From the NCBI GenBank assembly GCA_029262375.1, contig JAJCZM010000049.1, forward strand, positions 67,992 through 131,991: DNA of 64,000 nucleotides. The letters run 5' to 3'. The notes under the pieces are model-generated. The model had not been told where the DNA came from. It did no database searches and saw only the letters and a program-made list of their open reading frames with translations. Source of the stretch: Deltaproteobacteria bacterium (lineage in GTDB: Bacteria; Desulfobacterota; Binatia; UBA1149; SPBQ01). Shown here in pieces: positions 1-64,000 of this stretch (within the stretch, counting starts at the first letter, position 1; the number at the start of each line of letters is the position of its first letter). The translations under genes were made by a program, and so were the position numbers.

Positions 1-309
1 GGTTCGAATCACGATCCGGTCCTCGGACTGACCGTTCGAACTCGCCACCGATCGCTTATCGTGAATGCGGTGCTCACAGTGCACCTCGGGCGAGGACTTC
101 CGTTGCACCGGGTGCATGAAGAACTCGACCATCTCTACACCGTCGCGTTGGAACGTGCGGATACGATGCGCATGCAACGACGATGTTCGTGCACCGGTAT
201 CCACCTTGACCTTGATCCGATCCACCCCGAGCGACGGGAGCCCCACCCACTCGCGCCATCCGAGCACAACCCGCTCGCTCGCTTTGGAATTCTTTCTAGT
301 TGTCGCCAA
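1..309 (-). CDS. RimK-associated retropepsin-like ('ATP-dependent zinc') protease, partial
   Basis: This gene runs off the left edge and is absent from the ORF track because its stop lies outside the window. Reading the minus strand gives 'GWREWVGLPSLG', 'KVDTGARTSSLHA', 'FFMHPVQR' and 'VASSNGQSEDRIVIRT'. This is the conserved core of the COG4067/PF05618 family: DTGAR is the retropepsin-like active-site loop, followed by the SSNGQ strand. Family members are often encoded with RimK, the ATP-grasp ligase that adds glutamate to ribosomal protein S6, which suggests a role in protein modification; a rimK gene might follow beyond the edge. An in-frame TAG near position 340 bounds the frame. The start is either TTG at 309, with a GGAG about 10 bases upstream, or GTG at 267. 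About 100 residues are visible. The family call is strong and the start is weak. Confidence 0.85.
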   Translation of the reverse strand, partial: MATTRKNSKASERVVLGWREWVGLPSLGVDRIKVKVDTGARTSSLHAHRIRTFQRDGVEMVEFFMHPVQRKSSPEVHCEHRIHDKRSVASSNGQSEDRIVIRT

Positions 310-457
310 GAACGCGTTGCTCCGACTGCGGACGGGAGACTATCAGAGCGCCTGGGGAACAGCGACCAGACCAAGGCTATTTCTCGCGCCGACGAGCACG
401 CTGGAAACCTTGCTGGCGCCCGCTCCATCCGGCCGTGGCTTGACTTACGGCCTATCA

Positions 458-2347
458 ATGACCGACTCTCAATCCATGGGACCGCCCCGCGCTATCCTGT
501 CGGACGTCGCGAAAGTCGTGACGCTCGGTTCGTTGCTACTGCTCGCACCCGTAACGGGTGCGGCCCAACTCGTCCCCTCACTCGGCCGCGACGTCACGCA
601 GGGAGACATCACCAGCGTTCCCGACGTGGCGCCGCTACCCGCTGACGGTTTCGTCGTCGTGCGCTCCGCACTCGGCGTGATCGGCCTCGATCAATTCGAG
701 CTCATCGGACAGATATACAGCGCCCCCCAAGAGAAGGTCGGCTCGGAATTTCAGGTCAACACTTTCACGACGGGCACGCAGTACAACGCGCGCGTCGCGT
801 CGAACGGCGCCGGCACTTTCGTCGCGGTCTGGGGTTCCAGTGACCTTCCCGGCGGCGAGGACGTGCGCGGCCGGCTCTTCGATGCGACGGGTACGGCACT
901 CACCCCCGAATTCGCGGTCAGCGCGTACACGACAGGTGTACAAGACGTTCCCGCGGTATCGATGAGAGCCGACGGATCGTTCGTCGTTGCGTGGTCGGGA
1001 GAGAGCGCGGTAGACGTGGGCGGGATCTCCGCACGCCGGTTCGACGGCGCCGGTGCGCCGATTGGTGGCGACATCAATGTAATTCCACCGCCGGCCGGAA
1101 CGACCACCCGCAGGTCGGAAATAGCTGTGCTCGACGACGACGGCTTCATCGTCGTCTACCGCGATACATCGTTCGTCAAAGGAGTGCGCTTCGACGCGGG
1201 CGGAACTGCGACGACCGGCGTCTTAACATTGGGCGCCGCAGCATTCCTAGGGGCGAGTCGTCCGGAAGTCGTTGCGATGCCCGATGGTGGGTATTCCGTT
1301 GGATGGCCGCTCGGCGCGCAGCGCTACGACGCCGCGAATTCGGCAGTGGGCCCCGTACTCGTGCCCGACGACGACATTCACGACCTCGGCCAAACCGACG
1401 TGCAACTCGCAGCCGCCGAAAACGGCGACCTGATCATCGCATACGGCAACGGCACCGATCCTTTCAATCCGTTCAGCGGCACTGTGCTGACGAACTTCGC
1501 ACGCCGCTACAACGCGGCGGGCACACCGCAGTCTCCCAGTTTTCTTATCTTCGACGATCAGTCAATCGACATGACAAACGTCTTTTCGTCGACTCTCAAC
1601 ATTACCCGCCTCACGTCGGGAAGCTTCGTCGCAGCGGCTGGAACGTTGAACCCGGGCGGCCTCGGTCAGCCGAGTACAGAGGGAACGATCCACATCCATC
1701 GCCTCTGCGATCTCACCGCCGACCCCACATGCGAGATCTGCCCGGGGTTCGACGACAGCCTCGATACCGACGCCGACGGCCGCCCCGATGGCTGCGATGC
1801 ATGCAACAATGCCGGCGGTCAGAACATGCTCGCCAAGACCCGCATCGGCATCAGGAACCCCGAGGCGACGATTGGAGTCCAGTCCAAGAAGAAGAAGTTC
1901 AACTGGAAGGGCTCGTTCGTAATGCCGGTCGCTTTCTCGTCGACCGATCCGCAGACGCAAGGCGCGCGAATTCGTGTCGAAGCGTTGGGCGGATCGACGA
2001 TGCTCGACGTCGAGCTGCCCGGCGGTGCCTACGCCGGGCAAGGTACGATGGGTTGGACCGTGAACACCGCCGGAACGAAGTCCCGCTATCGAGACAAGAC
2101 CGCGTCTCCGATCAACGGGATCACGCAGGTCAAACTCACCGACCGTTCCAGCAAGCAGCCCGGCCTCGTGCAGATCAAGGTCAAGGGATTCGGCGGCAAC
2201 TACCCGGTATCGAGTGTCTACGTCCCGATAAGCGCTGCGATCGTCCTCGGCGATGCGGCGGCCGGTACAACCGGTGCGTGCGGAGAGGTCTCGTTCGCAC
2301 CCGACGACTGCTCGACATCGACGAAACGGCTTTCGTGTAAGAACTAG
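458..2347 (+). CDS. Secreted 'GxFVVxW'-repeat protein with C-terminal beta-rich module
   Basis: The ORF track starts at 65, but the coding part begins at the ATG that gives 'MTDSQSMGPP'. A signal peptide follows ('VTLGSLLLLAPVTGAAQ'), giving about 629 residues. The middle holds roughly seven repeats of 40-60 residues built on 'DGSFVVAW' (also 'GAGTFVAVW', 'DDGFIVVY'), which look like beta-propeller or beta-solenoid blades. A Cys- and Asp-rich stretch ('CEICPGFDDSLDTDADGRPD') resembles a thrombospondin type 3 calcium-binding repeat. The last 170 residues ('FNWKGS', 'YRDKTASPINGI', 'VQIKVKG') form a module also seen at the ends of the proteins at 22204 and 30721. The repeat type recurs in the protein at 54365. 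It is probably extracellular or surface-exposed; no enzymatic motif was seen. It is divergent from the protease gene on the left. Confidence 0.75.
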   Translation: MTDSQSMGPPRAILSDVAKVVTLGSLLLLAPVTGAAQLVPSLGRDVTQGDITSVPDVAPLPADGFVVVRSALGVIGLDQFELIGQIYSAPQEKVGSEFQVNTFTTGTQYNARVASNGAGTFVAVWGSSDLPGGEDVRGRLFDATGTALTPEFAVSAYTTGVQDVPAVSMRADGSFVVAWSGESAVDVGGISARRFDGAGAPIGGDINVIPPPAGTTTRRSEIAVLDDDGFIVVYRDTSFVKGVRFDAGGTATTGVLTLGAAAFLGASRPEVVAMPDGGYSVGWPLGAQRYDAANSAVGPVLVPDDDIHDLGQTDVQLAAAENGDLIIAYGNGTDPFNPFSGTVLTNFARRYNAAGTPQSPSFLIFDDQSIDMTNVFSSTLNITRLTSGSFVAAAGTLNPGGLGQPSTEGTIHIHRLCDLTADPTCEICPGFDDSLDTDADGRPDGCDACNNAGGQNMLAKTRIGIRNPEATIGVQSKKKKFNWKGSFVMPVAFSSTDPQTQGARIRVEALGGSTMLDVELPGGAYAGQGTMGWTVNTAGTKSRYRDKTASPINGITQVKLTDRSSKQPGLVQIKVKGFGGNYPVSSVYVPISAAIVLGDAAAGTTGACGEVSFAPDDCSTSTKRLSCKN

Positions 2348-2755
2348 CTACGGATTCTCATACGACGCGTCGTGATGAAACTTGAGAAACTCGGCCTTCA
2401 CTCTGTAGCAAGTCGAGAACAAATCGGGAAACGATTCTTTCACTATTTCGACACCGTCCGCACCCGTCGCGCACGCGCGGGCCCGCATGAGCCCGCGCAC
2501 GACTTCTCTGCCGCAATTCACTGAGAACATCGTGTCGTGGATATAGACCTCGCCCACCCGATCGTGCGGTTTGGCGATCGTCTCGCCGATCTCGTAGATG
2601 TCGAGGCTACAGTCGGCGTCGAGTGGCGCGAGCGTCACGTGATCATAGCGCACATGACGCACGGCCGGAGCACAGGCCAGCACCGACAAGCTGAGCACCG
2701 TGAGCGTAACCGCTCCGAGCATTGACACACGTTCGCTTGAAGACTCCTGCGACAT
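2348..2755 (-). CDS. Small lipoprotein of unknown function
   Basis: A 135-residue protein with a lipoprotein signal: a hydrophobic stretch 'LTVLSLSVLAC' in which the Cys would be lipidated. The mature part is about 105 residues with five further Cys. It ends in 'STCYRVKAEFLKF', a pattern common in small proteobacterial outer-membrane lipoproteins in which a conserved Cys-Tyr-Arg precedes a final strand. GGAGAA lies about 10 bases before the ATG. The gene starts 4 bases after the stop of the upstream secreted-protein gene (2760-3311), so the two are almost certainly cotranscribed. The function is unknown; the envelope location is the only firm inference. Confidence 0.7.
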   Translation of the reverse strand: MSQESSSERVSMLGAVTLTVLSLSVLACAPAVRHVRYDHVTLAPLDADCSLDIYEIGETIAKPHDRVGEVYIHDTMFSVNCGREVVRGLMRARACATGADGVEIVKESFPDLFSTCYRVKAEFLKFHHDASYENP

Positions 2756-2759
2756 GCGG

Positions 2760-3311
2760 CTATTTCTCCTTTTCCGAAGCGAGGTCCGAGAGGAATGAGT
2801 CGATGCGCTCGCTCAGCGTACCGATCCAAACGTTGTAGTAGGGATGTATCCCCGCGCCCACGCACCTCGTGTGGTTGCGCTTCGAGTTCGGATTCCCGAA
2901 GTCGCGATCGACGCAATGTTTGTCGGTATAGCCGAGATTGTGACTGTCACGATACTCTATGAGGTATGTCGTCGAATCGTAGTTGATGTTGACGGTGACT
3001 CTGTGCTTCCCTTCTTGGGTCGCTTTCTCGGCCAGCGTGATACCTGGTTTTTCCGACTGTACGGTCCACGCGCTCCTGCGGGCCGCCGCCGCGATTGCAG
3101 AGCCGATCTCGACCAGATCAGTACCTTCCTTCGCATGGTGCGCAGTGCGCTCCGGGATCTCCATCTCGGCGACGCGTGCGGCGTCGGCCGGCACCGCGAT
3201 CATGATCGTACCAACCACCGCAACGAGAACTGCTGAATGAGCGATGCGGCGCACGCGGACGGCGATTACGCCGTGCGTAGCGCGAAAGACATTTCGTCTT
3301 GAGCGATTCAT
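2760..3311 (-). CDS. Conserved secreted protein of unknown function
   Basis: The start is taken at 'MNRSRRNVFR', 20 codons inside the ORF-track start, because it places a hydrophobic signal ('VLVAVVGTIMIAVPADAA') near the N-terminus. The result is about 183 residues. The mature domain has the pattern 'HRVTVNINYDSTTYLIEYRDS.N' followed by 'IHPYYNVWIGTLSERID'. I know this from small proteobacterial envelope proteins: a two-strand 'Y.I.Y.DS.NL.Y' element followed by 'IH..YN.W...L...I'. A charged insertion with two Cys between these motifs ('DKHCVDRDFGNPNSKRNHTRC') could form a disulfide. It is cotranscribed with the lipoprotein gene 4 bases downstream. The molecular role is unknown. Confidence 0.65.
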   Translation of the reverse strand: MNRSRRNVFRATHGVIAVRVRRIAHSAVLVAVVGTIMIAVPADAARVAEMEIPERTAHHAKEGTDLVEIGSAIAAAARRSAWTVQSEKPGITLAEKATQEGKHRVTVNINYDSTTYLIEYRDSHNLGYTDKHCVDRDFGNPNSKRNHTRCVGAGIHPYYNVWIGTLSERIDSFLSDLASEKEK

Positions 3312-3421
3312 TGCAGCCGAGTGTAGAGGCGAGTCAATCTCTATGCCATCGGGGCACATGACTTTGTGCAAGCGACGAAAAGGAAATGCGGATCACGTTC
3401 GATCCCGAGCTAGCGACTTAG

Positions 3422-4819
3422 TCAGCTCTCGCCGCCCGAATCTCCCGGCTTCAGAATACTGAAGCCTGCGAAGGATCCTAAGAAGCCCAACCCGAATATG
3501 GCCGCTTCGCCGCTATCCGCGAAGTCCGAGTCCGGAAACCATCCAGAGACCCAATCGATACCGACGTAGTAGAGGATCGTCATCACGATTGCGGAGACGA
3601 TTCCCCATATGATCGCAGAGACCGGCGCACGGCGACCTCCCCGCCTGGCGAAGGCGCCGACGACACCGCCAAGCGCAGCGCACGCAAGAAAAATCCACGG
3701 TGGCTCGAACCGAACCACGAGCGGGGACGAGCGCACGTTCGCACTCGAGACGCTGATCGTCGCGCCGCCGGATCCACCGGAGCGCAGTCGAACACGCCCC
3801 TTACCGTCAGCGCCCAGGACCACCTGGCTGTCGTCCAGCTTTCCTTGGGTCGTGCTGAGCGTAACCGACAATCCTTCTGCATGACGAAGTCCCGTTGCCT
3901 CAACATTGATAGTGGTGATATCGATTCCCCAGCCGAGCATCGAACTTCGGTCAGCGGACAACTTGATCGTCGGATGACTGACGGGAAGCGCGATCTCGGC
4001 GCCTTCTTTCCCCGGAGCCGGACTTACGGAGACGGCATACGTGTCGGTGGAAACATCCGGCACGCCGATTCTTACGGTATGCCACTTGAGCAGCTCGGAG
4101 ATCATTACCGGTCGAGGATCGATCGTGGTTGCGCCGCGTGCTGTGACAGCAACAGTCACGGCCTTTGGGAGTCGCGAGTCGTCCGCTTCGTTCACCTTGT
4201 TGGCAAGCGCGACGTAGAACTCTCCCACGTACGCGTTCTCGCGAGCATCAACCCCGAGACCGGTTCCGTCGAGCGCCCAAGCGTCGAGTTCCAAAGCGCC
4301 GCTCGCAGAATTCGGCACGGTAATCAGATAGTTCAGCTTGTATGAAGCCTTTGTGGAGATCGTATTGTCTCTGAGGGCCGCGGGGACGGCCATCTTCATC
4401 AGCGGTACTTCGGTTCGTTCTACGAAGACGTCTCCCGCGCGGGCTCGGTCGGCGACATTGGCCGCATCGACTTCGCGTGCTTCGCCGTCGTCGATCGCCC
4501 ACAGTCGACGACTGGCAATCGCCGCAGCGTTGAGCTTGTAGCGACTGACAGCCGACGAAGAAGTAAGAACCTGCGACAGCGCACCGCGATCGATCATCGC
4601 AGCCGCAGCGGCGCTTTCCGGTGGGCGTACGACCGGTTGCGCAGCCTCGATGCGACGATCCACTGCAACAGCGCCGGGTAGTACCGGCTGCACGCGAATT
4701 ATTTGATGGTTGTCCGCAGCCGCGCGGCTCGCTGGACCGATCATGACAGACACCAACACGACAGCACACGCGGCCGTCATAGCCGCAAATACCGCACTCG
4801 ATCGACGCTGATAGTTCAT
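3422..4819 (-). CDS. Exported protein with Ig-like (Big-1-type) domain and C-terminal membrane helices
   Basis: The ORF track begins at 4831, but GGAGGGG lies 3 bases before the internal ATG ('MNYQRRSS'), so the start is placed at 4819 (465 residues). A signal peptide or anchor ('AAMTAACAVVLVSVMIG') leads into a 330-residue exported region of unknown fold. Near residues 280-360 is a Big-1/invasin-like unit ('NVEATGLRHAEGLSVTLS', 'QGKLDDSQVVLGADGKG', 'GATISVSS'). The C-terminus has about three hydrophobic helices ('FLACAALGGVVGAF', 'SAIIWGIVSAIVMTILYYVG', 'IFGLGFLGSFAGFSIL'). The layout fits an inner-membrane protein with a large periplasmic part. It lies 110 bases upstream of the 2760-3311 gene and divergent from the sulfotransferase. 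No specific function is proposed. Confidence 0.7.
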   Translation of the reverse strand: MNYQRRSSAVFAAMTAACAVVLVSVMIGPASRAAADNHQIIRVQPVLPGAVAVDRRIEAAQPVVRPPESAAAAAMIDRGALSQVLTSSSAVSRYKLNAAAIASRRLWAIDDGEAREVDAANVADRARAGDVFVERTEVPLMKMAVPAALRDNTISTKASYKLNYLITVPNSASGALELDAWALDGTGLGVDARENAYVGEFYVALANKVNEADDSRLPKAVTVAVTARGATTIDPRPVMISELLKWHTVRIGVPDVSTDTYAVSVSPAPGKEGAEIALPVSHPTIKLSADRSSMLGWGIDITTINVEATGLRHAEGLSVTLSTTQGKLDDSQVVLGADGKGRVRLRSGGSGGATISVSSANVRSSPLVVRFEPPWIFLACAALGGVVGAFARRGGRRAPVSAIIWGIVSAIVMTILYYVGIDWVSGWFPDSDFADSGEAAIFGLGFLGSFAGFSILKPGDSGGES

Positions 4820-4822
4820 GTT

Positions 4823-4829
4823 CCCCTCC
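4823..4829 (-). promoter_or_regulatory. Ribosome binding site fixing an internal start
   Basis: GGAGGGG lies 3 bases before the ATG at 4819 on the minus strand. This favours the 'MNYQ' start over the ORF-track start, whose own codons overlap the Shine-Dalgarno sequence. Confidence 0.7.
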
Positions 4830-4998
4830 ACTTGGAGGGATTGTAGATGGACGCGCAGCTCAGGGTACCCAACGACCAGCGTTCCTCCCTTGACCGCGCA
4901 ATGTACGGGCCGCGTGCCCGGCTCCCGCTTGCATCCCCCCCTTGCTTGCAGACAACCACGGACGTTCGCCCGACCCTCGCGACGTGTTAGATTCCCGC

Positions 4999-6261
4999 AT
5001 GATCGAACCGCCTACCCTTCCCCTCGGCGCGCGCGTACTGAACGGTCTCAGCGGCGCGGTCACACGCATCGGCATCCCCCTGCTTCCGCTGCGCGAAGAC
5101 GCGCTTCTCGAGCACGCCTCGAAGACCGCCGGCCTCACCGACTTCGGTCCCGACACGTTTCGTACCGGTCTGACCAAGCTCGTCGATTCGCTCAACGAGG
5201 AGGCTCGGCTGAGCACGATCGGCCGCATGATCGCGCGACAAGAGATCGTGATGGCGTTGGAGAATCGGCTCGGCGTCATCGATTGGCACAAGCGCTATCC
5301 CGAGATCGGCGAGGGCGTGATCGACCGGCCGGTCATCGTCATCGGCATGGGGCGCACCGGCACTACGATTCTGCATCATCTACTCGGCTTCGATCCCACC
5401 GCGCGCGTTCCGCAAACGTGGGAGGTTGATCGACCGTGCCCGCCACCCGAGACGGCGACCTACGAAACCGACGCCCGCATCGCCGAAGTACAGGCCATGA
5501 TTGATCGGTCCGAGTCCCTCGTGCCCGACTTCAAGAAGATCCATCCGATGGGCGCAACGCTGGCGCAGGAGTGCGTGCGCATCACGGCGATGGAATTCAC
5601 GAGCATGATTTCGAGCGTGAGCTTTCGCGTTCCCAGCTACACGCGCTGGGTGACCGAGGAGGCCGACCTGGCACCTGGTTACGAGATGCACCGCCGCATG
5701 CTGCAGCTGCTTCAGTGGCGCTGCCCGGGCGCAGCGGGACCGCCGACACGCTGGTTCCTCAAGTCGCCCGGACATCTATGGGCGTTGCCGCATCTGCTCG
5801 CGCAGTACCCCGACGCGCTACTCATTCAGACGCATCGCGATCCGCTCAAGGTTCTCTCTTCACTAATCAGCCTGCAGGTCACATTGCGCAAGATGGCCAG
5901 CGACCAAGTCGATACCACCGACATCGCGCGCGAGTGGGCACGGCTCAATGCGCAAGCGTTCGCCTCGGCCACCAACGCGCGCAAAAGCGGCATGATCGAT
6001 GCATCTCGCGTAATCGACGTGCATTTCGGCGATCTCATCACTCGGCCTTTCGAAACCATCGCCGGCGTGTACGCACACTTCGGCATGGAACTGAGCGACG
6101 AGGCGCGCGCGCGCATGAGCGCGCACCTGGCCAGCAACCCCTCCGACAAACACGGCAAGCACGACCACCGCTTCGAAGATCTGGGCCTGGATCTCGATGA
6201 AGAACGCGCCCGCGTGAAAGAATATCAGGAGTATTTCGACGTTCCGTCGGAGGTCCGCTAG
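4999..6261 (+). CDS. Sulfotransferase family protein (PAPS-dependent)
   Basis: The start is placed at 'MIEPPTLPLG' (420 residues), because the upstream part of the ORF-track frame lacks coding character. The 5'-phosphosulfate-binding loop is 'VIVIGMGRTGTTILHHLL', directly comparable to the GxxRSGTT/S loop of bacterial and animal sulfotransferases. The 3'-phosphate-binding region is 'RWFLKSPGHLWALPHLL' followed by 'LLIQTHRDPLKVLSSL', with the conserved Arg, Asp and Pro. These proteins transfer sulfate from PAPS to an alcohol or amine acceptor, here unknown. This subfamily (about 400 residues, N-terminal helical cap, no signal peptide) is expanded in several environmental lineages and is usually cytoplasmic. 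It lies 57 bases upstream of the patatin gene on the same strand, so cotranscription is likely. The family is clear; the substrate is not. Confidence 0.85.
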   Translation: MIEPPTLPLGARVLNGLSGAVTRIGIPLLPLREDALLEHASKTAGLTDFGPDTFRTGLTKLVDSLNEEARLSTIGRMIARQEIVMALENRLGVIDWHKRYPEIGEGVIDRPVIVIGMGRTGTTILHHLLGFDPTARVPQTWEVDRPCPPPETATYETDARIAEVQAMIDRSESLVPDFKKIHPMGATLAQECVRITAMEFTSMISSVSFRVPSYTRWVTEEADLAPGYEMHRRMLQLLQWRCPGAAGPPTRWFLKSPGHLWALPHLLAQYPDALLIQTHRDPLKVLSSLISLQVTLRKMASDQVDTTDIAREWARLNAQAFASATNARKSGMIDASRVIDVHFGDLITRPFETIAGVYAHFGMELSDEARARMSAHLASNPSDKHGKHDHRFEDLGLDLDEERARVKEYQEYFDVPSEVR

Positions 6262-6318
6262 CCGGCGATTGAGTGACGCGTGCCACTAGGCATAGTACGT
6301 TCTGCACTGCTCGTCCCC

Positions 6319-8592
6319 ATGACCGAATCAAGGAAATTCGACTCGAGTGCGGTGAACGCCATCACCGCGGCGTCATCTCCCGCCGACGTTGCGGCGGCCG
6401 TGTCTACGGCCCTGTTCGGCGATGCCTCGGTCGCGAAAGTACTTACCGAGAGTTCCGAGAAGCTTTCCTGGCTTCGACTGGCGCCCGGCGACCAGCTTTT
6501 TCAGCAAGGAGATCCCGCCGACGCACTCTACTTCGTCGTTCGCGGCGGACTGACGGTCCGTATCCATGGCGTGGAAGGCACGGACATAGATGTCGGAAAG
6601 ATCGGCGCCGGTGAACCCGTGGGCGAGATGCAGGTATTCTCCGGCGGCGCGCGTACGGCGAGCGTGTGTTCGACCGATGGCTGCGAACTGATCCGTATTC
6701 CGCGCGCGTCGATTGACGGGCTCACCAAGAGTGCACCGGAAGCGTACGAGCGACTCAGCAACCGAGTCGAGAGTCGCCTGCGGCGTAACCGCCTGATCTC
6801 CTCTCTGACAGATCTCTTGGGTTCGGTGGACGACGATCTGGTCCACGATATCGAGGAAGCGGCGAAATGGCATCGCGTGCCGCGCGGCGACTTTCTGTTC
6901 CACAAAGGCGATCCCGGCGACTCGGTTTATATGGTGGTGTCCGGACGGCTGCGTGCCTCGCTGAGAGACGACGCCGACCACGAACAAGTGTTCGGGGAGA
7001 TCCGTCGCGGCGAAACCGTTGGTGAGGCGGCGCCATTCACTGGATCGGCTCGTTCGGCCGATGTCTACGCCCTGCGCGACAGCGAACTGATCAGCTTCAG
7101 TAACGACGCGTTCGAAACGCTCGGCGATAAACACCCTGTGGTGCTACGCCGTATCGCATCGCTGGCGATGGTCCGGCTGCAGCGCGCACAGGGTACGGGC
7201 GCTGCGCTCGCACCGACGACCAGCATCGCGGTCGTCGCCCTATCGGACGACGTCGATCTCGACGGCTTCATCTCACATCTCGGTCGTTCGCTTTCCTCGT
7301 CCGGCTCAACGCTGTGCGTGAACGCTACATCCGCCGATCAAACACTGGGAACCCCCGGACTGAGCCAGCTCGCAGAGACGGACGCGCGCAGTCGCCGGAT
7401 CGATGCGTGGCTCGACGAGGTCGAGATTCGCAACAGCTTTCTCGTACTCGAGGCCGACAAGGGGCCTACCGCGTGGAGCAAGCGTTGCGTGCGGCAGGCC
7501 GACGAGATCGTGCTGGTGGCGCGGGCCGGATCAAACCCGACGGTTACACAAGCAGAGAAAGACCTTCTAGGCACCGCCGCCGACGGCGCGAAGATCGTGT
7601 TGGTCCTCGTGCATCCGGAATCGACTGTGAGCCCGAGCGCAACCGCCACGTGGTTGGAGCCGAGGAAGATTCATCGACATCACCACGTACGCGATGGATC
7701 TCACGGCGACATCATGCGCGTAGCGCGCTTCATCGCGGGTCGTGCACTCGGTGTCGCGTTCGGCGGAGGTGGCGCAAGAGGATTCGCACACATCGGCGTC
7801 GTGCGCGCGATGATGGAACTCGGCATTCCGATCGACGCGGTCGGCGGCACGAGCATGGGCGCGATGATCTCAGCACAAGTCGCGCTCGGTTGGAAAACCG
7901 ACGGCATGAGCGAGGCGTGCTCGCAGTTGTTCGGAAGTTGGGCCTCCGACGTCACCCTCCCCTACGTATCACTACTCGGCGGCCACAAATCTCGTACACG
8001 CATGCAGCAATCGATCCCCGACGTTCTGATCGAGGATCTATGGTTGCGCTACTTCTGCGTCTCGACCAGCTTGATGACTGGAGCGATCGTCGTCCACAAT
8101 AGCGGTCCGCTGCGCACCGGATTACGCGCAAGCGCGTCGCTGCCGGGGGTGCTACCGCCCGTCATTGTCGGTGACGACATGCTCGTTGACGGTGCGCTGC
8201 TGCGAAATTTGCCAACCGATCTCACCGCCGACTTGTGCTGCGGCGGCCCCGTCATCGCGCTCGACGTGAGCGGCCCCATCGAAATGGCCGCAGGCAGTTG
8301 GACGGGCGACTCAATCTCGGGTTGGCAAGTGCTCGCTCAGAAGCTCAACCCGTGGTCCACGCAAGCGAAGGTCCCAAGTCTCGCGGCAATCCTGCAACGC
8401 TCGATCGAGATTCCCGGAAGTGCCGTAGAACGCTCGGTTATGGAAGAGTTCAGCGGACTGTACCTCAAGCTACCGGTCCAACAGTTCGGCTTGCTCGATT
8501 TCAAGTGCCTCGACCAGATCGCGAACGCCGGTTACGAGTTCGCTAGACCGCGCTTGGAACGCTGGCTGGAAGCCAACCCCTTAATGCGCTGA
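6319..8592 (+). CDS. Double cyclic-nucleotide-binding domain / patatin-like phospholipase (NTE family)
   Basis: About 757 residues from the ATG 'MTESRKF'; a GTG at 6280 would add 13. Two cNMP-binding beta-rolls lie at roughly residues 45-160 ('GDQLFQQGDPADALYFVV', 'GEPVGEMQVFSGGART') and 180-285 ('GDFLFHKGDPGDSVYMVV', 'GETVGEAAPFTGSARSA'). A 130-residue Rossmann-like linker follows, then a patatin domain: oxyanion loop 'GGGGARGFAHIG', nucleophile elbow 'GGTSMGAM' (GxSxG) and the catalytic Asp in 'LVDGALLRNLP'. This is the architecture of neuropathy target esterase and bacterial homologues, which deacylate lysophospholipids at the inner membrane. In both cNMP domains the spot usually occupied by a phosphate-binding Arg is 'ART' or 'ARS', so ligand binding is plausible. 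No transmembrane anchor was seen. Confidence 0.88.
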   Translation: MTESRKFDSSAVNAITAASSPADVAAAVSTALFGDASVAKVLTESSEKLSWLRLAPGDQLFQQGDPADALYFVVRGGLTVRIHGVEGTDIDVGKIGAGEPVGEMQVFSGGARTASVCSTDGCELIRIPRASIDGLTKSAPEAYERLSNRVESRLRRNRLISSLTDLLGSVDDDLVHDIEEAAKWHRVPRGDFLFHKGDPGDSVYMVVSGRLRASLRDDADHEQVFGEIRRGETVGEAAPFTGSARSADVYALRDSELISFSNDAFETLGDKHPVVLRRIASLAMVRLQRAQGTGAALAPTTSIAVVALSDDVDLDGFISHLGRSLSSSGSTLCVNATSADQTLGTPGLSQLAETDARSRRIDAWLDEVEIRNSFLVLEADKGPTAWSKRCVRQADEIVLVARAGSNPTVTQAEKDLLGTAADGAKIVLVLVHPESTVSPSATATWLEPRKIHRHHHVRDGSHGDIMRVARFIAGRALGVAFGGGGARGFAHIGVVRAMMELGIPIDAVGGTSMGAMISAQVALGWKTDGMSEACSQLFGSWASDVTLPYVSLLGGHKSRTRMQQSIPDVLIEDLWLRYFCVSTSLMTGAIVVHNSGPLRTGLRASASLPGVLPPVIVGDDMLVDGALLRNLPTDLTADLCCGGPVIALDVSGPIEMAAGSWTGDSISGWQVLAQKLNPWSTQAKVPSLAAILQRSIEIPGSAVERSVMEEFSGLYLKLPVQQFGLLDFKCLDQIANAGYEFARPRLERWLEANPLMR

Positions 8593-8615
8593 AAAGCTGG
8601 AGCACGCTTCAGCGC
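8586..8615 (+). terminator. Hairpin spanning the stop of the patatin gene
   Basis: A perfect 8-base inverted repeat, GCGCTGAA and TTCAGCGC, has a 14-base loop, and its left arm contains the TGA stop. There is no T-run, so it is only a candidate terminator or mRNA 3'-end stabiliser. Confidence 0.35.
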
Positions 8616-8801
8616 TCACGCCCCCGATAGCGCCAACACTGCAAACACTACCAACACTCGCGCGAAGTGACGACGCAGCTGAGATCAGCCTCTTCGCCAG
8701 CATAGTACGCGCTTCGTTCGGGAGACCGCCATAGTGCTCGGCAAGGCACTTGGGTAGGCTCCCTTGTTCGTCGCAACGCGACTGAGCAGTCTGATCTACT
8801 A

Positions 8802-11237
8802 GTGTACGACCGCCTCACAATCACCCTTCGTGGGTATGTCGTCTTTGCCGCGACACTCTCTTTGCTCGTCACGGCACCGAGCCACGTGCATGCCGGGCAG
8901 TCCGCCGCCGCCGATGGAAGGGCTGTCATCGGCGTGGTCACCGATGGTGGATCCGCGCGCTCCGGAGATTACTTCGATCTTGTCGCGAGCAGCCTCGCCG
9001 ACCTCTCGGGCACCGAGTACCAGCTAGAGTTCGTACGCGAATTCAACGCGGACTTTTCACTCGAAAGCGTCGAGAACGAACTAAGACGGGCACTGGCCGA
9101 TCCTCGCGTCGAGGTCGTGTTCGCTGCAGGCCCCATGGCCACCGAGATCGCGGCGAATCTTCCCACGAGCGTACGCAACAAGCCGGTATTCGGTGGCTTC
9201 CCGGAACTCTCGGATCGCCGCGGCGATCTCGTGACCGAAGACGGAAAATCCGCCGTTCCCAACTTCACCTTCGCCGCGACTCCGCAGCGGGTCAGTTCGG
9301 ATCTCACGATGCTGCGCAGGCTTACGGGTGCCGAAACGATCCATGTGGTCATGGATGAAGGGTCGGCCGAGCAGATCCGCGCGAACCCGACGGAAGTCGC
9401 CACTATGTCCGAGCGAGTCGGTGCGAAATTGGCCCTCCATGCGCTGCGCTCGAGTGCCGACGAAGCACTCGACATCATTCCAGCGGATGCCGAGGCGGCA
9501 TACATCACCGTCTTGCCGCGCTTCGTTGACGTACAAGCAGTCAAGCTGTTGGCCGGCCTCGCGGACCGCGGCACTTTCACGCTGACGCTGATCGGACCGG
9601 CTGGTGTACTCGCGGGGGCGACGGCATCGCTCGCTGCCGATCTCGACCGCACGCTGGCGAGACGGTCCGCGGTGAGCCTGCACCAACTATGCCGCGGAAC
9701 GAACACGAAAGAACTCGACGTGTACGTTCCCAGCCAAGACCAGCTGTTCATCAATTCGCGCGTCGCCGATCAACTCGGATGGACGCCGGACTACGAGACC
9801 TACTTGTCGGCCGAGTTCACCGCACGACCGGCGAGCAAAAACGCCGCACCGCTCGTATTCGAAGACGCCATGGACATGGCCGCCGAGAACAATGCCGACG
9901 CGCGCGTCGTACGAGAAGGCGTAAACGCCGCGGATGCGGATCGACGGATCGCGCGCAGCGCTCTGCTGCCGCGACTCGACCTGAATGCCGAACACGGCGT
10001 GTCGCGAATCGATTCGCGGATAAACCCGAACTTCCCTGCCAACGGACACGCCGGCAGCTACGGCGTCGAACTTTCGCAGATCCTCTTCGACGATAGTTTC
10101 TGGAGCGGTTTCCGGGCGCAGCGCCGATTGGCCGAAGCCGCCGAGTTCGATGCGCTTTCGGCCGAACTCGATGCGCGCGCAGGCGGTGGATCGGCCTACC
10201 TGCGTTGGGTTCTCGCGCACCGCCTTCACGAGATCGAAGATAGCAACCGCGCCTTGAGTGTGGACAACCTGCGGCTGGCGCGCTTGCGAGTCGAGATTGG
10301 TGCGGCTGAGCCGTCCGAAGTCTACCGCTGGGAAGCTGAAGTAGCGCGTGCACGAGCCCGCACCCAACGTCGCCTGAGCGACCGAGAGGCCACACGCTCG
10401 GAACTCAACCGCGTCATGGGCGCCCCGCGGGAAGCACGCTGGCAGCCCAGGTCGATCCCCATTCGCGATACCGCCGTGCGTTTCATGGACAAGACGCTCG
10501 CACCGGTCGTTTCCGCCGAAGCGTGGTCGGAGCGACTGCACTTGTACTTCCAGAGACTTGCCGTCGAGCGCGCACCGGAACTCGCTTCGTTCGACCACGC
10601 CATCGAAGCACAGGGCATCATCCTCGGCCAGAAGCGCCGGGCATACTTCGCCCCGAGCGTCGCGGTACAAGGCGGCGTGGATCACGTTGTCGAAGGTGCC
10701 GAAGACATTTCTACCGATAGCGAACTGCAATGGACTGCCGGCGTCTCACTGAGCCTGCCGCTATTCGAAAGCGGACGCCGCAGCGCCGACATCGACAAGC
10801 AACGCGCGCTGGTTCGCCAGCTCGATGCACAACGGCAATCGGCCGTTGAGCGCATCGAAACGCGCACGCGCACTACGATCGACCGAATGGCGGCCGACCA
10901 TGCAAATATTCGTCTGAGTCGTCGCGCGGTAGAAGCCGCCGAGAAGAACTATCGATCGATCGAAGAAAAGTACTCGCAAGGGGCGGCAACCATCTTGGAT
11001 CTCCTTGATGCGCAGTCCGGCCTGCTGCTGCAGCGCCAAGAAGCCGAGTCAGCCGTATACAGCTATCTGATTGGCATAGTGGACCTGCAGCGCGCGATCG
11101 CGTGGTTCGAATCCACCGCCGAAGCAGATGAACGCGCCGCACTCGAAACCGATCTGTCGGACTACTTAGGCGGACGAACAGCGCCAGGTGGGAACATCGA
11201 GCAGATCGACGCCGAGAATCGCGAACGGGACGAGTAG
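8802..11237 (+). CDS. TolC-family outer-membrane efflux protein fused to an N-terminal ABC-type substrate-binding domain
   Basis: A GTG start and a signal peptide ('GYVVFAATLSLLVTAPSHVHAG'), 811 residues. Residues about 35-320 look like an ABC_sub_bind periplasmic-binding fold ('AVIGVVTDGG', 'LADPRVEVVFAAGPMATE', 'NKPVFGGFPEL', 'VHAL...AYITVLPRF'). Residues about 345-780 contain the two OEP repeats of TolC proteins: 'ALLPRLDLNAEHGVS', 'YGVELSQILFDDSFW', 'RAYFAPSVAVQGGV', 'GVSLSLPLFESGRRS', and the coiled-coil end 'NYRSIEEKYSQGAATILDLLDAQ'. Ordinary TolC proteins have about 450 residues, so the N-terminal 300 are an addition. It is the first gene of an operon with the adaptor (11272) and RND pump (12427). 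It probably forms the outer-membrane exit duct, and the extra domain may sense or feed substrate in the periplasm (inference). Confidence 0.85.
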   Translation: MYDRLTITLRGYVVFAATLSLLVTAPSHVHAGQSAAADGRAVIGVVTDGGSARSGDYFDLVASSLADLSGTEYQLEFVREFNADFSLESVENELRRALADPRVEVVFAAGPMATEIAANLPTSVRNKPVFGGFPELSDRRGDLVTEDGKSAVPNFTFAATPQRVSSDLTMLRRLTGAETIHVVMDEGSAEQIRANPTEVATMSERVGAKLALHALRSSADEALDIIPADAEAAYITVLPRFVDVQAVKLLAGLADRGTFTLTLIGPAGVLAGATASLAADLDRTLARRSAVSLHQLCRGTNTKELDVYVPSQDQLFINSRVADQLGWTPDYETYLSAEFTARPASKNAAPLVFEDAMDMAAENNADARVVREGVNAADADRRIARSALLPRLDLNAEHGVSRIDSRINPNFPANGHAGSYGVELSQILFDDSFWSGFRAQRRLAEAAEFDALSAELDARAGGGSAYLRWVLAHRLHEIEDSNRALSVDNLRLARLRVEIGAAEPSEVYRWEAEVARARARTQRRLSDREATRSELNRVMGAPREARWQPRSIPIRDTAVRFMDKTLAPVVSAEAWSERLHLYFQRLAVERAPELASFDHAIEAQGIILGQKRRAYFAPSVAVQGGVDHVVEGAEDISTDSELQWTAGVSLSLPLFESGRRSADIDKQRALVRQLDAQRQSAVERIETRTRTTIDRMAADHANIRLSRRAVEAAEKNYRSIEEKYSQGAATILDLLDAQSGLLLQRQEAESAVYSYLIGIVDLQRAIAWFESTAEADERAALETDLSDYLGGRTAPGGNIEQIDAENRERDE

Positions 11238-11271
11238 ACCGAGCAGGCCGCCGAAAGTGAGTGAACGCATC

Positions 11272-12387
11272 ATGATCGCAACTGAGACACGACATCGCTC
11301 GAGACCCGCCATCGGGCGCAGGCTCTGCGCCACGGCGCGAGTGATCGCGCTGGCGGCAGTCGTCGCGACTTTCGCGACGGCATGCGAAAAGGAAGTGCAG
11401 GTCGAACCGCCACCGATTCGGCCGGTGTACTCGCACCGCGTTGCGGCCGCTTCGGCCACGACCGCACGTAGTTTCAGCGGTGTCGTGACGGCATCCGAAG
11501 GTGTCGACCTCGGCTTCGAGGTCGCCGGGCGCATCGTGTCGATTGTCGCCGAGGCGGGACTTCACTACGAGAAAGGCACCGTCCTCGCACGCATCGACAC
11601 CACCGGCTATCAGGCCGAACTCAAGAACGCGCAAGCACAGTTCGCGGCCGCTGACGCGGGCATGCGACGAACGCTTCGGCTTTACGAAAGCGAGAACGCC
11701 AGCAAGGCGCAGCTCGATTCAGCGATTGCGTCGCACGAAGCGGCCGAAGCCGCGCTCGACATCGCGCGTAAGCGACTCGAAGATTGTACGCTGCGAATGC
11801 CGTACGACGGCGCGATCGGCGACGTAATGGCCGACCCGCAGCAAGTCATGTCTGCCGGCGCTCCCGTCGCCGCCATCCAGGGCGCCGGCCTACTCGAGAT
11901 GGAGATCGGCGTCCCGGCGGACGTGGTCGATCAGATTCAACTCGGTCTGGCCGCCTCGATTCGCCTTGGCATCTTCCCCGATCGCGTGTACCCCGCACGG
12001 GTTACGGAAATCTCGCCCCAAATCGCATCGAACACGACCTACCCCGTGACGGTAACGTTCGATGAGAACGGCAAAGGTGTCCGCGAAGGTTTGGACGGCG
12101 AAGCAACACTCGAACTGCCCAACCCGCACGGTAAAGTCGTGAAAGTACCATCGCCGTGCGTCGCCGGAAGCTCCGAATCCGGCACCTACGTCTGGCTGAT
12201 CGAGCCGCAGTCGGGATCGGATCTGGCATTGGTCAAGAAACGATCGGTTCGCATCGGCGCGGTGCGCGCCGGCGGCATGCTGGAGATCATCGACGGTCTC
12301 GTGGGCGATGAGCTGATCGTATCGCGAGGTGTGAACCGCCTGCATGAAGGCGAGTCCGTACGTCTTTCCTCACCAAACGCCCGCTAA
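11272..12387 (+). CDS. RND efflux periplasmic adaptor (membrane fusion lipoprotein)
   Basis: The start is at the ATG 'MIATETRHRS'; an in-frame GTG lies five codons upstream. It has about 371 residues. The lipoprotein signal ends 'AVVATFATAC', so the mature protein is probably lipid-anchored. The order is that of AcrA-like adaptors: half lipoyl domain 'GVDLGFEVAGRIVSIVAEAG', helical hairpin with heptads ('YQAELKNAQAQFAAADAGM', 'LDIARKRLEDC'), second half lipoyl 'LRMPYDGAIGDVMADPQQV', beta-barrel 'ASIRLGIFPDRVYPARVTEI' and membrane-proximal domain 'VKKRSVRIGAVRAGGMLEI'. It bridges the RND permease to the TolC duct. It starts 34 bases after the TolC-fusion stop and 39 bases before the RND gene. 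Confidence 0.92.
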   Translation: MIATETRHRSRPAIGRRLCATARVIALAAVVATFATACEKEVQVEPPPIRPVYSHRVAAASATTARSFSGVVTASEGVDLGFEVAGRIVSIVAEAGLHYEKGTVLARIDTTGYQAELKNAQAQFAAADAGMRRTLRLYESENASKAQLDSAIASHEAAEAALDIARKRLEDCTLRMPYDGAIGDVMADPQQVMSAGAPVAAIQGAGLLEMEIGVPADVVDQIQLGLAASIRLGIFPDRVYPARVTEISPQIASNTTYPVTVTFDENGKGVREGLDGEATLELPNPHGKVVKVPSPCVAGSSESGTYVWLIEPQSGSDLALVKKRSVRIGAVRAGGMLEIIDGLVGDELIVSRGVNRLHEGESVRLSSPNAR

Positions 12388-12426
12388 CGGTGAGCGTCCA
12401 ATAGTTGCGCTACTTCCACTATCTAA

Positions 12427-15400
12427 ATGATCAACGCCGCTGACATCTCACTTCGAAACAATCGCACTGTGCTGGTGCTGTACGCGTGCTGTATGTTGAC
12501 CGGTGTCGTGTCGTTCCTGACGATCGGACGCCTCGAGTATCCCGAGTTCACAATCCGCGACGCACGCATTACGACGCAGTATCCAGGCAGGACGACGCTG
12601 CAAGTCGAGCAAGAGGTTACCGAGCCGCTCGAACAAGCGCTTCGGCAGATGGTCGAGATCGACGAGATTCGTTCGACTTCAAAACCCGGGATCTCCGTCA
12701 TCACCGTGTCGCTCGATGAGAGCTTGTTCAACCTCGAGCCGATCTGGCAGGACGTACGCAACCGAGTGGCCGAGACCGCCCTCCCCGACGGCGCGTACGA
12801 GCCGGCCGTGAACGACGACTTCGGCGACGTCTTTCCCTATCTGTACGCACTCGTCGGTGACGGGTTCTCAGATGCCGAGCTACTCGACTACGCCGAAGAA
12901 ATTCGCGACGCGCTCCTCGCCGTCGACGGCGTCGGCAAAGTCGAACTGCACGGCGTCCAGCACGAACGCATCTACCTCGAGTTCTCCAGCAGCGAACTCG
13001 CAGCGCGAGGCCTGTCTCCCGAACAAGTCGCGGCTCAGCTGGCCAGTCAAAACGCCGTGGCGGACAGCGGCGATATCCTGCTAGCACAGGAACGCGCCGG
13101 AATGGTGACACTGGGCGAGTTCGAAAGCCTCGAAGAACTCGCCGGTTATCGACTCACGACGGCCGGCTCAGCATCGGCGATCCGGGTGCACGACGCCTTC
13201 ACGATAGTGCGCGGCTACGCGGACCCGCCGCGGTCGATTTCACACTTCAACGGCAAGCGCACGCTCTGCATGGCGGTCTCGATGGTCAAAGGCGGCATCG
13301 TGACAGAGATCGGCGACGAAGTGTCGAAAACGCTGGACAGCATCGAAGCAGCCTTACCCATCGGTCTCGATATCGAGACGATGTTCTACCAGCCGACCTA
13401 CGTCAGCGCGTCGGTAACCGCGTTCATGGTGAACCTGGCGCAAGCATTCGGCTTTGTCGTGCTCGTCATGCTCGCGTTCACCGGCGCGCGCATCGCGGCA
13501 ATCGTAGGCGTCTTGGTGCCGTCGGCTATCCTCCTGTGTTTCGCGTTGATGCCGATCATCAACATTCAATTAGAAATGATGTCGATCGCGGCACTCATCA
13601 TCGCGCTCGGCCTTCTCGTGGACAATGCCGTCGTCGTGAGTGAGCAAATACTCGTGCGTCTCGGTGAGGGCACCGATCGCAGAAAAGCCGTGACGGACTC
13701 GGTAGCGAATCTGACGATCCCGTTGCTTGCAGCCAGCGGTACGACGATCGCTGCTTTCTCGACCATCGCACTGGCCCCCGGCAGCACCAGTGAATTCACT
13801 TACAGCCTGTTCGCCGTGATCACACTCACACTGCTCGGGAGCTGGCTACTCTCGCTGACCTTGATTCCGATGCTCTGTTACTACTACCTGCGACCGCTCG
13901 AGCGTGAGACGTTTGTCGGCAGACAGCTGGAGCGACTCTACGAACCTTACGAGAGACTGTTGCGCGCGACGCTCGCGCGCCGATGGGCGTACCCGATACT
14001 GATTCTCACACTCACGCTGGCCGCCGGCTGGGCGTTTCGATTCGTTCCCAATATCTTCTTCCCACCGAACGAGCGCGGCCAATTCATCGCCGACTTCGAA
14101 TTGCCATTGGGAACCGACATTCTCGTCACCGAAGAGCGCGTGCGCGTACTGGAGGACTGGCTCCTCGAGGATCGCGGCGATCTGGTAGAGAGCGTGTCCA
14201 CATTCATCGGGAACGGTGGGCCGCGGTGGTACCTGTCACTGGCACCCGAAGCACCGAACCCGAACTACGCCTTTCTCAGTGTACTCACGAAGACCGGCGA
14301 CCCGGTCGTCGTCAAGGAGTTGGTCGATGAGTTCAATGCTCTGGCCGCCGAGACGGCTCCGGCTGCAAGAGCGACTGCCAAGGCGTTGGAGAACGGGCCG
14401 CCCGTGGGCGACCCCATCCAGATACGAATCTACGGCAAAGACATCGAAACGCTTTACGATCTTCGCAATCGTCTGGTCGGCGTCGTTTCTCCCGTCGGCG
14501 GCATGCACGACGTACGCGACGATTGGGGCGCGTGGATCAAACAGATCACCATCGATCCCGACCCGGTGCGCGCGCCGCGCCTGGGCCTGACCACGGAAAC
14601 GATCGCACGAACGCTCGGCGCTCAATTCTCAGGGCTTCCTGCAACCACGTACCGAGAGTCCGATCGCGCGATTCCGGTGTTGCTGCGCTCGGCGGAAGAC
14701 TTCCGTACGCGTCCGGAGCGCCTGCCGGACGTACCTGTGTTCGGCGGCCCGATGGGCGTGGTACCGCTCGGTCAGATCGCGACGATTGGCGTTGAACTAC
14801 TACCCGGATCGATATTGCGCGAGGACACGGTGCGCGTCATGACGGTCCAAGGGAACGTACGCGGTCGTTACGCCAGTGCGGCGCTCGCAGAGATCGAACC
14901 GCTGGTCGCGCAAGTCCTCGCGTCGCCCGACTGGCCGAAAGGTTACTGGATCGAGTGGGGCGGCGAACAGGCCGAAAGCGCCGAGGCGCAGGGCAACCTG
15001 CTGTCCGCGATGCCGCTGTCACTGTCGATCCTTTCGCTTATCTTGATCAGCCAGTTCAACAGCATCCGCCGCTTCGGCATCATCATGCTGACGCTGCCGC
15101 CAATGCTGATCGGCGTCGTCCCCGGGCTGATCATGACCGGCTCGTCGTTCGGCTTCATGACCCTGCTCGGGTTGATCGCACTCCTCGGTATCATCGTAAA
15201 TAACGCAATTCTGTTACTCGACGAGATGGACGCCCAACGAGCCAGCGGACTGGAACTCGTCGAAGCCATCGTCGTATCGGCACGATCTCGTTTACGGCCC
15301 ATCGTGATCACGACGACCACGACTATCATCGGTCTGCTGCCACTCGCACTGGGAGGCGGCGGGATGTGGAGCTCGATGGCTTTCGCGATGATGTTCGGGC

Positions 15401-15510
15401 TGGGCTTCGCGACCTTGCTGACGCTCCTGCTCTGCCCGGTACTCTACATGCTGTTCTTGAGCGGCGACGCCGACGAAACGAATCGCGCGAAACACGAGCA
15501 GATCGCGTAG
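12427..15510 (+). CDS. RND-family efflux permease (AcrB/HAE1-like)
   Basis: 1027 residues, the usual size for the hydrophobe/amphiphile exporter family. The twelve-helix, two-porter-domain pattern is visible. Helix 1 follows 'MINAADISLRNNRTVLVLY', and the porter motif 'EYPEFTIRDARITTQYPG' occupies the place of AcrB's 'YPTIAPP' region. Helix 4 contains 'ALGLLVDNAVVVSEQ', where AcrB has Asp-Asp; here the second Asp is Asn, common in this subfamily. Helices 11-12 show 'GIIVNNAILLLDEMD' and 'ITTTTTIIGLLPLALGGG'. It uses the proton gradient to expel a small molecule. It has no overlap with the adaptor gene and convergent DUF2270 follows. The substrate cannot be inferred. Confidence 0.93.
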   Translation: MINAADISLRNNRTVLVLYACCMLTGVVSFLTIGRLEYPEFTIRDARITTQYPGRTTLQVEQEVTEPLEQALRQMVEIDEIRSTSKPGISVITVSLDESLFNLEPIWQDVRNRVAETALPDGAYEPAVNDDFGDVFPYLYALVGDGFSDAELLDYAEEIRDALLAVDGVGKVELHGVQHERIYLEFSSSELAARGLSPEQVAAQLASQNAVADSGDILLAQERAGMVTLGEFESLEELAGYRLTTAGSASAIRVHDAFTIVRGYADPPRSISHFNGKRTLCMAVSMVKGGIVTEIGDEVSKTLDSIEAALPIGLDIETMFYQPTYVSASVTAFMVNLAQAFGFVVLVMLAFTGARIAAIVGVLVPSAILLCFALMPIINIQLEMMSIAALIIALGLLVDNAVVVSEQILVRLGEGTDRRKAVTDSVANLTIPLLAASGTTIAAFSTIALAPGSTSEFTYSLFAVITLTLLGSWLLSLTLIPMLCYYYLRPLERETFVGRQLERLYEPYERLLRATLARRWAYPILILTLTLAAGWAFRFVPNIFFPPNERGQFIADFELPLGTDILVTEERVRVLEDWLLEDRGDLVESVSTFIGNGGPRWYLSLAPEAPNPNYAFLSVLTKTGDPVVVKELVDEFNALAAETAPAARATAKALENGPPVGDPIQIRIYGKDIETLYDLRNRLVGVVSPVGGMHDVRDDWGAWIKQITIDPDPVRAPRLGLTTETIARTLGAQFSGLPATTYRESDRAIPVLLRSAEDFRTRPERLPDVPVFGGPMGVVPLGQIATIGVELLPGSILREDTVRVMTVQGNVRGRYASAALAEIEPLVAQVLASPDWPKGYWIEWGGEQAESAEAQGNLLSAMPLSLSILSLILISQFNSIRRFGIIMLTLPPMLIGVVPGLIMTGSSFGFMTLLGLIALLGIIVNNAILLLDEMDAQRASGLELVEAIVVSARSRLRPIVITTTTTIIGLLPLALGGGGMWSSMAFAMMFGLGFATLLTLLLCPVLYMLFLSGDADETNRAKHEQIA

Positions 15511-15549
15511 CCTTTTGCAGAGAGTCGCAGAGTCGCGTCAAAACGCGGA

Positions 15550-16218
15550 TCAGGCGGGATCGGGAACGATCGCCTTCTTTCGCGCGTCGGTACCACCCTT
15601 CAAGAGCGCGAGCGCGATACAGCTCACGGAGAATGCTACGGCCGCGGCCAGTATCACTTCGCCTGGGATCGCGCCGATGTGAGCTCGGTCGGCAAGTTCG
15701 GCGATAGAAACACTCTTTTGCGGATGCCCCGAGAGCTTGAGCCCCCACGCAAGCATCTGAACGGCGAACAAGAACAGATAGATTCTCCGCAGCCGCCGGG
15801 AGACAGCTTTCACCAAAGGCATCGTCGGAGCCGTACGCCCGAGGTGTCCCGCCAACGCCTCACGCAATTCGGCCAAGGCAAGATCGGCCGGCGCAGAATC
15901 GGTAGTGCCTTGTAATGCAGGCGCTACAAATCCACGCTCGAGACGCAGTACGCGCTGTTGGAAGAGATGATAGAACGTCAGCCTGCGCGCCTCGAGAGCA
16001 AGAAACCCGAGCGTCAGGAGCGTCGAGATGAATACGACGTGATGCGGAACACTGGAATCACCGAGCGCGAACGTAACGATCGCCGCGGTCGCACCGATGG
16101 CCCAGTGCGTAGTGCTATCCATGCGTGTACGCCACACATCGGCACGTCCGACCATGGCCCGATAGTAGTGGGCCAGGATCATCGTTCGTTCGCTGGGTTC
16201 TATTGTGCCGTCAGCCAT
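15550..16218 (-). CDS. DUF2270 integral membrane protein
   Basis: The start is placed at 'MADGTIEPSERTMILAHYYR', not the longer ORF-track start, because it avoids overlap with the upstream gene and matches where DUF2270 proteins begin (about 222 residues). Diagnostic features are 'LAHYYRAMVGRADVWRTRMDSTTHWAI', quoted here only in part as 'HYYRAMVGRADVWRTRMD', then a hydrophobic segment, and 'LALEARRLTFYHLFQQRV' after the second. Two further helices lie near the C-terminus ('RIYLFLFAVQMLAWGLKL', 'GEVILAAAVAFSVSCIALAL'). Such proteins are inner-membrane proteins of unknown function. It lies 38 bases downstream of the coiled-coil gene and is convergent with the RND gene. Confidence 0.8.
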   Translation of the reverse strand: MADGTIEPSERTMILAHYYRAMVGRADVWRTRMDSTTHWAIGATAAIVTFALGDSSVPHHVVFISTLLTLGFLALEARRLTFYHLFQQRVLRLERGFVAPALQGTTDSAPADLALAELREALAGHLGRTAPTMPLVKAVSRRLRRIYLFLFAVQMLAWGLKLSGHPQKSVSIAELADRAHIGAIPGEVILAAAVAFSVSCIALALLKGGTDARKKAIVPDPA

Positions 16219-16256
16219 GTCGTCGCCCGTCTCGGCTGAATCTCGGCAGGAAGACT

Positions 16257-16925
16257 CTAGTCGGTCGATATCGACCGGCGCTGAAGCCAACCGCGCTTTG
16301 AGCGGTCGCGTGCTTCCTTTTTCGCGCGCTCGGAGCGAACCTGGTCGAGAATCTCTTCATCGTCGCGACCGCTCAGGCGCGACAGCTTATGGAACTTGTG
16401 CAGTTCAGCGGCCGTGAGATCGGAGACATCAACCGGCTCCTCAATACGTGGCGCGACCACCGGTGCGCTCGAATCGGCCTGCGTCTCTGCTTCCAGCTCC
16501 GCGTCCGAAGCGGCTGCGAGAGCGTCCGCCTCATTGGTGACGTTGGCGATTTTCTCGCAATCCCCGGACTCGACCTCGTCGGCCGGCGGATGGAACTCGG
16601 GGTGGTGCGGGTCGTCGATGAAGCGCCCCATACTATCGAGTACATCGTTGGCGACGCGAAAAACTTCGTCGCGCAGCGCCAGCTGGTCCGACCACTTCTG
16701 GATCGTCGCCTGCCAGTGCGCCAGCTTCGTTGCTGTGGAGGCCAGTTCGAATTCCCGATCACGGAGACGCTCGAATTGGGCACCGATTTCGGCCTGTAAG
16801 GCTTCGATGTTCTCCGACACCGACGCCATGTGCTCTGCTACAGCATCGACCGCCTTCTCATCGTCTCGCGGCGCGACTATCTCGGCCGATTCCGGTTGGC
16901 GCGACAAGTTGCTCAGATCTCCCAC
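16257..16925 (-). CDS. Coiled-coil hypothetical protein
   Basis: A GTG start preceded by GGGGG gives 222 residues with no signal peptide. Residues about 25-95 are heptad-like and rich in Glu, Ala and Gln ('SENIEALQAEIGAQFERLRD', 'ATKLAHWQATIQKWSDQLAL'), predicting a coiled coil. An acidic, low-complexity middle follows ('DALAAASDAELEAETQADS'), then a short basic C-terminal helix pair ('ELHKFHKLSRLSGRDDEEIL', 'RAKKEARDRSKRGWLQRR'). I do not recognise a family. Its position 38 bases before the DUF2270 gene on the same strand suggests a joint function at the membrane. Confidence 0.6.
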   Translation of the reverse strand: MGDLSNLSRQPESAEIVAPRDDEKAVDAVAEHMASVSENIEALQAEIGAQFERLRDREFELASTATKLAHWQATIQKWSDQLALRDEVFRVANDVLDSMGRFIDDPHHPEFHPPADEVESGDCEKIANVTNEADALAAASDAELEAETQADSSAPVVAPRIEEPVDVSDLTAAELHKFHKLSRLSGRDDEEILDQVRSERAKKEARDRSKRGWLQRRSISTD

Positions 16926-16986
16926 ACCCCCATTCTACGACAATCGTATGTCGCCGTTTGTGGATTCCGCGTTTCGGAAAATCGGG

Positions 16987-19900
16987 CTAGTTGAGTGAGG
17001 AAACGTTCTGGACGAGCTCTATTGCCGGAAGGCCCGCCCCAATCACGCCTTCGAGTTCCGGGCTGAGGATGCGGAAGATCTCGGTGGCGAGAGAACTGGT
17101 GAACTCGTAGCGATCCGAAGCGGGCCCTTCGACGAACACCGTCACGGCCCCGAAATATCGATCTCCGACGAGAAATGGGAAAACGCCGGAGCGCGAGACG
17201 GCAACCTCGGAGACGACGTTGCCTTCGGCATCGGTCGTCTTGCGGGCATGGTCGCCGGTACCGGTTTTGCCGCCGACCGGAAGTCGGCCGCCGCGCGGAC
17301 CATTAAGCGCCGCGCCGGTACGCCGCGCTGTGCCATGCGTCGCGACATCGATGAGCGTGTCCTTCAGGACCCGCGCGACGTCGCGAGCCATGACGCGCTC
17401 GCCGTCAACCGGCACCGGAATCGCGATCGTATCGTACGGCGTGTCGGCGCCGAGCCGAATGCGCTCGAAGCGCTGCGTGGGCAGGCGCATTCCGTCGGCC
17501 TGGATGATTCCCATGAGTTCGGCCAATGCAGCCGGTCGATCCGCCGACGCTCCGAGCGCGGTCGCAAGAGACGGCACGAGATGCGCGAACGGATAGCCGT
17601 GACGCTTCCATTGCGCATGCATCCAACGGAACACGTCCACCTCGAGCTCGCTCTTGATCCGGCGATCCTGCGCGTCCTTCTTCTTCGTGCGATAAAGCCA
17701 CGCAAAAGACTCGGTTCGCTCTTCTTTGCTGATCGCCATGAGGCGCGCGGTAGTGGTGTCGGGATCGTCGCTCAGCGCTTTCATCGTCCAGAGTTCGAGC
17801 CAGTCGATTCCCGACAAGTGTGCGAGATCGGAGCGGCTGAACTGCGACGACTCGTAGTCGTCGTACATCTGCGCGAGCGCGTCCTTGTCTAGCAGCCACA
17901 GAGCAGTGCCCGTGTTGAAACGCTGCATCTCCACGGCAAACGCATCTACGTCGAGAGCGGGCTGCATGAAACGAATCGCCGTCGCAGCGTTGCGCGGTGT
18001 CGGCGTTCGGTCTGCGAACGCCAGAGCGCGCATCTCATCCGAACGCATGCCTTGGTAGCTACGATATGCGTTGCGAATGAGTTGCGCGCCCTCGGCGAGC
18101 GCTGCTCGTTCCAGGTAGGACAGCCGGAGCGGATGGTCGAGTCGGTCGAGAACTTCGCGAGTCTCGGATTCCCTGCGGAATGTGCGGTGCGTCACGATGT
18201 CGCGCGTCAACCGGACGAATACGAGATTTATTGAATGCCGAGTCGCATTGGCGACGGAGAACATCGAGTCATCGTCGTCGTCCTTGAAGTTGCCGAAGCG
18301 ATGCAATCCACCGCCGGTATAGAATCGCTCGTCGGGCGATGCCGAGTAGCGACGGTTCATCGCGGCCTCCAGAAACGCTCGGCGCGTTTCCTGCGGCATC
18401 GCTGCGCGACGCTCGGCCGCCCAACGCCCGAGTACGTCGCGCGCGTCAAGTTGATCGGCCTCAACCTCGTCGCAATCGTATAGGTCATTCAAGACTTCGA
18501 GATAGGTCGTGAGCACGCGAAGCTTGGACGTAGAACCGAGGTCCAGCATGACGCTCTCGTCTACGGCGCGCGAGGCGCGCTTCGTGTCGGCGTACAGGCG
18601 CAGCTTGTTGGTTCGTTCGGTGCGCTCGTACAAGGAGAAACTGATCGTCAGCGCCGACGGCGTCTCTGCATTCAGCAATCCGATACGTCGCAATCTTTTG
18701 GAAGTGTCGCTGCTCTCGTCACGAACCGCATCGATGGTGTCCTGAACGCGCCGCTCGATGTCGTCGTACGTCGTCGTGGTCACGCGCGCGTCAATGCGGT
18801 CGATCTCGTAAAGCGATTCGACACCGAGCAACTTGAGCATGCGGATCCGATCCGGGCGTGCATCGGCGCGTGCAAGCGCCATTGGAGTAGTACTGGCGAG
18901 CGGAGTCGGGGCGAACGGAGGATCGGCCGCCAGCGCCGCGTCGCGAAGGCGCGTCGTAATGACTCGACTGTCGGCGAGCATCTCGAGAAAGTGATCAATG
19001 CGTCGGCGCAAAGCCTCCGGCTGCTGCACGAGAAAAAGATAAGGACGATTGGCCGCGAGAATCAGTCCGAGCGCTTGGCGATACGCGTACGCTTTCTCGG
19101 CGAGTTGCTCGTCGGTCTCGGCAGGCGCGCTCAAGAGCTCCGCCGTATCGTGGTAGTCGACGCCATGCCACAGCGCCATGCCCATCGGCAATCCGACGAC
19201 TTCACCGTGTCCCTTTACCGCCGCGAGGCGAATCGTGTTGAGATAGTCGGCAACCAGTTCGCGTCGCGAGTGCGCGGTGTTGCGCCCCTCCACGTATGCA
19301 CGAAGACTCGCGGACGCCATCTGGCGCAGCTTCTCGCGAGGTGAACTGGTCTGAGCCGCCGGCGAGTGCCTCAGCTTCTCGAGTTGTGTCGCCAAGGTGC
19401 TGCCGCCGGCCGCACGGTCGCCGGCAGTGAAACGGCTCGATCCCCATTCCACGGTGGCGCGCGCGAGACGCGGCCATTCCACTGCGGGATTCGTACTCGT
19501 CGCGGGCGCGAGCAGTTGCCTGTTCTCGATGAACAGCAATGAATCGACCAGCAGCTTCGGAATCTCGTCGAACGCGTCAAAGCCGCGCTCAGGCATCTGG
19601 ACTTGGTACGACGGCAGCAGGTGTGCATCGACGATCTCGAGTCCGGCCCTGCCCTTCTCTTTGTACGGCGGCGTAATGCCGAACTCCGATAGCTTGCGCA
19701 GCATCGGCGATGGACTGGCTTGTGCGACGATCTCAAAACCGTTCGCTTCGAGATTGTCGGCGAACGACTCGATCCTGCTGTATCCGAGTTCGCGATCGTA
19801 GGGGCCGTCGGGACCTACGAGCGGTCGAGCGCTGCGACCCGCGACGAGTTGGGACGTCGACTGGCCCGCCACCCACGCAAGAACGCGTGACTGAAGCATG

Positions 19901-20001
19901 GAGCTTTCAGACTCAATCCACGCAACCGTGAACAGAGCGACGACGAGGAGTCCGAGCGGTGGACGAAACGGAGCGGCTTCTTGCGTGGATTTTCTCGGCA
20001 T
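16987..20001 (-). CDS. Large divergent class A penicillin-binding protein (GT51 + transpeptidase)
   Basis: 1004 residues with an N-terminal signal anchor ('LGLLVVALFTVAWIES'). The glycosyltransferase GT51 part, about 135-340, has a weakened first motif ('SLLFIENRQLL', Glu159) and 'AAGGSTLATQLEKL', corresponding to GGSTITQQ. The transpeptidase part has all three active-site motifs: SxxK in 'DLGSTSKLRV' (Ser490, Lys493), SxN in 'ATRHSINLVF' (590-592) and KTG in 'VGGKTGTGDHARK' (912-914). The SxN to KTG distance of about 320 residues is well above the 170-200 of most class A PBPs, implying an insertion of about 130 residues. It synthesises and crosslinks peptidoglycan in the periplasm. The lipoprotein methyltransferase gene lies upstream on the same strand, 310 bases away. 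Confidence 0.88.
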   Translation of the reverse strand: MPRKSTQEAAPFRPPLGLLVVALFTVAWIESESSMLQSRVLAWVAGQSTSQLVAGRSARPLVGPDGPYDRELGYSRIESFADNLEANGFEIVAQASPSPMLRKLSEFGITPPYKEKGRAGLEIVDAHLLPSYQVQMPERGFDAFDEIPKLLVDSLLFIENRQLLAPATSTNPAVEWPRLARATVEWGSSRFTAGDRAAGGSTLATQLEKLRHSPAAQTSSPREKLRQMASASLRAYVEGRNTAHSRRELVADYLNTIRLAAVKGHGEVVGLPMGMALWHGVDYHDTAELLSAPAETDEQLAEKAYAYRQALGLILAANRPYLFLVQQPEALRRRIDHFLEMLADSRVITTRLRDAALAADPPFAPTPLASTTPMALARADARPDRIRMLKLLGVESLYEIDRIDARVTTTTYDDIERRVQDTIDAVRDESSDTSKRLRRIGLLNAETPSALTISFSLYERTERTNKLRLYADTKRASRAVDESVMLDLGSTSKLRVLTTYLEVLNDLYDCDEVEADQLDARDVLGRWAAERRAAMPQETRRAFLEAAMNRRYSASPDERFYTGGGLHRFGNFKDDDDDSMFSVANATRHSINLVFVRLTRDIVTHRTFRRESETREVLDRLDHPLRLSYLERAALAEGAQLIRNAYRSYQGMRSDEMRALAFADRTPTPRNAATAIRFMQPALDVDAFAVEMQRFNTGTALWLLDKDALAQMYDDYESSQFSRSDLAHLSGIDWLELWTMKALSDDPDTTTARLMAISKEERTESFAWLYRTKKKDAQDRRIKSELEVDVFRWMHAQWKRHGYPFAHLVPSLATALGASADRPAALAELMGIIQADGMRLPTQRFERIRLGADTPYDTIAIPVPVDGERVMARDVARVLKDTLIDVATHGTARRTGAALNGPRGGRLPVGGKTGTGDHARKTTDAEGNVVSEVAVSRSGVFPFLVGDRYFGAVTVFVEGPASDRYEFTSSLATEIFRILSPELEGVIGAGLPAIELVQNVSSLN

Positions 20002-20090
20002 ACGATGGAGCAGCTGTCGCGCAACTGCTGAGCACTAGGGCTGACCCGAATGGGGGGTGCCGTGAAGACGCTTCGGTCGCAAGTCGCAGA

Positions 20091-20104
20091 AAAAGTGAAC
20101 TTTT
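20091..20104. promoter_or_regulatory. AT-rich palindrome upstream of the PBP gene
   Basis: AAAAGT-GA-ACTTTT is a perfect 6-base inverted repeat with a 2-base spacer in an otherwise GC-rich intergenic region. It lies about 90 bases upstream of the PBP start and could be an operator; no regulator is assigned. Confidence 0.3.
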
Positions 20105-20219
20105 CGCGAACGTATGTAGCGTCACAAAACGGTGAGGGACGAAGTTCCTGAAGAAAACGCGCCTAAGTAGCGAAGCGCAATACAGCGCGTACGTCACAGC
20201 GCAAGCATCGTTCTACGAA

Positions 20220-20250
20220 GCCGAAAGGCGCAACGTACGCGCGCTTCGGC
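20220..20250 (-). terminator. Hairpin downstream of the methyltransferase gene
   Basis: GCCGAA pairs with TTCGGC and an inner GCGC pairs with GCGC, around a 7-base loop and a 2-base internal mismatch. It lies about 60-90 bases after the methyltransferase stop and before the PBP gene, where a terminator is expected. There is no T-run. Confidence 0.4.
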
Positions 20251-20311
20251 AAAGGGTCGGCGTGTTTTCTCGACCAGGGGGGAGGTGCTCGATCGGGTGC
20301 GCCAGCCGGGC

Positions 20312-20974
20312 TCAGCGATCGTCCGGCAAGTAGGCAACGAAAATCTGCGTGTAGAGAAAGTCGTGGAGCGCGACGCGCGTATAACCCGCGCGGGTCATCT
20401 CGTCGTCGATCTGCTCGACCTCCGACGTGTGCCCTGACGTTTTCAGACTGATGGGAAACGGCAATCCGCTGCGATTGTCGAGATGAACGATACGTCCTTG
20501 CGCCGAGAGATCGGTCTTCAGCTTCTCAAAATAGACGACGCGGTCTTCGATGTGGTGATACGTGAGCGACGTGATCACAACGTCGACAGCACCGTCGGGA
20601 AGCAGTGGATCGCCGTACTCGCCAAAAATCACGTCTACGTTGGCGTAGCCTTCGTCGGCAACCAACTTACTTAGGGTCTCGACCTTATCGGCGTCAACCT
20701 CGACCGCATACACACGCCCGTCGGGTCCGACTGCGTCCGATAGCCATCCGATCCAGTAACCGTCGCCGGCGCCGATCTCGGCCACACGCGCGCCGGGGGC
20801 GAGGTCGAGCGCCGCCAGGACTTTCTCGGGTTGCTGCCATCCGTCGCGCCCCGATGTAACGAAACGGCGGATGTCTACCTTCTCCGACATCGCGCAGCCG
20901 GAGACTGACGAGGCAATAAGCAGCATGGCAATGGCAGCCAGCCACCCGTTCGTACGCGAGGTCGCGATCTTCAT
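20312..20974 (-). CDS. Lipoprotein-signal class I SAM-dependent methyltransferase
   Basis: 220 residues; GGAG lies 8 bases before the ATG. The N-terminus is a clear lipoprotein signal ('AAIAMLLIASSVSGC'). The rest is a Rossmann methyltransferase: motif I 'GARVAEIGAGDGYWIGWL', acidic end of strand 2 'VYAVEVDADKVETL', motif II region 'DVIFGEYGDPLLPDGAVDVV', and 'TYHHIEDRVVYFEKLKTDL' after strand 4. The mature enzyme would sit in the envelope, where free S-adenosylmethionine is not expected. The combination is therefore puzzling, although methyltransferases with export signals are annotated in other proteobacteria. Possible explanations are an unprocessed signal that anchors it facing the cytoplasm, or binding of another ligand. 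The gene starts a minus-strand pair with the PBP. Confidence 0.8.
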   Translation of the reverse strand: MKIATSRTNGWLAAIAMLLIASSVSGCAMSEKVDIRRFVTSGRDGWQQPEKVLAALDLAPGARVAEIGAGDGYWIGWLSDAVGPDGRVYAVEVDADKVETLSKLVADEGYANVDVIFGEYGDPLLPDGAVDVVITSLTYHHIEDRVVYFEKLKTDLSAQGRIVHLDNRSGLPFPISLKTSGHTSEVEQIDDEMTRAGYTRVALHDFLYTQIFVAYLPDDR

Positions 20975-21221
20975 GCTGCACTCCTAACAATCCACGCGCG
21001 ATGAGCCCAGACGCCCCCGAACGGGCGGGTCATTGTTACGCGTGTGGCGTGGCAAAAAGCGTGGCTGCTCCTACTCGGTCGAGGGCCGCCGTTGCGCCTG
21101 TGGCCCGAACCCTGGTCTTTGCGTCCCCTGAGCTGCAAGCGACGTGCGCGCCATGTCGCCGTCCACAAATGGCCTGCGTTTGCCCTTTACATCGGAATGC
21201 CCGGCGGACTAGGATCGCCTG

Positions 21222-22217
21222 ATGCGCCGCAGTTTTCGGGCCTTAGGGCAGTCGCTCATTGCGACGGGTCTGACGGCAGTCCTCATGATTGGATTGTCGC
21301 CGGGCATCTCCCAATCCCACCCGGATATCTCTGAGGCCGAAGACGCGGTCGCGCATGCCATCGCGGCGTCGCCTAACGACCCCGCACTCTATCTTCGTCG
21401 CGCCACACTACAGCGCTCGCGCAAGGACTGGGACGCTGCGGCGGCGTCCTACATCAAAGCAGCCGACCTCGGCGCCGACCGCGATGTCACCGACGTCGCG
21501 CTGGCGTCGGTCCTTCTCGACGCCGGCTTGCACGAAACCGCTCTCATGCATGCGGACATCGCGATCGCGCGTAGCCCGAATTCCGGCAAAGCCAGTTTGG
21601 TGCGAGCGCGCATTCACGCGCGAAGCGATCGACGTGCGCAAGCAGCCAGTGACTACACCCACGCGGTCAAAGTCCTCGAGCATCCCGAGCCCGGCGTCGT
21701 CCTCGAGGCCATGCAGGCACAACTCGAAGTTTCGGTACAAGACGCCGTCGAGCTTGAGGACGCCGTCGAGCACGAAGACGACGCCGTCACGGCCGGAAAC
21801 GAGATGCTCTCGGACGGCGACTCACCGGTAGACGTTGCCGAGCAGAATATCCGCAGTGCGCTCGCGGTCGCAGACACGGCGATGGCGAAACTCGGGATCG
21901 TCCCAACGATCCAATCGCGTGCCGTCGAACTCGAGACGCAACGCGGACGCCACGACGGGGCGGTAGCGCGTATCGACACGATGCTCGAGCAGGCTCCGCG
22001 CCACGAGATATGGATTGCCGAGCGCGGCGACGCCCTCATGGCGGGCGGAAAGAAGACTGAGGCGATGAACGCCTACACGAAGGCACTGGCGCTGGTCAAC
22101 GAACGCCCAGCCTCAAAGCGCAGCCCGAAACTCGCAGCACTGGCCATCGAGCTAGAAAACAAACTTTCAGATCAGCACAACAACAACGCGGGGGACAACC
22201 TAAATGAGAATCAGTAA
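21222..22217 (+). CDS. Exported TPR protein
   Basis: 331 residues with an N-terminal signal ('SLIATGLTAVLMIGLSPGIS'). Degenerate tetratricopeptide repeats follow from about residue 40: 'DPALYLRRATLQRSRKDWDA', 'VALASVLLDAGLHETALMHA', 'KASLVRARIHARSDRRAQA' and, near the C-terminus, 'EIWIAERGDALMAGGKKTEA'. An acidic Val/Glu/Asp stretch ('DAVELEDAVEHEDDAV') interrupts them. TPRs mediate protein-protein contact. The last 14 bases overlap the start of the phosphatase gene, so translation is probably coupled and the two proteins may act together in the periplasm. The tail is Asn-rich ('QHNNNAGDNLNENQ'). No enzymatic motif was seen. Confidence 0.75.
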   Translation: MRRSFRALGQSLIATGLTAVLMIGLSPGISQSHPDISEAEDAVAHAIAASPNDPALYLRRATLQRSRKDWDAAAASYIKAADLGADRDVTDVALASVLLDAGLHETALMHADIAIARSPNSGKASLVRARIHARSDRRAQAASDYTHAVKVLEHPEPGVVLEAMQAQLEVSVQDAVELEDAVEHEDDAVTAGNEMLSDGDSPVDVAEQNIRSALAVADTAMAKLGIVPTIQSRAVELETQRGRHDGAVARIDTMLEQAPRHEIWIAERGDALMAGGKKTEAMNAYTKALALVNERPASKRSPKLAALAIELENKLSDQHNNNAGDNLNENQ

Positions 22218-24129
22218 GATTACGCGGCTTGGCACAATCGCCGCAGTGACAGTGATAATGTCCGCACTGACGGTCGCGAGCGCATCCGCGCAAACGATCA
22301 CACGCGGTCCGTACTTACAGATGCCCGGTCCGGACCGCATGACCGTCATCTTCCATACGGACCTGGCACTGACGAGCGCGGAGGTCGACTATGGCACGAC
22401 CGTTGCGCTGGGCACGATCACACCGGGTACGAGCAGCGCGGACCTCATGGGCGGCTTCAAACACGTCGTCGAGCTATCAAGCCTGACCGACTTCACGAAG
22501 TACTTCTACGCAGTCGGCGATTCGGGCACGCCGCTCACAATCGCCGGTGCCGACTACGCATTCACCACGTCGCCGCTGCCGGGCACACGTCAGCCGATCC
22601 GCATCTGGACCTTCGGTGATTCCGGCTACTGGCCGGGAAATAACGGAACCGAGTACATGGACTCGCGCCAGGCCTACTACGATCACGTCGGCGGCGGCGA
22701 CGTCAACGTGGCGGCCGATGCAACGGACGTCATGATGTACTTGGGAGACAACGCCTACGGTACCGGTAACGACCCCACCTACCAGAGTGTGTTCTTCAGC
22801 CCGCCGGAACTTGCCGCGTTCCTACGCCGCCAGCCGTTCCTTTCTGCGATAGGCAATCACGAAGGCGCTGCGTTGGATAGCGTTACCGAAACCGGCGACT
22901 ACTTCGGGATGTTCAACTTCCCGACCGGGAACGAGTTGGGGACGAACGGCGTAGCTTCAGGCAGCGAGTCTTACTACTCGTTCGACTACGGAAATATCCA
23001 TTTCATCGTCTTGGACACGGAAGACAACATCGAGAACATCACGACCACCGGCGCCGCCATGAAGACCTGGCTCGAGGACGACCTGATCGCCACGACGGCC
23101 GATTGGATCATCGCCGCGTGGCACCGTCCTCCGTACTCCAAAGGCATCTTCCATGACTCCGACGCGGAGGCCAATGAGATCGCAGCACGCGAGGAGTTCG
23201 TGCCAATCCTCGAAGACTACGGCGTCGATCTGGTCATCAGCGGACACTCTCATACGTACGAGCGTACACCGCTGATCGACGACCACATCGGCCTGTCCAC
23301 CACCCTCGAGCCTTTCCATATACTCGACGGTGGTAACGGGAATCCGCTGGTGGACGGTTCCTACCGCAAAGCGTCGTTGCAGCAGGCGCCGCACGAAGGC
23401 GCTGTCTTCATCGTGACGGGCGCGGCGGCCGATACGCGCGCCTTCTCGCCCTCGTCCGGACACCCGGTCATGAACAAGAAACTGGTGTTCGTCGGAACGT
23501 CGGTCATTGAGGTCGATGGTGACGTACTGGTCGGAAAATACGTCAACGACGTCGGTACTGTGATGGACACATTCCAGATCGACAAAGGCATCAGCGCGGC
23601 CTGCCCGGCAGCGCCGCTCGGAACTTGCACGGCGGCCGGTAAAGCGAAATTCATCGTGAAGTCGAGCGGCGACCCAGCAAAAGATCAGACGCAGTGGAAA
23701 TGGACGAAGGTAACGCTGGATGCCTCGGACCTGGACCCGACGTCGGGCACCGATCTGATCGCTTGTGCATGGGATGACACCGGCCACATCTACGACGTCG
23801 TACCGCCGAATCCGGAGAACCTAGGCTACGCGCAGTTCCCGACGACGCCGCCTCCGTCATGGGCGTGGACGAGCAAGAAGGCCGGTCAACACGGCTACAA
23901 GGATAAGGTCGGTTCCGTAGACGGCTTGATCAAGGTCAAGACCAAGGCAGGTGTCGGGAAAGGCAAGATGCAGTTCAAGTCGAAAGGCGCGAACACCGTG
24001 CCGCCCGCACTGCCGCTTACCGGTGTGCTCACCGCACAGTTGATCAATCTGGATTCCGGTGCGTGTTGGGGCTCAACGCTCACCGAGAAAAAGAACGACG
24101 GCTCGAGCTACATCGCGGCCGGACCGTAG
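22204..24129 (+). CDS. Secreted purple-acid-phosphatase-like metallophosphoesterase with C-terminal module
   Basis: 641 residues; GGGGGAC precedes the ATG. The signal peptide ends 'TVASASAQ'. Residues about 30-125 are an Fn3-like domain ('TRGPYLQMPGPDRMTVIF', 'YFYAVGDSG') as in plant-type purple acid phosphatases. The dinuclear-metal core has 'WTFGDSGY', 'MMYLGDNAYGTG', 'LSAIGNHEG', 'IIAAWHRPPYS' and 'VISGHSHTYERT', which is the GDxG / GDxxY / GNHE / H / GHxHxYER series. It should hydrolyse phosphomonoesters outside the cytoplasm. The last 165 residues ('KWTKVTLDASDLD', 'GYKDKVGSVDGLIKVK', 'GACWGS') are not part of the phosphatase fold and resemble the C-terminal modules of the proteins at 458 and 30721. 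It overlaps the upstream TPR gene by 14 bases. Confidence 0.88.
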   Translation: MRISKITRLGTIAAVTVIMSALTVASASAQTITRGPYLQMPGPDRMTVIFHTDLALTSAEVDYGTTVALGTITPGTSSADLMGGFKHVVELSSLTDFTKYFYAVGDSGTPLTIAGADYAFTTSPLPGTRQPIRIWTFGDSGYWPGNNGTEYMDSRQAYYDHVGGGDVNVAADATDVMMYLGDNAYGTGNDPTYQSVFFSPPELAAFLRRQPFLSAIGNHEGAALDSVTETGDYFGMFNFPTGNELGTNGVASGSESYYSFDYGNIHFIVLDTEDNIENITTTGAAMKTWLEDDLIATTADWIIAAWHRPPYSKGIFHDSDAEANEIAAREEFVPILEDYGVDLVISGHSHTYERTPLIDDHIGLSTTLEPFHILDGGNGNPLVDGSYRKASLQQAPHEGAVFIVTGAAADTRAFSPSSGHPVMNKKLVFVGTSVIEVDGDVLVGKYVNDVGTVMDTFQIDKGISAACPAAPLGTCTAAGKAKFIVKSSGDPAKDQTQWKWTKVTLDASDLDPTSGTDLIACAWDDTGHIYDVVPPNPENLGYAQFPTTPPPSWAWTSKKAGQHGYKDKVGSVDGLIKVKTKAGVGKGKMQFKSKGANTVPPALPLTGVLTAQLINLDSGACWGSTLTEKKNDGSSYIAAGP

Positions 24130-24140
24130 AACACGTGTGC

Positions 24141-24179
24141 GCGATGTCGCGTGGCGCCCTCATGCGCGCGCGACATCGC
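24141..24179 (+). terminator. Hairpin after the phosphatase gene
   Basis: A perfect 11-base inverted repeat, GCGATGTCGCG and CGCGACATCGC, has a 17-base loop and starts 12 bases after the TAG stop. It is a strong terminator-like structure but lacks a T-run. Confidence 0.55.
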
Positions 24180-24385
24180 CGCGTACGTAAGATCCTCTAA
24201 ACGTCTCCGGCAATAGCACTACGGGTAATCAGGTAGTCTGTGCGTTGCTCGCCGACAAATTCACGTCGGCCCTCTACTTTTGCTGACAGACGGATATCAA
24301 ACGGTGCTCTAATGTGTACTCGACCGGGCTACTGAACGATCCGAGCCTGTCGGCCTCGCTCAGGACCCCCGTCGTCGATCCACAC

Positions 24386-25096
24386 ATGGAACGCGCAGCA
24401 AAACCACTACTGGAGTCCGAACGAATCGCGGCACTTCGAGCCTTCGAAGTATTGGATACGGCTCCGGAACCCGCGTACGACGACATTGTCGCGATCGCCG
24501 CCGAACTGTGCGATACGCCCATCGCGCTTATCTCGCTCGTCGATGACGATCGACAGTGGTTCAAGGCGAAGGTCGGGCTCGACGCTACACAGACTTCTCG
24601 TGACGTCGCGTTCTGCGCACACGCAATCCTCGACGACTGCGCACTCGTCATTCCCGATGCGACACTAGATCCACGGTTCGCAGACAATCCTCTTGTAACC
24701 GAAGAACCGCACGTTCGTTTCTACGCCGGCGCACCGCTCGTCGAGGCCAACGGGCACGCACTCGGAACGCTTTGCGTGATTGATCAGAAACCGCGAACCG
24801 TCAGCTCGTCGGCGATGCGCGCGCTCGAAGCGCTGGGTCGCCGAGTAGTTGCAGAACTGGAACTCAAGCGTACGGCCGCGCAGTTGTCGGACGCGCTGGA
24901 GCGCGCACGACTGCTTGGAGAGCTCTTGCCGATGTGCTCTTGGTGCCGACGCATACGCGACGACCAGCAGTACTGGCATCGCGTCGAAGCCTACTTCGAG
25001 AAACAAACCGGAACCGAGTTCACCCACTGCATCTGCTCCGACTGCATGGTCAAGCACTACCCAGGCGCCGCCAGTGAGCAAGGGAACAATAGCTAG
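24386..25096 (+). CDS. GAF-domain sensor protein with C-terminal Cys motif
   Basis: The start is placed at 'MERAAKPLLESERIAALRAF', the normal opening of this GAF family; the ORF-track start is 24 codons earlier. It has about 236 residues. The GAF domain at about 5-155 has 'VLDTAPEPAYDDIVAIAAEL', 'PIALISLVDDDRQWFKAKVG', 'RDVAFCAHAI' and 'YAGAPLVEANGHALGTLCVI'. A short helix ('ALEALGRRVVAELELKRTAA') leads to a C-terminal module 'LLPMCSWCRRIRDDQQYW' plus 'FTHCICSDCMVKHYP'. This Cys-x2-Cys...Cys-x-Cys-x2-Cys element ends many PAS/GAF signalling proteins and could bind a metal. There is no output enzyme domain, so it probably acts as a ligand- or redox-responsive partner. Confidence 0.8.
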   Translation: MERAAKPLLESERIAALRAFEVLDTAPEPAYDDIVAIAAELCDTPIALISLVDDDRQWFKAKVGLDATQTSRDVAFCAHAILDDCALVIPDATLDPRFADNPLVTEEPHVRFYAGAPLVEANGHALGTLCVIDQKPRTVSSSAMRALEALGRRVVAELELKRTAAQLSDALERARLLGELLPMCSWCRRIRDDQQYWHRVEAYFEKQTGTEFTHCICSDCMVKHYPGAASEQGNNS

Positions 25097-25208
25097 CGTG
25101 CACGATGATCGGCGACTTCGCCGACTCGATCTCACCGGAGTTTCAGCACTTCCTGCTCTGGCTGGTGGCACCCGTATGGCGCAGACAGAACGAGAGTTCG
25201 TAGGCGCA

Positions 25209-26477
25209 CTACTCGACGATCGAGAACTGCAATCCGGCACTCGCCTGCAACCGATCGATCAGTTTGCCACCCATCGCCGACGCCGGCGTCCACATCCCGC
25301 CACCGCACTCCTGCTTCGAGACGTCTTTTGCGAGGCACAGGGCAGCTTCGCTGATCATCTTCGCCGTCGACCCGTAGCCGGGATCCCTATCGCCGGTAAC
25401 GCGCGCGGCCAACTTCTCGCCGCCGCCGTCTGATCCCGATCCCGATCCCGACCCCGATCCAAAGAAGCGGAGATCGTAGAAGCCGCTTTCTCTGGCGGTT
25501 TCATCCGGACCGTCGCCGGGCGCGGTCAACACGAAGCGCGTCAACGCAGAGCGAAGCGGGGCCAGCGACGCAGCGCCCGCAAACGCACCGAGTCCGAGCG
25601 TCGTCGCCCAAGCGGTTCCCCATCCGCTCGCACCTGCGCCCGTCAGCATCATCTCGTCGTAGCGGAAGTCGGCTCCATACGGCGGATCGAGCAACGCGTT
25701 GCTTCGTTGTACAACCCGAGTGTTGATCGCCGCCATCACGAACGGGGCGGTCCAAGCGCGCGCGTCGTCGTCGTAGCCCACCGACATACCGCTCGATTGA
25801 CGAGGGCCGTCGCGGTGATCGGGCGGATTGAGCGCATACGGATCGCGCAGAATGCGAGCCGTCTCCGGATCTTCGGCCGCTTCACGAAAAATGTTCACCA
25901 TGGACGCGAGCGTGCCACCGCTGGCACCGCCCTTGAGCGCCTTCACGCGCATCTTCACGGTTGGGAGTGCGCGGCCGTACCGTGCTCGCGCTTCAGTTTG
26001 CAGAAAGAAGACGCCTAAGTCGGAAGGAATCGAGTCGAACCCACAGCAGGGAACGATCCGTGCCCCGCTGTCCGCGGCGATGTCTTGATACGCGTCGATC
26101 ATGCGGCGAATCCACTGCGTCTCGCCGGCCAGATCGACGTAGTCGGTCCCGAACTTTGCGCAGGCCTCTACCAGCGGTGAGCCGTACTGCGCGTAAGGAC
26201 CGACGGTCGACAACACGACGCGGCAGGACTTCACCAGTGCTTCGAGCGATCCCGGATCGGCAGCGTCGGCGACGAGAACAGGAACCGTAGCTGCCGCTGC
26301 GCCCAGTTCGGCCTTCAATGCGTCGAGCTTCCCTTCGCTACGTGCCGCCATTGCCCATCGTACTGCGCTGTCGGCTCCGTATCGCTGGAGAAAGTAGCCG
26401 CAGATCAGCTTGCCCACGAAACCGGTTGCTCCCCAGACGACGACATCGTAACGCGTATTGCTCTCGGACTCGGACAT
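25209..26477 (-). CDS. Saccharopine-dehydrogenase-like reductase (trans-acting enoyl reductase family)
   Basis: The start is placed at 'MSESESNTRYDVVVWGATG' because family members begin just before the nucleotide-binding loop; the result is about 422 residues. The N-terminal Rossmann motif is 'VVVWGATGFVGKLICGYFL', followed by 'WAMAARSEGKLDALK', 'VLSTVGPYAQYGSPLVEAC', 'GTDYVDLAGETQWIRRMID' and 'ARIVPCCGFDSIPSDLGVFF'. These match the SDH-like family that includes mycobacterial trans-acting enoyl reductase for complex lipids and many uncharacterised reductases. The C-terminal half contains a Gly-Ser stretch of ten residues encoded by a hexamer repeat (25433-25461), probably a length-variable loop. 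The TauD gene lies upstream on the same strand. The substrate is unknown. Confidence 0.85.
   Translation of the reverse strand: MSESESNTRYDVVVWGATGFVGKLICGYFLQRYGADSAVRWAMAARSEGKLDALKAELGAAAATVPVLVADAADPGSLEALVKSCRVVLSTVGPYAQYGSPLVEACAKFGTDYVDLAGETQWIRRMIDAYQDIAADSGARIVPCCGFDSIPSDLGVFFLQTEARARYGRALPTVKMRVKALKGGASGGTLASMVNIFREAAEDPETARILRDPYALNPPDHRDGPRQSSGMSVGYDDDARAWTAPFVMAAINTRVVQRSNALLDPPYGADFRYDEMMLTGAGASGWGTAWATTLGLGAFAGAASLAPLRSALTRFVLTAPGDGPDETARESGFYDLRFFGSGSGSGSGSDGGGEKLAARVTGDRDPGYGSTAKMISEAALCLAKDVSKQECGGGMWTPASAMGGKLIDRLQASAGLQFSIVE
25433..25461 (-). repeat. Hexamer tandem repeat in the reductase gene
   Basis: GATCCC is repeated almost perfectly about five times (one C-for-T change), encoding alternating Gly and Ser. 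The reading frame is kept, so copy-number change would alter loop length in steps of two residues. Confidence 0.8.
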
Positions 26478-26630
26478 GGTCGATACACTCCCGGCCGCTA
26501 CGGCGAACTGGTCGGCGGCGGCCAAGTGCAACATCGCGCAGCGGCCGAGCCAGTGCACGCACGCGCATCAGCGCGCCCGATCGAATCAATGCGGTGAAAT
26601 AGCGGGCCAAACGCCGACGATTCTGCCGGA

Positions 26631-27527
26631 CTAATCTTCTGACGCTTTCGCTTTCAGATGTTGCGACAACTGCCGGTCATGACGACTGGCTGCACTGAGT
26701 GTGCGAAGTGCAGGATCCCAACGCGGCGGTTTTGCGCCCTCCGGATGATCGCCCATCACGGTGACACGCTGAATGACACGCTCGCCCTCGAAGTCGTTGA
26801 GCACGTAGTGCTGAGTGCAGCGATTGTCCCAGATTGCGATCGTACCTGCACGCCATGAGTAGCGCACTGTGAACGGCGGACTAGCCGCCCATCGCGTCAG
26901 ATACCCAAGTACCGCCTTGCTCTCTTCATGACTGAGTTCGACGATTCGGCGCGTGAAGTGCTCATTGACGAACAACGACTTTCGGCCTGTCTCCGGATGC
27001 ACGCGCACCACCGGATGAATCGCCATGCGGTCGGCTCGCCCATGCGGATCGGCGTCGTGCAGCGCGGTGAGCCCCTCGCAGAACTCTTTCATGGCCGGTG
27101 AGAGCTGTTCGTATGCTTTGTACTGATTCGCCCACATCGTGTCGCCGCCGACATCGGGGCACTTCACCATATGCAGAATGGCCATCACCGATGGAGACAC
27201 TTCGCAGCTGAGATCGCTGTGCCATTCGTCAGCAATCGCGCCCTCGCCACCTGCCGCATGCAGTTCGAAGAATTCGGGCCGCTCACCGCCGAACAGGAGA
27301 TTGGGATGCGATTCCAGTTCACCGAAGAGTTTCCCGAACGCGATGTGTTGGTCGGGTGTCAGCGCCTGATCGGGAAAGAACAATACGAGATGCTCGAGCA
27401 GCAATGCCTTGATCGTATCGGCATCGGCCGGCGTGGCGTCCTGCAACGGGATCCCCCTCACCTCGGCCCCGAGCGAGCCCGATACCGGCGTGATTTCGAG
27501 AGCTTTCGTGTCGATCGCGGTGTCCAT
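26631..27527 (-). CDS. TauD/TfdA-family Fe(II)/2-oxoglutarate dioxygenase
   Basis: The start is placed at 'MDTAIDTKALEITPVSG', with GGAG 6 bases upstream; it has 298 residues, the normal family size. N-terminal landmarks are 'LGAEVRGIPL' and 'LLLEHLVLFFPDQALTPDQH'. The metal-binding facial triad is His-x-Asp in 'DEWHSDLSCEVSP' plus the distal His in 'WDNRCTQHYVLNDF'; the 2-oxoglutarate Arg is in 'GERVIQRVTVMGD'. 'GGDTMWANQYKAYEQLS' and 'HPVVRVHPETGRKSLFVN' complete the TauD signature. The substrate could be taurine, an alkyl sulfate/sulfonate, an aryloxyalkanoate or another small acid; sequence alone does not decide. It lies upstream of the SDH-like reductase gene. Confidence 0.9.
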   Translation of the reverse strand: MDTAIDTKALEITPVSGSLGAEVRGIPLQDATPADADTIKALLLEHLVLFFPDQALTPDQHIAFGKLFGELESHPNLLFGGERPEFFELHAAGGEGAIADEWHSDLSCEVSPSVMAILHMVKCPDVGGDTMWANQYKAYEQLSPAMKEFCEGLTALHDADPHGRADRMAIHPVVRVHPETGRKSLFVNEHFTRRIVELSHEESKAVLGYLTRWAASPPFTVRYSWRAGTIAIWDNRCTQHYVLNDFEGERVIQRVTVMGDHPEGAKPPRWDPALRTLSAASRHDRQLSQHLKAKASED

Positions 27528-27540
27528 GTCAGTCTCCGGT

Positions 27541-27560
27541 CCTGTCCTGCCCCGTCCTGT
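27541..27560. repeat. CCTGT/CCTGC pentamer run
   Basis: Four pentamers, CCTGT CCTGC CCCGT CCTGT, lie just upstream of the TauD start. They belong to a class of CCTGCCC-like short repeats seen near several gene boundaries in this window. Confidence 0.6.
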
Positions 27561-27688
27561 CTCGATCATCCGTCGAACAGCACCGGCAGCGCGCGGCTCG
27601 ACGGCTGCGTCTATCTCGGACAACTAGCAGGTTCGCCGAGATCACGGGAATTGCCGTTCTCGCCGTCGCCCGGCCGTCGCTTTGCTGC

Positions 27689-28255
27689 CTACTCGTCGTC
27701 GGCCAAGCGCTGTGCCTCATCGAGCGCCTGCGTCCAGCGATCCGATAGACCGAACTGCTCGAGCCAACCGGTCACATAGCCGCTGTCGAGTTCGGCGATC
27801 GTGTTGATGATTGCCGCGACCGCCTCGAAGTCACGCGCACGACCGGCAATGAGTTTGTAGACGATCAGGTCTTCGGGCGTAACGATCGCCAGCTCATGCT
27901 CGTCGATGGTAAGCGATGCCGCACGCTCAATCGCGTTCTCTTCGAATGGTGTACCTGCGATCAGCAAATCGATTCGCGGTAAGTCTGCATGCGCAATGCG
28001 TAGCGCCTCCGCCTTACCGGCACGCAGTTGCGGTACCCAGCCCGCTTTCTCGAAAGCAGCAACGACGGCAACGGTCTGTGCCGGCGTGGCCTTGATCCCG
28101 AAATCCACGTCCTGGGTAGCGCGGGCTTCTTCTCGGTACAGGTTGGCCGCCATGCCGCCGAGAAGTGCGTGCGCGATCCCCTGCGACGCAAGCAATTTAC
28201 TGGCGGCTTTCAGTGCGTCGACGAGACGGCTGGAATCCGACTGCGGCGTGCTCAT
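27689..28255 (-). CDS. Nucleotidyltransferase-fold protein, putative toxin of a type IV-like pair
   Basis: 188 residues. The opening 'LLASQGIAHALLGGMAANLY' followed by 'ATQDVDFGIKAT' is the GG-x(n)-DxD core of minimal nucleotidyltransferases (AbiEii/DUF6036-like). Further conserved positions are 'IDLLIAGTPFEENAIERA' and 'TPEDLIVYKLIAGRARD', the latter typical of the AbiEii/MNT group. Such proteins transfer nucleotides to tRNA or proteins and often act as toxins in two-gene systems. An XRE-type gene lies 52 bases upstream on the same strand with its own repeat operator, which fits a toxin-antitoxin or phage-defence cassette. A housekeeping nucleotidyltransferase role is the alternative. Confidence 0.75.
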   Translation of the reverse strand: MSTPQSDSSRLVDALKAASKLLASQGIAHALLGGMAANLYREEARATQDVDFGIKATPAQTVAVVAAFEKAGWVPQLRAGKAEALRIAHADLPRIDLLIAGTPFEENAIERAASLTIDEHELAIVTPEDLIVYKLIAGRARDFEAVAAIINTIAELDSGYVTGWLEQFGLSDRWTQALDEAQRLADDE

Positions 28256-28260
28256 TGAAT

Positions 28261-28298
28261 CCTGCTCGCCTGGCTCTGCCCGGCAGGTCCTGCTCGCC
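28261..28298. repeat. Direct repeat of CCTGCTCGCC
   Basis: Two exact copies of CCTGCTCGCC, 28 bases apart, lie between the XRE and nucleotidyltransferase genes, with related CTGCCCGGC between them. It is another member of the CCTGCCC-like class. Confidence 0.6.
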
Positions 28299-28307
28299 CG
28301 GCCCCGC

Positions 28308-28712
28308 TCATCGGAGTTTGGCCCGCGCCATCAGGGCGCGCTGCTGCACGAGAGCCGCTTCGACCTCGCGTAGGCGTTTGCTCGGCTCGTCCACGAATCG
28401 CACGGGTACAGGCTTGCGTGCCAGCAGCGCGATCTCGCGCAACGCACGCAGTGCACTGTCGATGCCGATCGCTCGCCCCAACTCCATCAGTTCCTTGAAG
28501 CGCTCGGTCGGTATCGCCGACTTGGCCGACTCGGGCTTCGTGGTTTCGAGAAGAGTCTGCAGCCGCTGCGCCACCGCGCGTTGCGGATGGCTTAGGCCGC
28601 GCTCCCATCGCGACACCGTCATCGGGTCGACTTCAAGGTGCTCGGCCAGGTCGCGCTGCGTCCAGCCCTGCCGTTTGCGCAGTTGCCGGAGCTTGGTCAC
28701 GGGAATTTTCAC
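28308..28712 (-). CDS. XRE-family helix-turn-helix regulator, putative antitoxin
   Basis: 134 residues. The N-terminal 60 are a canonical XRE domain: 'LRKRQGWTQRDLAEHLEVDP' and 'MTVSRWERGLSHPQRAVA', with the recognition helix 'VDPMTVSRWE'. The C-terminal half is helical and basic ('ALRALREIALLARKPVPVRF', 'RLREVEAALVQQRALMARAK') and could bind the nucleotidyltransferase partner. Immediately upstream (28730-28755) is a 12-base palindrome with a second half-site, a good candidate autoregulatory operator. The gene is followed by the nucleotidyltransferase after 52 bases, with the regulator first as in many toxin-antitoxin operons. Confidence 0.8.
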   Translation of the reverse strand: MKIPVTKLRQLRKRQGWTQRDLAEHLEVDPMTVSRWERGLSHPQRAVAQRLQTLLETTKPESAKSAIPTERFKELMELGRAIGIDSALRALREIALLARKPVPVRFVDEPSKRLREVEAALVQQRALMARAKLR

Positions 28713-28729
28713 AAGCGCAGGATAGCATT

Positions 28730-28755
28730 ACGCCTAGGCGTTTGTCTAGGCGTTT
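28730..28755 (-). promoter_or_regulatory. Putative operator of the XRE/nucleotidyltransferase pair
   Basis: ACGCCTAGGCGT is a perfect 12-base palindrome (28730-28741). Its right half, CTAGGCGTTT, is repeated exactly 12 bases further on (28746-28755), overlapping the TAG stop of the DUF3817 gene. On the minus strand it lies 18-43 bases upstream of the XRE start, next to a weak -10-like TAATGCTAT. Confidence 0.65.
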
Positions 28756-29045
28756 CTTTCGATCTCGCTCAGCCAGCGATCCATGATGAAAGGCCCAAAT
28801 GGGATGAAAGCCGCAGCAATACCGGCATATCCCAAGCGTTTATCGATGGGCACGCGCTCGATGGCCAGCACACACATGCTCGCGAGCAAGATGAATAGAA
28901 CACCGTGAATGGGGCCGACGACGGTAACGGCCAGAGGGACGTCGGCCAGATACTTCAGCGGCATCGCGACGAAGAAGAGAACCAGCGTCGAGACGCCCTC
29001 CATCGTTCCGACCAGGCGTAGTCGTTTGAGGAATTCGAGATCCAT
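28746..29045 (-). CDS. DUF3817 small integral membrane protein
   Basis: The start is placed at 'MDLEFLKRLRLVGTMEGVS' (99 residues), because DUF3817 proteins begin with this amphipathic segment. The family signature is visible: 'GTMEGVSTLVLFFVAMPLKY' then 'VVGPIHGVLFILLASMC', with the conserved Pro-Leu-Lys and Gly-Pro-x-His-Gly. A third hydrophobic segment is 'LGYAGIAAAFIPFGPFIMD'. Such three-helix proteins are found in the inner membrane; their function is not known. Its stop codon sits inside the repeat operator of the downstream XRE gene. Confidence 0.85.
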   Translation of the reverse strand: MDLEFLKRLRLVGTMEGVSTLVLFFVAMPLKYLADVPLAVTVVGPIHGVLFILLASMCVLAIERVPIDKRLGYAGIAAAFIPFGPFIMDRWLSEIERNA

Positions 29046-29171
29046 GCGTGCGTTATAGCCGCGAACGAACGCCAATGTCAGGAGGCGAAGGCGGCGCCGG
29101 GCGGGTGGATCGCAAGTCCCCTACCCGCCCGGCGCCTATCGCCCATCGCCCCTCGACAAGAATTCGCAGCG

Positions 29172-30572
29172 TCAGCGCTGCTGCGGTTCGTCGATCGGCC
29201 GCGCCACGCACGCTCCGGCGCACACCGCGCACAGCGGACAATCGCAGGCTACGAGACAAGCGTCGTGGACGTTGCAGTACAAGTCGGCGGGACAATCGTT
29301 GTCGCTATAACAATCGCCGCAGTTGCTCGGCTCGCAGTGGCCCGCGCATACATCGCATTCGGGACAGTCACACGACAGCAGGCACTCCTCGGGCGCGGTG
29401 CAGCGCCGGCCATCCGAGCAGTCGTTGTCTGCAACGCATTGACCACACTCGCCCGGATCGCCTACGCATTGCCCCGGGCACGGCGTAGTGAAGCAGGCGA
29501 CTTCGACGCATTGCTGCCCCGGCTTGCATTGATCGTCCGTATGACAGCCGGGAGCGCAGACCATCGGTCTCGGATCGAACGGTGCGCCCGGTTCACAGAC
29601 CTGGCCTTCGGGGCAATCGTCGTCCACGGCGCACTCAGGCTCTAAGCTTGGCAGGCATTGACCGGGACACGGCGTCGTCACGCACACGACCTCGTGACAC
29701 TTCTCACCCGAATGACAGTCGTCGTCGTCGTGGCATCCTGGTACGCAGAAACGATGCTCCTGGCCGCCGCCGTCGATAAAATCGAACAGCTCGCAGACTT
29801 GTCCGTGCGGGCAATCCTCGTCGTTGCTGCACTCTCCATTGTTGGGACGCACACAGATCCCGGGAATATCGGGAATGTTCTCGAGCCCCGGAGGCGCAAC
29901 GCATTCGAGGCCCGGCTCACAGATCTCAACGCGGCAAGGCGGCACAAAGCCGCCGCAGATGCCGTCCTCAGGCACGAACGGCACGCACTCGGCTTCGCGC
30001 GGTTCGTCGCAAATCGGACGACAGTGATGACCCGGAGCGCAATCCACCAACGCGCAAGGATGGATCGGAACGGTCGTCGTCGTTGTTGTTGTGGTGGTGG
30101 TGGAAACGTCTGGGATGACACGCGCGTTCGTACACAGACGCTTGAGTTCGAAGCCGTGCAGCGTGTGGCGACCGAATTGGTCTTTCACCGTCAGCGGCCC
30201 TTCGAACTTCTCAACGGGGCACTTGAGGCGATAACAGATGCGCGCTTCACGCTGGTGATCGCCCGGCATATCGTAGGGCTGCATCGCCGCATCGTCGTGA
30301 TAGTTGAGCCTGAGCACACGTTTACGAACCGGTGCACAGAACGCGAGACTGCGCCCCATGACCTTACACAACGGGGGAATCTCTAGATCGGCGATTGCCG
30401 AATCGAGCAGCACACGTGCAGCGAAGTTCTTATGCTCCGCCACTTTGTAACAAGCGAGATGATCGTAAGGTGATTCGGGCGGGAGCGTGGATTGAGCGGT
30501 CGCCGCAAGCGGCGCGGCAAAGCCTGAAAAGAAAACAACCGTCGCGAGAAGGACTCGAGAGATGGGACGCAT
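29172..30572 (-). CDS. Secreted Cys-rich protein with Thr linker
   Basis: 466 residues; GGAGG lies 4 bases before the ATG. The signal peptide is 'VLLATVVFFSGFAAPLAATAQ'. Residues about 35-150 form a domain with 'YDHLACYKVAEHKNF', 'LCKVMGRSLAFCAPVRKRVL' and a second half 'ARICYRLKCPVEKFEGPLTV' plus 'FGRHTLHGFELKRLC'. This is a duplicated 'H..CYK' unit that I associate with deltaproteobacterial-type secretomes. A run of ten Thr follows, then about 300 residues with some 50 Cys in repeats such as 'DDCPEGQVCEPG' and 'ECAVDDDCPEGQVC', resembling EGF/dickkopf-like knots in Myxococcota proteins. It is likely extracellular and disulfide-stabilised. The ligand is unknown. Confidence 0.75.
   Translation of the reverse strand: MRPISRVLLATVVFFSGFAAPLAATAQSTLPPESPYDHLACYKVAEHKNFAARVLLDSAIADLEIPPLCKVMGRSLAFCAPVRKRVLRLNYHDDAAMQPYDMPGDHQREARICYRLKCPVEKFEGPLTVKDQFGRHTLHGFELKRLCTNARVIPDVSTTTTTTTTTTVPIHPCALVDCAPGHHCRPICDEPREAECVPFVPEDGICGGFVPPCRVEICEPGLECVAPPGLENIPDIPGICVRPNNGECSNDEDCPHGQVCELFDFIDGGGQEHRFCVPGCHDDDDCHSGEKCHEVVCVTTPCPGQCLPSLEPECAVDDDCPEGQVCEPGAPFDPRPMVCAPGCHTDDQCKPGQQCVEVACFTTPCPGQCVGDPGECGQCVADNDCSDGRRCTAPEECLLSCDCPECDVCAGHCEPSNCGDCYSDNDCPADLYCNVHDACLVACDCPLCAVCAGACVARPIDEPQQR
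30072..30104 (-). repeat. Poly-threonine codon repeat
   Basis: Runs of GTC, GTT and GTG (minus-strand GAC/AAC/CAC phase) encode ten consecutive Thr in the linker of the Cys-rich protein. It is a trinucleotide microsatellite in frame. Confidence 0.8.
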
Positions 30573-30720
30573 GGGACCTCCGTTGCGCCCGGCGTAAGCG
30601 CGTATGGGTAATATTCGGCTACTTAGAGACTAATAAACCCGGGCGAGTACGACAAGTGGATTCGGCGCACGAGCGCGCGCGCAGGAACAATCTCGCAAAA
30701 AATCCGGCAAACCCCGTCGT

Positions 30721-33234
30721 CTAGCTGGGGTCTTTGCAGCTGTTCTTGTTCGCCTCAGGGCTGGGATCACAGGGAATGAAGCGAGCCGTCACGCAGTCGT
30801 CGACGCCGGGGTCGGTACCGAACAGCATCGAGATCGACACACGATACTCGCCGTTCGCACCCGCCAGATCGGTATCGTCGATCTTCATCTTCACCTTGGC
30901 GATGTTGCGCGACACGACCTTCTTGATCTTGATCTGTTCGACACCGTCGCCGGTCGCAAGTGCGTGGTCTTTGTCGCGGAACGAGACACTGACACCCAGA
31001 CCGTTCTTGTCTTCGAACGATCCAGCGGGAATGACCGCACTCACGATCGACTGGTTGTTCGAATCACGCAGCTCCACCGCCATGCCGGTGACGGCCGGGC
31101 TGGTGGTGTAGTCGTCGAGCGAGATCTCGCCCTTGTAACTCATGCGATCGCGATTGGGATCGTCGCGGAATTTGAAGCCGGCCTTGTTTTTCGACGCCTC
31201 CACGATGTCGGTCGCAATACATGCACCCGACGCGCAAGTACCGGTCACCGTGCAGAGATCACCATCTTCGCAGGCCGGTCCGGTGAGACTGCTGTGCACG
31301 CAACCGGTCACCGAATTGCAGATATCGTCGGTACAGGGGTTGAAGTCGTCGCACAACGAATCCATCGGTGTGTGTTCGCAGGCCGCGGCGACGCAGGTAT
31401 CGAGCGTGCAGGCGATGCCCTCCTCGCACGACGGAATGTTCGAACACGTCGACGACGGATCGTCACACGAGTCGACCGTACAGGCGTCGCCGTCGAAACA
31501 GATCGGAACACCGGGGAACCCCGGAGTCTGCGCGACGCAGCCTTCGTTGTGACATTCATCGGAACAACCGTCGCCGCTGAGTGCGTTGCCGTCATCGCAA
31601 CTCTCACCCGCGTCGATTTCCAAGTTGCCGCAGACGGGGCATCCACCGCCGGGCGAACCGTTGAGTGACGGCGCAGGTACGATGGTGCCGTTCAAGACGG
31701 GTGGCTTGGCGCTGCGATAGCTGATGTCGACATAGCCGCCCCCCTGCGCGTCCGCCAAAATCTTGCTGCCTTGATCGGCGATGATGCTCTCTTCGAAGTC
31801 GAGATAGATGCTGCCGCCACCGAGCGGCGAACCGTGTTGTGCGTCGATCCGCGCCGTGTTGGCGGCATGGAAGCGGCAACCCTGGACACCGATCACACCG
31901 CCGTAGCCATCGGCACCGGCCAGTAGCTTGCCGTCCATATCGATGTCGCCGCCATAGACGCGGATGTAGCCCGATTGACCGTAGTTCGCATACTCGCCGT
32001 TGCCGGTCTTGTTGTTACCGCGCACATTGATCGTACCGTCGAGTTCGACACCGCCGTAGTAGTCGCTGTTGATAGTGACGTAACCGCCGTACTTCGAACG
32101 GAAGTCGAGATTCGAACTAGGCCCCATGGAGACGGCTTCGCCGGCCGATAGAATGAGCGAACCGCCCCGCCCTTCTCGACCGTAACCTTTCGACGTGAGG
32201 CTGCCGTTCATCGTGACGTCGCCGTCGGCATAGAACAACATCAGGCCGCCGTACGAGTACGATCCGATGTCGGCCGGTCCGCTGTTGAAGAACAGGCTCG
32301 CATGCTCGGTGATCGTCAGATCGCCGCCGATTGCCTGGAAGAGGCCGAGACCGCCCGGACCCGGGTAGGTGTACTTGTAGCCGTAGGTCGACACGTAGTA
32401 ACCGGTGGATCCGGTACCAGTAAATCTCGACTCGTTGGAGTTGGTGGGACCGGAACCGGTCAACACGATTCCCGAGTAGGAATAGACGTAGAAGTAACCG
32501 CCATTGCCGTAGCTGAGGTTCGCGCCTGAGGAGACGGTCACGTCGTTGGCCAATGTCACCGGTCCGTCCGCGACGACGCTCAGCGCACCGCCTTGGTGAC
32601 CGCCGCCGGTCTCGACCGCGCCGTTCATCGTTACGGATCCTTCCGCGCCGAAATGGACAAGCCCGCCCTCTACGCCTTCGTAGTCGCTCCCCTTCACCGC
32701 CTTTGCGACGATGGTGTCGTTCGTCGTTACGGAACCATCATAGGAATTGACGAGTACGACACCGCCGTCGGAGCCGATTGGGGATCCATCGGCAAGCAGG
32801 CGCCCGTTGATCGTGACGTCATCATCAGCCGCGATCGAAATCGTGCCGCCGGGATTGCCGCGCGCCTGCAGCTTTCCATCAATCGTGATGGTGCCGGACG
32901 ACTCAATCGTGATCTCACCCGACACACCTCCGGGCTCAGAGCTATCGATCGCGATCGACGTCCCAACATCGATGACGAGATCGCCGCACGTGATGTCTAC
33001 GGTTCCCAGTAACCGGCCTCCTGATACGATGTGAAGCGCGCGGGCTCCGAAGAAGAGATCGCCCGGCGCGGTGACCTGATACTTTTCATCGACGATGCAG
33101 GGATCATCGGTCGGCCCACAAATATCGTCAGGACCGTTCGCGACTAGGACGGCCGCATGGACGGCTACGGGCGCTGCGACGAACACGAGTGCCGCCGAAA
33201 GAACTGAGATCAAGACCGCCGTAGACTGCTTCAT
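30721..33234 (-). CDS. Secreted beta-helix protein with DUF4215-type Cys-rich repeat and C-terminal module
   Basis: 837 residues; signal peptide 'VLISVLSAALVFVAAPVAVHA'. Residues about 50-520 are a long array of short strands rich in Gly, Asp and Val ('GEITIESSGTITIDGKLQ', 'DVTINGRLLADGS', 'DGTINVRGNN'), typical of a right-handed beta-helix. A DUF4215 (Myxococcus Cys-rich) repeat follows, 'GNLEIDAGESCDDGNALSGD', then 'FDGDACTVDSCDD'-type Cys repeats. The last 155 residues ('MSYKGEISLDDYT', 'VSFRDKDHALATGDGVEQIK') resemble the C-terminal modules at 458 and 22204. The ATG overlaps the stop of the upstream beta-helix gene as ATGA, so translation is coupled. It is probably a surface adhesin or structural protein. 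Confidence 0.75.
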   Translation of the reverse strand: MKQSTAVLISVLSAALVFVAAPVAVHAAVLVANGPDDICGPTDDPCIVDEKYQVTAPGDLFFGARALHIVSGGRLLGTVDITCGDLVIDVGTSIAIDSSEPGGVSGEITIESSGTITIDGKLQARGNPGGTISIAADDDVTINGRLLADGSPIGSDGGVVLVNSYDGSVTTNDTIVAKAVKGSDYEGVEGGLVHFGAEGSVTMNGAVETGGGHQGGALSVVADGPVTLANDVTVSSGANLSYGNGGYFYVYSYSGIVLTGSGPTNSNESRFTGTGSTGYYVSTYGYKYTYPGPGGLGLFQAIGGDLTITEHASLFFNSGPADIGSYSYGGLMLFYADGDVTMNGSLTSKGYGREGRGGSLILSAGEAVSMGPSSNLDFRSKYGGYVTINSDYYGGVELDGTINVRGNNKTGNGEYANYGQSGYIRVYGGDIDMDGKLLAGADGYGGVIGVQGCRFHAANTARIDAQHGSPLGGGSIYLDFEESIIADQGSKILADAQGGGYVDISYRSAKPPVLNGTIVPAPSLNGSPGGGCPVCGNLEIDAGESCDDGNALSGDGCSDECHNEGCVAQTPGFPGVPICFDGDACTVDSCDDPSSTCSNIPSCEEGIACTLDTCVAAACEHTPMDSLCDDFNPCTDDICNSVTGCVHSSLTGPACEDGDLCTVTGTCASGACIATDIVEASKNKAGFKFRDDPNRDRMSYKGEISLDDYTTSPAVTGMAVELRDSNNQSIVSAVIPAGSFEDKNGLGVSVSFRDKDHALATGDGVEQIKIKKVVSRNIAKVKMKIDDTDLAGANGEYRVSISMLFGTDPGVDDCVTARFIPCDPSPEANKNSCKDPS

Positions 33235-34040
33235 CGTGCCATCCTCTTTGCGGTCGCAGAGAGGTCACGAACCTGCGCGTCCGCGTTACCGCTGCTATCG
33301 ATGTTGCGAAGTTTCTGCGACGGCCAGCGCGTGCGAATCCCGTCTCCGTCGTTTCCATGCGCGGCCACGTTGACGAGTTCGGATCGCGGTGCGGGTACGG
33401 CAATACCGTGACGTCCATTGCTATCGGCAGTGCCGCTGACGATCGCACCGGGCGAATTGATCGTGATGCCTTTGTACGCGTTCTCGTCGGCACGTAGTCC
33501 GAGAAAGCGACCGCCGCTGCCGAGTATGTGAATCCCGTTTCCGCCGTTGCGCTCGGCGACGATATCTTGAATGACCGCGCCCGCCTGGCGGATCAGGAAC
33601 CCTTGATATGAATTGCCCTTCGAGATGATTCGTTCGAGCCTCGCCAACGTGTTCGGCTTGGCTACCAAGACGCCGTAGGCAAACCCGACCACTTCACCGA
33701 GCCGCGGCGAGTAGCCGCCGACGATCACCGCTCCGCTGCTGCCGCCACGGTCGATCTTCAGCCCGAAGCCGCGGCCCTTGCCGACGATCGAGAGCCCATT
33801 GAGATTCAGCGAGATGGATTCGGCCGTATTGGCTGCACGCACCGCCAGGCCGTGAACGTCACAACGCGACGAGACGACCGGATCACCGACCTGCAGTACG
33901 GTGTCGCTCGCGACGACATCGCCGCATGCGCACGCGACACGCACACCATCGATGTCGTCACCGCAGAACTTGGCCTCGGCCACACCGATCGTCGCGGCCG
34001 CAATAGCCAACAAGAGCGAACATACACGCAGGGAACTCAT
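33231..34040 (-). CDS. Secreted right-handed parallel beta-helix protein
   Basis: The start is placed at 'MSSLRVCSLLLAIAAATIG', after AAGGTG, because it begins a signal peptide; the ORF-track start is 65 codons upstream and overlaps the LLM gene. It has 269 residues. The mature part has a three-Cys N-terminal segment ('FCGDDIDGVRVACACGDVV'). About eight pectate-lyase-like coils follow, such as 'NSYQGFLIRQAGAVIQDIVA', 'RNGGNGIHILGSGGRFLGLR' and 'ENAYKGITINSPGAIVSGTA'. This pattern is typical of NosD/parallel beta-helix proteins that bind or cleave polysaccharides. No catalytic residue set is evident. ATGA overlap with the 837-residue gene suggests a shared surface function. Confidence 0.75.
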   Translation of the reverse strand: MSSLRVCSLLLAIAAATIGVAEAKFCGDDIDGVRVACACGDVVASDTVLQVGDPVVSSRCDVHGLAVRAANTAESISLNLNGLSIVGKGRGFGLKIDRGGSSGAVIVGGYSPRLGEVVGFAYGVLVAKPNTLARLERIISKGNSYQGFLIRQAGAVIQDIVAERNGGNGIHILGSGGRFLGLRADENAYKGITINSPGAIVSGTADSNGRHGIAVPAPRSELVNVAAHGNDGDGIRTRWPSQKLRNIDSSGNADAQVRDLSATAKRMAR

Positions 34041-34096
34041 GTAGGCACCTTCGCGCGCCGGCCCGCCTGGGTCAATTAATCCCCACCCGAGGCCGC

Positions 34097-35068
34097 TCAG
34101 CGAACCGCCGGAAAGACGTCCTTCATGAAGACCTCCGCCTGCGATCTGCCACTGCCCACAGACGCGATGTCGCAGAAGTAGAAGACCAAGCCATCCACGC
34201 CCTTCTCTTTCCAACTGCCGATGAAGTCGCCGCACTCTTGACGGGATCCTTTGCAGCCGACGAACGAGAGGAGGCGGTCGCGGTCCATTTCTTGATCCTT
34301 GATCGTCTCGAAGAAGCCGTCGAGTTCGTCATCGTTGTCAAAACACAGCCCGTTGGCCATCGCGGTACAGCGAATTTCATCGAAGTCGCGACCGACATCG
34401 AGACAGTGCGACTTCAGGATCTCCACCGTCTCGTCGTACTCGCCAATCGAGCCGTTGTAATTCCAAACGTCGGCATACTTGGCGACCAACTTGAGAAGCA
34501 CTTTCTTGCCGCGACCGCCGATCCACACAGGCGGATTGGGCGACTGTACCGGCTTCGGTTCGCAAATCGCGTCTACGAGTTTGTAGTGATTACCATCGAA
34601 GTCGGCACGCTCGTCGCGCCACATGCGACGTAGCACTTCCAGTGCTTCTTCCAACCGATACAGCCGCTCACGCACCGTACGGAAGTCGTAACCGAACGCA
34701 CGAAACTCCTCGTCGAACCAGCCGGACCCGAGTCCAACATTCAAACGACCGCCGGAAGCCACATCGACGCAGGACGAGATCTTCGCCAGTAGCGCCGGCT
34801 CGCGATACTGAACGCAGGTCACAATCTGACCGATGCGAGCGCGCTCGGTGATTTCAGCCAGCGTGGCCATCAACGTCCACGCTTCGAACGTGGCCTCGAC
34901 CTTCTTGCTCGGGAACGTGTGAAAATGGTCCCAGACCCACAGCGAATCCCAACCGTCGGCGTCGAGTTGTTTCGAAACACGACGAAAGGTCTCCCACTTC
35001 GCCTGCGCACCATCGACGCCCATCAGATCGTAGCGCCACCCTTGCGGTACCAGTGTGCCGAATTCCAT
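34097..35068 (-). CDS. LLM-class (F420/FMN-dependent luciferase-like) oxidoreductase
   Basis: 323 residues with an ATG start. This is a TIM-barrel protein of the bacterial luciferase superfamily: 'WDSLWVWDHFHTFPSKKVE', 'TERARIGQIVTCVQYREPAL', 'LAKISSCVDVASGGRLNVGL', 'GSGWFDEEFRAFGYDFRTVR' and 'PPVWIGGRGKKVLLKLVAKY'. The N-terminal 'FGTLVPQGWR' and 'GLGSGWFDEEF' are characteristic of the F420-dependent branch, so F420 is more likely than FMN. The oxidised substrate is unknown. It lies 56 bases upstream of the beta-helix gene on the same strand, but the functional link to secreted proteins is unclear; proximity may be incidental. Confidence 0.88.
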   Translation of the reverse strand: MEFGTLVPQGWRYDLMGVDGAQAKWETFRRVSKQLDADGWDSLWVWDHFHTFPSKKVEATFEAWTLMATLAEITERARIGQIVTCVQYREPALLAKISSCVDVASGGRLNVGLGSGWFDEEFRAFGYDFRTVRERLYRLEEALEVLRRMWRDERADFDGNHYKLVDAICEPKPVQSPNPPVWIGGRGKKVLLKLVAKYADVWNYNGSIGEYDETVEILKSHCLDVGRDFDEIRCTAMANGLCFDNDDELDGFFETIKDQEMDRDRLLSFVGCKGSRQECGDFIGSWKEKGVDGLVFYFCDIASVGSGRSQAEVFMKDVFPAVR

Positions 35069-35293
35069 CTTTAGCTACTCCTCGCTTGCCTGGTCCGTGT
35101 TGATTTCGCGGCTTGGAGTTTGGCGTGTACCGGCTCGGCAGGCGCAAACCAAACCGACTGCCGGCCACGCAGCTGTATGGCGCAGCCGTACGACGAAGCT
35201 CTGTGAGGCCGCTCCACAAAGAAGCTCGACGAGGTCGAGCAAGAAACATCGCCCACGGGTTGCAGTGACGACAGCGCCACCTATCGTGGTGGT

Positions 35294-36883
35294 GTGTTTC
35301 GTTTCCGAGCCGCCAGCCCTGCCGTGTCGCGTACACGGATCGTCATCTTTCTTTGCGCCGTCGCGCTACTGGCAGCAGTAACCACCATCGCCGATCCGGG
35401 CAACGTGCTTGGGCTGCGTAAGATCAGCGACGATCACGGCAGCTTCAACGGCGATCCCGACCCCGGCGACTGGTTCGGATACTCGGTCACATCGATGGGC
35501 GACCTCAACGGCGACGGACGTCCCGACATCGCCGTCGGCGCACCATTTCAAGATGACGGTCCCGGCGACGACAGCGGCGCGGTGTGGATTCTCTTTCTCA
35601 ACGCCGACGGCAAGGTCGGCTCCGAACAGAAAATCAGTTCAGAAGCAGGCGGATTCCAAGGCTTCCTCGACCCCGGCGACGAGTTCGGCGCGTCGGTAGC
35701 GCGCATCGCCGATCTCGACGGCAATGGCGTAGACGATCTAGCAGTCGGCGCACCGGCCGATGACGACGGTGGCGAGAACGCCGGCGCGGTTTGGATCCTA
35801 TTTCTCGACAGCGACGGCACCGTCATCGACGAGGCGAAGATCAGCGATGTCTTCGGCGGCCTCGCGCAGAACCTTATAGCCGGCGATTTCTTCGGTCTTT
35901 CCGTTACTTCACTTGGCGACTTCGATGGGGACGGCACCGATGACCTGGCCGTTGGAGCGCCTCTCGACGACGACGGCGACGGCGTCGACGTCGGCGCGTT
36001 CTACGTTCTATTCCTCAACGACGACGGGACGGTGCGCGACGAGGTGAAAGTCAGCGACTTGGCCGGCAACTTCAAAGGGACTATCAATGAGGGCGATTGG
36101 TTCGGCCACGGGATCACGCTTATCGGTGACCTCGACGCCGACGGAACGATCGATCTCGCCGTCGGCGCACCGCTCGACAACGACGGCGACGACGCCGACT
36201 CCGGCGCCATCTGGATTCTCTTCATGAACCCAGACGGTACCGTGCGCGCGCATCAGAAGATCAGCGACAAAGAAGGCGGCTCGATCGATTTCTTCAATCT
36301 GCGACCTGCCGATCTGTTCGGCTACGATGTCTCGGCACCGGGCGACCTCAACGGGGACGGCATTCCGGACGTCGTCGTCGGCACGCCGCTCGACGACGAC
36401 GGCAGCGGCGCAGACCTGGGTGCGCTGCGATTCCTGTTTCTCAATACCGACGGCACCGTCAAAGGTGCCACGAAGATCAGCAGAACCACGGGCGGCATCA
36501 ATCCGGATATTATCGCGGGCGATGCGTTCGGGAGTTCGGTCGCGATGATTGGCGACCTCGACGGCGACGGATTCAACGACGTTGTCGCGGGCGCACCGCG
36601 CGACAACGACGGCGGCGGCGTAGACAGCGGCGCGGTCTGGGTTCTGTTCCTCGAGGGTTTCAACGAGAGCTGCGGCGATGCGACCGAGGACTCGACCATC
36701 ACCGTGACCGACGCCTTGGTCGCGCTCAATGCGTCGGTCGCCTTGACCGAGTGCGCACTGTGCCTGTGCGATGTGGACGATAGCGGTGTGGTCACGGCGA
36801 GCGACGCACTCATCCTGCTCAGTATCTCAGTCGGCTTGCCGTTCGATCTCGCATGCCCCCTCTGTGAGCCACAGCAACCGTAA
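35294..36883 (+). CDS. Secreted FG-GAP/integrin-alpha-like repeat protein with dockerin-like tail
   Basis: A GTG start gives 529 residues; signal peptide 'IVIFLCAVALLAAVTTIA'. Six FG-GAP repeats of about 66 residues follow, each with a calcium loop such as 'GDLNGDGRPDIAVGAPFQDD', 'ADLDGNGVDDLAVGAP' and 'GDLDGDGFNDVVAGAP', preceded by 'GDWFGYSV' or 'GDEFGASV'. They form a beta-propeller like the integrin alpha head. The tail has two short helix-loop units bounded by Cys: 'ITVTDALVALNASVAL...C' and 'CDVDDSGVVTASDALILL'. These resemble type I dockerin repeats, with Asp/Asn loop residues. The protein at 54365 carries the same tail. It is likely cell-surface and calcium-binding. The next gene starts 22 bases downstream. 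Confidence 0.85.
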   Translation: MFRFRAASPAVSRTRIVIFLCAVALLAAVTTIADPGNVLGLRKISDDHGSFNGDPDPGDWFGYSVTSMGDLNGDGRPDIAVGAPFQDDGPGDDSGAVWILFLNADGKVGSEQKISSEAGGFQGFLDPGDEFGASVARIADLDGNGVDDLAVGAPADDDGGENAGAVWILFLDSDGTVIDEAKISDVFGGLAQNLIAGDFFGLSVTSLGDFDGDGTDDLAVGAPLDDDGDGVDVGAFYVLFLNDDGTVRDEVKVSDLAGNFKGTINEGDWFGHGITLIGDLDADGTIDLAVGAPLDNDGDDADSGAIWILFMNPDGTVRAHQKISDKEGGSIDFFNLRPADLFGYDVSAPGDLNGDGIPDVVVGTPLDDDGSGADLGALRFLFLNTDGTVKGATKISRTTGGINPDIIAGDAFGSSVAMIGDLDGDGFNDVVAGAPRDNDGGGVDSGAVWVLFLEGFNESCGDATEDSTITVTDALVALNASVALTECALCLCDVDDSGVVTASDALILLSISVGLPFDLACPLCEPQQP

Positions 36884-36905
36884 ACACCCGCGAACCGGTC
36901 CCCTT

Positions 36906-37454
36906 ATGCAGCCACTCGTCGTTCACCCCTCTTGCACGACTCACACCGCCAACTTTGCGCTCGAGGCCGGCGTGACCGGCCATAGCGACGACGCTCTCAC
37001 GCTGCGCTATCGCCTCAGTGGGCCGCTCGAGCGACTCGTCATTCCGGCGTCCGTCTCGGCGCCCGCGCAAGCGAACTTCACAACGAACCTCTGGGAACAC
37101 ACCTGCTTCGAGTGCTTCGTGCGCGGCGACGGCGCCGACTCCTACCACGAGCTGAATTTCTCGCCTTGCGGCGCCTGGGCGGCATTCGCCTTCGCGGGCT
37201 ATCGCGACGGCGCTGCGATGAACCCGTGGCCGGCCGCTCCGACCATAGAGCGAAGCGATGACGGCCGAACTCTCGAACTCAGCGCGACGGTCGCGCTCGC
37301 GTCGATGTCCGACCGCTATGCGAAGGCCGGCCTCTCGCTGGCGCTGACGACGGTACTCGAGCACGACGACGGCTCCCTCTCCTATTGGGCGCTCGAACAT
37401 CCGAGCGACGCCCCCGACTTCCATCATCGCGACGGCTTCACGCTTTGCGTGTAG
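36906..37454 (+). CDS. DOMON-like domain protein
   Basis: The start is placed at 'MQPLVVHPSCTTHTANFALE' (182 residues), because the first 45 codons of the ORF-track frame overlap the previous gene. The diagnostic stretch is 'TNLWEHTCFECFVRGDGADS' then 'YHELNFSPCGAWAAFAFAGY', matching the DOMON-like family (Leu-Trp-x-His-Thr-Cys-Phe-Glu and Phe-x-Phe-Ser-Pro-x-Gly-x-Trp-Ala-Ala). A final strand pair follows, 'YWALEHPSDAPDFHHRDGF'. Such beta-sandwich proteins have no assigned biochemical role; relatives bind sugars or haem. It has no signal peptide. It lies between the FG-GAP gene and the NamZ-type gene on the same strand, 22 and 35 bases away. Confidence 0.8.
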   Translation: MQPLVVHPSCTTHTANFALEAGVTGHSDDALTLRYRLSGPLERLVIPASVSAPAQANFTTNLWEHTCFECFVRGDGADSYHELNFSPCGAWAAFAFAGYRDGAAMNPWPAAPTIERSDDGRTLELSATVALASMSDRYAKAGLSLALTTVLEHDDGSLSYWALEHPSDAPDFHHRDGFTLCV

Positions 37455-37489
37455 AAGCCGGGTCTCCGACATGAGAAACTGAACGGGCC

Positions 37490-38707
37490 GTGATTACCGG
37501 GCTCGATCGACTACTGGCTGACGCCGAACTCAGGTCCGCTCTGCGCGGCCGCCGCACGGCACTGCTCGCGCACCCGGCGTCGGTCACGCCCCAATTGACG
37601 CATTCGCTGGACGCGCTCGCGGCGCTCGACGACATCTCGTTGTCAGCGGCAATGGGACCTCAGCACGGACTGCGCGGCGACAAGCAAGACAATATGGTGG
37701 AGTCGCGCGACTACACCGACCCGAAGCACGGCGTCCCCGTGTTCAGTCTTTATGGTGAAGTGCGCCGTCCGACAGCGCAGATGCTCGACTCGTTCGATGT
37801 ACTGCTGGTGGACCTGCAAGACCTGGGCTGTCGCATCTACACGTTCGTGACGACACTGCTCTACGTGCTCGAGGCGGCCGCGGAGCACGACAAAGAAGTT
37901 TGGATACTGGACCGACCGAATCCCGTAGGTCGTCCGGTCGAAGGGCTACGACTGCGAGAAGGATTCGAGAGTTTCGTAGGCGCCGGTCCCATGCCGATGC
38001 GACACGGCATGACGATGGCCGAGCTCGCGCGTTGGTTCGTCAGTCACTTCAATCTCGACGTCGCATATCGCGTGGTCGAGATGCACGACTGGCAACCAAC
38101 CGATCCGTGGCCGATCGGGCGTATTGGGCCTACGGGGCCGCGCGAATCTCGTAGTTGGGTAAACCCGAGTCCGAATGCGCCCAACCTCTCGATGGCGCGC
38201 GCCTATGCGGGAACCGTGATGCTCGAAGGCACGACGCTGTCCGAAGGACGCGGCACGACGCGCCCGCTTGAAGTCGTAGGCGCTCCGGACATCGACGCCG
38301 AAGCGCTGCTCGCCAAGATGCACGCGCTCGCGCCGTCGTGGCTCGACGGATGTAGTCTGCGCCCATGTTGGTTCGAGCCCACGTTCCACAAGCACGTTGG
38401 TAGCTTGTGTAACGGCCTACAGATCCATGTGGACCACGCGCGCTATGATCACGATAGCTTTCGGCCGTGGCGTCTCGTCGCGCTTGCGTTCAAAGCGTTG
38501 CGCGCACTTTCGCCCGACTACGAGATCTGGCGCGATTTTCCGTATGAGTACGAAACCGATCGGCTGGCCATCGATGTGATCAACGGCGGGCCACTGCTGC
38601 GCGAATGGGTCGACGACGACGGTGCCACGGCCGCCGACCTCGACGCGGCTGCGCGCGAGGACGAAGCGTCCTGGCAGGCCGAGCGCACCGAATTCCTCAT
38701 TTACTAG
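37490..38707 (+). CDS. DUF1343 family protein (NamZ-type exo-beta-N-acetylmuramidase)
   Basis: A GTG start gives 405 residues with no signal peptide. The N-terminal Rossmann-like domain has 'RRTALLAHPASVTPQLTHSL', the conserved 'MGPQHGLRGDKQDN' (family: GPEHGxxG), 'YGEVRRPTAQMLDSFDVLLV' and 'DLQDLGCRIYTFVTTLLYVL'. Then come 'WILDRPNPVGRPVEG' and 'LEGTTLSEGRGTTRPLEVVG', both strong family markers. The Bacillus NamZ enzyme releases terminal N-acetylmuramic acid in cell-wall recycling; its catalytic His and Glu/Asp fall in these conserved motifs. A cytoplasmic location implies recycling of imported muropeptide pieces or a non-wall substrate. The last 11 bases overlap convergently with the metallo-hydrolase gene. 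Confidence 0.85.
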   Translation: MITGLDRLLADAELRSALRGRRTALLAHPASVTPQLTHSLDALAALDDISLSAAMGPQHGLRGDKQDNMVESRDYTDPKHGVPVFSLYGEVRRPTAQMLDSFDVLLVDLQDLGCRIYTFVTTLLYVLEAAAEHDKEVWILDRPNPVGRPVEGLRLREGFESFVGAGPMPMRHGMTMAELARWFVSHFNLDVAYRVVEMHDWQPTDPWPIGRIGPTGPRESRSWVNPSPNAPNLSMARAYAGTVMLEGTTLSEGRGTTRPLEVVGAPDIDAEALLAKMHALAPSWLDGCSLRPCWFEPTFHKHVGSLCNGLQIHVDHARYDHDSFRPWRLVALAFKALRALSPDYEIWRDFPYEYETDRLAIDVINGGPLLREWVDDDGATAADLDAAAREDEASWQAERTEFLIY

Positions 38708-39776
38708 CTAGTTCGGCAGGACTTTCGCGCGGGCCGACTGCAGCCGTGTGCGCTGGTGACACGCCGAGCGGTTGATGACCAAGGCGCACGTCCAGTTGTG
38801 GAATACGCGCGAGCAGAGCACGTAGTTGCGCCAGGCTCTGTGCGCTTCGCGGCTTGTCGTCGGAGAACGTGCCCGGTTCGACACCGTAGTGCCAACCCCA
38901 AGCCGTATGGCTCGCATCGCCCGTGAGTAGAACCGGGCCCTCGGTTGTTCGCACCGCGAATGCCGTGCTTCCCGGCGAATGACCGGGAACATGCAGCGCC
39001 CACACCGAACCATCTCCGAACACATCGATCACGGCGGTGAACAAACCGCTTGGATCGCTAGCGAATTGCCATTCGTTGAGTGCGCCCAGATCACCGATGA
39101 GTCGGTCGGTAGTGCCGCGACTGAACATGTTGAGAAGCTTGCGCGCCTCCGTTTCGGCGGGTCCGGTATAGACGGGAGTATCGAGCGCTAGATCGGGCAG
39201 GCCCATGATGTGATCGAGATGGATGTGGGTGAGGAACACACCGGCCGGCTTGACCGACTTCTCGCGCATCCAGTTCGCCGTCGTCGTGCGCACCGTGAGC
39301 GCATCCGTGTTCATGGCGGTCTTGACGATCATGCTCAGGTGCGGATTCGTGTCAGGCTCGAGAAACTCCTCAGCCAATCCCGAGTCCACCAGGAACACTC
39401 CGAAGCGCGGGTGATCGAGCACGTGGAAGTAGATCTCGATCGACTCCGTTCGGTCTTGGAGTCCAGCCTCGATCGCGCGTGGGTGGTCGAGATTGAGAAG
39501 CCCGGATAGTGGAACTTTCCAATCGGCCGCCACCACCGTCTCGAAGCGGACAGGGCCGGGCTCGGCGAGGACAGCGAGCATTTCGTCGCCCGAAGCTACG
39601 CGTCCGAACTGGGACGGGGCCGTTGGGTGGCTGCTGGCTACACAGCCAGCGGCCAGGGCGGCCAGATACACAATCACCAGCACTGAAATCACGAGGCTGA
39701 GCGGCCGGCGGCAAAGGGGTTCGACTGCGTACATTTCGTCGTTCATGCGAAGAGCATCGTCCATCTTTCGATGCAT
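38697..39776 (-). CDS. MBL-fold metallo-hydrolase, lipoprotein-like
   Basis: 359 residues. The N-terminus is a hydrophobic export signal ending 'AALAAGC', so a lipoprotein is likely. The metallo-beta-lactamase fold is clear: 'FLTHIHLDHIMGLPDLAL' (HxHxDH), 'ALHVPGHSPGSTAFAV' (third His), 'VLLTGDASHTAWGWHY' (Asp and following residues) and the terminal His in 'LDVRLGHQPLG'. The spacing resembles AHL-lactonase/AttM-like enzymes, so lactone hydrolysis is possible but not shown. It is divergent from a LysR gene 35 bases away with a palindrome between, which suggests this gene is the regulator's target. The upstream start (39776) has AGGG 9 bases before it; 39764 is an alternative. Confidence 0.85.
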   Translation of the reverse strand: MHRKMDDALRMNDEMYAVEPLCRRPLSLVISVLVIVYLAALAAGCVASSHPTAPSQFGRVASGDEMLAVLAEPGPVRFETVVAADWKVPLSGLLNLDHPRAIEAGLQDRTESIEIYFHVLDHPRFGVFLVDSGLAEEFLEPDTNPHLSMIVKTAMNTDALTVRTTTANWMREKSVKPAGVFLTHIHLDHIMGLPDLALDTPVYTGPAETEARKLLNMFSRGTTDRLIGDLGALNEWQFASDPSGLFTAVIDVFGDGSVWALHVPGHSPGSTAFAVRTTEGPVLLTGDASHTAWGWHYGVEPGTFSDDKPRSAQSLAQLRALLARIPQLDVRLGHQPLGVSPAHTAAVGPRESPAELASK

Positions 39777-39791
39777 GACAATTCCCTAAAT

Positions 39792-39807
39792 TAGCATGCT
39801 AGTATGC
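39792..39807. promoter_or_regulatory. Palindromic LysR-type operator between divergent genes
   Basis: TAGCATGCTA is a perfect 10-base palindrome, and the larger GCATGCTAGTATGC is palindromic except for one base pair. It occupies the middle of the 35-base gap between the metallo-hydrolase and LysR genes, as expected for a LysR-regulated divergent pair. Confidence 0.6.
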
Positions 39808-39811
39808 ATTT

Positions 39812-40723
39812 ATGGATACACACACCGGCGCGGGCAATTTGTCGAACCTGGCATGGGAATGGGAAGACGCCCAAACCTTCCTGGTGGTCGCCGAGCAGCG
39901 CAGCTTCAGCGCCGCCGCGCGCTTCCTCGGACTCGGCCAGCCTACCATCAGCCGGCGTATCGCCAATATTGAGGAGAGACTCGGGTGTCGGCTTTTCCTG
40001 CGCGACAAACGAGGCGCGGAACTCACCGACGACGGCGCGCGTTTGCTGCCGGCGGCCGAGCAGATGGCGCGCTGGGCGGCCGAGTTCGATCGTCTCGCCC
40101 GCGGCGCGGAGGCCGAAGCGGAAGGCGTCGTACGTATTGCCGCACCGCCGGGCTTCGCGGTGGAGTTCCTGGCGCCTTTCGCTCGGCTGGCCCGCGAGCG
40201 GCTTCCGGCCGTAAGATTGGAGGTGCTGGCGGTCATCGACTACCTCGATCTCGCTCGCGGTGCCGCAGACCTGGCGATACGAACACGGCCGCCGACCGAG
40301 CCCGAGTTGACGGCGCTCGTCAGCATGCCTGTTGAAGTCGGCGTCTTTGCATCGCAGTCGTATGCGGCGTCGCTCCAGGCAGGCGCGCGACTGGCCGATA
40401 TCGATTGGATCACCTGGGCGTTCCCGTATGAGAATGTCGCACCCCGCCCACTGCTCGAAGCGGCGATCGAAAACTTCCAACCGATCTTCGCGTCCGACAA
40501 CTACCTCGTGCAGAAGAGTGCGCTCATCGAGGGGCTCGGCGCCATGATCCTCGAGCGCGGGCGTCATCCGCTCGCGCGTTCGCCCGAGGTGGTGGAACTC
40601 GCCATCGACATCGAACTACCGTCGGCCGAATTCCATCTGGTCTGCGCCACGAGCATGCAGTACGTCCCACGCGTTAAGGCGGTGGCCGATCTCCTGCTCG
40701 AACAACTCAACCAGCGGCAATAG
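39812..40723 (+). CDS. LysR-family transcriptional regulator
   Basis: 303 residues, the family's usual size. The N-terminal winged helix has 'DAQTFLVVAEQRSFSAAARF' and 'LGLGQPTISRRIANIEERLG', followed by 'CRLFLRDKRGAELTDDGARL'. The effector-binding part begins 'GVVRIAAPPGFAVEFLAPFA' and has the RD1/RD2 periplasmic-binding pattern ('DYLDLARGAADLAIRTRPP', 'ASDNYLVQKSALIEGLGAMI'). Such regulators sense small aromatic or acidic ligands. It is divergent from the metallo-hydrolase gene, with a palindrome in the gap. It probably autoregulates and controls that gene. Confidence 0.92.
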   Translation: MDTHTGAGNLSNLAWEWEDAQTFLVVAEQRSFSAAARFLGLGQPTISRRIANIEERLGCRLFLRDKRGAELTDDGARLLPAAEQMARWAAEFDRLARGAEAEAEGVVRIAAPPGFAVEFLAPFARLARERLPAVRLEVLAVIDYLDLARGAADLAIRTRPPTEPELTALVSMPVEVGVFASQSYAASLQAGARLADIDWITWAFPYENVAPRPLLEAAIENFQPIFASDNYLVQKSALIEGLGAMILERGRHPLARSPEVVELAIDIELPSAEFHLVCATSMQYVPRVKAVADLLLEQLNQRQ

Positions 40724-40799
40724 AACACCGACCGGCATCGTCAGACGAAGACGACTCATCGGCTGGCTTCCACCTTGCCCATGACGAACAGTGCAGACC

Positions 40800-42020
40800 A
40801 TGATTTCGTGTGATGAACGGTTCGCACTACCCGGCGGTGCGACGGCAATCGTGGCGGCACTCCTCGTGGTGCTGCCGGCCGCGATGTCGGGGTGCGACAA
40901 GGATAAGGAATCGGTCGAGAACGACCCGAATCGGCGCAATGGAGCGCCCGTCTATCGGCTTCAGTTGCAATCGCCCGTCTACACGATCGACAAGATTTAC
41001 AAGTCGATGCAGGGTCCGTCCGACATAGAGCGCATGCGGCTCGGCGGCGACTCGGAGGTCGAAGAGCTGGTATGGATGACCGGCTATCGCGCCGAGGTCA
41101 CGGACGCATCGGGCAACGAGCCGCGCTCTGCGGAATTCATGTGTCACAGCGCGATGGATACCCGCGACGACGTGTACCGGGCGAAATTCCCAACGGCGAT
41201 GCGTCTGCGCGGCAACCGACTATTCAGCGTGGATCAAGGAACGCTGGAGAACGTACTGCCGAGCGGCTTCGGCGTGCCACTGATGTCGTCGAGCGACCTT
41301 CTGGTCGCCACGCAAGTACTGAACCACAACGTCGAAGCGGACCCGTTCGAGGTTAGACAACGCGTCACCGTGGAATTCGTGCGCGATGTAGACCTGGCCA
41401 CTCCGCTCAAACCACTGATTCAGCACGGCATCTACGGTCTTGCACTGGTGGACGGTCCGGACGGATACATGGGTGTCGCGCCCGGTAGTGCCGACGAAAA
41501 ACGTCACGGCCCGGGATGTTCGATCGCCGAAGACGTCGGGCACCCCGGCGGTTTGGTTCTCGATAAACACGGTCGACGCTTCTCATCGTTCTGGGTCGTT
41601 CCCCCCGGGCGCCATACGTACCACACGCGCGTGACCGACCACCTGGGTCTTCCGTACGACACCACCGTGCACTACGCGGCGGCACATCTGCATCCGTTCG
41701 CGACGTCGCTCGAGTTGTACGACATCACATCGTCTCGATCGGTGATCAAGCTGACTGCGACCGCAAGCGCCAACGGCACCGGTCTGGCCGAGGTGGAAAG
41801 TTACTCGAGTGCCGACGGGGCTGCGTTGTACGCGGGGCACGAGTACGACCTCATCGCCGAGTACGACAACACGTCACGCGTGGCGCAGGACGCAATGGCA
41901 ACGATGCTTCTGTACGTACTCGTTCGCGACTTAGAGTTCAGCAAGCCTGACGGCGACCCGGCGAAGGAATCGATCTGGGAACAGGTCGACGCGGGGCCGT
42001 TGGCTCAGAAGTTGAACTGA
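40800..42020 (+). CDS. Lipoprotein with PHM-like (copper type II monooxygenase) fold, putative
   Basis: ATG start (GTG at 40791 would add three codons), about 406 residues. The lipoprotein signal is 'AALLVVLPAAMSGC'. Weak but consistent elements of the two-domain peptidylglycine hydroxylating monooxygenase fold are visible. 'AEFMCHSAMDT' sits where the first metal His region lies. 'LLVATQVLNHNVEADPFEVR' resembles the 'LLQVHYNN' strand. 'FWVVPPGRHTYHTRV' and 'VHYAAAHLHPFATSLELYD' resemble the His-x-His copper strand of domain 2. No standard Met ligand could be placed. Similar Cu-fold proteins occur as lipoproteins in several bacteria. A structural, non-enzymatic role remains possible. It overlaps the convergent ExeA-like gene by 16 bases. 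Confidence 0.45.
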   Translation: MISCDERFALPGGATAIVAALLVVLPAAMSGCDKDKESVENDPNRRNGAPVYRLQLQSPVYTIDKIYKSMQGPSDIERMRLGGDSEVEELVWMTGYRAEVTDASGNEPRSAEFMCHSAMDTRDDVYRAKFPTAMRLRGNRLFSVDQGTLENVLPSGFGVPLMSSSDLLVATQVLNHNVEADPFEVRQRVTVEFVRDVDLATPLKPLIQHGIYGLALVDGPDGYMGVAPGSADEKRHGPGCSIAEDVGHPGGLVLDKHGRRFSSFWVVPPGRHTYHTRVTDHLGLPYDTTVHYAAAHLHPFATSLELYDITSSRSVIKLTATASANGTGLAEVESYSSADGAALYAGHEYDLIAEYDNTSRVAQDAMATMLLYVLVRDLEFSKPDGDPAKESIWEQVDAGPLAQKLN

Positions 42021-42541
42021 GAAGCGACGCGACTCGAGAGCGCGGTGAGTCTCGGCTGCGTAAGGAGATGCGTGAGAAAGTGACCGCCGAGCAAGACAAT
42101 GCGCACAGTGATCATGCTGGTGGCGAAGGCCTCACAGGCCATGCGAAGACTCTCGAGCGATTGCACGCTGGCGAAGTCGGCATCTTCCACAACGACGACC
42201 AACGAGACGCCGCGTGTTCTGGCATCGGCCATCTCTGAGAAGAGCGCTTCTACCTGCTGCTTCCCGCCGACAGCGCTGCGCGTCGGCAAGCTGCCCGCCA
42301 TCAATTCGGCCATGACGTCGATGCGGCCGAGCCGGCCACTGAACGCGATCACGCGCACGCCCGACGCGCGATCGATTGCCGCATCGAGGGTTTGTCGGAT
42401 CGCGTACTGATCGTCACCGACGAGCACCGCGTGCCCCTCGCCGGAATCTAGGTATCGCGTGATCTTCGCCTCGATGTCGCGCGGAGTGTATCGCGAGCGA
42501 ACCGACCGCGATCCTTTGGACTGTCTAATCGTCGAAGCCAT
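42005..42541 (-). CDS. Degenerate ExeA/MshM-like AAA ATPase domain protein
   Basis: The start is placed at 'MASTIRQSKGSRSVRSRY' (178 residues), as the first 76 codons of the ORF-track frame are low-complexity and Arg/Cys-rich. The C-terminal two thirds align by eye with ExeA-family ATPases: 'GVSLVVVVEDADFASVQSLE' (Walker B position and downstream helix) and 'VRIVLLGGHFLTHLLTQPRL' then 'TALSSRVASQF' (family: 'VLVGQPELR..L...L..RI..RF'). The Walker A position reads 'AVLVGDDQYAIRQTL', with no Gly-Lys-Thr, so ATP binding is probably lost. No downstream secretion or type II genes are present. It may be a regulatory or scaffold version. Confidence 0.6.
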   Translation of the reverse strand: MASTIRQSKGSRSVRSRYTPRDIEAKITRYLDSGEGHAVLVGDDQYAIRQTLDAAIDRASGVRVIAFSGRLGRIDVMAELMAGSLPTRSAVGGKQQVEALFSEMADARTRGVSLVVVVEDADFASVQSLESLRMACEAFATSMITVRIVLLGGHFLTHLLTQPRLTALSSRVASQFNF

Positions 42542-42629
42542 TGCGTAACCGTCTTGACCCGCGACAATTTCCCGCAAGCCCGAAGCAGCGACAATCGTTC
42601 GAGCACTCAGACTGTGCGTAACTCCTCGA

Positions 42630-42647
42630 CCTGCCCGACCTGCCCGA
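42630..42647. repeat. Two tandem copies of CCTGCCCGA
   Basis: Two exact nonamers CCTGCCCGA, with decayed copies on both sides, lie just after the stop of the 42654-44948 TPR gene and before the ExeA-like start. Confidence 0.7.
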
Positions 42648-42653
42648 CTCGCC

Positions 42654-44948
42654 TTACTTCGGATTCGACAGGCCGGCGAGCAGGTGCGACACGACGCCGT
42701 CGCGCGCGAACACGCGCGAGTGTTGAGCAATGTCGCGCCAGACGCGCAGTTGCGCCGTGCCGAGCGCACGAAATCGCCCGTTCACATCACGGAACGTGTA
42801 GATGGAAGATGCACGATTTCCGCCCAGCATATCGAGGCAAGCAACCAAGACCGTCCGACGATCTGCGCTGCCTAGCGAACCGCGCAATTCGACGTCGGCG
42901 CGACGGCGCCCCTCCCACAATAAAACCGGCAGCGTACGCTCGATTGCGTCAAAGGCCGACAGTCCGCCGCGCTCGTCGCCGCCGTCGAGTTCGGCCAGAC
43001 CGCGCACTACCCACGCACCCATCCGCGCCGGATTCTCGCGCGTGGCGTGCTCGAGATCCGTGAGCGCGAGATCGAGTTCGCCGCGGCGCCAATGCAGCTC
43101 GCCGCGATAGGCGTACGTCGCTTCCTCTGGAAGGTATGTGTATTCGGTCTTGCCGTTTCCCCACACGGCCAGCGCTTCGTCGTAGTCCCCTTGCAACATT
43201 CTCGCGGCACCGCCGCCGACGTAGCCCCAGCGCGTCTTCGTCTTGTCCCAAATCTCGTCGAAACCGGCCTGCGCTTTCGCGTAGTCGCCCATCCACAGAT
43301 GGATCTCCGCGGCGTACGTGCGCGCGAACGGCGAGAACTCATCTTGCGCGGCAAGAGCCGCAAGGTCGGCTAGTACGTCGGCAACCGAACGATGCAGGAT
43401 GCGCGCTTGCGCGTTGACGGCCTGCGACCGCGGCGCTTCGAGATCGTAGAGTGGATCCAATCGGTCGTCGACGACGCGCGTGGGCTGACGCGAGCGGTTT
43501 CCCGCGAACCCGCTCATCGTACGGTCAACCAATTCCGACAGACGACGGTCGTCGTCCACGATCGGCCGGACGGCGTCGCGTCCGTGCATCTGGACGAGGA
43601 GCGAAAGATGACTCGGCGACTTCGACCAAGGCTCTTCGTTATCGTCGGCACGGTAGACGAGGTCGGCCTGCTTACGCTGCAACTGCCAAACCGGATGATC
43701 CGCAAAGCGACCGCCGGGCTTGAGATCGTCGAACATGCCTTCGGTATCGCCCGCGTCTCGACGCGCGACCGCACGCCAGAGCAACGCCTCGCTGTTCTTC
43801 GGCTCGGCTTCGATGACGCGATCGAGGTCTTCGAGAGCGCCTTCGATCTGCCCGATCAGCGTTCGCGCCGCGCCGCGCGCGCGAATCGCGCGCAGATCGC
43901 CGGGTCGTTTGGCAAGTACCAGCTCACAAAGCGGCAGGCTGGCCTCGGCATTCCCCTTGTACAGCTCCAACTCGGCCAAGCGCAGGCTCAGATCGAGCGG
44001 GCCGCCGCGGTCGTGAATCGCGCGCGCACGTTGCAGAGCGCCATCGGGATCCCCGGCGCCGAAAACCGACTCCACCGCGTGCGTCAGATCTTCGCCGTTC
44101 GGTTCGGCGGCGAGCACCGCCGTACAGGCGTCTCGCGCGATGTCGGGTCGGCGTGCCAGCGCGGCCAGGCGTCCTACCTCGCGCCAATCCGCCGCAGCCC
44201 CTGTTCGCAAGGCGACGAGGTGACGTAGCTCCAGCGCCGCATCGAGCGCCTCGACGACCGTAAGCATGCGTGTGAGCGCGCGCTGCTGTTCAAGGCCCAG
44301 CGGCGCATCGGCCAGCGCGAGAACCCGCGGGCGAACATCGACAGCCAACCCGCAAAAGCCATCGAGCACCGCCGCGCACGCAGCGTAACTCGCGGCGCAG
44401 CATGCGACGGACGCAGAATCGCAGCCGGACTGACCGGCAAGTGCGTGATCGTAGGCGTCGATGGCACCGCCGATATCGCCGACATCCAACCGTAGTACCG
44501 CCGCAGCGGCGGCACCCGCCGGTGACCACTCGACGAGAGTACGAGCCGCCTCGGCGAGAATCTCAGCGTCGGGTTGCTCGGGCGCAAACGCTGGTTGTTC
44601 TAGCAGCGTAAGCGCCGAGTCGAGTTGCGTCGCTTGTAACCCCAGTGCGCCTTCGGCGGCTCGCCGGCGCCATGCGACGAGGTCGACGGCGAGCTGCGCG
44701 TACGCCCGCACGCGCGGATCGATACGATCTCGCACCGCCAAAAGCAGAGCGCGCTCCGTCTTACCGATGGTGCTCGGGCGCACGACTTTCGGCGAAACAG
44801 ACGCATCGGCACCAACACGAATTTCGATTGTCGGACCGGCGCCGCGGTCGAAGAACAGGCACAACGCGTCGTCGACTGCAGACAGCCGAGAGGGCCGTAA
44901 CCCCTTCGGCCAATCGCCGAACCAATCCGGTAGTGGCAGCGCGATCAT
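42654..44948 (-). CDS. Large TPR protein, paralogue B
   Basis: The start is placed at 'MIALPLPDWFGDWPKGLRPS' (764 residues), because the ATG overlaps the upstream TPR stop as ATGA. There is no signal peptide. An N-terminal domain of about 80 residues ('GPTIEIRVGADASVS') precedes tetratricopeptide repeats such as 'ELELYKGNAEASLPLCELVL', 'GAARTLIGQIEGALEDLDRV' and 'AARMLQGDYDEALAVWGN'. Near the end 'FARTYAAEIHLWMGDYAKAQ' and 'YAYRGELHWRRGELDLAL' mirror repeats in paralogue A. The C-terminus carries 'GGNRASSIYTFRDVNGRFRA', shared with A. It is probably a scaffold for, or binding partner of, the radical SAM enzymes nearby (inference). Confidence 0.75.
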   Translation of the reverse strand: MIALPLPDWFGDWPKGLRPSRLSAVDDALCLFFDRGAGPTIEIRVGADASVSPKVVRPSTIGKTERALLLAVRDRIDPRVRAYAQLAVDLVAWRRRAAEGALGLQATQLDSALTLLEQPAFAPEQPDAEILAEAARTLVEWSPAGAAAAAVLRLDVGDIGGAIDAYDHALAGQSGCDSASVACCAASYAACAAVLDGFCGLAVDVRPRVLALADAPLGLEQQRALTRMLTVVEALDAALELRHLVALRTGAAADWREVGRLAALARRPDIARDACTAVLAAEPNGEDLTHAVESVFGAGDPDGALQRARAIHDRGGPLDLSLRLAELELYKGNAEASLPLCELVLAKRPGDLRAIRARGAARTLIGQIEGALEDLDRVIEAEPKNSEALLWRAVARRDAGDTEGMFDDLKPGGRFADHPVWQLQRKQADLVYRADDNEEPWSKSPSHLSLLVQMHGRDAVRPIVDDDRRLSELVDRTMSGFAGNRSRQPTRVVDDRLDPLYDLEAPRSQAVNAQARILHRSVADVLADLAALAAQDEFSPFARTYAAEIHLWMGDYAKAQAGFDEIWDKTKTRWGYVGGGAARMLQGDYDEALAVWGNGKTEYTYLPEEATYAYRGELHWRRGELDLALTDLEHATRENPARMGAWVVRGLAELDGGDERGGLSAFDAIERTLPVLLWEGRRRADVELRGSLGSADRRTVLVACLDMLGGNRASSIYTFRDVNGRFRALGTAQLRVWRDIAQHSRVFARDGVVSHLLAGLSNPK

Positions 44949-47188
44949 GGCGTGAGTCGATTGACGATCTCGCGCTCGACAAGCGGTACACGGTTGGCCG
45001 CTTGGCGCCGCCAGGATTCCACGTCTTCGACGATCCGGAAGCGATCGTCTGCGTCGAAGTACGTGATCGTGTGTGAGGATCTGTTCCCGCGCATCAACCG
45101 GAGGCCCTCTTCGAGAACCGCTGACATTTCTTCCTCGGGCGACGGCCACGTGTGGCCGAGCGCGCGAGAGATGTCCCAGAATAGACGCGGGTGCTTCTCT
45201 ACCAACGAACGGTAGCTGAGCAATGCATCGTCGCGGCGACCAAGCGCAATGTGGCAGAGCGCCGCACTCATGCGGGCGGCGACGCGGCCGGGCTTTGCCG
45301 ACAGTGCCACTTCGAACTCGCGCAGTGACTGTTCGTGCTCACCTCGCAGGCGGTGCAGCTCACCGAGATAGACATGCGTCGTCGCACCCGGGACCGGCTC
45401 GAACACGTACGCAAGCCTTTTGAATTCGTCGAGCGCTGCATCGAAATCGCCACGATGGACGTGCACTGCCGCACGACCTACGAATCCCCAGCGCGCTTGC
45501 TTGGCCTTGTCGTTGCCGAAAAAGCACTTCTCGGCCTCGTCGAACTGTCCGAGCCACAGGCGAAGTTCGCCCCAATAGCACCACGGATGCGGCGACTCAG
45601 GAAACTGCTCGTTGAGAGCCTTGAAGCCGGCATGCACGTTCTCGATCGGCTGCGTTCGGATCGTCTTGAGGAGTTCGGCAGATAGATCCCGACTCACGAG
45701 ATCGGCGTCCTGCGGAGCCGGAAGCATCATTTGGAGATCAGCAGGACGGTCGGATTTCCCCGCCGGAATCCGCGTGAGCGCTTCTTTGCGATTGCCTTTG
45801 AGCGAGGCCAGCATCGCATCGACCTCGGCAAGGCCGGGGTTCGCGATCGTCGTACCGTCGGCCTCGGCCTCGTTGCGCAGGATCGCCACGACGTTCGGAT
45901 AGATATCTCGATCCACGAGCGCCGTTAGCAGCGTGTGCAGCGGCGTCTGTGCGCGAGCACGCGCATAGTTGAGGTAGTGGGTCGCCGTCTCCATGTCGCC
46001 TTTGCGCATGTATAGCTCAGCCATCCACGCCATCGTCTCGGGATCGTCGAGGGCTTCGATCCCCTTGAAGATCGTCAGTGCTTCTTCGTTCTCACCGTCG
46101 AGCACACAGCGCGCGCCCTCGGCTCGCAAAACGCCGATGGCCTCCGGCTGGAGCTCACGCGCTTTCGCGATCCAGCCGCGCGCGTCATCGGTACGCCCGC
46201 ACCACAAGGCGATCTCGGCCAGCGTAAGAAGCACTTCGAAGTGCGGCGGATCTTTAGCCGCGCGTTTCTCGAGAATCTCAGCGCCCTCGGCGAATGCGCC
46301 GTAGCGCAGCAGATCGCGCACCACGCGGATCATCAGGTGATCGTCGTTCGGCTGCGCGGCGCTGGCCCAACGCAGGCATCGCACGGCGAGTTCGCTTCCG
46401 TTGAGCTCATGCGCCAGTTCCGCCATCGGAACGTAATAGTGCGCGCGCTCAGAAAGCTTCGTGTACACGAGCCCCAACCGCAGACGTTCAAACGCCGCCT
46501 CGGTGAACCGTAGTTCCTTCAGTGCAAGCCCGCAGAAGGCGTTCAGCCCTCCCCACGACGCGTTGCCCTCCGGCGACGAGGCGGCGCATTCCTGCAGTCG
46601 GTCGATGTCGCCCGAGCAGGCGTAGACGACCGGCGCCAACCACGCAGGCAGATTGGCAACGTCGGTGTCGGCGTGCGCGAGGACTTCGTCCCACGCCCCC
46701 CCGATCAAGCGTAGGTACAACCGGATTCCGAGCGCGTCGTCGCCCTCGCCGACATCGATGACGGGCATGGATCCCGCTCGATATTCTTCCGCGCTACGTA
46801 GCTGCCGGATCAGGTCGAACGCCTGCGCCAGATCGAGATCGTCGCGGCTCGGCTTGTAGCTGCTCGGCGCAGAGTCGCCGCCGACGATCTGCTGCACCCA
46901 GAGCATGCGTTGATGGAACGCCTGCATGTCGCTACGTGCCTCGGCCAGAGCCGATGCGTCGAGCGACAACGATTCGTTACCGTGACTCGTGACCAAGCGC
47001 GCGGCAACCGGGTCGGCCGCGGTGTCCACTTCGTAGACGCGTTGCTCGCCGCGCGCTGTCGCAATCCATAGACGCAGCGTCTCGGGATCGGCGTGCGCTT
47101 CCAACCACTTCGCATCTAGGGCGCCGAACAGGCGAAGCCATGCCGGCCGCGCCTGCACGAGGATGAACTGTGCTCTTCGTGGACTCAC
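44945..47188 (-). CDS. Large TPR protein, paralogue A
   Basis: A GTG start 9 bases after the dioxygenase-transglutaminase stop gives 747 residues with no signal peptide. TPR units include 'GLALKELRFTEAAFERLRLG', 'LTLAEIALWCGRTDDARGWI' and 'MAELYMRKGDMETATHYLNY'. The C-terminal third has 'PHPWCYWGELRLWLGQFDEA', 'RWGFVGRAAVHVHRGDFDAA' and 'YLGELHRLRGEHEQSLREFE', matching paralogue B position by position. The end carries 'RGNRSSHTITYFDADDRFRI', the same C-terminal motif as B. The pair is encoded head to tail with ATGA overlap, suggesting equimolar synthesis and perhaps a heterodimer. TPR proteins bind other proteins; here the natural candidates are the dioxygenase-transglutaminase and radical SAM proteins. 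Confidence 0.75.
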   Translation of the reverse strand: MSPRRAQFILVQARPAWLRLFGALDAKWLEAHADPETLRLWIATARGEQRVYEVDTAADPVAARLVTSHGNESLSLDASALAEARSDMQAFHQRMLWVQQIVGGDSAPSSYKPSRDDLDLAQAFDLIRQLRSAEEYRAGSMPVIDVGEGDDALGIRLYLRLIGGAWDEVLAHADTDVANLPAWLAPVVYACSGDIDRLQECAASSPEGNASWGGLNAFCGLALKELRFTEAAFERLRLGLVYTKLSERAHYYVPMAELAHELNGSELAVRCLRWASAAQPNDDHLMIRVVRDLLRYGAFAEGAEILEKRAAKDPPHFEVLLTLAEIALWCGRTDDARGWIAKARELQPEAIGVLRAEGARCVLDGENEEALTIFKGIEALDDPETMAWMAELYMRKGDMETATHYLNYARARAQTPLHTLLTALVDRDIYPNVVAILRNEAEADGTTIANPGLAEVDAMLASLKGNRKEALTRIPAGKSDRPADLQMMLPAPQDADLVSRDLSAELLKTIRTQPIENVHAGFKALNEQFPESPHPWCYWGELRLWLGQFDEAEKCFFGNDKAKQARWGFVGRAAVHVHRGDFDAALDEFKRLAYVFEPVPGATTHVYLGELHRLRGEHEQSLREFEVALSAKPGRVAARMSAALCHIALGRRDDALLSYRSLVEKHPRLFWDISRALGHTWPSPEEEMSAVLEEGLRLMRGNRSSHTITYFDADDRFRIVEDVESWRRQAANRVPLVEREIVNRLTP

Positions 47189-47197
47189 CGTTCGGGT

Positions 47198-49003
47198 TCA
47201 GAGCCGGGCCAAGATCGTGCCGCTGGCCGTTCTCTCCTCGAATACTCTACAGACGTCGGCAGTCACGCCGCCGACGGCGTGATCGCGCAAGACGTTGGAA
47301 TAGGCCAGCTGTGTGGCAATGCGGTCGCCCATCAGGTGTTTGAGGCGCGCGTCCAGGTAGTCGGTCCATACCGGCGACAATGCAATCGGCTGCGTCGCGC
47401 CGTCCAATTGGGCGGCGATGTCAGCGACGTTTTCTTCACCAGGCTGTGGGAATGCCACATCGAGAACACTGCCGCCTTGGTAGGCCTCTCGAGCGACACA
47501 ACCTATCTTGGGTTGATCGCCCTGGAACTCCAGATCCGCATACTCTGGAATGCCGGCCAACGGCGTCCCGCCGAGGTCGGCGACATAGTACAGGGTGTTG
47601 GGCGACCACGCGTCGGCAAACGCCCAACCTTGCTCCGTCGTCACGCGCACCAACAAATGGTCGCCACGGCCGGTAGCGGGGTCGATCGTGTTGAAGATCT
47701 CCACCTGCTCGAACATCTGCGAGAGAAGCAGCGCGAGCGTATAGTTCTGCCCCTCGCAATTGACGAAACCGCGAAACAGTCGCGACCAGTTCGTTTGCGG
47801 AAAATCGGCTTCGCCGACCTGCTCGGCCAAATGCGCGTGGGACGCAAGCTGATTGACCAGCACTTCCCCCACGATCGAGATGCATCTTCGCAATCGCGAA
47901 ACGTCGTCCGCGAGCCTCTCTGCGATTTGGTCCGCGAGTCGCGAGACCCACGACATCGACAGCGCGACGTCCAGATCGAGTACTCGCGCACGCACGGTCG
48001 CATCGACCCGCTCGTTCCATTGCTCACGTTTCGGTAAGAAGTAGTCCGGGTGATTCGCCAACAGGACACGCGCGCACTCGGCGAAACTGCGACGACGCGA
48101 GCGAATCATCGCTTCGGGATTGACCAACCTCGAGATCACCGCGGTTTCCACCGGCGACGGCGACGGATTGTCGGGGCGATAGTCGAGCGGATCGGCCGTT
48201 CGTATCATCGGATTCTCTAGATAGCGCACGCGGTAGCTATAGTTGGAGTGCGGTGCGTGTAGCGAGAACCCGTGCGTAATCAGCACGTCGCCCGCCTTAC
48301 CGGTGAACTCCGCGATGTCGCTACACTGTCGCGCAATCGACTTGCCCCACTCGTCGCCTCGACTATCGATCCCTTGTTCGGTTTCTTCGAGTTGTCCGAC
48401 GATGTGGGTCAACGACTGGCCGGTATAGAGAGTGCCGGCGCCTCCGGATTCGACATCGGTCCATAGGATGAGAAGCGCGAGCGCATCGCGACGATTCTCG
48501 AATGTCATGTACTGACCGGGCTCGTCGATGTGCCACTGCTGCGAGCCGGCGTAGACGGTATCCACCTCTAACGGCGGACAGGGAGGCGGCCGGAAGTCAC
48601 CGTTGAGTATCCACTGCTCACCCATCGTACGGCGCGAGATGTTTTCGGGATCACCGACCAAGCTCACGATCGCCCCCCAGAGCTTCGGTGAGAACTCTTC
48701 GATGTCGAACGAACGACCGGTGTCGATGTACACGCGTGCAATCGACCAGGTCTCGGGTTCGCGCAGATCGAGCTCTCCTACATCAGCCCGATGCTGTGCA
48801 TCTACATCACGATACGAAGGCGGCGGATCTTTCTCGATCGTAGTCTGACGCACCAGCTGCTTGGCTAGCTCGGGCGAAAAGCAGTCGCGCACAATCAGAT
48901 ACCCGTTCTCGATGAACTCGCGCTTGCGCTCCTCGGACAGGGCGAAGGACGATTCGGACGAGAGCGACGCGTCGATGCTAGGAATGGTCGGATGGGCAGC
49001 CAC
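47198..49003 (-). CDS. PhyH-type 2OG dioxygenase fused to transglutaminase-like domain
   Basis: A GTG start gives 601 residues with no signal peptide. Residues about 20-270 are a phytanoyl-CoA dioxygenase-like Fe(II)/2-oxoglutarate fold: 'EFIENGYLIVRDCFSPELAK', His-x-Asp in 'SQQWHIDEPGQYM' (158/160), and the distal His and Arg in 'DVLITHGFSLHAPHSNYSYR'. Residues about 390-480 look like a transglutaminase/Cys-protease core: 'FVNCEGQNYTLALLLSQMF' (Cys416), 'GRGDHLLVRVT' (His449) and 'GWAFADAWSPNTLYYV' (Asp464), in the right order and spacing for a Cys-His-Asp triad. One part would hydroxylate, the other cross-link or cleave amides. It heads a minus-strand operon with the TPR pair and is divergent from the dual radical SAM gene. 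Confidence 0.8.
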   Translation of the reverse strand: MAAHPTIPSIDASLSSESSFALSEERKREFIENGYLIVRDCFSPELAKQLVRQTTIEKDPPPSYRDVDAQHRADVGELDLREPETWSIARVYIDTGRSFDIEEFSPKLWGAIVSLVGDPENISRRTMGEQWILNGDFRPPPCPPLEVDTVYAGSQQWHIDEPGQYMTFENRRDALALLILWTDVESGGAGTLYTGQSLTHIVGQLEETEQGIDSRGDEWGKSIARQCSDIAEFTGKAGDVLITHGFSLHAPHSNYSYRVRYLENPMIRTADPLDYRPDNPSPSPVETAVISRLVNPEAMIRSRRRSFAECARVLLANHPDYFLPKREQWNERVDATVRARVLDLDVALSMSWVSRLADQIAERLADDVSRLRRCISIVGEVLVNQLASHAHLAEQVGEADFPQTNWSRLFRGFVNCEGQNYTLALLLSQMFEQVEIFNTIDPATGRGDHLLVRVTTEQGWAFADAWSPNTLYYVADLGGTPLAGIPEYADLEFQGDQPKIGCVAREAYQGGSVLDVAFPQPGEENVADIAAQLDGATQPIALSPVWTDYLDARLKHLMGDRIATQLAYSNVLRDHAVGGVTADVCRVFEERTASGTILARL

Positions 49004-49137
49004 GGAAACGATACCGAGCCCCGAGCTTACAGCGATGTGCGTGACCAGGCCATACGCCGGCCCATGACCCCCTCGCTAGAGGCACGTTTGGGTGTATCTG
49101 CTTGCCTCACAGAGACCCCGGTGAGCACAATGTCGGG

Positions 49138-51543
49138 GTGGGCGCGCCCGTACTCCTCATTCAGCCGCCGTTGTCGCTCAGCAGGGACTTCATCGACTAC
49201 CCGTATCACTGCGATCTCGGGGTGGTTCAAGCCGCTTCGGTGCTTCGCGAAGCCGCGATCGAAGCGGTCGTGGTCGATAGTTTCGCGCTGCCGACATCGA
49301 GCCTGACGCCGATACCGGGTGGCGATCGCGTTCTCATGGGCGCCCCCATCGGCGATACCCTCAAGCACGCCCAGACGCGACGGCTGGCCGGACGAACCCC
49401 CTCGGCGATCGTCGTTTCCTTTACACCGTTCCACCGCCCCCCCGCTCGCGACACCGTTCTCGGCGAATTCCTCGAAGCGCTACGTGCTCGATACGAGCAG
49501 GTGCCGGTGATTCTGGCAGACCTGTATCAAAGCGGTCAGCACTACGTCGAAGCCAACGGTGCCGACATCCTGGCTTCGTACCCCGAGGCCGATATCTTCC
49601 TGAAATACGAGGCCGAGGCGGCGCTGCCGCGGCTCATCGAACGCTTGGCGGGCAAACGCCCCGAGCGAGCCGAAACGGTCCTCGGCGACGAACCGCCGGA
49701 TCTCGACGCGCTGCCGCTGCCGGCCTGGGATTTGGTTGATCTCGACAAGCGCGATCAGTTTCTCGACCGCGTCATCCAGAATCTAGGGCGCGGTCCGTGG
49801 GCCTTCCCGGCCGACGGGCGCACGTTGCCGATGCTCACCAGTCGTGGCTGTCCTTTCCGCTGCGCGCATTGCTCGAGCAACCCAGGGCGCGAGAGCCTGG
49901 AGGCTCCGAAAACGCAGCGTCGCTACAGCGCAGAATATTTGGACCGCCACATCGCCGAGCTCACCGACACGCATGGCGCGACGCGCATCAATTTTCTCGA
50001 CGAGATGGTCAACGTCACGCGCGGTCATCTAGACGGAGTTCTCAGCGCCGTCGTGCGCCACGATCTCAAGCTCGACTTCCCCAACGGCATGCGTGCCGAC
50101 TATCTGGAACAGCAACACATCGATGCCATGGCCGGACGGGTCAACACGCTGTCGGTATCGGCTGAGAGCGGCGTTCAGAACGTGGTCGACGACATCGTCG
50201 GTAAGCAACTGGAACTCAGCTCGATCGAGAACGCGGCTTCGATGGCATCGAAGGCCGGCATCTCGACCTTGGTGCACTTCATCATCGGCAATCCCGGTGA
50301 AACGAAGCGCGACATCAACGGCACACTCGAGTTCGCCCTGCGCCTGCACGACGAGCACGGCGTCTGGCCGAGCATCCAGTACGCGACACCGCTCCCGGGC
50401 ACGGAACTGGCCGCACGCGTCGAGGCCGCCGGGCAAACGCCCGATGTCGACGACTACGGCCCGCTCTTCCAACAGGTACCGGTTACTTCCGGCACGGATT
50501 TCACACCGCAAGATCTGAGTTGGTTCAAGTGGACGTTCGACCAGCGACTGCAGGCCGGACAGCAGCCGCGCAAGATCATCATGAACGTGACGTATGCCTG
50601 CAATAACCGCTGCACGTTCTGCGCAGTCGGGACTCGTACGCAGCTGCACGGTTCGCTGGAACGACAGAAAGAGATCATCGACCACTTCTACGAGCAGGGC
50701 GTGCGTTTGTGCGATTTCGACGGCGGCGAGCCGACGCTTTACCCCGACCTGGTTCCGCTGGTGCAATACACCGCGTCACTCGGCTACGAGGCGATCAACG
50801 TCACGACCAACGGCCGCATGTGCGTCTACGACAAGTACGCGCAGGAACTCACGAACTCGGGCGCCACCAGCCTTCTCTTTTCGGTTCACGGCTCCGACGA
50901 CCGCATGCACGGCGTGAACGTGGGAGTGCGAGAAGCATTCGAGCAGACGATGGACGGCATCAAGAACTGCGTGCGGTTCGCGCCCGACACCCTCGAGCTC
51001 GGCATGAACATCACCATCACGAAGTCGAACTTTCGGCACTTGGAAGAGTGCGTGCAGTTGGCTTGGGATCTGGGACTGCGTTGGTTCAACATCCAGTTCC
51101 TCACACCGTTCGGCCGCGCGACCGACTCTGTCAATCCCGACACGGCCGAAGCGGCGGCGATTGCAGTCAAAGTGATCGATCGCTGGGAAGATCGGATGAA
51201 GTTCCAGGTCATCAACCTGCCGTTCTGCTTCATGCCGGGCAAAGAACGCTACCTGATGGGCGATCTGATGAAACTCGAACGACACATGATCTTCGTCAAC
51301 AACGAAGACGTGAACCTATTCGAGTATCTGAAGGAACAACGCGTCTACAAAGAAGTCTGCCAAGGCTGCGCTCACAAGATCTTCTGCGGCGGCTTCTACG
51401 AACTCGACGATGTCCCCGAACCGCCCTGGGTGTTCGAACCTGCCGAGGTCTATGCGCCGGTCGATCTGGACCGCCTAGCGGCCAAGGGTGCGAAAGAAAC
51501 GGCACCCGACAGGCGGCAGAAAGCCGCTATGGGACAGCGGTAA
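49138..51543 (+). CDS. Dual radical SAM protein (B12-binding-like domain + two rSAM domains)
   Basis: The ORF track uses TTG at 49102. GTG at 49138 is preferred because it opens the domain as 'MGAPVLLIQPPLSLSRDF'; this gives about 801 residues. Residue numbers below follow the ORF track. A B12-binding-like fold occupies about 15-180 ('LGVVQAASVLREAAIEAVVV'), without the DxHxxG base-off motif. Radical SAM domain 1 has 'LTSRGCPFRCAHCSSN' (Cys250/254/257) and B12-rSAM-like downstream motifs ('FIIGNPGETKRDINGTLEFA'). Radical SAM domain 2 has 'NVTYACNNRCTFCAVG' (Cys500/504/507), 'CDFDGGEPTLYPDLVP' and an auxiliary-cluster tail ('LPFCFMPGKERY', 'CQGCAHKIFCGGF'). Each half could bind its own [4Fe-4S]-SAM centre. 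It overlaps the next radical SAM gene convergently by 17 bases. Confidence 0.88.
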   Translation: MGAPVLLIQPPLSLSRDFIDYPYHCDLGVVQAASVLREAAIEAVVVDSFALPTSSLTPIPGGDRVLMGAPIGDTLKHAQTRRLAGRTPSAIVVSFTPFHRPPARDTVLGEFLEALRARYEQVPVILADLYQSGQHYVEANGADILASYPEADIFLKYEAEAALPRLIERLAGKRPERAETVLGDEPPDLDALPLPAWDLVDLDKRDQFLDRVIQNLGRGPWAFPADGRTLPMLTSRGCPFRCAHCSSNPGRESLEAPKTQRRYSAEYLDRHIAELTDTHGATRINFLDEMVNVTRGHLDGVLSAVVRHDLKLDFPNGMRADYLEQQHIDAMAGRVNTLSVSAESGVQNVVDDIVGKQLELSSIENAASMASKAGISTLVHFIIGNPGETKRDINGTLEFALRLHDEHGVWPSIQYATPLPGTELAARVEAAGQTPDVDDYGPLFQQVPVTSGTDFTPQDLSWFKWTFDQRLQAGQQPRKIIMNVTYACNNRCTFCAVGTRTQLHGSLERQKEIIDHFYEQGVRLCDFDGGEPTLYPDLVPLVQYTASLGYEAINVTTNGRMCVYDKYAQELTNSGATSLLFSVHGSDDRMHGVNVGVREAFEQTMDGIKNCVRFAPDTLELGMNITITKSNFRHLEECVQLAWDLGLRWFNIQFLTPFGRATDSVNPDTAEAAAIAVKVIDRWEDRMKFQVINLPFCFMPGKERYLMGDLMKLERHMIFVNNEDVNLFEYLKEQRVYKEVCQGCAHKIFCGGFYELDDVPEPPWVFEPAEVYAPVDLDRLAAKGAKETAPDRRQKAAMGQR

Positions 51544-52423
51544 GCTCCGCGTCGCCCCAACGCTCGAGGTAGTCGTCGCGAAGCCCCGGGCACTCGTCGA
51601 ACCACTTACAGCCCTCACAACGATCCGTTTTCGTCTGGCCGGAAAGCCGCGAACTGCTCAGCTGAAACACCGCATCGGGCGTGACGACATGCACGTCCTC
51701 TTGGAATCCGGGGTGATAGACGTGGTCTTCGTAGCCGGGGATGAAGCAACGCGGAACGTGCAGCGACAGCATCTCGAGGTCGTGCTCGCGCGCATAATCC
51801 ATACAGCGCGTCATAGAGCCCACCATCTCGGTGATCTTCGGTAGGCTCTCCAGATTGGGCTTGTTCTGATCGGTCAGTGAGACCAGCCAAAGCGTGAACG
51901 ACGTCACCCCGCGGCCGTGCAGGTCCTTTACGCCGTCGAGCAATCCTTCGTGCGTGGCCCGCATGACGATCATGTCGGCGGTCGGACGCGTACCCGCAGC
52001 CACCAGGTTGGTGATGCCTTCGAGCATGAGTTCGTGGGATTCGTCCCCGCCCTGCGTGATCGCCGAATACGGTGCGCTGTCGGATCCGGTGTGCCCGTGT
52101 ACCGAGACGTGAAACCGCGTCGCACCGGCATCGAGCATGCGATCGAGGTAATCGCGGTCGGAAAACATGAGACCGTTCGACTGGACCTTGATGTCGTCAA
52201 AGCCACGGCCGCTCGCGAAACGAACGAGGGGGATCAGTTCTCGACGAATCGTCGGCTCACCGCCCGTGATGGAAAGACTGCGCACCCCCCGACGCGCCGC
52301 CTCCTCGATGTGCCCGGCGACCTCTTTCGCGTCGAGGCCGCGGCGTCGCATTTCGTCGGTGATCGTGCAGTAGGTGCACTTCAGATTGCAGTCGTAGTCG
52401 ATGACGACGTCGAGAAGCGCCAT
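51527..52423 (-). CDS. Radical SAM protein with twitch/SPASM-like auxiliary Cys
   Basis: The start is placed at 'MALLDVVIDYDCNLKCTYC', with AAGGGCGG 6 bases upstream (298 residues). The SAM-cluster motif CxxxCxxC lies at residues 12-19 ('DCNLKCTYCTIT'). The glycine-rich SAM-binding strand is 'SLSITGGEPTIRRELIPLV'; 'DIKVQSNGLMFSDRDYLD' and 'RFHVSVHGHT' complete the barrel. The tail has 'HVPRCFIPGYEDHVYHPG' and 'DRCEGCKWFDECPGLRDDYL', a four-Cys arrangement able to bind a second cluster. This is an uncharacterised family known from archaea and bacteria ('C..CKYF..C.G...YL...G'). It lies between the two plus-strand radical SAM genes with 17 bases of convergent overlap and a 170-base divergent gap. 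A modifying role on peptides is inferred. Confidence 0.85.
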   Translation of the reverse strand: MALLDVVIDYDCNLKCTYCTITDEMRRRGLDAKEVAGHIEEAARRGVRSLSITGGEPTIRRELIPLVRFASGRGFDDIKVQSNGLMFSDRDYLDRMLDAGATRFHVSVHGHTGSDSAPYSAITQGGDESHELMLEGITNLVAAGTRPTADMIVMRATHEGLLDGVKDLHGRGVTSFTLWLVSLTDQNKPNLESLPKITEMVGSMTRCMDYAREHDLEMLSLHVPRCFIPGYEDHVYHPGFQEDVHVVTPDAVFQLSSSRLSGQTKTDRCEGCKWFDECPGLRDDYLERWGDAELTAVP

Positions 52424-52593
52424 TTTGTCCGCCCTTCCGGGTCCGCAGTCCCCTGCCGGGGTGCGGGTCCAAGACGAGCCACCTTGCGCTACCGGTGCTC
52501 CTTTGTCTACCATGCCTCTAAGGCGGGGGTCGCCGAGAGGCCCCTCCTAATCGCCCGTAGGCCCACCCGATCTACGGCGCAGCAGGCAACATC

Positions 52594-54285
52594 GTGGCAA
52601 CCGGCATCGAGACCATCATCACTGAGCAGGACCGTCGCGAGGCGGCCATCGTCTCGACCTCGCAGGCCGGCCACAAGTTCGAGATTCAGCTGGGGCACCT
52701 CTGCAACAACCGCTGCGTGTTCTGTTCGAGCGGTCAACTCACAGCGATGAAGATCGCCAAGGCGATTCCGCTCGAGCCCATCGTCGCTGCGATCGAAGAG
52801 GCACGCGCTAACGGCGCGACACATCTCACATTCCTCGGCGGCGAGCCGACGATTCACAAACGCTTTCTAGAGGCGCTCGAACGAACCGTAGAACTGGGTT
52901 TCGAGCACATCGTCATTTTCACCAACGGTGTCATGTTCCCCCACCCCGGCTTCATCGAGTCGGTGTGCGCGCTCGGCAACTTCGAATGGCGTATCTCGAT
53001 TCAGGGCGCCACCGACGAAGCCCACGTGGCGGCAACCGGTCGTGCAGACGCCTTCCAGCGGATCATCCACGGGCTGGGAGAATTGCAGAAACGTAACCAG
53101 CTCGTCACGACGAACATGTGTGTCAACGAGCGCAGCTATCGCTCGCTGCCGGCCTACCCTGAGCTACTCGAACACTACGGCGTCAAGCAACTACACGTCG
53201 ACATCGTGCGACCGGCGAGCACGGGCGAACGCGACGAAGCCTACCTTCGCGACATCATGCCCCGTTACTCGGACATGGCTCCCTACTACGCCGACATGCT
53301 CAAAGGCTTCGATGAGTGGGATCCCGACTTCGACGTGAACGTCGGCAACATGCCGTACTGCATCTTGCCCGCATGGGGCCACCGCGTGCACCACGGCGGC
53401 GAGGAAACGGTGACCAAGTCTTCCGACGGTGAAGGCCTCGAAGACGCGATGAACAAGTACGAGTGGCATTCGAGCCTGCGCACGCACCTACCGGGGTGTA
53501 GCGACTGCGCGTTTCGCTCGCGATGCACCGGTATCTTCTCGGAGTACCTCGAAATGTACGGTGGCGACGAATTCCAACCGGTATCGCGCGAGGACCTCAG
53601 GCGCATCGACCCCGAGCGACGCAACTTCGTCTTGCAGGCCGAGCCCGATCTCGCTTCGCTACGCGCGGCGCTCGCTGCGGGAGAAGTCCCGGCTCCGTGG
53701 CAGTTCCGCAACGAGAACAGCGAAGACCGGCGCCGCGCCGTCGAACTACTCTTCACCGCCGACAAGGCGACGCTCACGGTTACGTTCCTACCGCCGGGGC
53801 AAGCCGACGCGGCGATTGCACGAACCGAGGCCTACGATCTCGCAGCCACGGCTGGGGTAAAGGCAAAGGCCGCCGACATCGAGACGCTTCTGGGCTGGAT
53901 CGCCGAGCGACTGTCCGAATCCTCAAACGCGATCACTCTGAGCGAGACCGCGGCAGAAGAGACCATGTGCGACGCCCTGCTCGAGCGAGGCCGAAAGCGC
54001 GTCGTAGGGATCTCTCGCAAACTGCTACGCGGACTCAACATTCCGGGCTGGCGTGTCGCGTCACTCGACTGGACGGACGCGAATACCGGGCGGCTTCGTA
54101 CAGCCGGGCCCAGCGGCAAACACATCGATCTCGTGTTTGCGCTCGGAACACAAGACGGCCGCTCGCAGGTTGATCTCGATTTCCAGCCGTCCGACGACAC
54201 GGACGAGCACAGCGCGAAAGCGGTAATCGACTGCTTCGTCACACTGATCGGCGGCGGCGAGCCTCCGGCCGCACCTCAGCAATAA
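52594..54285 (+). CDS. Radical SAM protein with auxiliary Cys and C-terminal extension
   Basis: A GTG start gives 563 residues. The catalytic cluster is 'QLGHLCNNRCVFCSSGQL' (CxxxCxxC near residue 37). Barrel landmarks are 'HLTFLGGEPTIHKRFLEALE', 'IVIFTNGVMFPHPGF' and 'EWRISIQGATDEAHVAAT'. The auxiliary region has 'GNMPYCILPAWGHRVHHG' and 'PGCSDCAFRSRCTGIFSEYL', matching the other two radical SAM proteins of the locus. Residues about 345-560 form an unrecognised extension ('ELLFTADKATLTVTFLPP', 'VVGISRKLLRGLNIPGWRVA', 'HIDLVFALGTQDGRSQVDLD') that may bind substrate. It is divergent from the 51527 gene. The family is clear and the reaction unknown. Confidence 0.85.
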   Translation: MATGIETIITEQDRREAAIVSTSQAGHKFEIQLGHLCNNRCVFCSSGQLTAMKIAKAIPLEPIVAAIEEARANGATHLTFLGGEPTIHKRFLEALERTVELGFEHIVIFTNGVMFPHPGFIESVCALGNFEWRISIQGATDEAHVAATGRADAFQRIIHGLGELQKRNQLVTTNMCVNERSYRSLPAYPELLEHYGVKQLHVDIVRPASTGERDEAYLRDIMPRYSDMAPYYADMLKGFDEWDPDFDVNVGNMPYCILPAWGHRVHHGGEETVTKSSDGEGLEDAMNKYEWHSSLRTHLPGCSDCAFRSRCTGIFSEYLEMYGGDEFQPVSREDLRRIDPERRNFVLQAEPDLASLRAALAAGEVPAPWQFRNENSEDRRRAVELLFTADKATLTVTFLPPGQADAAIARTEAYDLAATAGVKAKAADIETLLGWIAERLSESSNAITLSETAAEETMCDALLERGRKRVVGISRKLLRGLNIPGWRVASLDWTDANTGRLRTAGPSGKHIDLVFALGTQDGRSQVDLDFQPSDDTDEHSAKAVIDCFVTLIGGGEPPAAPQQ

Positions 54286-54306
54286 CTCCCAACAGCTCCC
54301 AATAGC

Positions 54307-54324
54307 TCGCACGCGTGAGTGCGA
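54307..54324 (+). terminator. Small hairpin between convergent genes
   Basis: TCGCAC and GTGCGA flank a 6-base loop 22 bases after the radical SAM stop, in the gap before the convergent repeat-protein gene. It is weak and has no T-run. Confidence 0.25.
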
Positions 54325-54364
54325 AACAATTATCTGCGTCCCACGAAGACTGACGCCCGGCGCG

Positions 54365-55993
54365 TCAGGCGTCGCAGGGCGGACAATTGAGCGTCACGTC
54401 GAGGCCAACGGCCGCCGACAAGACCAGCAACGCGTCGGAAGCAGTCACCGAGCCTTCACCCGTGACATCACAAATGCACGGGGCGCACACCTGCAATCCA
54501 ACCGCCGCATTGAGGATCAGCAACGCGTCGCTCGCGGTGATGATCTCGGCACGCAGCGGCGACCCTGCGCCGGCATCCACTACCGGATCACCGCAGGTCT
54601 GGCCGCCGCCCGACGGCATCGTCGTCGAAGTCGTGCTCGTCGTGGTGGTCGACATCGTAGTAGTAGTCGTCGTGCTGGTGGTTGTGGATGTCGTCGCAGC
54701 CGCGCCACGACTGTACATACGCGCGACCGCCGCCGGTTCTACCGGCGAGCGACGCGACCACACCAGCACGAAATTCCCCTGTGGATCGGCGGCGACGTCG
54801 GTGCGAAAGGCCCCCTCTGACAGGTCATTCTGCGGCGTGAACACCGGGCCGTCATCCGTGCCGTTGGCCTCGAAACAGGCGGCACTGACACCTTCCATAT
54901 AGGTGCCGTAGTAATCGTACGTGGACCAGGCGACAACGAAGCGCCCCGCGTTATCGATCGCGATACCGGGCTCCATCTGTCGCGCTGTAAACCCCTCATG
55001 CACCTGGATCTCGTTGGTAATCGGCGTACCTGTTGCGGTAAAAGATCGCGCAAAGATACGAGACTGTTCGGCACTCTCGGAAACCTGATCCTGCCACGCG
55101 ATGGCGAATGTGCCGGCGTCGTTTCGATCAACGGCGGGCGAGATCTGATAATCCGCCGTCGTCTGGTTCACCACGAACTCGGTTCCGAGCGGCGCACCGG
55201 TGGACGAGAAGAGTCGCGCACTTATGCCGCCACGTGATCCGTCGAGCCCGGCTGTGTAGTCGCCACTGGCCCACACGACGACGAAGTTCGAATCGCCGTC
55301 GAGCGCCACCACCGGGGTGCGCTGATCTTCGGTCGTGAAATTCTCGACCATGAATTCATCGCCGATCGGCGTCGCATTCGCAGTGAAGCGTCGCGCCGCG
55401 ATACCGGAGTAAGGAGCCTGCCCCTGCGCGCTAGACTGCCATACGACCACGAAGCTGCCATCGGCCGCGAGGTCGATGTCCGGATCATCCTGCGCCGCGT
55501 CGGTGTAGGTGGGAACGACGAAATCGACGCCTTGTGGAACGCCCGCGGCATCGACCACTCGGCCGAAGACGCTGAGAAAAGTTCCGTCTCGGAAACTGTT
55601 GTCTGCCCACACGACGATGAAGCTGCCGCTGTCTGCGATCTCAACCGCCGGAGAGCGCTGGATGCCGGTCCCGTACGAGTTCACTACGAACTCCGCGCCG
55701 AGTGCCGTGCCGTTGGCAGCGTAGCGTCGCGCAACGATGTCGTAGCCGCTATTGCCGCCGAAGTTTTTCGCCCACACGACGACGAAACTTCCATCGCCGG
55801 CTCGCGCGACAGAGCGGCCGGGAGAAATCTGGTTCGCGCTTCCAGTCGTGCTGACTTCGAACTCGTCGCCGACGGGCGTACCACCGGCGAGCACTGCTGT
55901 CGGTGAGACGAGGATCAGATAGGCTGCCATCACAACCGGCGCTGCCATCATGGCCGCCGCTACCAGCGACCCGCGTAACCGAAAACAATTCAC
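54365..55993 (-). CDS. Secreted 'GxFVVxW'-repeat protein with Thr/Ser linker and dockerin-like tail
   Basis: The ORF track starts at 56110, but GGAGG lies 7 bases before an internal GTG at 55993. That start opens a signal peptide ('GSLVAAAMMAAPVVMAAYLI') and removes overlap with the DUF1330 gene (542 residues). About seven repeats follow, each with 'DGSFVVVWAKNFGGN', 'SGSFIVVWADNSF' or 'DSNFVVVWASGDY', and a paired 'GTPIGDEFMVENFTTEDQRTP'-like strand. They are the same family as the protein at 458. A Thr/Ser linker ('TTSTTTSTTTTTTMSTTTT') precedes a tail of two units, 'IITASDALLILNAAVGLQVC' and 'CDVTGEGSVTASDALLVL', with paired Cys, as in the FG-GAP protein. It is probably an extracellular calcium-binding propeller or solenoid. 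It is convergent with the radical SAM gene. Confidence 0.75.
   Translation of the reverse strand: MNCFRLRGSLVAAAMMAAPVVMAAYLILVSPTAVLAGGTPVGDEFEVSTTGSANQISPGRSVARAGDGSFVVVWAKNFGGNSGYDIVARRYAANGTALGAEFVVNSYGTGIQRSPAVEIADSGSFIVVWADNSFRDGTFLSVFGRVVDAAGVPQGVDFVVPTYTDAAQDDPDIDLAADGSFVVVWQSSAQGQAPYSGIAARRFTANATPIGDEFMVENFTTEDQRTPVVALDGDSNFVVVWASGDYTAGLDGSRGGISARLFSSTGAPLGTEFVVNQTTADYQISPAVDRNDAGTFAIAWQDQVSESAEQSRIFARSFTATGTPITNEIQVHEGFTARQMEPGIAIDNAGRFVVAWSTYDYYGTYMEGVSAACFEANGTDDGPVFTPQNDLSEGAFRTDVAADPQGNFVLVWSRRSPVEPAAVARMYSRGAAATTSTTTSTTTTTTMSTTTTSTTSTTMPSGGGQTCGDPVVDAGAGSPLRAEIITASDALLILNAAVGLQVCAPCICDVTGEGSVTASDALLVLSAAVGLDVTLNCPPCDA
54620..54695 (-). repeat. Thr/Ser codon repeat
   Basis: Tandem GTC, GTG and GTA codons (minus-strand Thr) with interspersed Ser encode the linker of the repeat protein. 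It is an in-frame trinucleotide microsatellite. Confidence 0.75.
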
Positions 55994-56000
55994 GACGATA

Positions 56001-56005
56001 CCTCC
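56001..56005 (-). promoter_or_regulatory. Ribosome binding site fixing a GTG start
   Basis: GGAGG lies 7 bases before the GTG at 55993 on the minus strand. It supports the shorter protein with a proper signal peptide over the 581-codon ORF, which would overlap the DUF1330 start. Confidence 0.7.
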
Positions 56006-56108
56006 AGCCGGGAATCCCGCCACCAGATCAACACCATCGCACGGCCTCAGTCCAACCTGCCGTGCCATGGCTTGTTCCGCGGCCGCTGGAATCATATTCT
56101 CTGCCGGC

Positions 56109-56543
56109 ATGAAGGTAGAGAACAGAAACGATCCGCTGCCCGGACAAGTCGAGATGTTGCTCTCGCCCGGCCCGGACGGGCCGATCTACATGATCAATCT
56201 CATCAAGTTCAAAGCGAAGGCCGAGTACGCCGACGGCCGTGCGACCAACCTGAGCGGACGCGAAGCCTACATGCTCTACGCGGCCGGGGTGACGGAACTC
56301 ATCACCGAGTTCGGCGGCAAGATTCATTTCGCCGCCGACATCACCGGCTTGGCACTGGGCGTGGTAGAGGATCTTTGGGACGAGGTCGCGATCGCGTCCT
56401 ATCCTAATCGAGCCGCGCTCGTTGCGATGTCGATCTCGGAGCAGTGGAAGGCGATTGGGGTCCACCGCGAGGCCGGTCTGGCGGGCCAACTGAATCTGGA
56501 GTCGGTTGCCATCGCGGGCGCGCCAAACGACCTGACCGACTGA
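56109..56543 (+). CDS. DUF1330 family protein
   Basis: The start is placed at 'MKVENRNDPLPGQVEMLLSP' (144 residues), because the upstream part of the ORF-track frame lies opposite the signal region of the neighbour. 'GPIYMINLIKFKAKAEYADG' followed by 'LSGREAYMLYAAGVTELITE' and 'DLWDEVAIASYPNRAALVAM' is the DUF1330 pattern: a ferredoxin-like dimeric alpha-beta barrel fold with Met-Ile-Asn-Leu and an Asp-x-Val-x-Ile-x-x-Tyr-Pro strand. Related small proteins bind or modify small hydrophobic ligands, but this family has no established reaction. It has no signal peptide. It is divergent from the repeat-protein gene and convergent with the sulfatase. Confidence 0.82.
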   Translation: MKVENRNDPLPGQVEMLLSPGPDGPIYMINLIKFKAKAEYADGRATNLSGREAYMLYAAGVTELITEFGGKIHFAADITGLALGVVEDLWDEVAIASYPNRAALVAMSISEQWKAIGVHREAGLAGQLNLESVAIAGAPNDLTD

Positions 56544-56564
56544 GTTCCGGATCGAGCGGTAGTC

Positions 56565-58379
56565 TCAGCCGTACACGGCGCGCGCGCGCCGCCTTCGTAC
56601 TGCGAACGCGAGCACCAACAGCGATAACAGAGCGGCCGACACGAGCAGCGCCGTCGCACCGAAGCGCTGGCGAAGGCCTTTCTGGAACACTTCCCTACGT
56701 TGATCATAACCGTCGGGGATCGGTGCGACTCCGTTCGTGCGAACGTATTCGTCGTAGTCCACGAGCATCTGAGCAAACCGTTCGGGCATCTCACGGCGTA
56801 GATCGCGCGCTTCGCCGACGTCGTTCGCGATGTCGTACAAGTGCCATTCATCGTCGCCGATAGGACCTCGGTCACGCACGATCTTGTAATCGCCCTTGAA
56901 CAGCGCAGCGTTGCCGGCAAGCTCGTAGCCAATCGCGTGATCGTCGCCATGCACACGATCGGCTCGGCCCCGCAACAGATCGACGAGGCTCGTGCCGACC
57001 ATCGGTTCGATCGTACTGCCCTGATAGCTCTTGCCCGGCTGCTCGACACCGGCGAGTTCGAGAATCGTCGGTGCGAGGTCAGTGACGTAGGCGAACGCGT
57101 CGGAAGTCTCGCCCGCGCTGACAACCGGTGGCCCGGCAATCACGAGCGGCACGCGCATACCGCCGTCGTGGGCGAAGAACTTGTAGTAGGCCAACGGTGA
57201 CGTGGCCGCACTCGCGAAACTGGGACCGATCGCAACGAAACTACCTCGCTCACCGAGCGTCTCGTAGTCGGCGCTGTAGTCCATCCACCGATAGAAGAGA
57301 TTCTTCAACAGTTCGCCGCCTGGTATTGCGGATGGATCGCTACCCTCCGCGCCGTTGTCCGACGTGAACACGAAGATCGTATTGTCGTACTCGCCGGCTT
57401 CTTTGAGATAGGCGATGAGTCGGCCGATGTGATGATCCATGGCCTCGACCATGCCTGCGTACACCGCCATCGATTTCGACATGAAGCGCTGCTCTTCCGC
57501 GGACAGATCCGACCATGCCTTTGTGCCGCGAACCGGCGCCAGCTGCGTGTCGGGTGAAACCACTCCCTGCCGGACCGCACCCGCGAGTCGCATGCGTCGC
57601 AGCTCGGTCCAACCCGCGTCGTACACGCCGAGATATTTCTGCGTGAACTCTTTCGGCGCCTGCACCGGAATGTGGACCGCCTGAAACGGGATGTAGGAGA
57701 AGAACGGCTTGCTATCGCCGCGCCCCGACTCGATGAACTCGATCGTCTTGTCGACGAAGAATTTCGACGAGTAGAAATCCTCGGGCAGGTCGGTCTCGCG
57801 ACCGTCGGCGAACCAGTTCGCCTGCGAATAGATTGGAAGATACGGCTTCTTTTCCCAGTTGTCGGCGCCGGTATCGGCCATCGCGACTGTTCTCTCGAAA
57901 CCGCGACGACTCGGTCTCTGCTCGGGACGCTCGTGACCGAGATGCCACTTACCGGCCATGTACGTGTGATAGCCGGCGTCCTTGAGCACGGTCGCGATCG
58001 TCACGACATTGCTCGCCAAACTGCCGCGGTAGTTCTCGAGCACCAGTTGAGACTCGGGAATCGCCTCCACGATGTTCGGCACACCGTTGCGATGGCTATC
58101 GACACCGGTCAACAACATCGCGCGCGTCGGCGCGCAACTAGCGGCGGTGTGATAGTTCGTGAAGCGCAGACCTTGCCGGGCCAACTCCGAAATGCTCGGT
58201 GTCGCAATCTCACTACCGTACGGCGCGGTATCGCTGAAGCCCAAATCGTCGGCGAGTATGAGTACGATGTTCGGACGTTTCTCGGACGCGCAGGCCCAGC
58301 GCGGCGCCGCAACACCCGCCAGTACGACAAAAAGCGAAATTGCCGTAGCAACGTTGACGCCTGATCGATTCATACGCAA
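56565..58379 (-). CDS. Type I (formylglycine) sulfatase with C-terminal membrane anchor
   Basis: 604 residues; ATG at 58379 or 58373. An N-terminal signal ('AISLFVVLAGVAAPRWACAS') leads into an alkaline-phosphatase-like sulfatase: metal-site 'RPNIVLILADDLGFSDTAPY' and the formylglycine signature 'AASCAPTRAMLLTG' (Cys82, CxPxR). Then come 'TYMAGKWHLGHERPEQRPSR', 'IFVFTSDNGAEGSDPSA' (second metal site) and 'KGDYKIVRDRGPIGDDEWHLY'. The Cys must be converted to formylglycine for activity. The end has a hydrophobic helix plus an Arg cluster ('ALLVSAALLSLLVLAFAVRR'), so the enzyme is probably held in the inner membrane with its catalytic part outside. The substrate is unknown. It is divergent from the SGNH gene. 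Confidence 0.9.
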   Translation of the reverse strand: MRMNRSGVNVATAISLFVVLAGVAAPRWACASEKRPNIVLILADDLGFSDTAPYGSEIATPSISELARQGLRFTNYHTAASCAPTRAMLLTGVDSHRNGVPNIVEAIPESQLVLENYRGSLASNVVTIATVLKDAGYHTYMAGKWHLGHERPEQRPSRRGFERTVAMADTGADNWEKKPYLPIYSQANWFADGRETDLPEDFYSSKFFVDKTIEFIESGRGDSKPFFSYIPFQAVHIPVQAPKEFTQKYLGVYDAGWTELRRMRLAGAVRQGVVSPDTQLAPVRGTKAWSDLSAEEQRFMSKSMAVYAGMVEAMDHHIGRLIAYLKEAGEYDNTIFVFTSDNGAEGSDPSAIPGGELLKNLFYRWMDYSADYETLGERGSFVAIGPSFASAATSPLAYYKFFAHDGGMRVPLVIAGPPVVSAGETSDAFAYVTDLAPTILELAGVEQPGKSYQGSTIEPMVGTSLVDLLRGRADRVHGDDHAIGYELAGNAALFKGDYKIVRDRGPIGDDEWHLYDIANDVGEARDLRREMPERFAQMLVDYDEYVRTNGVAPIPDGYDQRREVFQKGLRQRFGATALLVSAALLSLLVLAFAVRRRRARAVYG

Positions 58380-58455
58380 TGAAGAGACTCCCTGCCCTCA
58401 CACGCGACTCGCCACGGCCCGTGCGCTAGCATAGCGCCTCACGAAGCATCAAACG

Positions 58456-59538
58456 ATGTCCGAACTCAATCGCAGTGCTGTTCTCAATGCATGCGCGCGC
58501 GGCGCGGCCGTGGTCGCGTTGGCAATCCTCGTACGGGGATCACTACAGCGCACCGCGAGTGCCCTAGCTAGAGACGAAAGCTTGGCAGCTGCCGCTTCCG
58601 AGACACTGGTACTGCTACTGCTGTGCCTGGCACTGTCTTACGCAGTGGCCGTGTATCGTAGGCGTCCGCTGCCACTCCCGTTCGCTCCGGCGCTGGCGAT
58701 ATCGGCGGCGGCGGCAATCGCCTACGGCGCACAACTCGATGCGGCCCGGTCTCCAGGACTACCGCTTCCATCGGTGGGCTTCGCACCGGCCGGCTCCACC
58801 CAGCAAGAGAACCACCCCGCTCGCCCAAGGGTGCTCTACCACTACAACCGTCACGGATTTCGCGGCCCCGACTGGGAGTTCGAGTCGCCGGGGCCACGCA
58901 TCTGCGTGCTCGGAGACTCCTACGTGTTCGGATCGGGAGTCGCATGGGACGACACACTGGGGGAGGCACTGCGACGACGCCTGCCTGCCTACGAAGTACT
59001 GAATCTAGGAGTACCCGGACACAATATGCGCTCTCACGTCGCGATGTACGGTTTCGCGGCCGGCCGTCTTGAGTGCGATCAAATGGTGCTGGCAATCGTC
59101 ATTCCGAACGATCTCTCGCGCTTCGACATCAATTCGGAGATCGTTCTGAAATCGACGATTAGCGCGTACTCGGCAGTCGAGTTCTTCTTCGGACCACAGC
59201 TGCCGGCACGCATCTGGAATACGCGCGAACTCGCGCAGTCGACGGGCCCCGATGAAGTCGAAGAACTGAAGCGACAGTGGTCACTTCTCGCCGCCAAACG
59301 CGCGCGCCACGGCACGACCCCACTCTACGTGTTCACGTATGCCGACGACGAGACGCTGACGGACCGTGCCCAGCTTGCCCAACCTGCCCAACCTGCCCAA
59401 CTTGCCCAACTCGAGGGCGTGACGATTCTGCCCAAAGCAGCCTACGATCCGAGCCTCTATATCGCCGGAGACGGGCATCCGAATGCGAAAGGAAATGAGT
59501 TCTTTGCTGCACGTCTCGCTCGAGCGATGCAACGCTAG
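58456..59538 (+). CDS. Membrane-anchored SGNH/GDSL hydrolase
   Basis: 360 residues. Two or three hydrophobic segments lie at the N-terminus ('ACARGAAVVALAILVRG', 'ASETLVLLLLCLALSYAVAV', 'ALAISAAAAIAYGA'). The SGNH domain starts with 'FRGPDWEFESPGPRICVLGD' (Gly-Asp-Ser in 'VLGDSYVFGSG'), has the Gly block 'VLNLGVPGHNMRSHVAMYG' and Asn in 'VIPNDLSRFD', and ends with Asp-x-His in 'AGDGHPNAKGNEFF'. All four SGNH blocks are present, so it is probably an active esterase or acyltransferase-like enzyme acting at the membrane face. Near residue 305 is an Ala-Gln-Pro repeat ('AQLAQPAQPAQLAQL') encoded by a 9-base tandem repeat. It is divergent from the sulfatase gene. Confidence 0.85.
   Translation: MSELNRSAVLNACARGAAVVALAILVRGSLQRTASALARDESLAAAASETLVLLLLCLALSYAVAVYRRRPLPLPFAPALAISAAAAIAYGAQLDAARSPGLPLPSVGFAPAGSTQQENHPARPRVLYHYNRHGFRGPDWEFESPGPRICVLGDSYVFGSGVAWDDTLGEALRRRLPAYEVLNLGVPGHNMRSHVAMYGFAAGRLECDQMVLAIVIPNDLSRFDINSEIVLKSTISAYSAVEFFFGPQLPARIWNTRELAQSTGPDEVEELKRQWSLLAAKRARHGTTPLYVFTYADDETLTDRAQLAQPAQPAQLAQLEGVTILPKAAYDPSLYIAGDGHPNAKGNEFFAARLARAMQR
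59374..59409 (+). repeat. Four tandem copies of CYTGCCCAA
   Basis: Exact nonamers CTTGCCCAA, CCTGCCCAA, CCTGCCCAA and CTTGCCCAA encode Leu/Pro-Ala-Gln units in the SGNH hydrolase. The unit differs by one base from the CCTGCCCGA repeat at 42630. Confidence 0.85.
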
Positions 59539-59560
59539 TGCGCGAGATGCGCGATCGTCG

Positions 59561-60331
59561 TCAGCCGAAACGGCCTTCGATGTAGTCAGCCGTACGTTGG
59601 TCCTTGGGCGCGATGAACAGATCCTCTGTGCGACCGTGCTCGACGATTTCACCGATCAGCATGAATACGCATTCGTCACTCACGCGGCGTGCCTGAGCCA
59701 TGTTGTGGGTAACGATGAGGATCGTGAATTCACCCGCGATCTGCCGAATCAGTTCTTCGACCTTGGCGGTGGCATCGGGGTCGAGAGCCGAACAGGGCTC
59801 GTCCATCAGGATGATCGAAGGCTTGAGCGGCAGCAGGCGAGCGATACAGAGTTTTTGCTGTTGCTCGAGCTGCAATCGTGTGGCGCGGTCACCGAGTCGG
59901 TCTTTCAGAATATCCCAAAGCTGAACCGACTTCAGTGCAGACTCGAGCGCTTCGTCTTCCGCACCGCGACTGCGTTCGGCTTTCGGCGTGTGCAGCCGGT
60001 AGCCGTACAATACGTTGTCACGAATGGAGATCGGCAGCGGGTTCGGCCTCTGGAACACCATGCCGACGCGCTTACGAAGCTCGATGAGATCGACGTCGGG
60101 TGCGTAGATGTTGTGCCCATCGATGATTAGCGAGCCCTCGGTACGCACGTAGTCGTAGCGCTCGTTGATGCGGTTGAAGCAGCGCAGCAGCGTCGTCTTT
60201 CCGCAACCCGACGGGCCGATCAGCCCGGTAATCCGCCCGCGAGAGACGTCGAGATCGATCCCCTTGAGCGCTTGGAACTCACCGTACCAGAGCCGCACGT
60301 CGCGAGTTTCGATGCTTGCCTGATTCGCCAT
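59561..60331 (-). CDS. pstB: Phosphate ABC transporter ATPase PstB-like, signature-deficient copy
   Basis: 256 residues, last gene of the pst operon, starting 3 bases after the other ATPase gene. PstB features are Walker A 'LIGPSGCGKTTLLRCFNRIN', Q-loop 'VGMVFQRPNPLPISIRDNVL', Walker B 'SIILMDEPCSALDPDATAKV', switch His 'ILIVTHNMAQARRVSD' and the C-terminal 'DYIEGRFG'. The ABC signature LSGGQ is replaced: the segment reads 'ATRLQLEQQQKLCIARLL'. A signature-lacking ATPase cannot complete the partner's ATP site, but its own Walker A/B, Q and His are intact. It would pair with the LSGGQ of the second PstB (60335). It powers phosphate uptake through PstC/PstA. Confidence 0.9.
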   Translation of the reverse strand: MANQASIETRDVRLWYGEFQALKGIDLDVSRGRITGLIGPSGCGKTTLLRCFNRINERYDYVRTEGSLIIDGHNIYAPDVDLIELRKRVGMVFQRPNPLPISIRDNVLYGYRLHTPKAERSRGAEDEALESALKSVQLWDILKDRLGDRATRLQLEQQQKLCIARLLPLKPSIILMDEPCSALDPDATAKVEELIRQIAGEFTILIVTHNMAQARRVSDECVFMLIGEIVEHGRTEDLFIAPKDQRTADYIEGRFG

Positions 60332-60334
60332 CGT

Positions 60335-61102
60335 CTATCCGAACAGGCCTTGCACGTACTGAAACGTGCGCTGGTCGGCGGTTCGCCTAGAAAAGATGAT
60401 CTCGTTCGAGTCCAATTCGATTAGCTTGCCATCGAGAAAGAGCGCGGTGCGATCGGCGAGCCTCTTGGCCTGCTGGACCAGATTGGTGACGAGAACGATC
60501 GTCACTTCTTTGCGTAGCTCCTTGAGCACCTCTTCGATGCGCATCGTCGTAACGGGATCGACTGCGATCGAAAATTCGTCGAGACAGAGAATCTCCGGCT
60601 CCATCGACAGTGCACGAGCTATCGTCAAACGCTGCTGCTGACCCCCCGACAGCTTGGTGCCGAGATCGCCCATACGATCCTTCACTTCGTCGAACAGCGC
60701 CGATTGCCGCAGACACCGTTCGACCAATTCGTCGAGTCGGGTCTTGTCAGTCTTACCGGCCATGCGCGGCGCATACGCCACGTTGTCGTAGATCGACATC
60801 GGCAGCCCAACCGGCAACGGAAACACCATTCCAATGCGACGCCGTAGCGCATTGACGTCGCGCACCTGGCGCACATCGTCGCCATCGATCTTGACCGTTC
60901 CCTGCACGCGCGCGTCGGGAATCGAATCGATCATACGATTGATGCAATTGAGAAACGTAGTCTTGCCGGCGTTCGCCGGCCCGATGATCGAAAGGATTTC
61001 GTGCTCGTACACGTCGAGAGAAATCGAATCGAGTGCGGTTACGCCGCCGTAGGACACGCTGAGCCCCGAGACTTCGATCTTCTTCTTCGCAAGATCGCTC
61101 AC
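60335..61102 (-). CDS. pstB: Phosphate ABC transporter ATPase PstB-like, Q/H-deficient copy
   Basis: 255 residues, starting 4 bases after the PstA stop. Walker A 'IIGPANAGKTTFLNCINRMI', a canonical signature 'GTKLSGGQQQRLTIARALSM' and Walker B 'EILCLDEFSIAVDPVTTMRI' are present. The Q-loop Gln is replaced by Pro ('RIGMVFPLPVGLPMS') and the switch His by Asn ('TIVLVTNLVQQAKRLADR'). Its own nucleotide site is therefore probably slow or inactive, while its signature can serve the other PstB. Gene order and size match PstB. The two copies are more diverged than a recent tandem duplication, so the split is likely old. Confidence 0.88.
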   Translation of the reverse strand: MSDLAKKKIEVSGLSVSYGGVTALDSISLDVYEHEILSIIGPANAGKTTFLNCINRMIDSIPDARVQGTVKIDGDDVRQVRDVNALRRRIGMVFPLPVGLPMSIYDNVAYAPRMAGKTDKTRLDELVERCLRQSALFDEVKDRMGDLGTKLSGGQQQRLTIARALSMEPEILCLDEFSIAVDPVTTMRIEEVLKELRKEVTIVLVTNLVQQAKRLADRTALFLDGKLIELDSNEIIFSRRTADQRTFQYVQGLFG

Positions 61103-61106
61103 AGGC

Positions 61107-62003
61107 CTACCACTTGCGCCTCGCGCGTAGATACGTGCGCAAGCCGATCGAGAAGAAGTTGAACGTCACGACGAGGGTCAATAAGACGAGCGCGGTCGCA
61201 TAGGGAAACGCTTCAGGCACGTTCGGAACCTGCGTCGATACGGTAAACAAATGCATCGACAACGCCATGCATTGGTCCTGAACCGATTGCGGTAAGAACG
61301 GAAGATAGAAGGCGGCGCCAGTAAACATGATCGGGGCCGTTTCACCGGCGGCGCGCGAGACCTGCAAGATAACGCCGGTCAGAATCCCGGAAACCGAGTT
61401 GGGCAATACAATGTGCCAAATCGTCTGCCAACGTGAAGCGCCAAGCGTCCAACTCGCATGCCGAAATGCGACCGGAACCGATGCCAGTGCCTCTTTGGTA
61501 CTCGCGATGATCACAGGCAGCGTCATCACTGCCAGCGTCAAGGACGCGGACAGGATGCTCGTTCCCAGGCCCAGGAACAGCACAAACGCCCCGACGCCGA
61601 ACAGAGCATGCACGATCGACGGGACACCGGCGAGGTTGACGATCGCGAGATTGATCATGCGCGTGACCCAATTCTCGGGCGCGTACTCGTTGAGGTAGAT
61701 GCCGGCCATGATGCCGATCGGTGCAGCCACCGCCAACGAGACACCGATGAGCCAGAGCGTTCCGATGATGGCAGGATAGATCCCACCGGCGGTCATTCCC
61801 GCCGTCGGAGCTTCCAACAAGAACTCGGCGGTGATCGCCGACATGCCGTGCGTAACGAGCAATCCGATGATCGCGAACAGCGGAAGCAAAAGCAGTGCGG
61901 TCGCGATACCGAGGAAAGCTCGCGCAATTTTCTGACGAGAGTGGCTCGCTTCGGTCATCGGAGTGGCCGAAAAATCAGTATGCTCTGTCTCGCCGCGACT
62001 CAT
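61107..62003 (-). CDS. pstA: Phosphate ABC transporter permease PstA
   Basis: 298 residues; the ATG overlaps the PstC stop as ATGA, so translation is coupled. Six hydrophobic helices are visible, the first at 'IATALLLLPLFAIIGLLV'. Family motifs are 'GGIYPAIIGTLWLIGVSLAV', 'APIGIMAGIYLNEYAPENWV', 'INLAIVNLAGVPSIVHALFG' and the EAA-type loop 'ASWTLGASRWQTIWHIVLPN', which contacts the ATPase. 'VSRAAGETAPIMFTGAAFYL' is the conserved PstA segment. It forms the channel with PstC in the inner membrane. Confidence 0.93.
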   Translation of the reverse strand: MSRGETEHTDFSATPMTEASHSRQKIARAFLGIATALLLLPLFAIIGLLVTHGMSAITAEFLLEAPTAGMTAGGIYPAIIGTLWLIGVSLAVAAPIGIMAGIYLNEYAPENWVTRMINLAIVNLAGVPSIVHALFGVGAFVLFLGLGTSILSASLTLAVMTLPVIIASTKEALASVPVAFRHASWTLGASRWQTIWHIVLPNSVSGILTGVILQVSRAAGETAPIMFTGAAFYLPFLPQSVQDQCMALSMHLFTVSTQVPNVPEAFPYATALVLLTLVVTFNFFSIGLRTYLRARRKW

Positions 62004-62965
62004 TTATTCTTGATTCCGCGCACGAGCAGATCGGCGGTCAGATTCACCGCGAACGTAAAGATAAACAGCAATACGCCGATAGCGAACAGTGCCTGATAGT
62101 GGTCGCCGCCCTGCGCGGTCTCTCCGAGCTCGGCAGCGATGGTCGCCGTAAGCGTACGTACCGAGTCGAGCGGGCTGTTCGGGATCTGCACTGCATGCCC
62201 CGTCGCCATCAGCACGGCGATCGTCTCGCCGATTGCGCGCCCCACCCCCAGCAACACCGCCGCGAGCAGTCCGCTACGCGCCGCCGGAAACAGCACCTTA
62301 TAAACCGTTTGCCACTTGGTCGCACCGAGCGCCAGGGATGCTTCGCGATAAGTGTCAGGAACCGCCTTCAACGCGTCCTCACCGATTGAAACGATGATTG
62401 GGACACTCATGAGGCCGAGAATGACGCCGCCGTTGAGAACGTTGAGCCCGATGGGGGCGTTAAACACGTCGATGATGACCGGGTTCATGATCGCGAGACC
62501 GATGAACCCCCAAACCACTGAAGGGATCGCGGCGAGAAACTCGACGATGATTTTCAGCGCTTCTTTGAACGGACCGTCGCAGAACTCCGAGATAAACACG
62601 GCTGTTCCCAGACCGAACGGGACCGCGATCATCATCGCCAAGGTCGTGACGCTGAGCGTACCGGCAACGAGCGCCAACGTACCGTATCGCTTGTTAGATA
62701 CCGAAGTGGGGTACCATTCGGGACTGGTCATGAACTCGACTACGTCGAGCCGGTTCATGATGAAGTCGGCCCCGGAGCTGAACACGAAGAAGAAAATCCC
62801 GAAGACGAAAAATATCGCACTGAATCCGCATAGTCGGATCAGCCATTCGATCGCAGGCTCAACGATCGCAGCAATACGCCGGCTGGTGCTCACCTGCCCC
62901 TCGTCGGTTCCGGATGTCGTGTCGGTCACGGCCTGATACGCGCTGCTACTAGCGAACTGGAACAA
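62000..62965 (-). CDS. pstC: Phosphate ABC transporter permease PstC
   Basis: 321 residues; a start at 62965 overlaps the PstS stop by 17 bases, while an alternative GTG at 62929 leaves a 19-base gap. Six helices start from 'LIRLCGFSAIFFVFGIFFFV'. Markers are 'FGTLALVAGTLSVTTLAMMI'-like sequence ('YGTLALVAGTLSVTTLAMMI'), 'AVPFGLGTAVFISEFCDGPF', 'IVEFLAAIPSVVWGFIGLAI' and the EAA loop 'EASLALGATKWQTVYKVLFP', then 'GVGRAIGETIAVLMATGHAV', which matches PstC. It pairs with PstA. The periplasmic loop between helices 1 and 2 is long ('RLDVVEFMTSPEWYPTSVSN'), as in other PstC proteins. Confidence 0.93.
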   Translation of the reverse strand: MFQFASSSAYQAVTDTTSGTDEGQVSTSRRIAAIVEPAIEWLIRLCGFSAIFFVFGIFFFVFSSGADFIMNRLDVVEFMTSPEWYPTSVSNKRYGTLALVAGTLSVTTLAMMIAVPFGLGTAVFISEFCDGPFKEALKIIVEFLAAIPSVVWGFIGLAIMNPVIIDVFNAPIGLNVLNGGVILGLMSVPIIVSIGEDALKAVPDTYREASLALGATKWQTVYKVLFPAARSGLLAAVLLGVGRAIGETIAVLMATGHAVQIPNSPLDSVRTLTATIAAELGETAQGGDHYQALFAIGVLLFIFTFAVNLTADLLVRGIKNK

Positions 62966-63833
62966 ATCCGTTGTCGGCGACGATCTTCTGCCCAGCCGCC
63001 GACTTGATCCATTCCAGGTATGTGGCGACGGCCCCTTTCGGCTCGCCTAGGGTGTACATAAACAGAGGACGGGAAAGCACGTAACTTCCGTCGGCCGCGG
63101 TGGCAAGGGTCGGAGCAATGCACTGCTCGCCGGGAGCGGCCGAGAGGCAAACCGCTTTGACGCGATCGGTGCCGTATCCCAACCCGCTGTAGCCGATAGC
63201 GCAAGGCGTGCTTCCGACCAAATCGACGACATCTTTGCTGCCGGACAGATCGCGGCTTCCAAGTTTGAAATCTGTGTTCTTACCGAGCACCTCTTCTCGA
63301 ACGAACTCGTACGTTCCCGAATTTGATTGACGACTAACGCGAATGAGTTCTTGTCCGGAGCAACCGGGAACCTCGAGGCCGAGGTCACCCCAGTTTTCGC
63401 ACTTCCCGCCTTCGGCGTAGATGCACGCGAGCTGTTGAACGGTAATCGACTTGATCGGATTGTCCTTGTGAACGAAGAACACGACTGCGTCGACGGCCAC
63501 CGTGTGCTCCACAGCTCCTACGCCGTTCGATGCCTTCACCTTCTCCTGCTCTTCGAGCTTGATGCCGCGGCTCGCGTTGGCGATATCGACCGTGCCGTTG
63601 ATCAACGCCGCGATACCGGTTCCGGAACCGCCGCCGCTGACAGCGACACCGACACTCTCATCGACCTTCCGGTAATTCTCCGCCCAGGCCTGCGCTACGT
63701 TCACCAGTGTGTCGGAGCCTTTATTCTGGATCAGCGTGCGCGAGGCCCGGTCGCCTCCGCTACAAGCAGCGAAAAGCAGACTCATACAGGCGAGCGCTAT
63801 CGTTGCTCGCACCGGGTTATTGTTTCCAATCAT
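62949..63833 (-). CDS. pstS: Phosphate-binding lipoprotein PstS
   Basis: 294 residues; lipoprotein signal 'TIALACMSLLFAACSGGD'. The PstS fold is recognisable by 'LIQNKGSDTLVNVAQAWAEN', 'GVAVSGGGSGTGIAALINGT', 'VDIANASRGIKLEEQEKV' and 'VSRQSNSGTYEFVREEVLG' (phosphate-coordinating Ser-Gly-Thr). 'GTPCAIGYSGLGYGTDRVKA'-like sequence ('STPCAIGYSGLGYGTDRVKA') and a C-terminal 'WIKSAAGQKIVADNGFVPV' complete it. Five or more Cys suggest disulfides. It delivers phosphate to PstC/PstA. The ATG directly follows the stop of the upstream open frame, which argues for one operon. Confidence 0.93.
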   Translation of the reverse strand: MIGNNNPVRATIALACMSLLFAACSGGDRASRTLIQNKGSDTLVNVAQAWAENYRKVDESVGVAVSGGGSGTGIAALINGTVDIANASRGIKLEEQEKVKASNGVGAVEHTVAVDAVVFFVHKDNPIKSITVQQLACIYAEGGKCENWGDLGLEVPGCSGQELIRVSRQSNSGTYEFVREEVLGKNTDFKLGSRDLSGSKDVVDLVGSTPCAIGYSGLGYGTDRVKAVCLSAAPGEQCIAPTLATAADGSYVLSRPLFMYTLGEPKGAVATYLEWIKSAAGQKIVADNGFVPVR

Positions 63834-64000
63834 CTATTGTTCCTCTCTCACCGACGGTGCAGACAGTGGACTTCCGTGCAGTGCGCGAACCAGCTTGCTG
63901 ATTCGTGACACCAATTCGTCGAAGACGACTGCATAGCCGTCCACCTCTTCGGTGCTCTCTGCTTCTACGTCGGTGGGATTCTTCGTATCCCATTCCAAGA
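63834..64000 (-). CDS. 3' end of the gene upstream of pstS, partial
   Basis: The minus strand is open from the right edge to a TAG at 63834-63836, immediately before the pstS ATG. The ORF track does not list it because its start lies outside. The visible C-terminus is about 54 residues: '...LEWDTKNPTDVEAES', 'EEVDGYAVVFDELVSRISKL', 'VRALHGSPLSAPSVREEQ'. It is acidic then helical and has no motif that I recognise. Zero-base spacing to pstS suggests translational coupling. Candidates from operons of this type include a phosphate-response regulator or kinase, an outer-membrane channel or PhoU, but the sequence does not decide. Confidence 0.55.
   Translation of the reverse strand, partial: LEWDTKNPTDVEAESTEEVDGYAVVFDELVSRISKLVRALHGSPLSAPSVREEQ

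Follow-up and report, generated by a model that had tools for sequence, protein, structure and literature searches.

A predicted PhyH-type oxygenase fused to an orphan domain: a candidate tailoring enzyme of an HxsA4 peptide-maturation network

The window analyzed here, a stretch of 64,000 nucleotides from the genome of a Deltaproteobacteria bacterium, contains a gene for a protein that joins an N-terminal PhyH-type oxygenase domain to a C-terminal orphan domain. We propose tentatively, at somewhat less than an even chance, that this fusion is a tailoring enzyme with two domains that belongs to an HxsA4 (His-Xaa-Ser repeat) network for peptide maturation; its most likely role is that of an oxygenase that tailors peptides in an HxsA4-type system. 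PhyH and Hxs proteins are established types. What is new by the literature searched is the fusion, the orphan domain and the surrounding TPR network, as no report of any of the three was found there.

The fusion gene, its oxygenase domain and its operon

The fusion gene occupies positions 47198-49003 on the minus strand and lies on a contig of 200 kb (G000:C49, where G000 is the window's own genome). It has a GTG start and encodes 601 amino acids, and its coordinates are those given in the earlier note. Codon-position GC is even over the full length of the gene and resembles the composition of its neighbors; this uniformity indicates a single coding frame, and therefore one gene with no obvious assembly join.

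Residues 1-290 (48134..49003, minus strand) are a predicted PhyH-type Fe(II)/2OG oxygenase domain. Plasmid-borne PhyH proteins of the ordinary phytanoyl-CoA dioxygenase family match residues 28-289 by tblastn, with a best E value of 5e-6. A WHIDEP motif begins at residue 157 and contains H158 and D160, which together with H249 are the metal ligands, while R258 is the residue for 2OG; all four are conserved in an alignment with relatives from the same class (L029 and L030). The PhyH-like metal and 2OG site previously placed at residues 158/160 and 244-260 is therefore borne out by the Pfam match, the plasmid relatives, and the distal ligand H249 with R258. Residues 153-260 share with the PhyH family (PF05721) the HxD...H iron ligands, the distal Arg and the GDV...LH context. 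However, the protein passes the Pfam threshold only marginally (E 1.8e-4; 22.3 bits against a cut-off of 22), and it carries an unrelated domain of 310 residues.

A tightly packed operon begins with the fusion gene. The second gene, TPR1 (44945..47188, minus strand), may start 9 nt past the fusion stop codon, and overlaps the third, TPR2 (42654..44948, minus strand), by an ATGA at 44945-44948. Both products match Pfam TPR and belong to one family, and TPR1 carries a C-terminal GNRSS motif. Downstream of TPR2 on the same strand is a small AAA_22-like gene (window positions 42008-42691; Pfam E 5e-4, below the cut-off), which may be a fourth operon member. On the opposite strand, a gene for a dual radical SAM protein (49102..51543, plus strand) starts 98 bp from the fusion gene and diverges from it. 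Its product matches Pfam Radical_SAM in two stretches, with the Cys motifs CPFRCAHC at residue 250 and CNNRCTFC at residue 500. This agrees with the earlier description of the fusion gene as head-to-head with a dual radical SAM gene and in one operon with a TPR pair.

Two further radical SAM proteins are encoded beyond the dual radical SAM gene, and both carry C-terminal Cys clusters. The first, rSAM2 (51527..52513, minus strand), was assigned by Pfam, and in HxsA4 clusters its relatives are neighbors of the dual radical SAM gene; the second, rSAM3 (52594..54285, plus strand), has HxsC4 as its best NCBIfam match, far below the cut-off, and has strong orthologs at L039 and L066. A sulfatase-like gene lies close to the radical SAM genes in the window (positions 56565-58379), and another is found beside the rSAM2 relative in genome G104 (L034:13539-14990). 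Rfam gave no match between 42 and 54.4 kb of the window, no sigma-70-like promoter was found in the divergent gap, and no precursor peptide is encoded inside the operon.

Association with HxsA4 precursors and a recurring gene module

The genome that holds the fusion encodes three HxsA4 His-Xaa-Ser repeat precursors above the curated cut-off (L050:15480-15755, L051:866-1141 and G000:C49:138751-139005), two of which differ little and are separated by about 4 kb. One precursor is on the same contig as the fusion gene, 22 kb away, and the stretch from 134 to 148 kb of that contig holds HxsB, more radical SAM genes and an aKG-HExxH peptide hydroxylase (L054:241-1545). HxsB (L031:4134-5699) is over its cut-off and near a precursor, while HxsC-like proteins fall below theirs. 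The HxsA4 genes are flanked by genes for very large secreted proteins whose N-terminal Cys-rich repeats resemble one another (L031:8438-10876, L054:2800-8156 and L050:10614-14738), and which are possible partners or products of the HxsA4 island.

Compared with the Hxs system as named in NCBIfam (HxsA4 NF038313, HxsB TIGR03978, HxsC TIGR03977, HxsD TIGR03976), the genome shares the three HxsA4 copies and HxsB, and the dual radical SAM gene co-occurs with HxsA4. In contrast, the PhyH fusion, the TPR proteins and the dual radical SAM protein are absent from the named system, and the window genes are separated from the precursors by 12-20 kb. The aKG-HExxH peptide beta-hydroxylase (TIGR04267) resembles the fusion in being an alpha-ketoglutarate oxygenase, and it is encoded in the HxsA4 island of the same genome, but it belongs to another oxygenase family than PhyH and is not fused to a thiol-enzyme-like domain. 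Related RiPP HEXXH enzymes set a precedent, being alpha-ketoglutarate oxygenases that not only hydroxylate but also cleave RiPP peptides (PMC12636437).

The association of the neighboring genes with HxsA4 extends across the class, and this context is a firmer result than the proposed fold of the C-terminal domain. Relatives of the dual radical SAM protein, at about 40% identity, were found in 11 other genomes of 145, in clusters that contain radical SAM proteins, HxsD, HxsB, the aKG-HExxH peptide hydroxylase and HxsA4. HxsA4 and the dual radical SAM gene each occur in 12 of the 145 genomes, and 11 have both; the TPR family occurs in seven, every one of which also has HxsA4 and the dual radical SAM gene. 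Counted by genus, the overlap with HxsA4 gave p values of 6e-9 for the dual radical SAM gene and 4e-6 for the TPR family, both of them optimistic because the genomes are related, so that the values overstate independence. Among 395 genomes sampled across the phylum, G000 alone had either the TPR family or HxsA4 above the cut-off, in a sample that omitted the other positive members of the class. The fusion itself had no relatives in 148 genomes of the class and was seen in no other genome, and its own link to HxsA4 therefore comes from one genome. The dual radical SAM relatives have no PhyH neighbor, and the PhyH relative in G104 adjoins a TPR gene outside the HxsA4 cluster and is without the C-terminal domain.

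The TPR relatives, which have a common C-terminal GNRSS-type motif, are found beside radical SAM proteins at L065, L066, L067, L068 and L069, and beside 2OG oxygenases of several kinds: PhyH (L029), two Cupin_8/JmjC proteins (L065), an AlkB-like protein (L066), and at L067 an Asp/Asn hydroxylase fused to a radical SAM domain. One TPR relative (L064) has neither a radical SAM protein nor a 2OG oxygenase nearby. From these neighborhoods, the PhyH fusion can be regarded as one version of a theme that combines TPR, radical SAM and 2OG-oxygenase proteins. Loci in HxsA4 genomes that pair GNRSS TPR genes with 2OG oxygenases of four Pfam families and radical SAM genes are at L065:1150-2711, L066:4730-5365, L067:9371-11839 and L029:9467-10945. 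Both the co-occurrence with HxsA4 and these recurring modules add weight to the earlier suggestion that the fusion and its neighbors may have a substrate in common.

The PhyH domain could instead be an ordinary small-molecule or lipid hydroxylase, with its position next to the radical SAM and TPR genes incidental. The generic character of the plasmid phytanoyl-CoA dioxygenase relatives would fit this reading, as would the setting of the G104 PhyH relative, beside thiolase, acyl-CoA dehydrogenase and CoA-transferase-like genes, and the occurrence of the fusion in a single genome. However, the fusion gene is in a tight operon with a TPR family that is confined to HxsA4 genomes, and elsewhere this family adjoins 2OG oxygenases of the peptide-hydroxylase type as well as radical SAM genes. 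We consider an ordinary hydroxylase rather unlikely, and favor an oxygenase that acts on a peptide.

The C-terminal orphan domain

A Pfam search with residues 291-601 (47198..48133, minus strand) gave no family even at E values up to 10, and the whole protein of 601 residues matched no NCBIfam family. No relatives of the domain were found in the 148 genomes of the class, in the 395 genomes of the phylum, in viral contigs (three scans), or in phages and plasmids, and none of the domain or the fusion in a contig collection of 84,980 species that was scanned twice. The patterns for two of the viral-contig scans and one scan of the contig collection had been widened with invented variant rows, which do not count as evidence. 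Because scans with a single sequence catch close relatives only, distant relatives of the domain may exist. Among the weak matches in the phylum scan, L008 proved to be an unrelated protein.

The domain had been read in the earlier note as a transglutaminase- or papain-like core built on Cys416, His449 and Asp464. The residue placements are correct, with NCEGQN running from residue 415, GDHLLV from 447 and FADAW from 462. The spacing is C-x32-H-x14-D, with the Asp in a GW-x3-D context (C-x32-H-x9-GW-x3-D). In 29 transglutaminase cores of the class the spacing is C-x33..46-H-x13..15-D, so that the Cys-to-His distance of the query is one residue below the range. The pattern C.{15,60}H.{8,10}GW.{3}D turns up in 0.075% of shuffled versions of the domain and in 22 of the 29 known cores; among 428 background proteins, it matched solely copies of the fusion gene and two genuine Transglut_core proteins. 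Because the pattern was designed after the query had been seen, its rarity is flattered by these figures. Two genuine Transglut_core proteins are encoded upstream of the window on the same contig (L053:7415-9310 and L053:11994-15365), and are unrelated to the orphan domain by profile.

AlphaFold2 was run on the single sequence with no alignment, and known transglutaminase sequences were kept out as circular. The two resulting models have low confidence (pLDDT 41.3 and 37.3; pTM 0.24 and 0.34). Both order the domain as helix, strand, strand with the His, and strand with the Asp, as in the transglutaminase core. The predicted helix starts right after Cys416, the second strand has His449, and the third ends at or holds Asp464. 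A transglutaminase profile built from the class scored the domain at -0.4 bits with filters off, a noise-level value. Alignments by hhalign against class transglutaminases and arylamine N-acetyltransferases (NATs) were also noise, no better than shuffles, and comparison with PDB sequences gave no support for a transglutaminase-like domain. Foldseek returned nothing significant with the models, and its lists were left unused because both models have low confidence. The transglutaminase-like reading thus stands on motif spacing and on the order of elements in two weak models, but not on any profile, PDB sequence or fold search. We regard such a fold as plausible, with the chances about evenly balanced.

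Likeness to the transglutaminase core (PF01841) and to the lasso B2 leader peptidase (C96) consists of a Cys before a helix, followed by H-x9-GW-x3-D, with spacing near that of short transglutaminase cores of the class. The domain differs from both in having no significant profile or fold match, VNC in place of GNC, and no HxW after the His. In further contrast to lasso B2 (C96), there is no RRE or lasso cyclase near the fusion gene.

A non-catalytic binding or scaffold domain, in which the Cys, His and Asp coincide by chance, would be consistent with the empty Pfam search, the noise-level transglutaminase profile, the hhalign scores that did not exceed those of shuffles, and the Foldseek result. 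We give this reading only slightly less than an even chance, since the triad and its GW-x3-D context match class transglutaminase cores, are rare in other proteins, and coincide in both models with the element order of the core. Another conceivable identity is the NAT branch of the papain-like/transglutaminase superfamily, in which case the domain would carry out acyl or amide transfer rather than proteolysis. The sequences C-E-G-Q-N and H-L-L-V-x-V do resemble NAT motifs, for example RGGYCFEQN in L070, and the Cys-to-His and His-to-Asp spacings are compatible. However, there is no match to PF00797, hhalign against class NATs stays at noise, and although CEGQN is present, the RGG that precedes the Cys in the RGGxCxExN motif is missing, which makes a NAT quite improbable.

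Proposed function and its implications

If the fusion is a tailoring enzyme of the HxsA4 network, certain activities can be postulated from its family and context. The PhyH domain would hydroxylate a peptide using Fe(II), O2 and 2-oxoglutarate. If the C-terminal domain is transglutaminase-like, its Cys-His-Asp thiol would serve a second reaction on that peptide: removal of the leader, in the manner of lasso B2 (C96) proteases, or transfer of an acyl or amide group. Peptide maturation by a transglutaminase-like leader peptidase has a known example in the lasso B2 protease (PMC10885120). TPR1 and TPR2 may hold the substrate or partner proteins, and the divergent dual radical SAM enzyme may modify the same peptide as the fusion. 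The presumed substrate is HxsA4 or another peptide of the island, and both this assignment and the order of the steps are conjectural. In its fullest form, the proposal describes a bifunctional oxygenase and thiol enzyme, a single polypeptide that first hydroxylates a peptide of the His-Xaa-Ser type and afterwards subjects it to cleavage or acyl transfer, within an undescribed network of TPR proteins, radical SAM enzymes and 2OG oxygenases for HxsA4 precursors; we consider this unlikely as a whole.

No paper on the function of His-Xaa-Ser system products was found in the literature searched, and these products are apparently uncharacterized. The divergent operon offers a defined set of genes for co-expression with an HxsA4 precursor. 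The occurrence of GNRSS TPR genes with 2OG oxygenases of several families suggests that peptide hydroxylases form a modular set.
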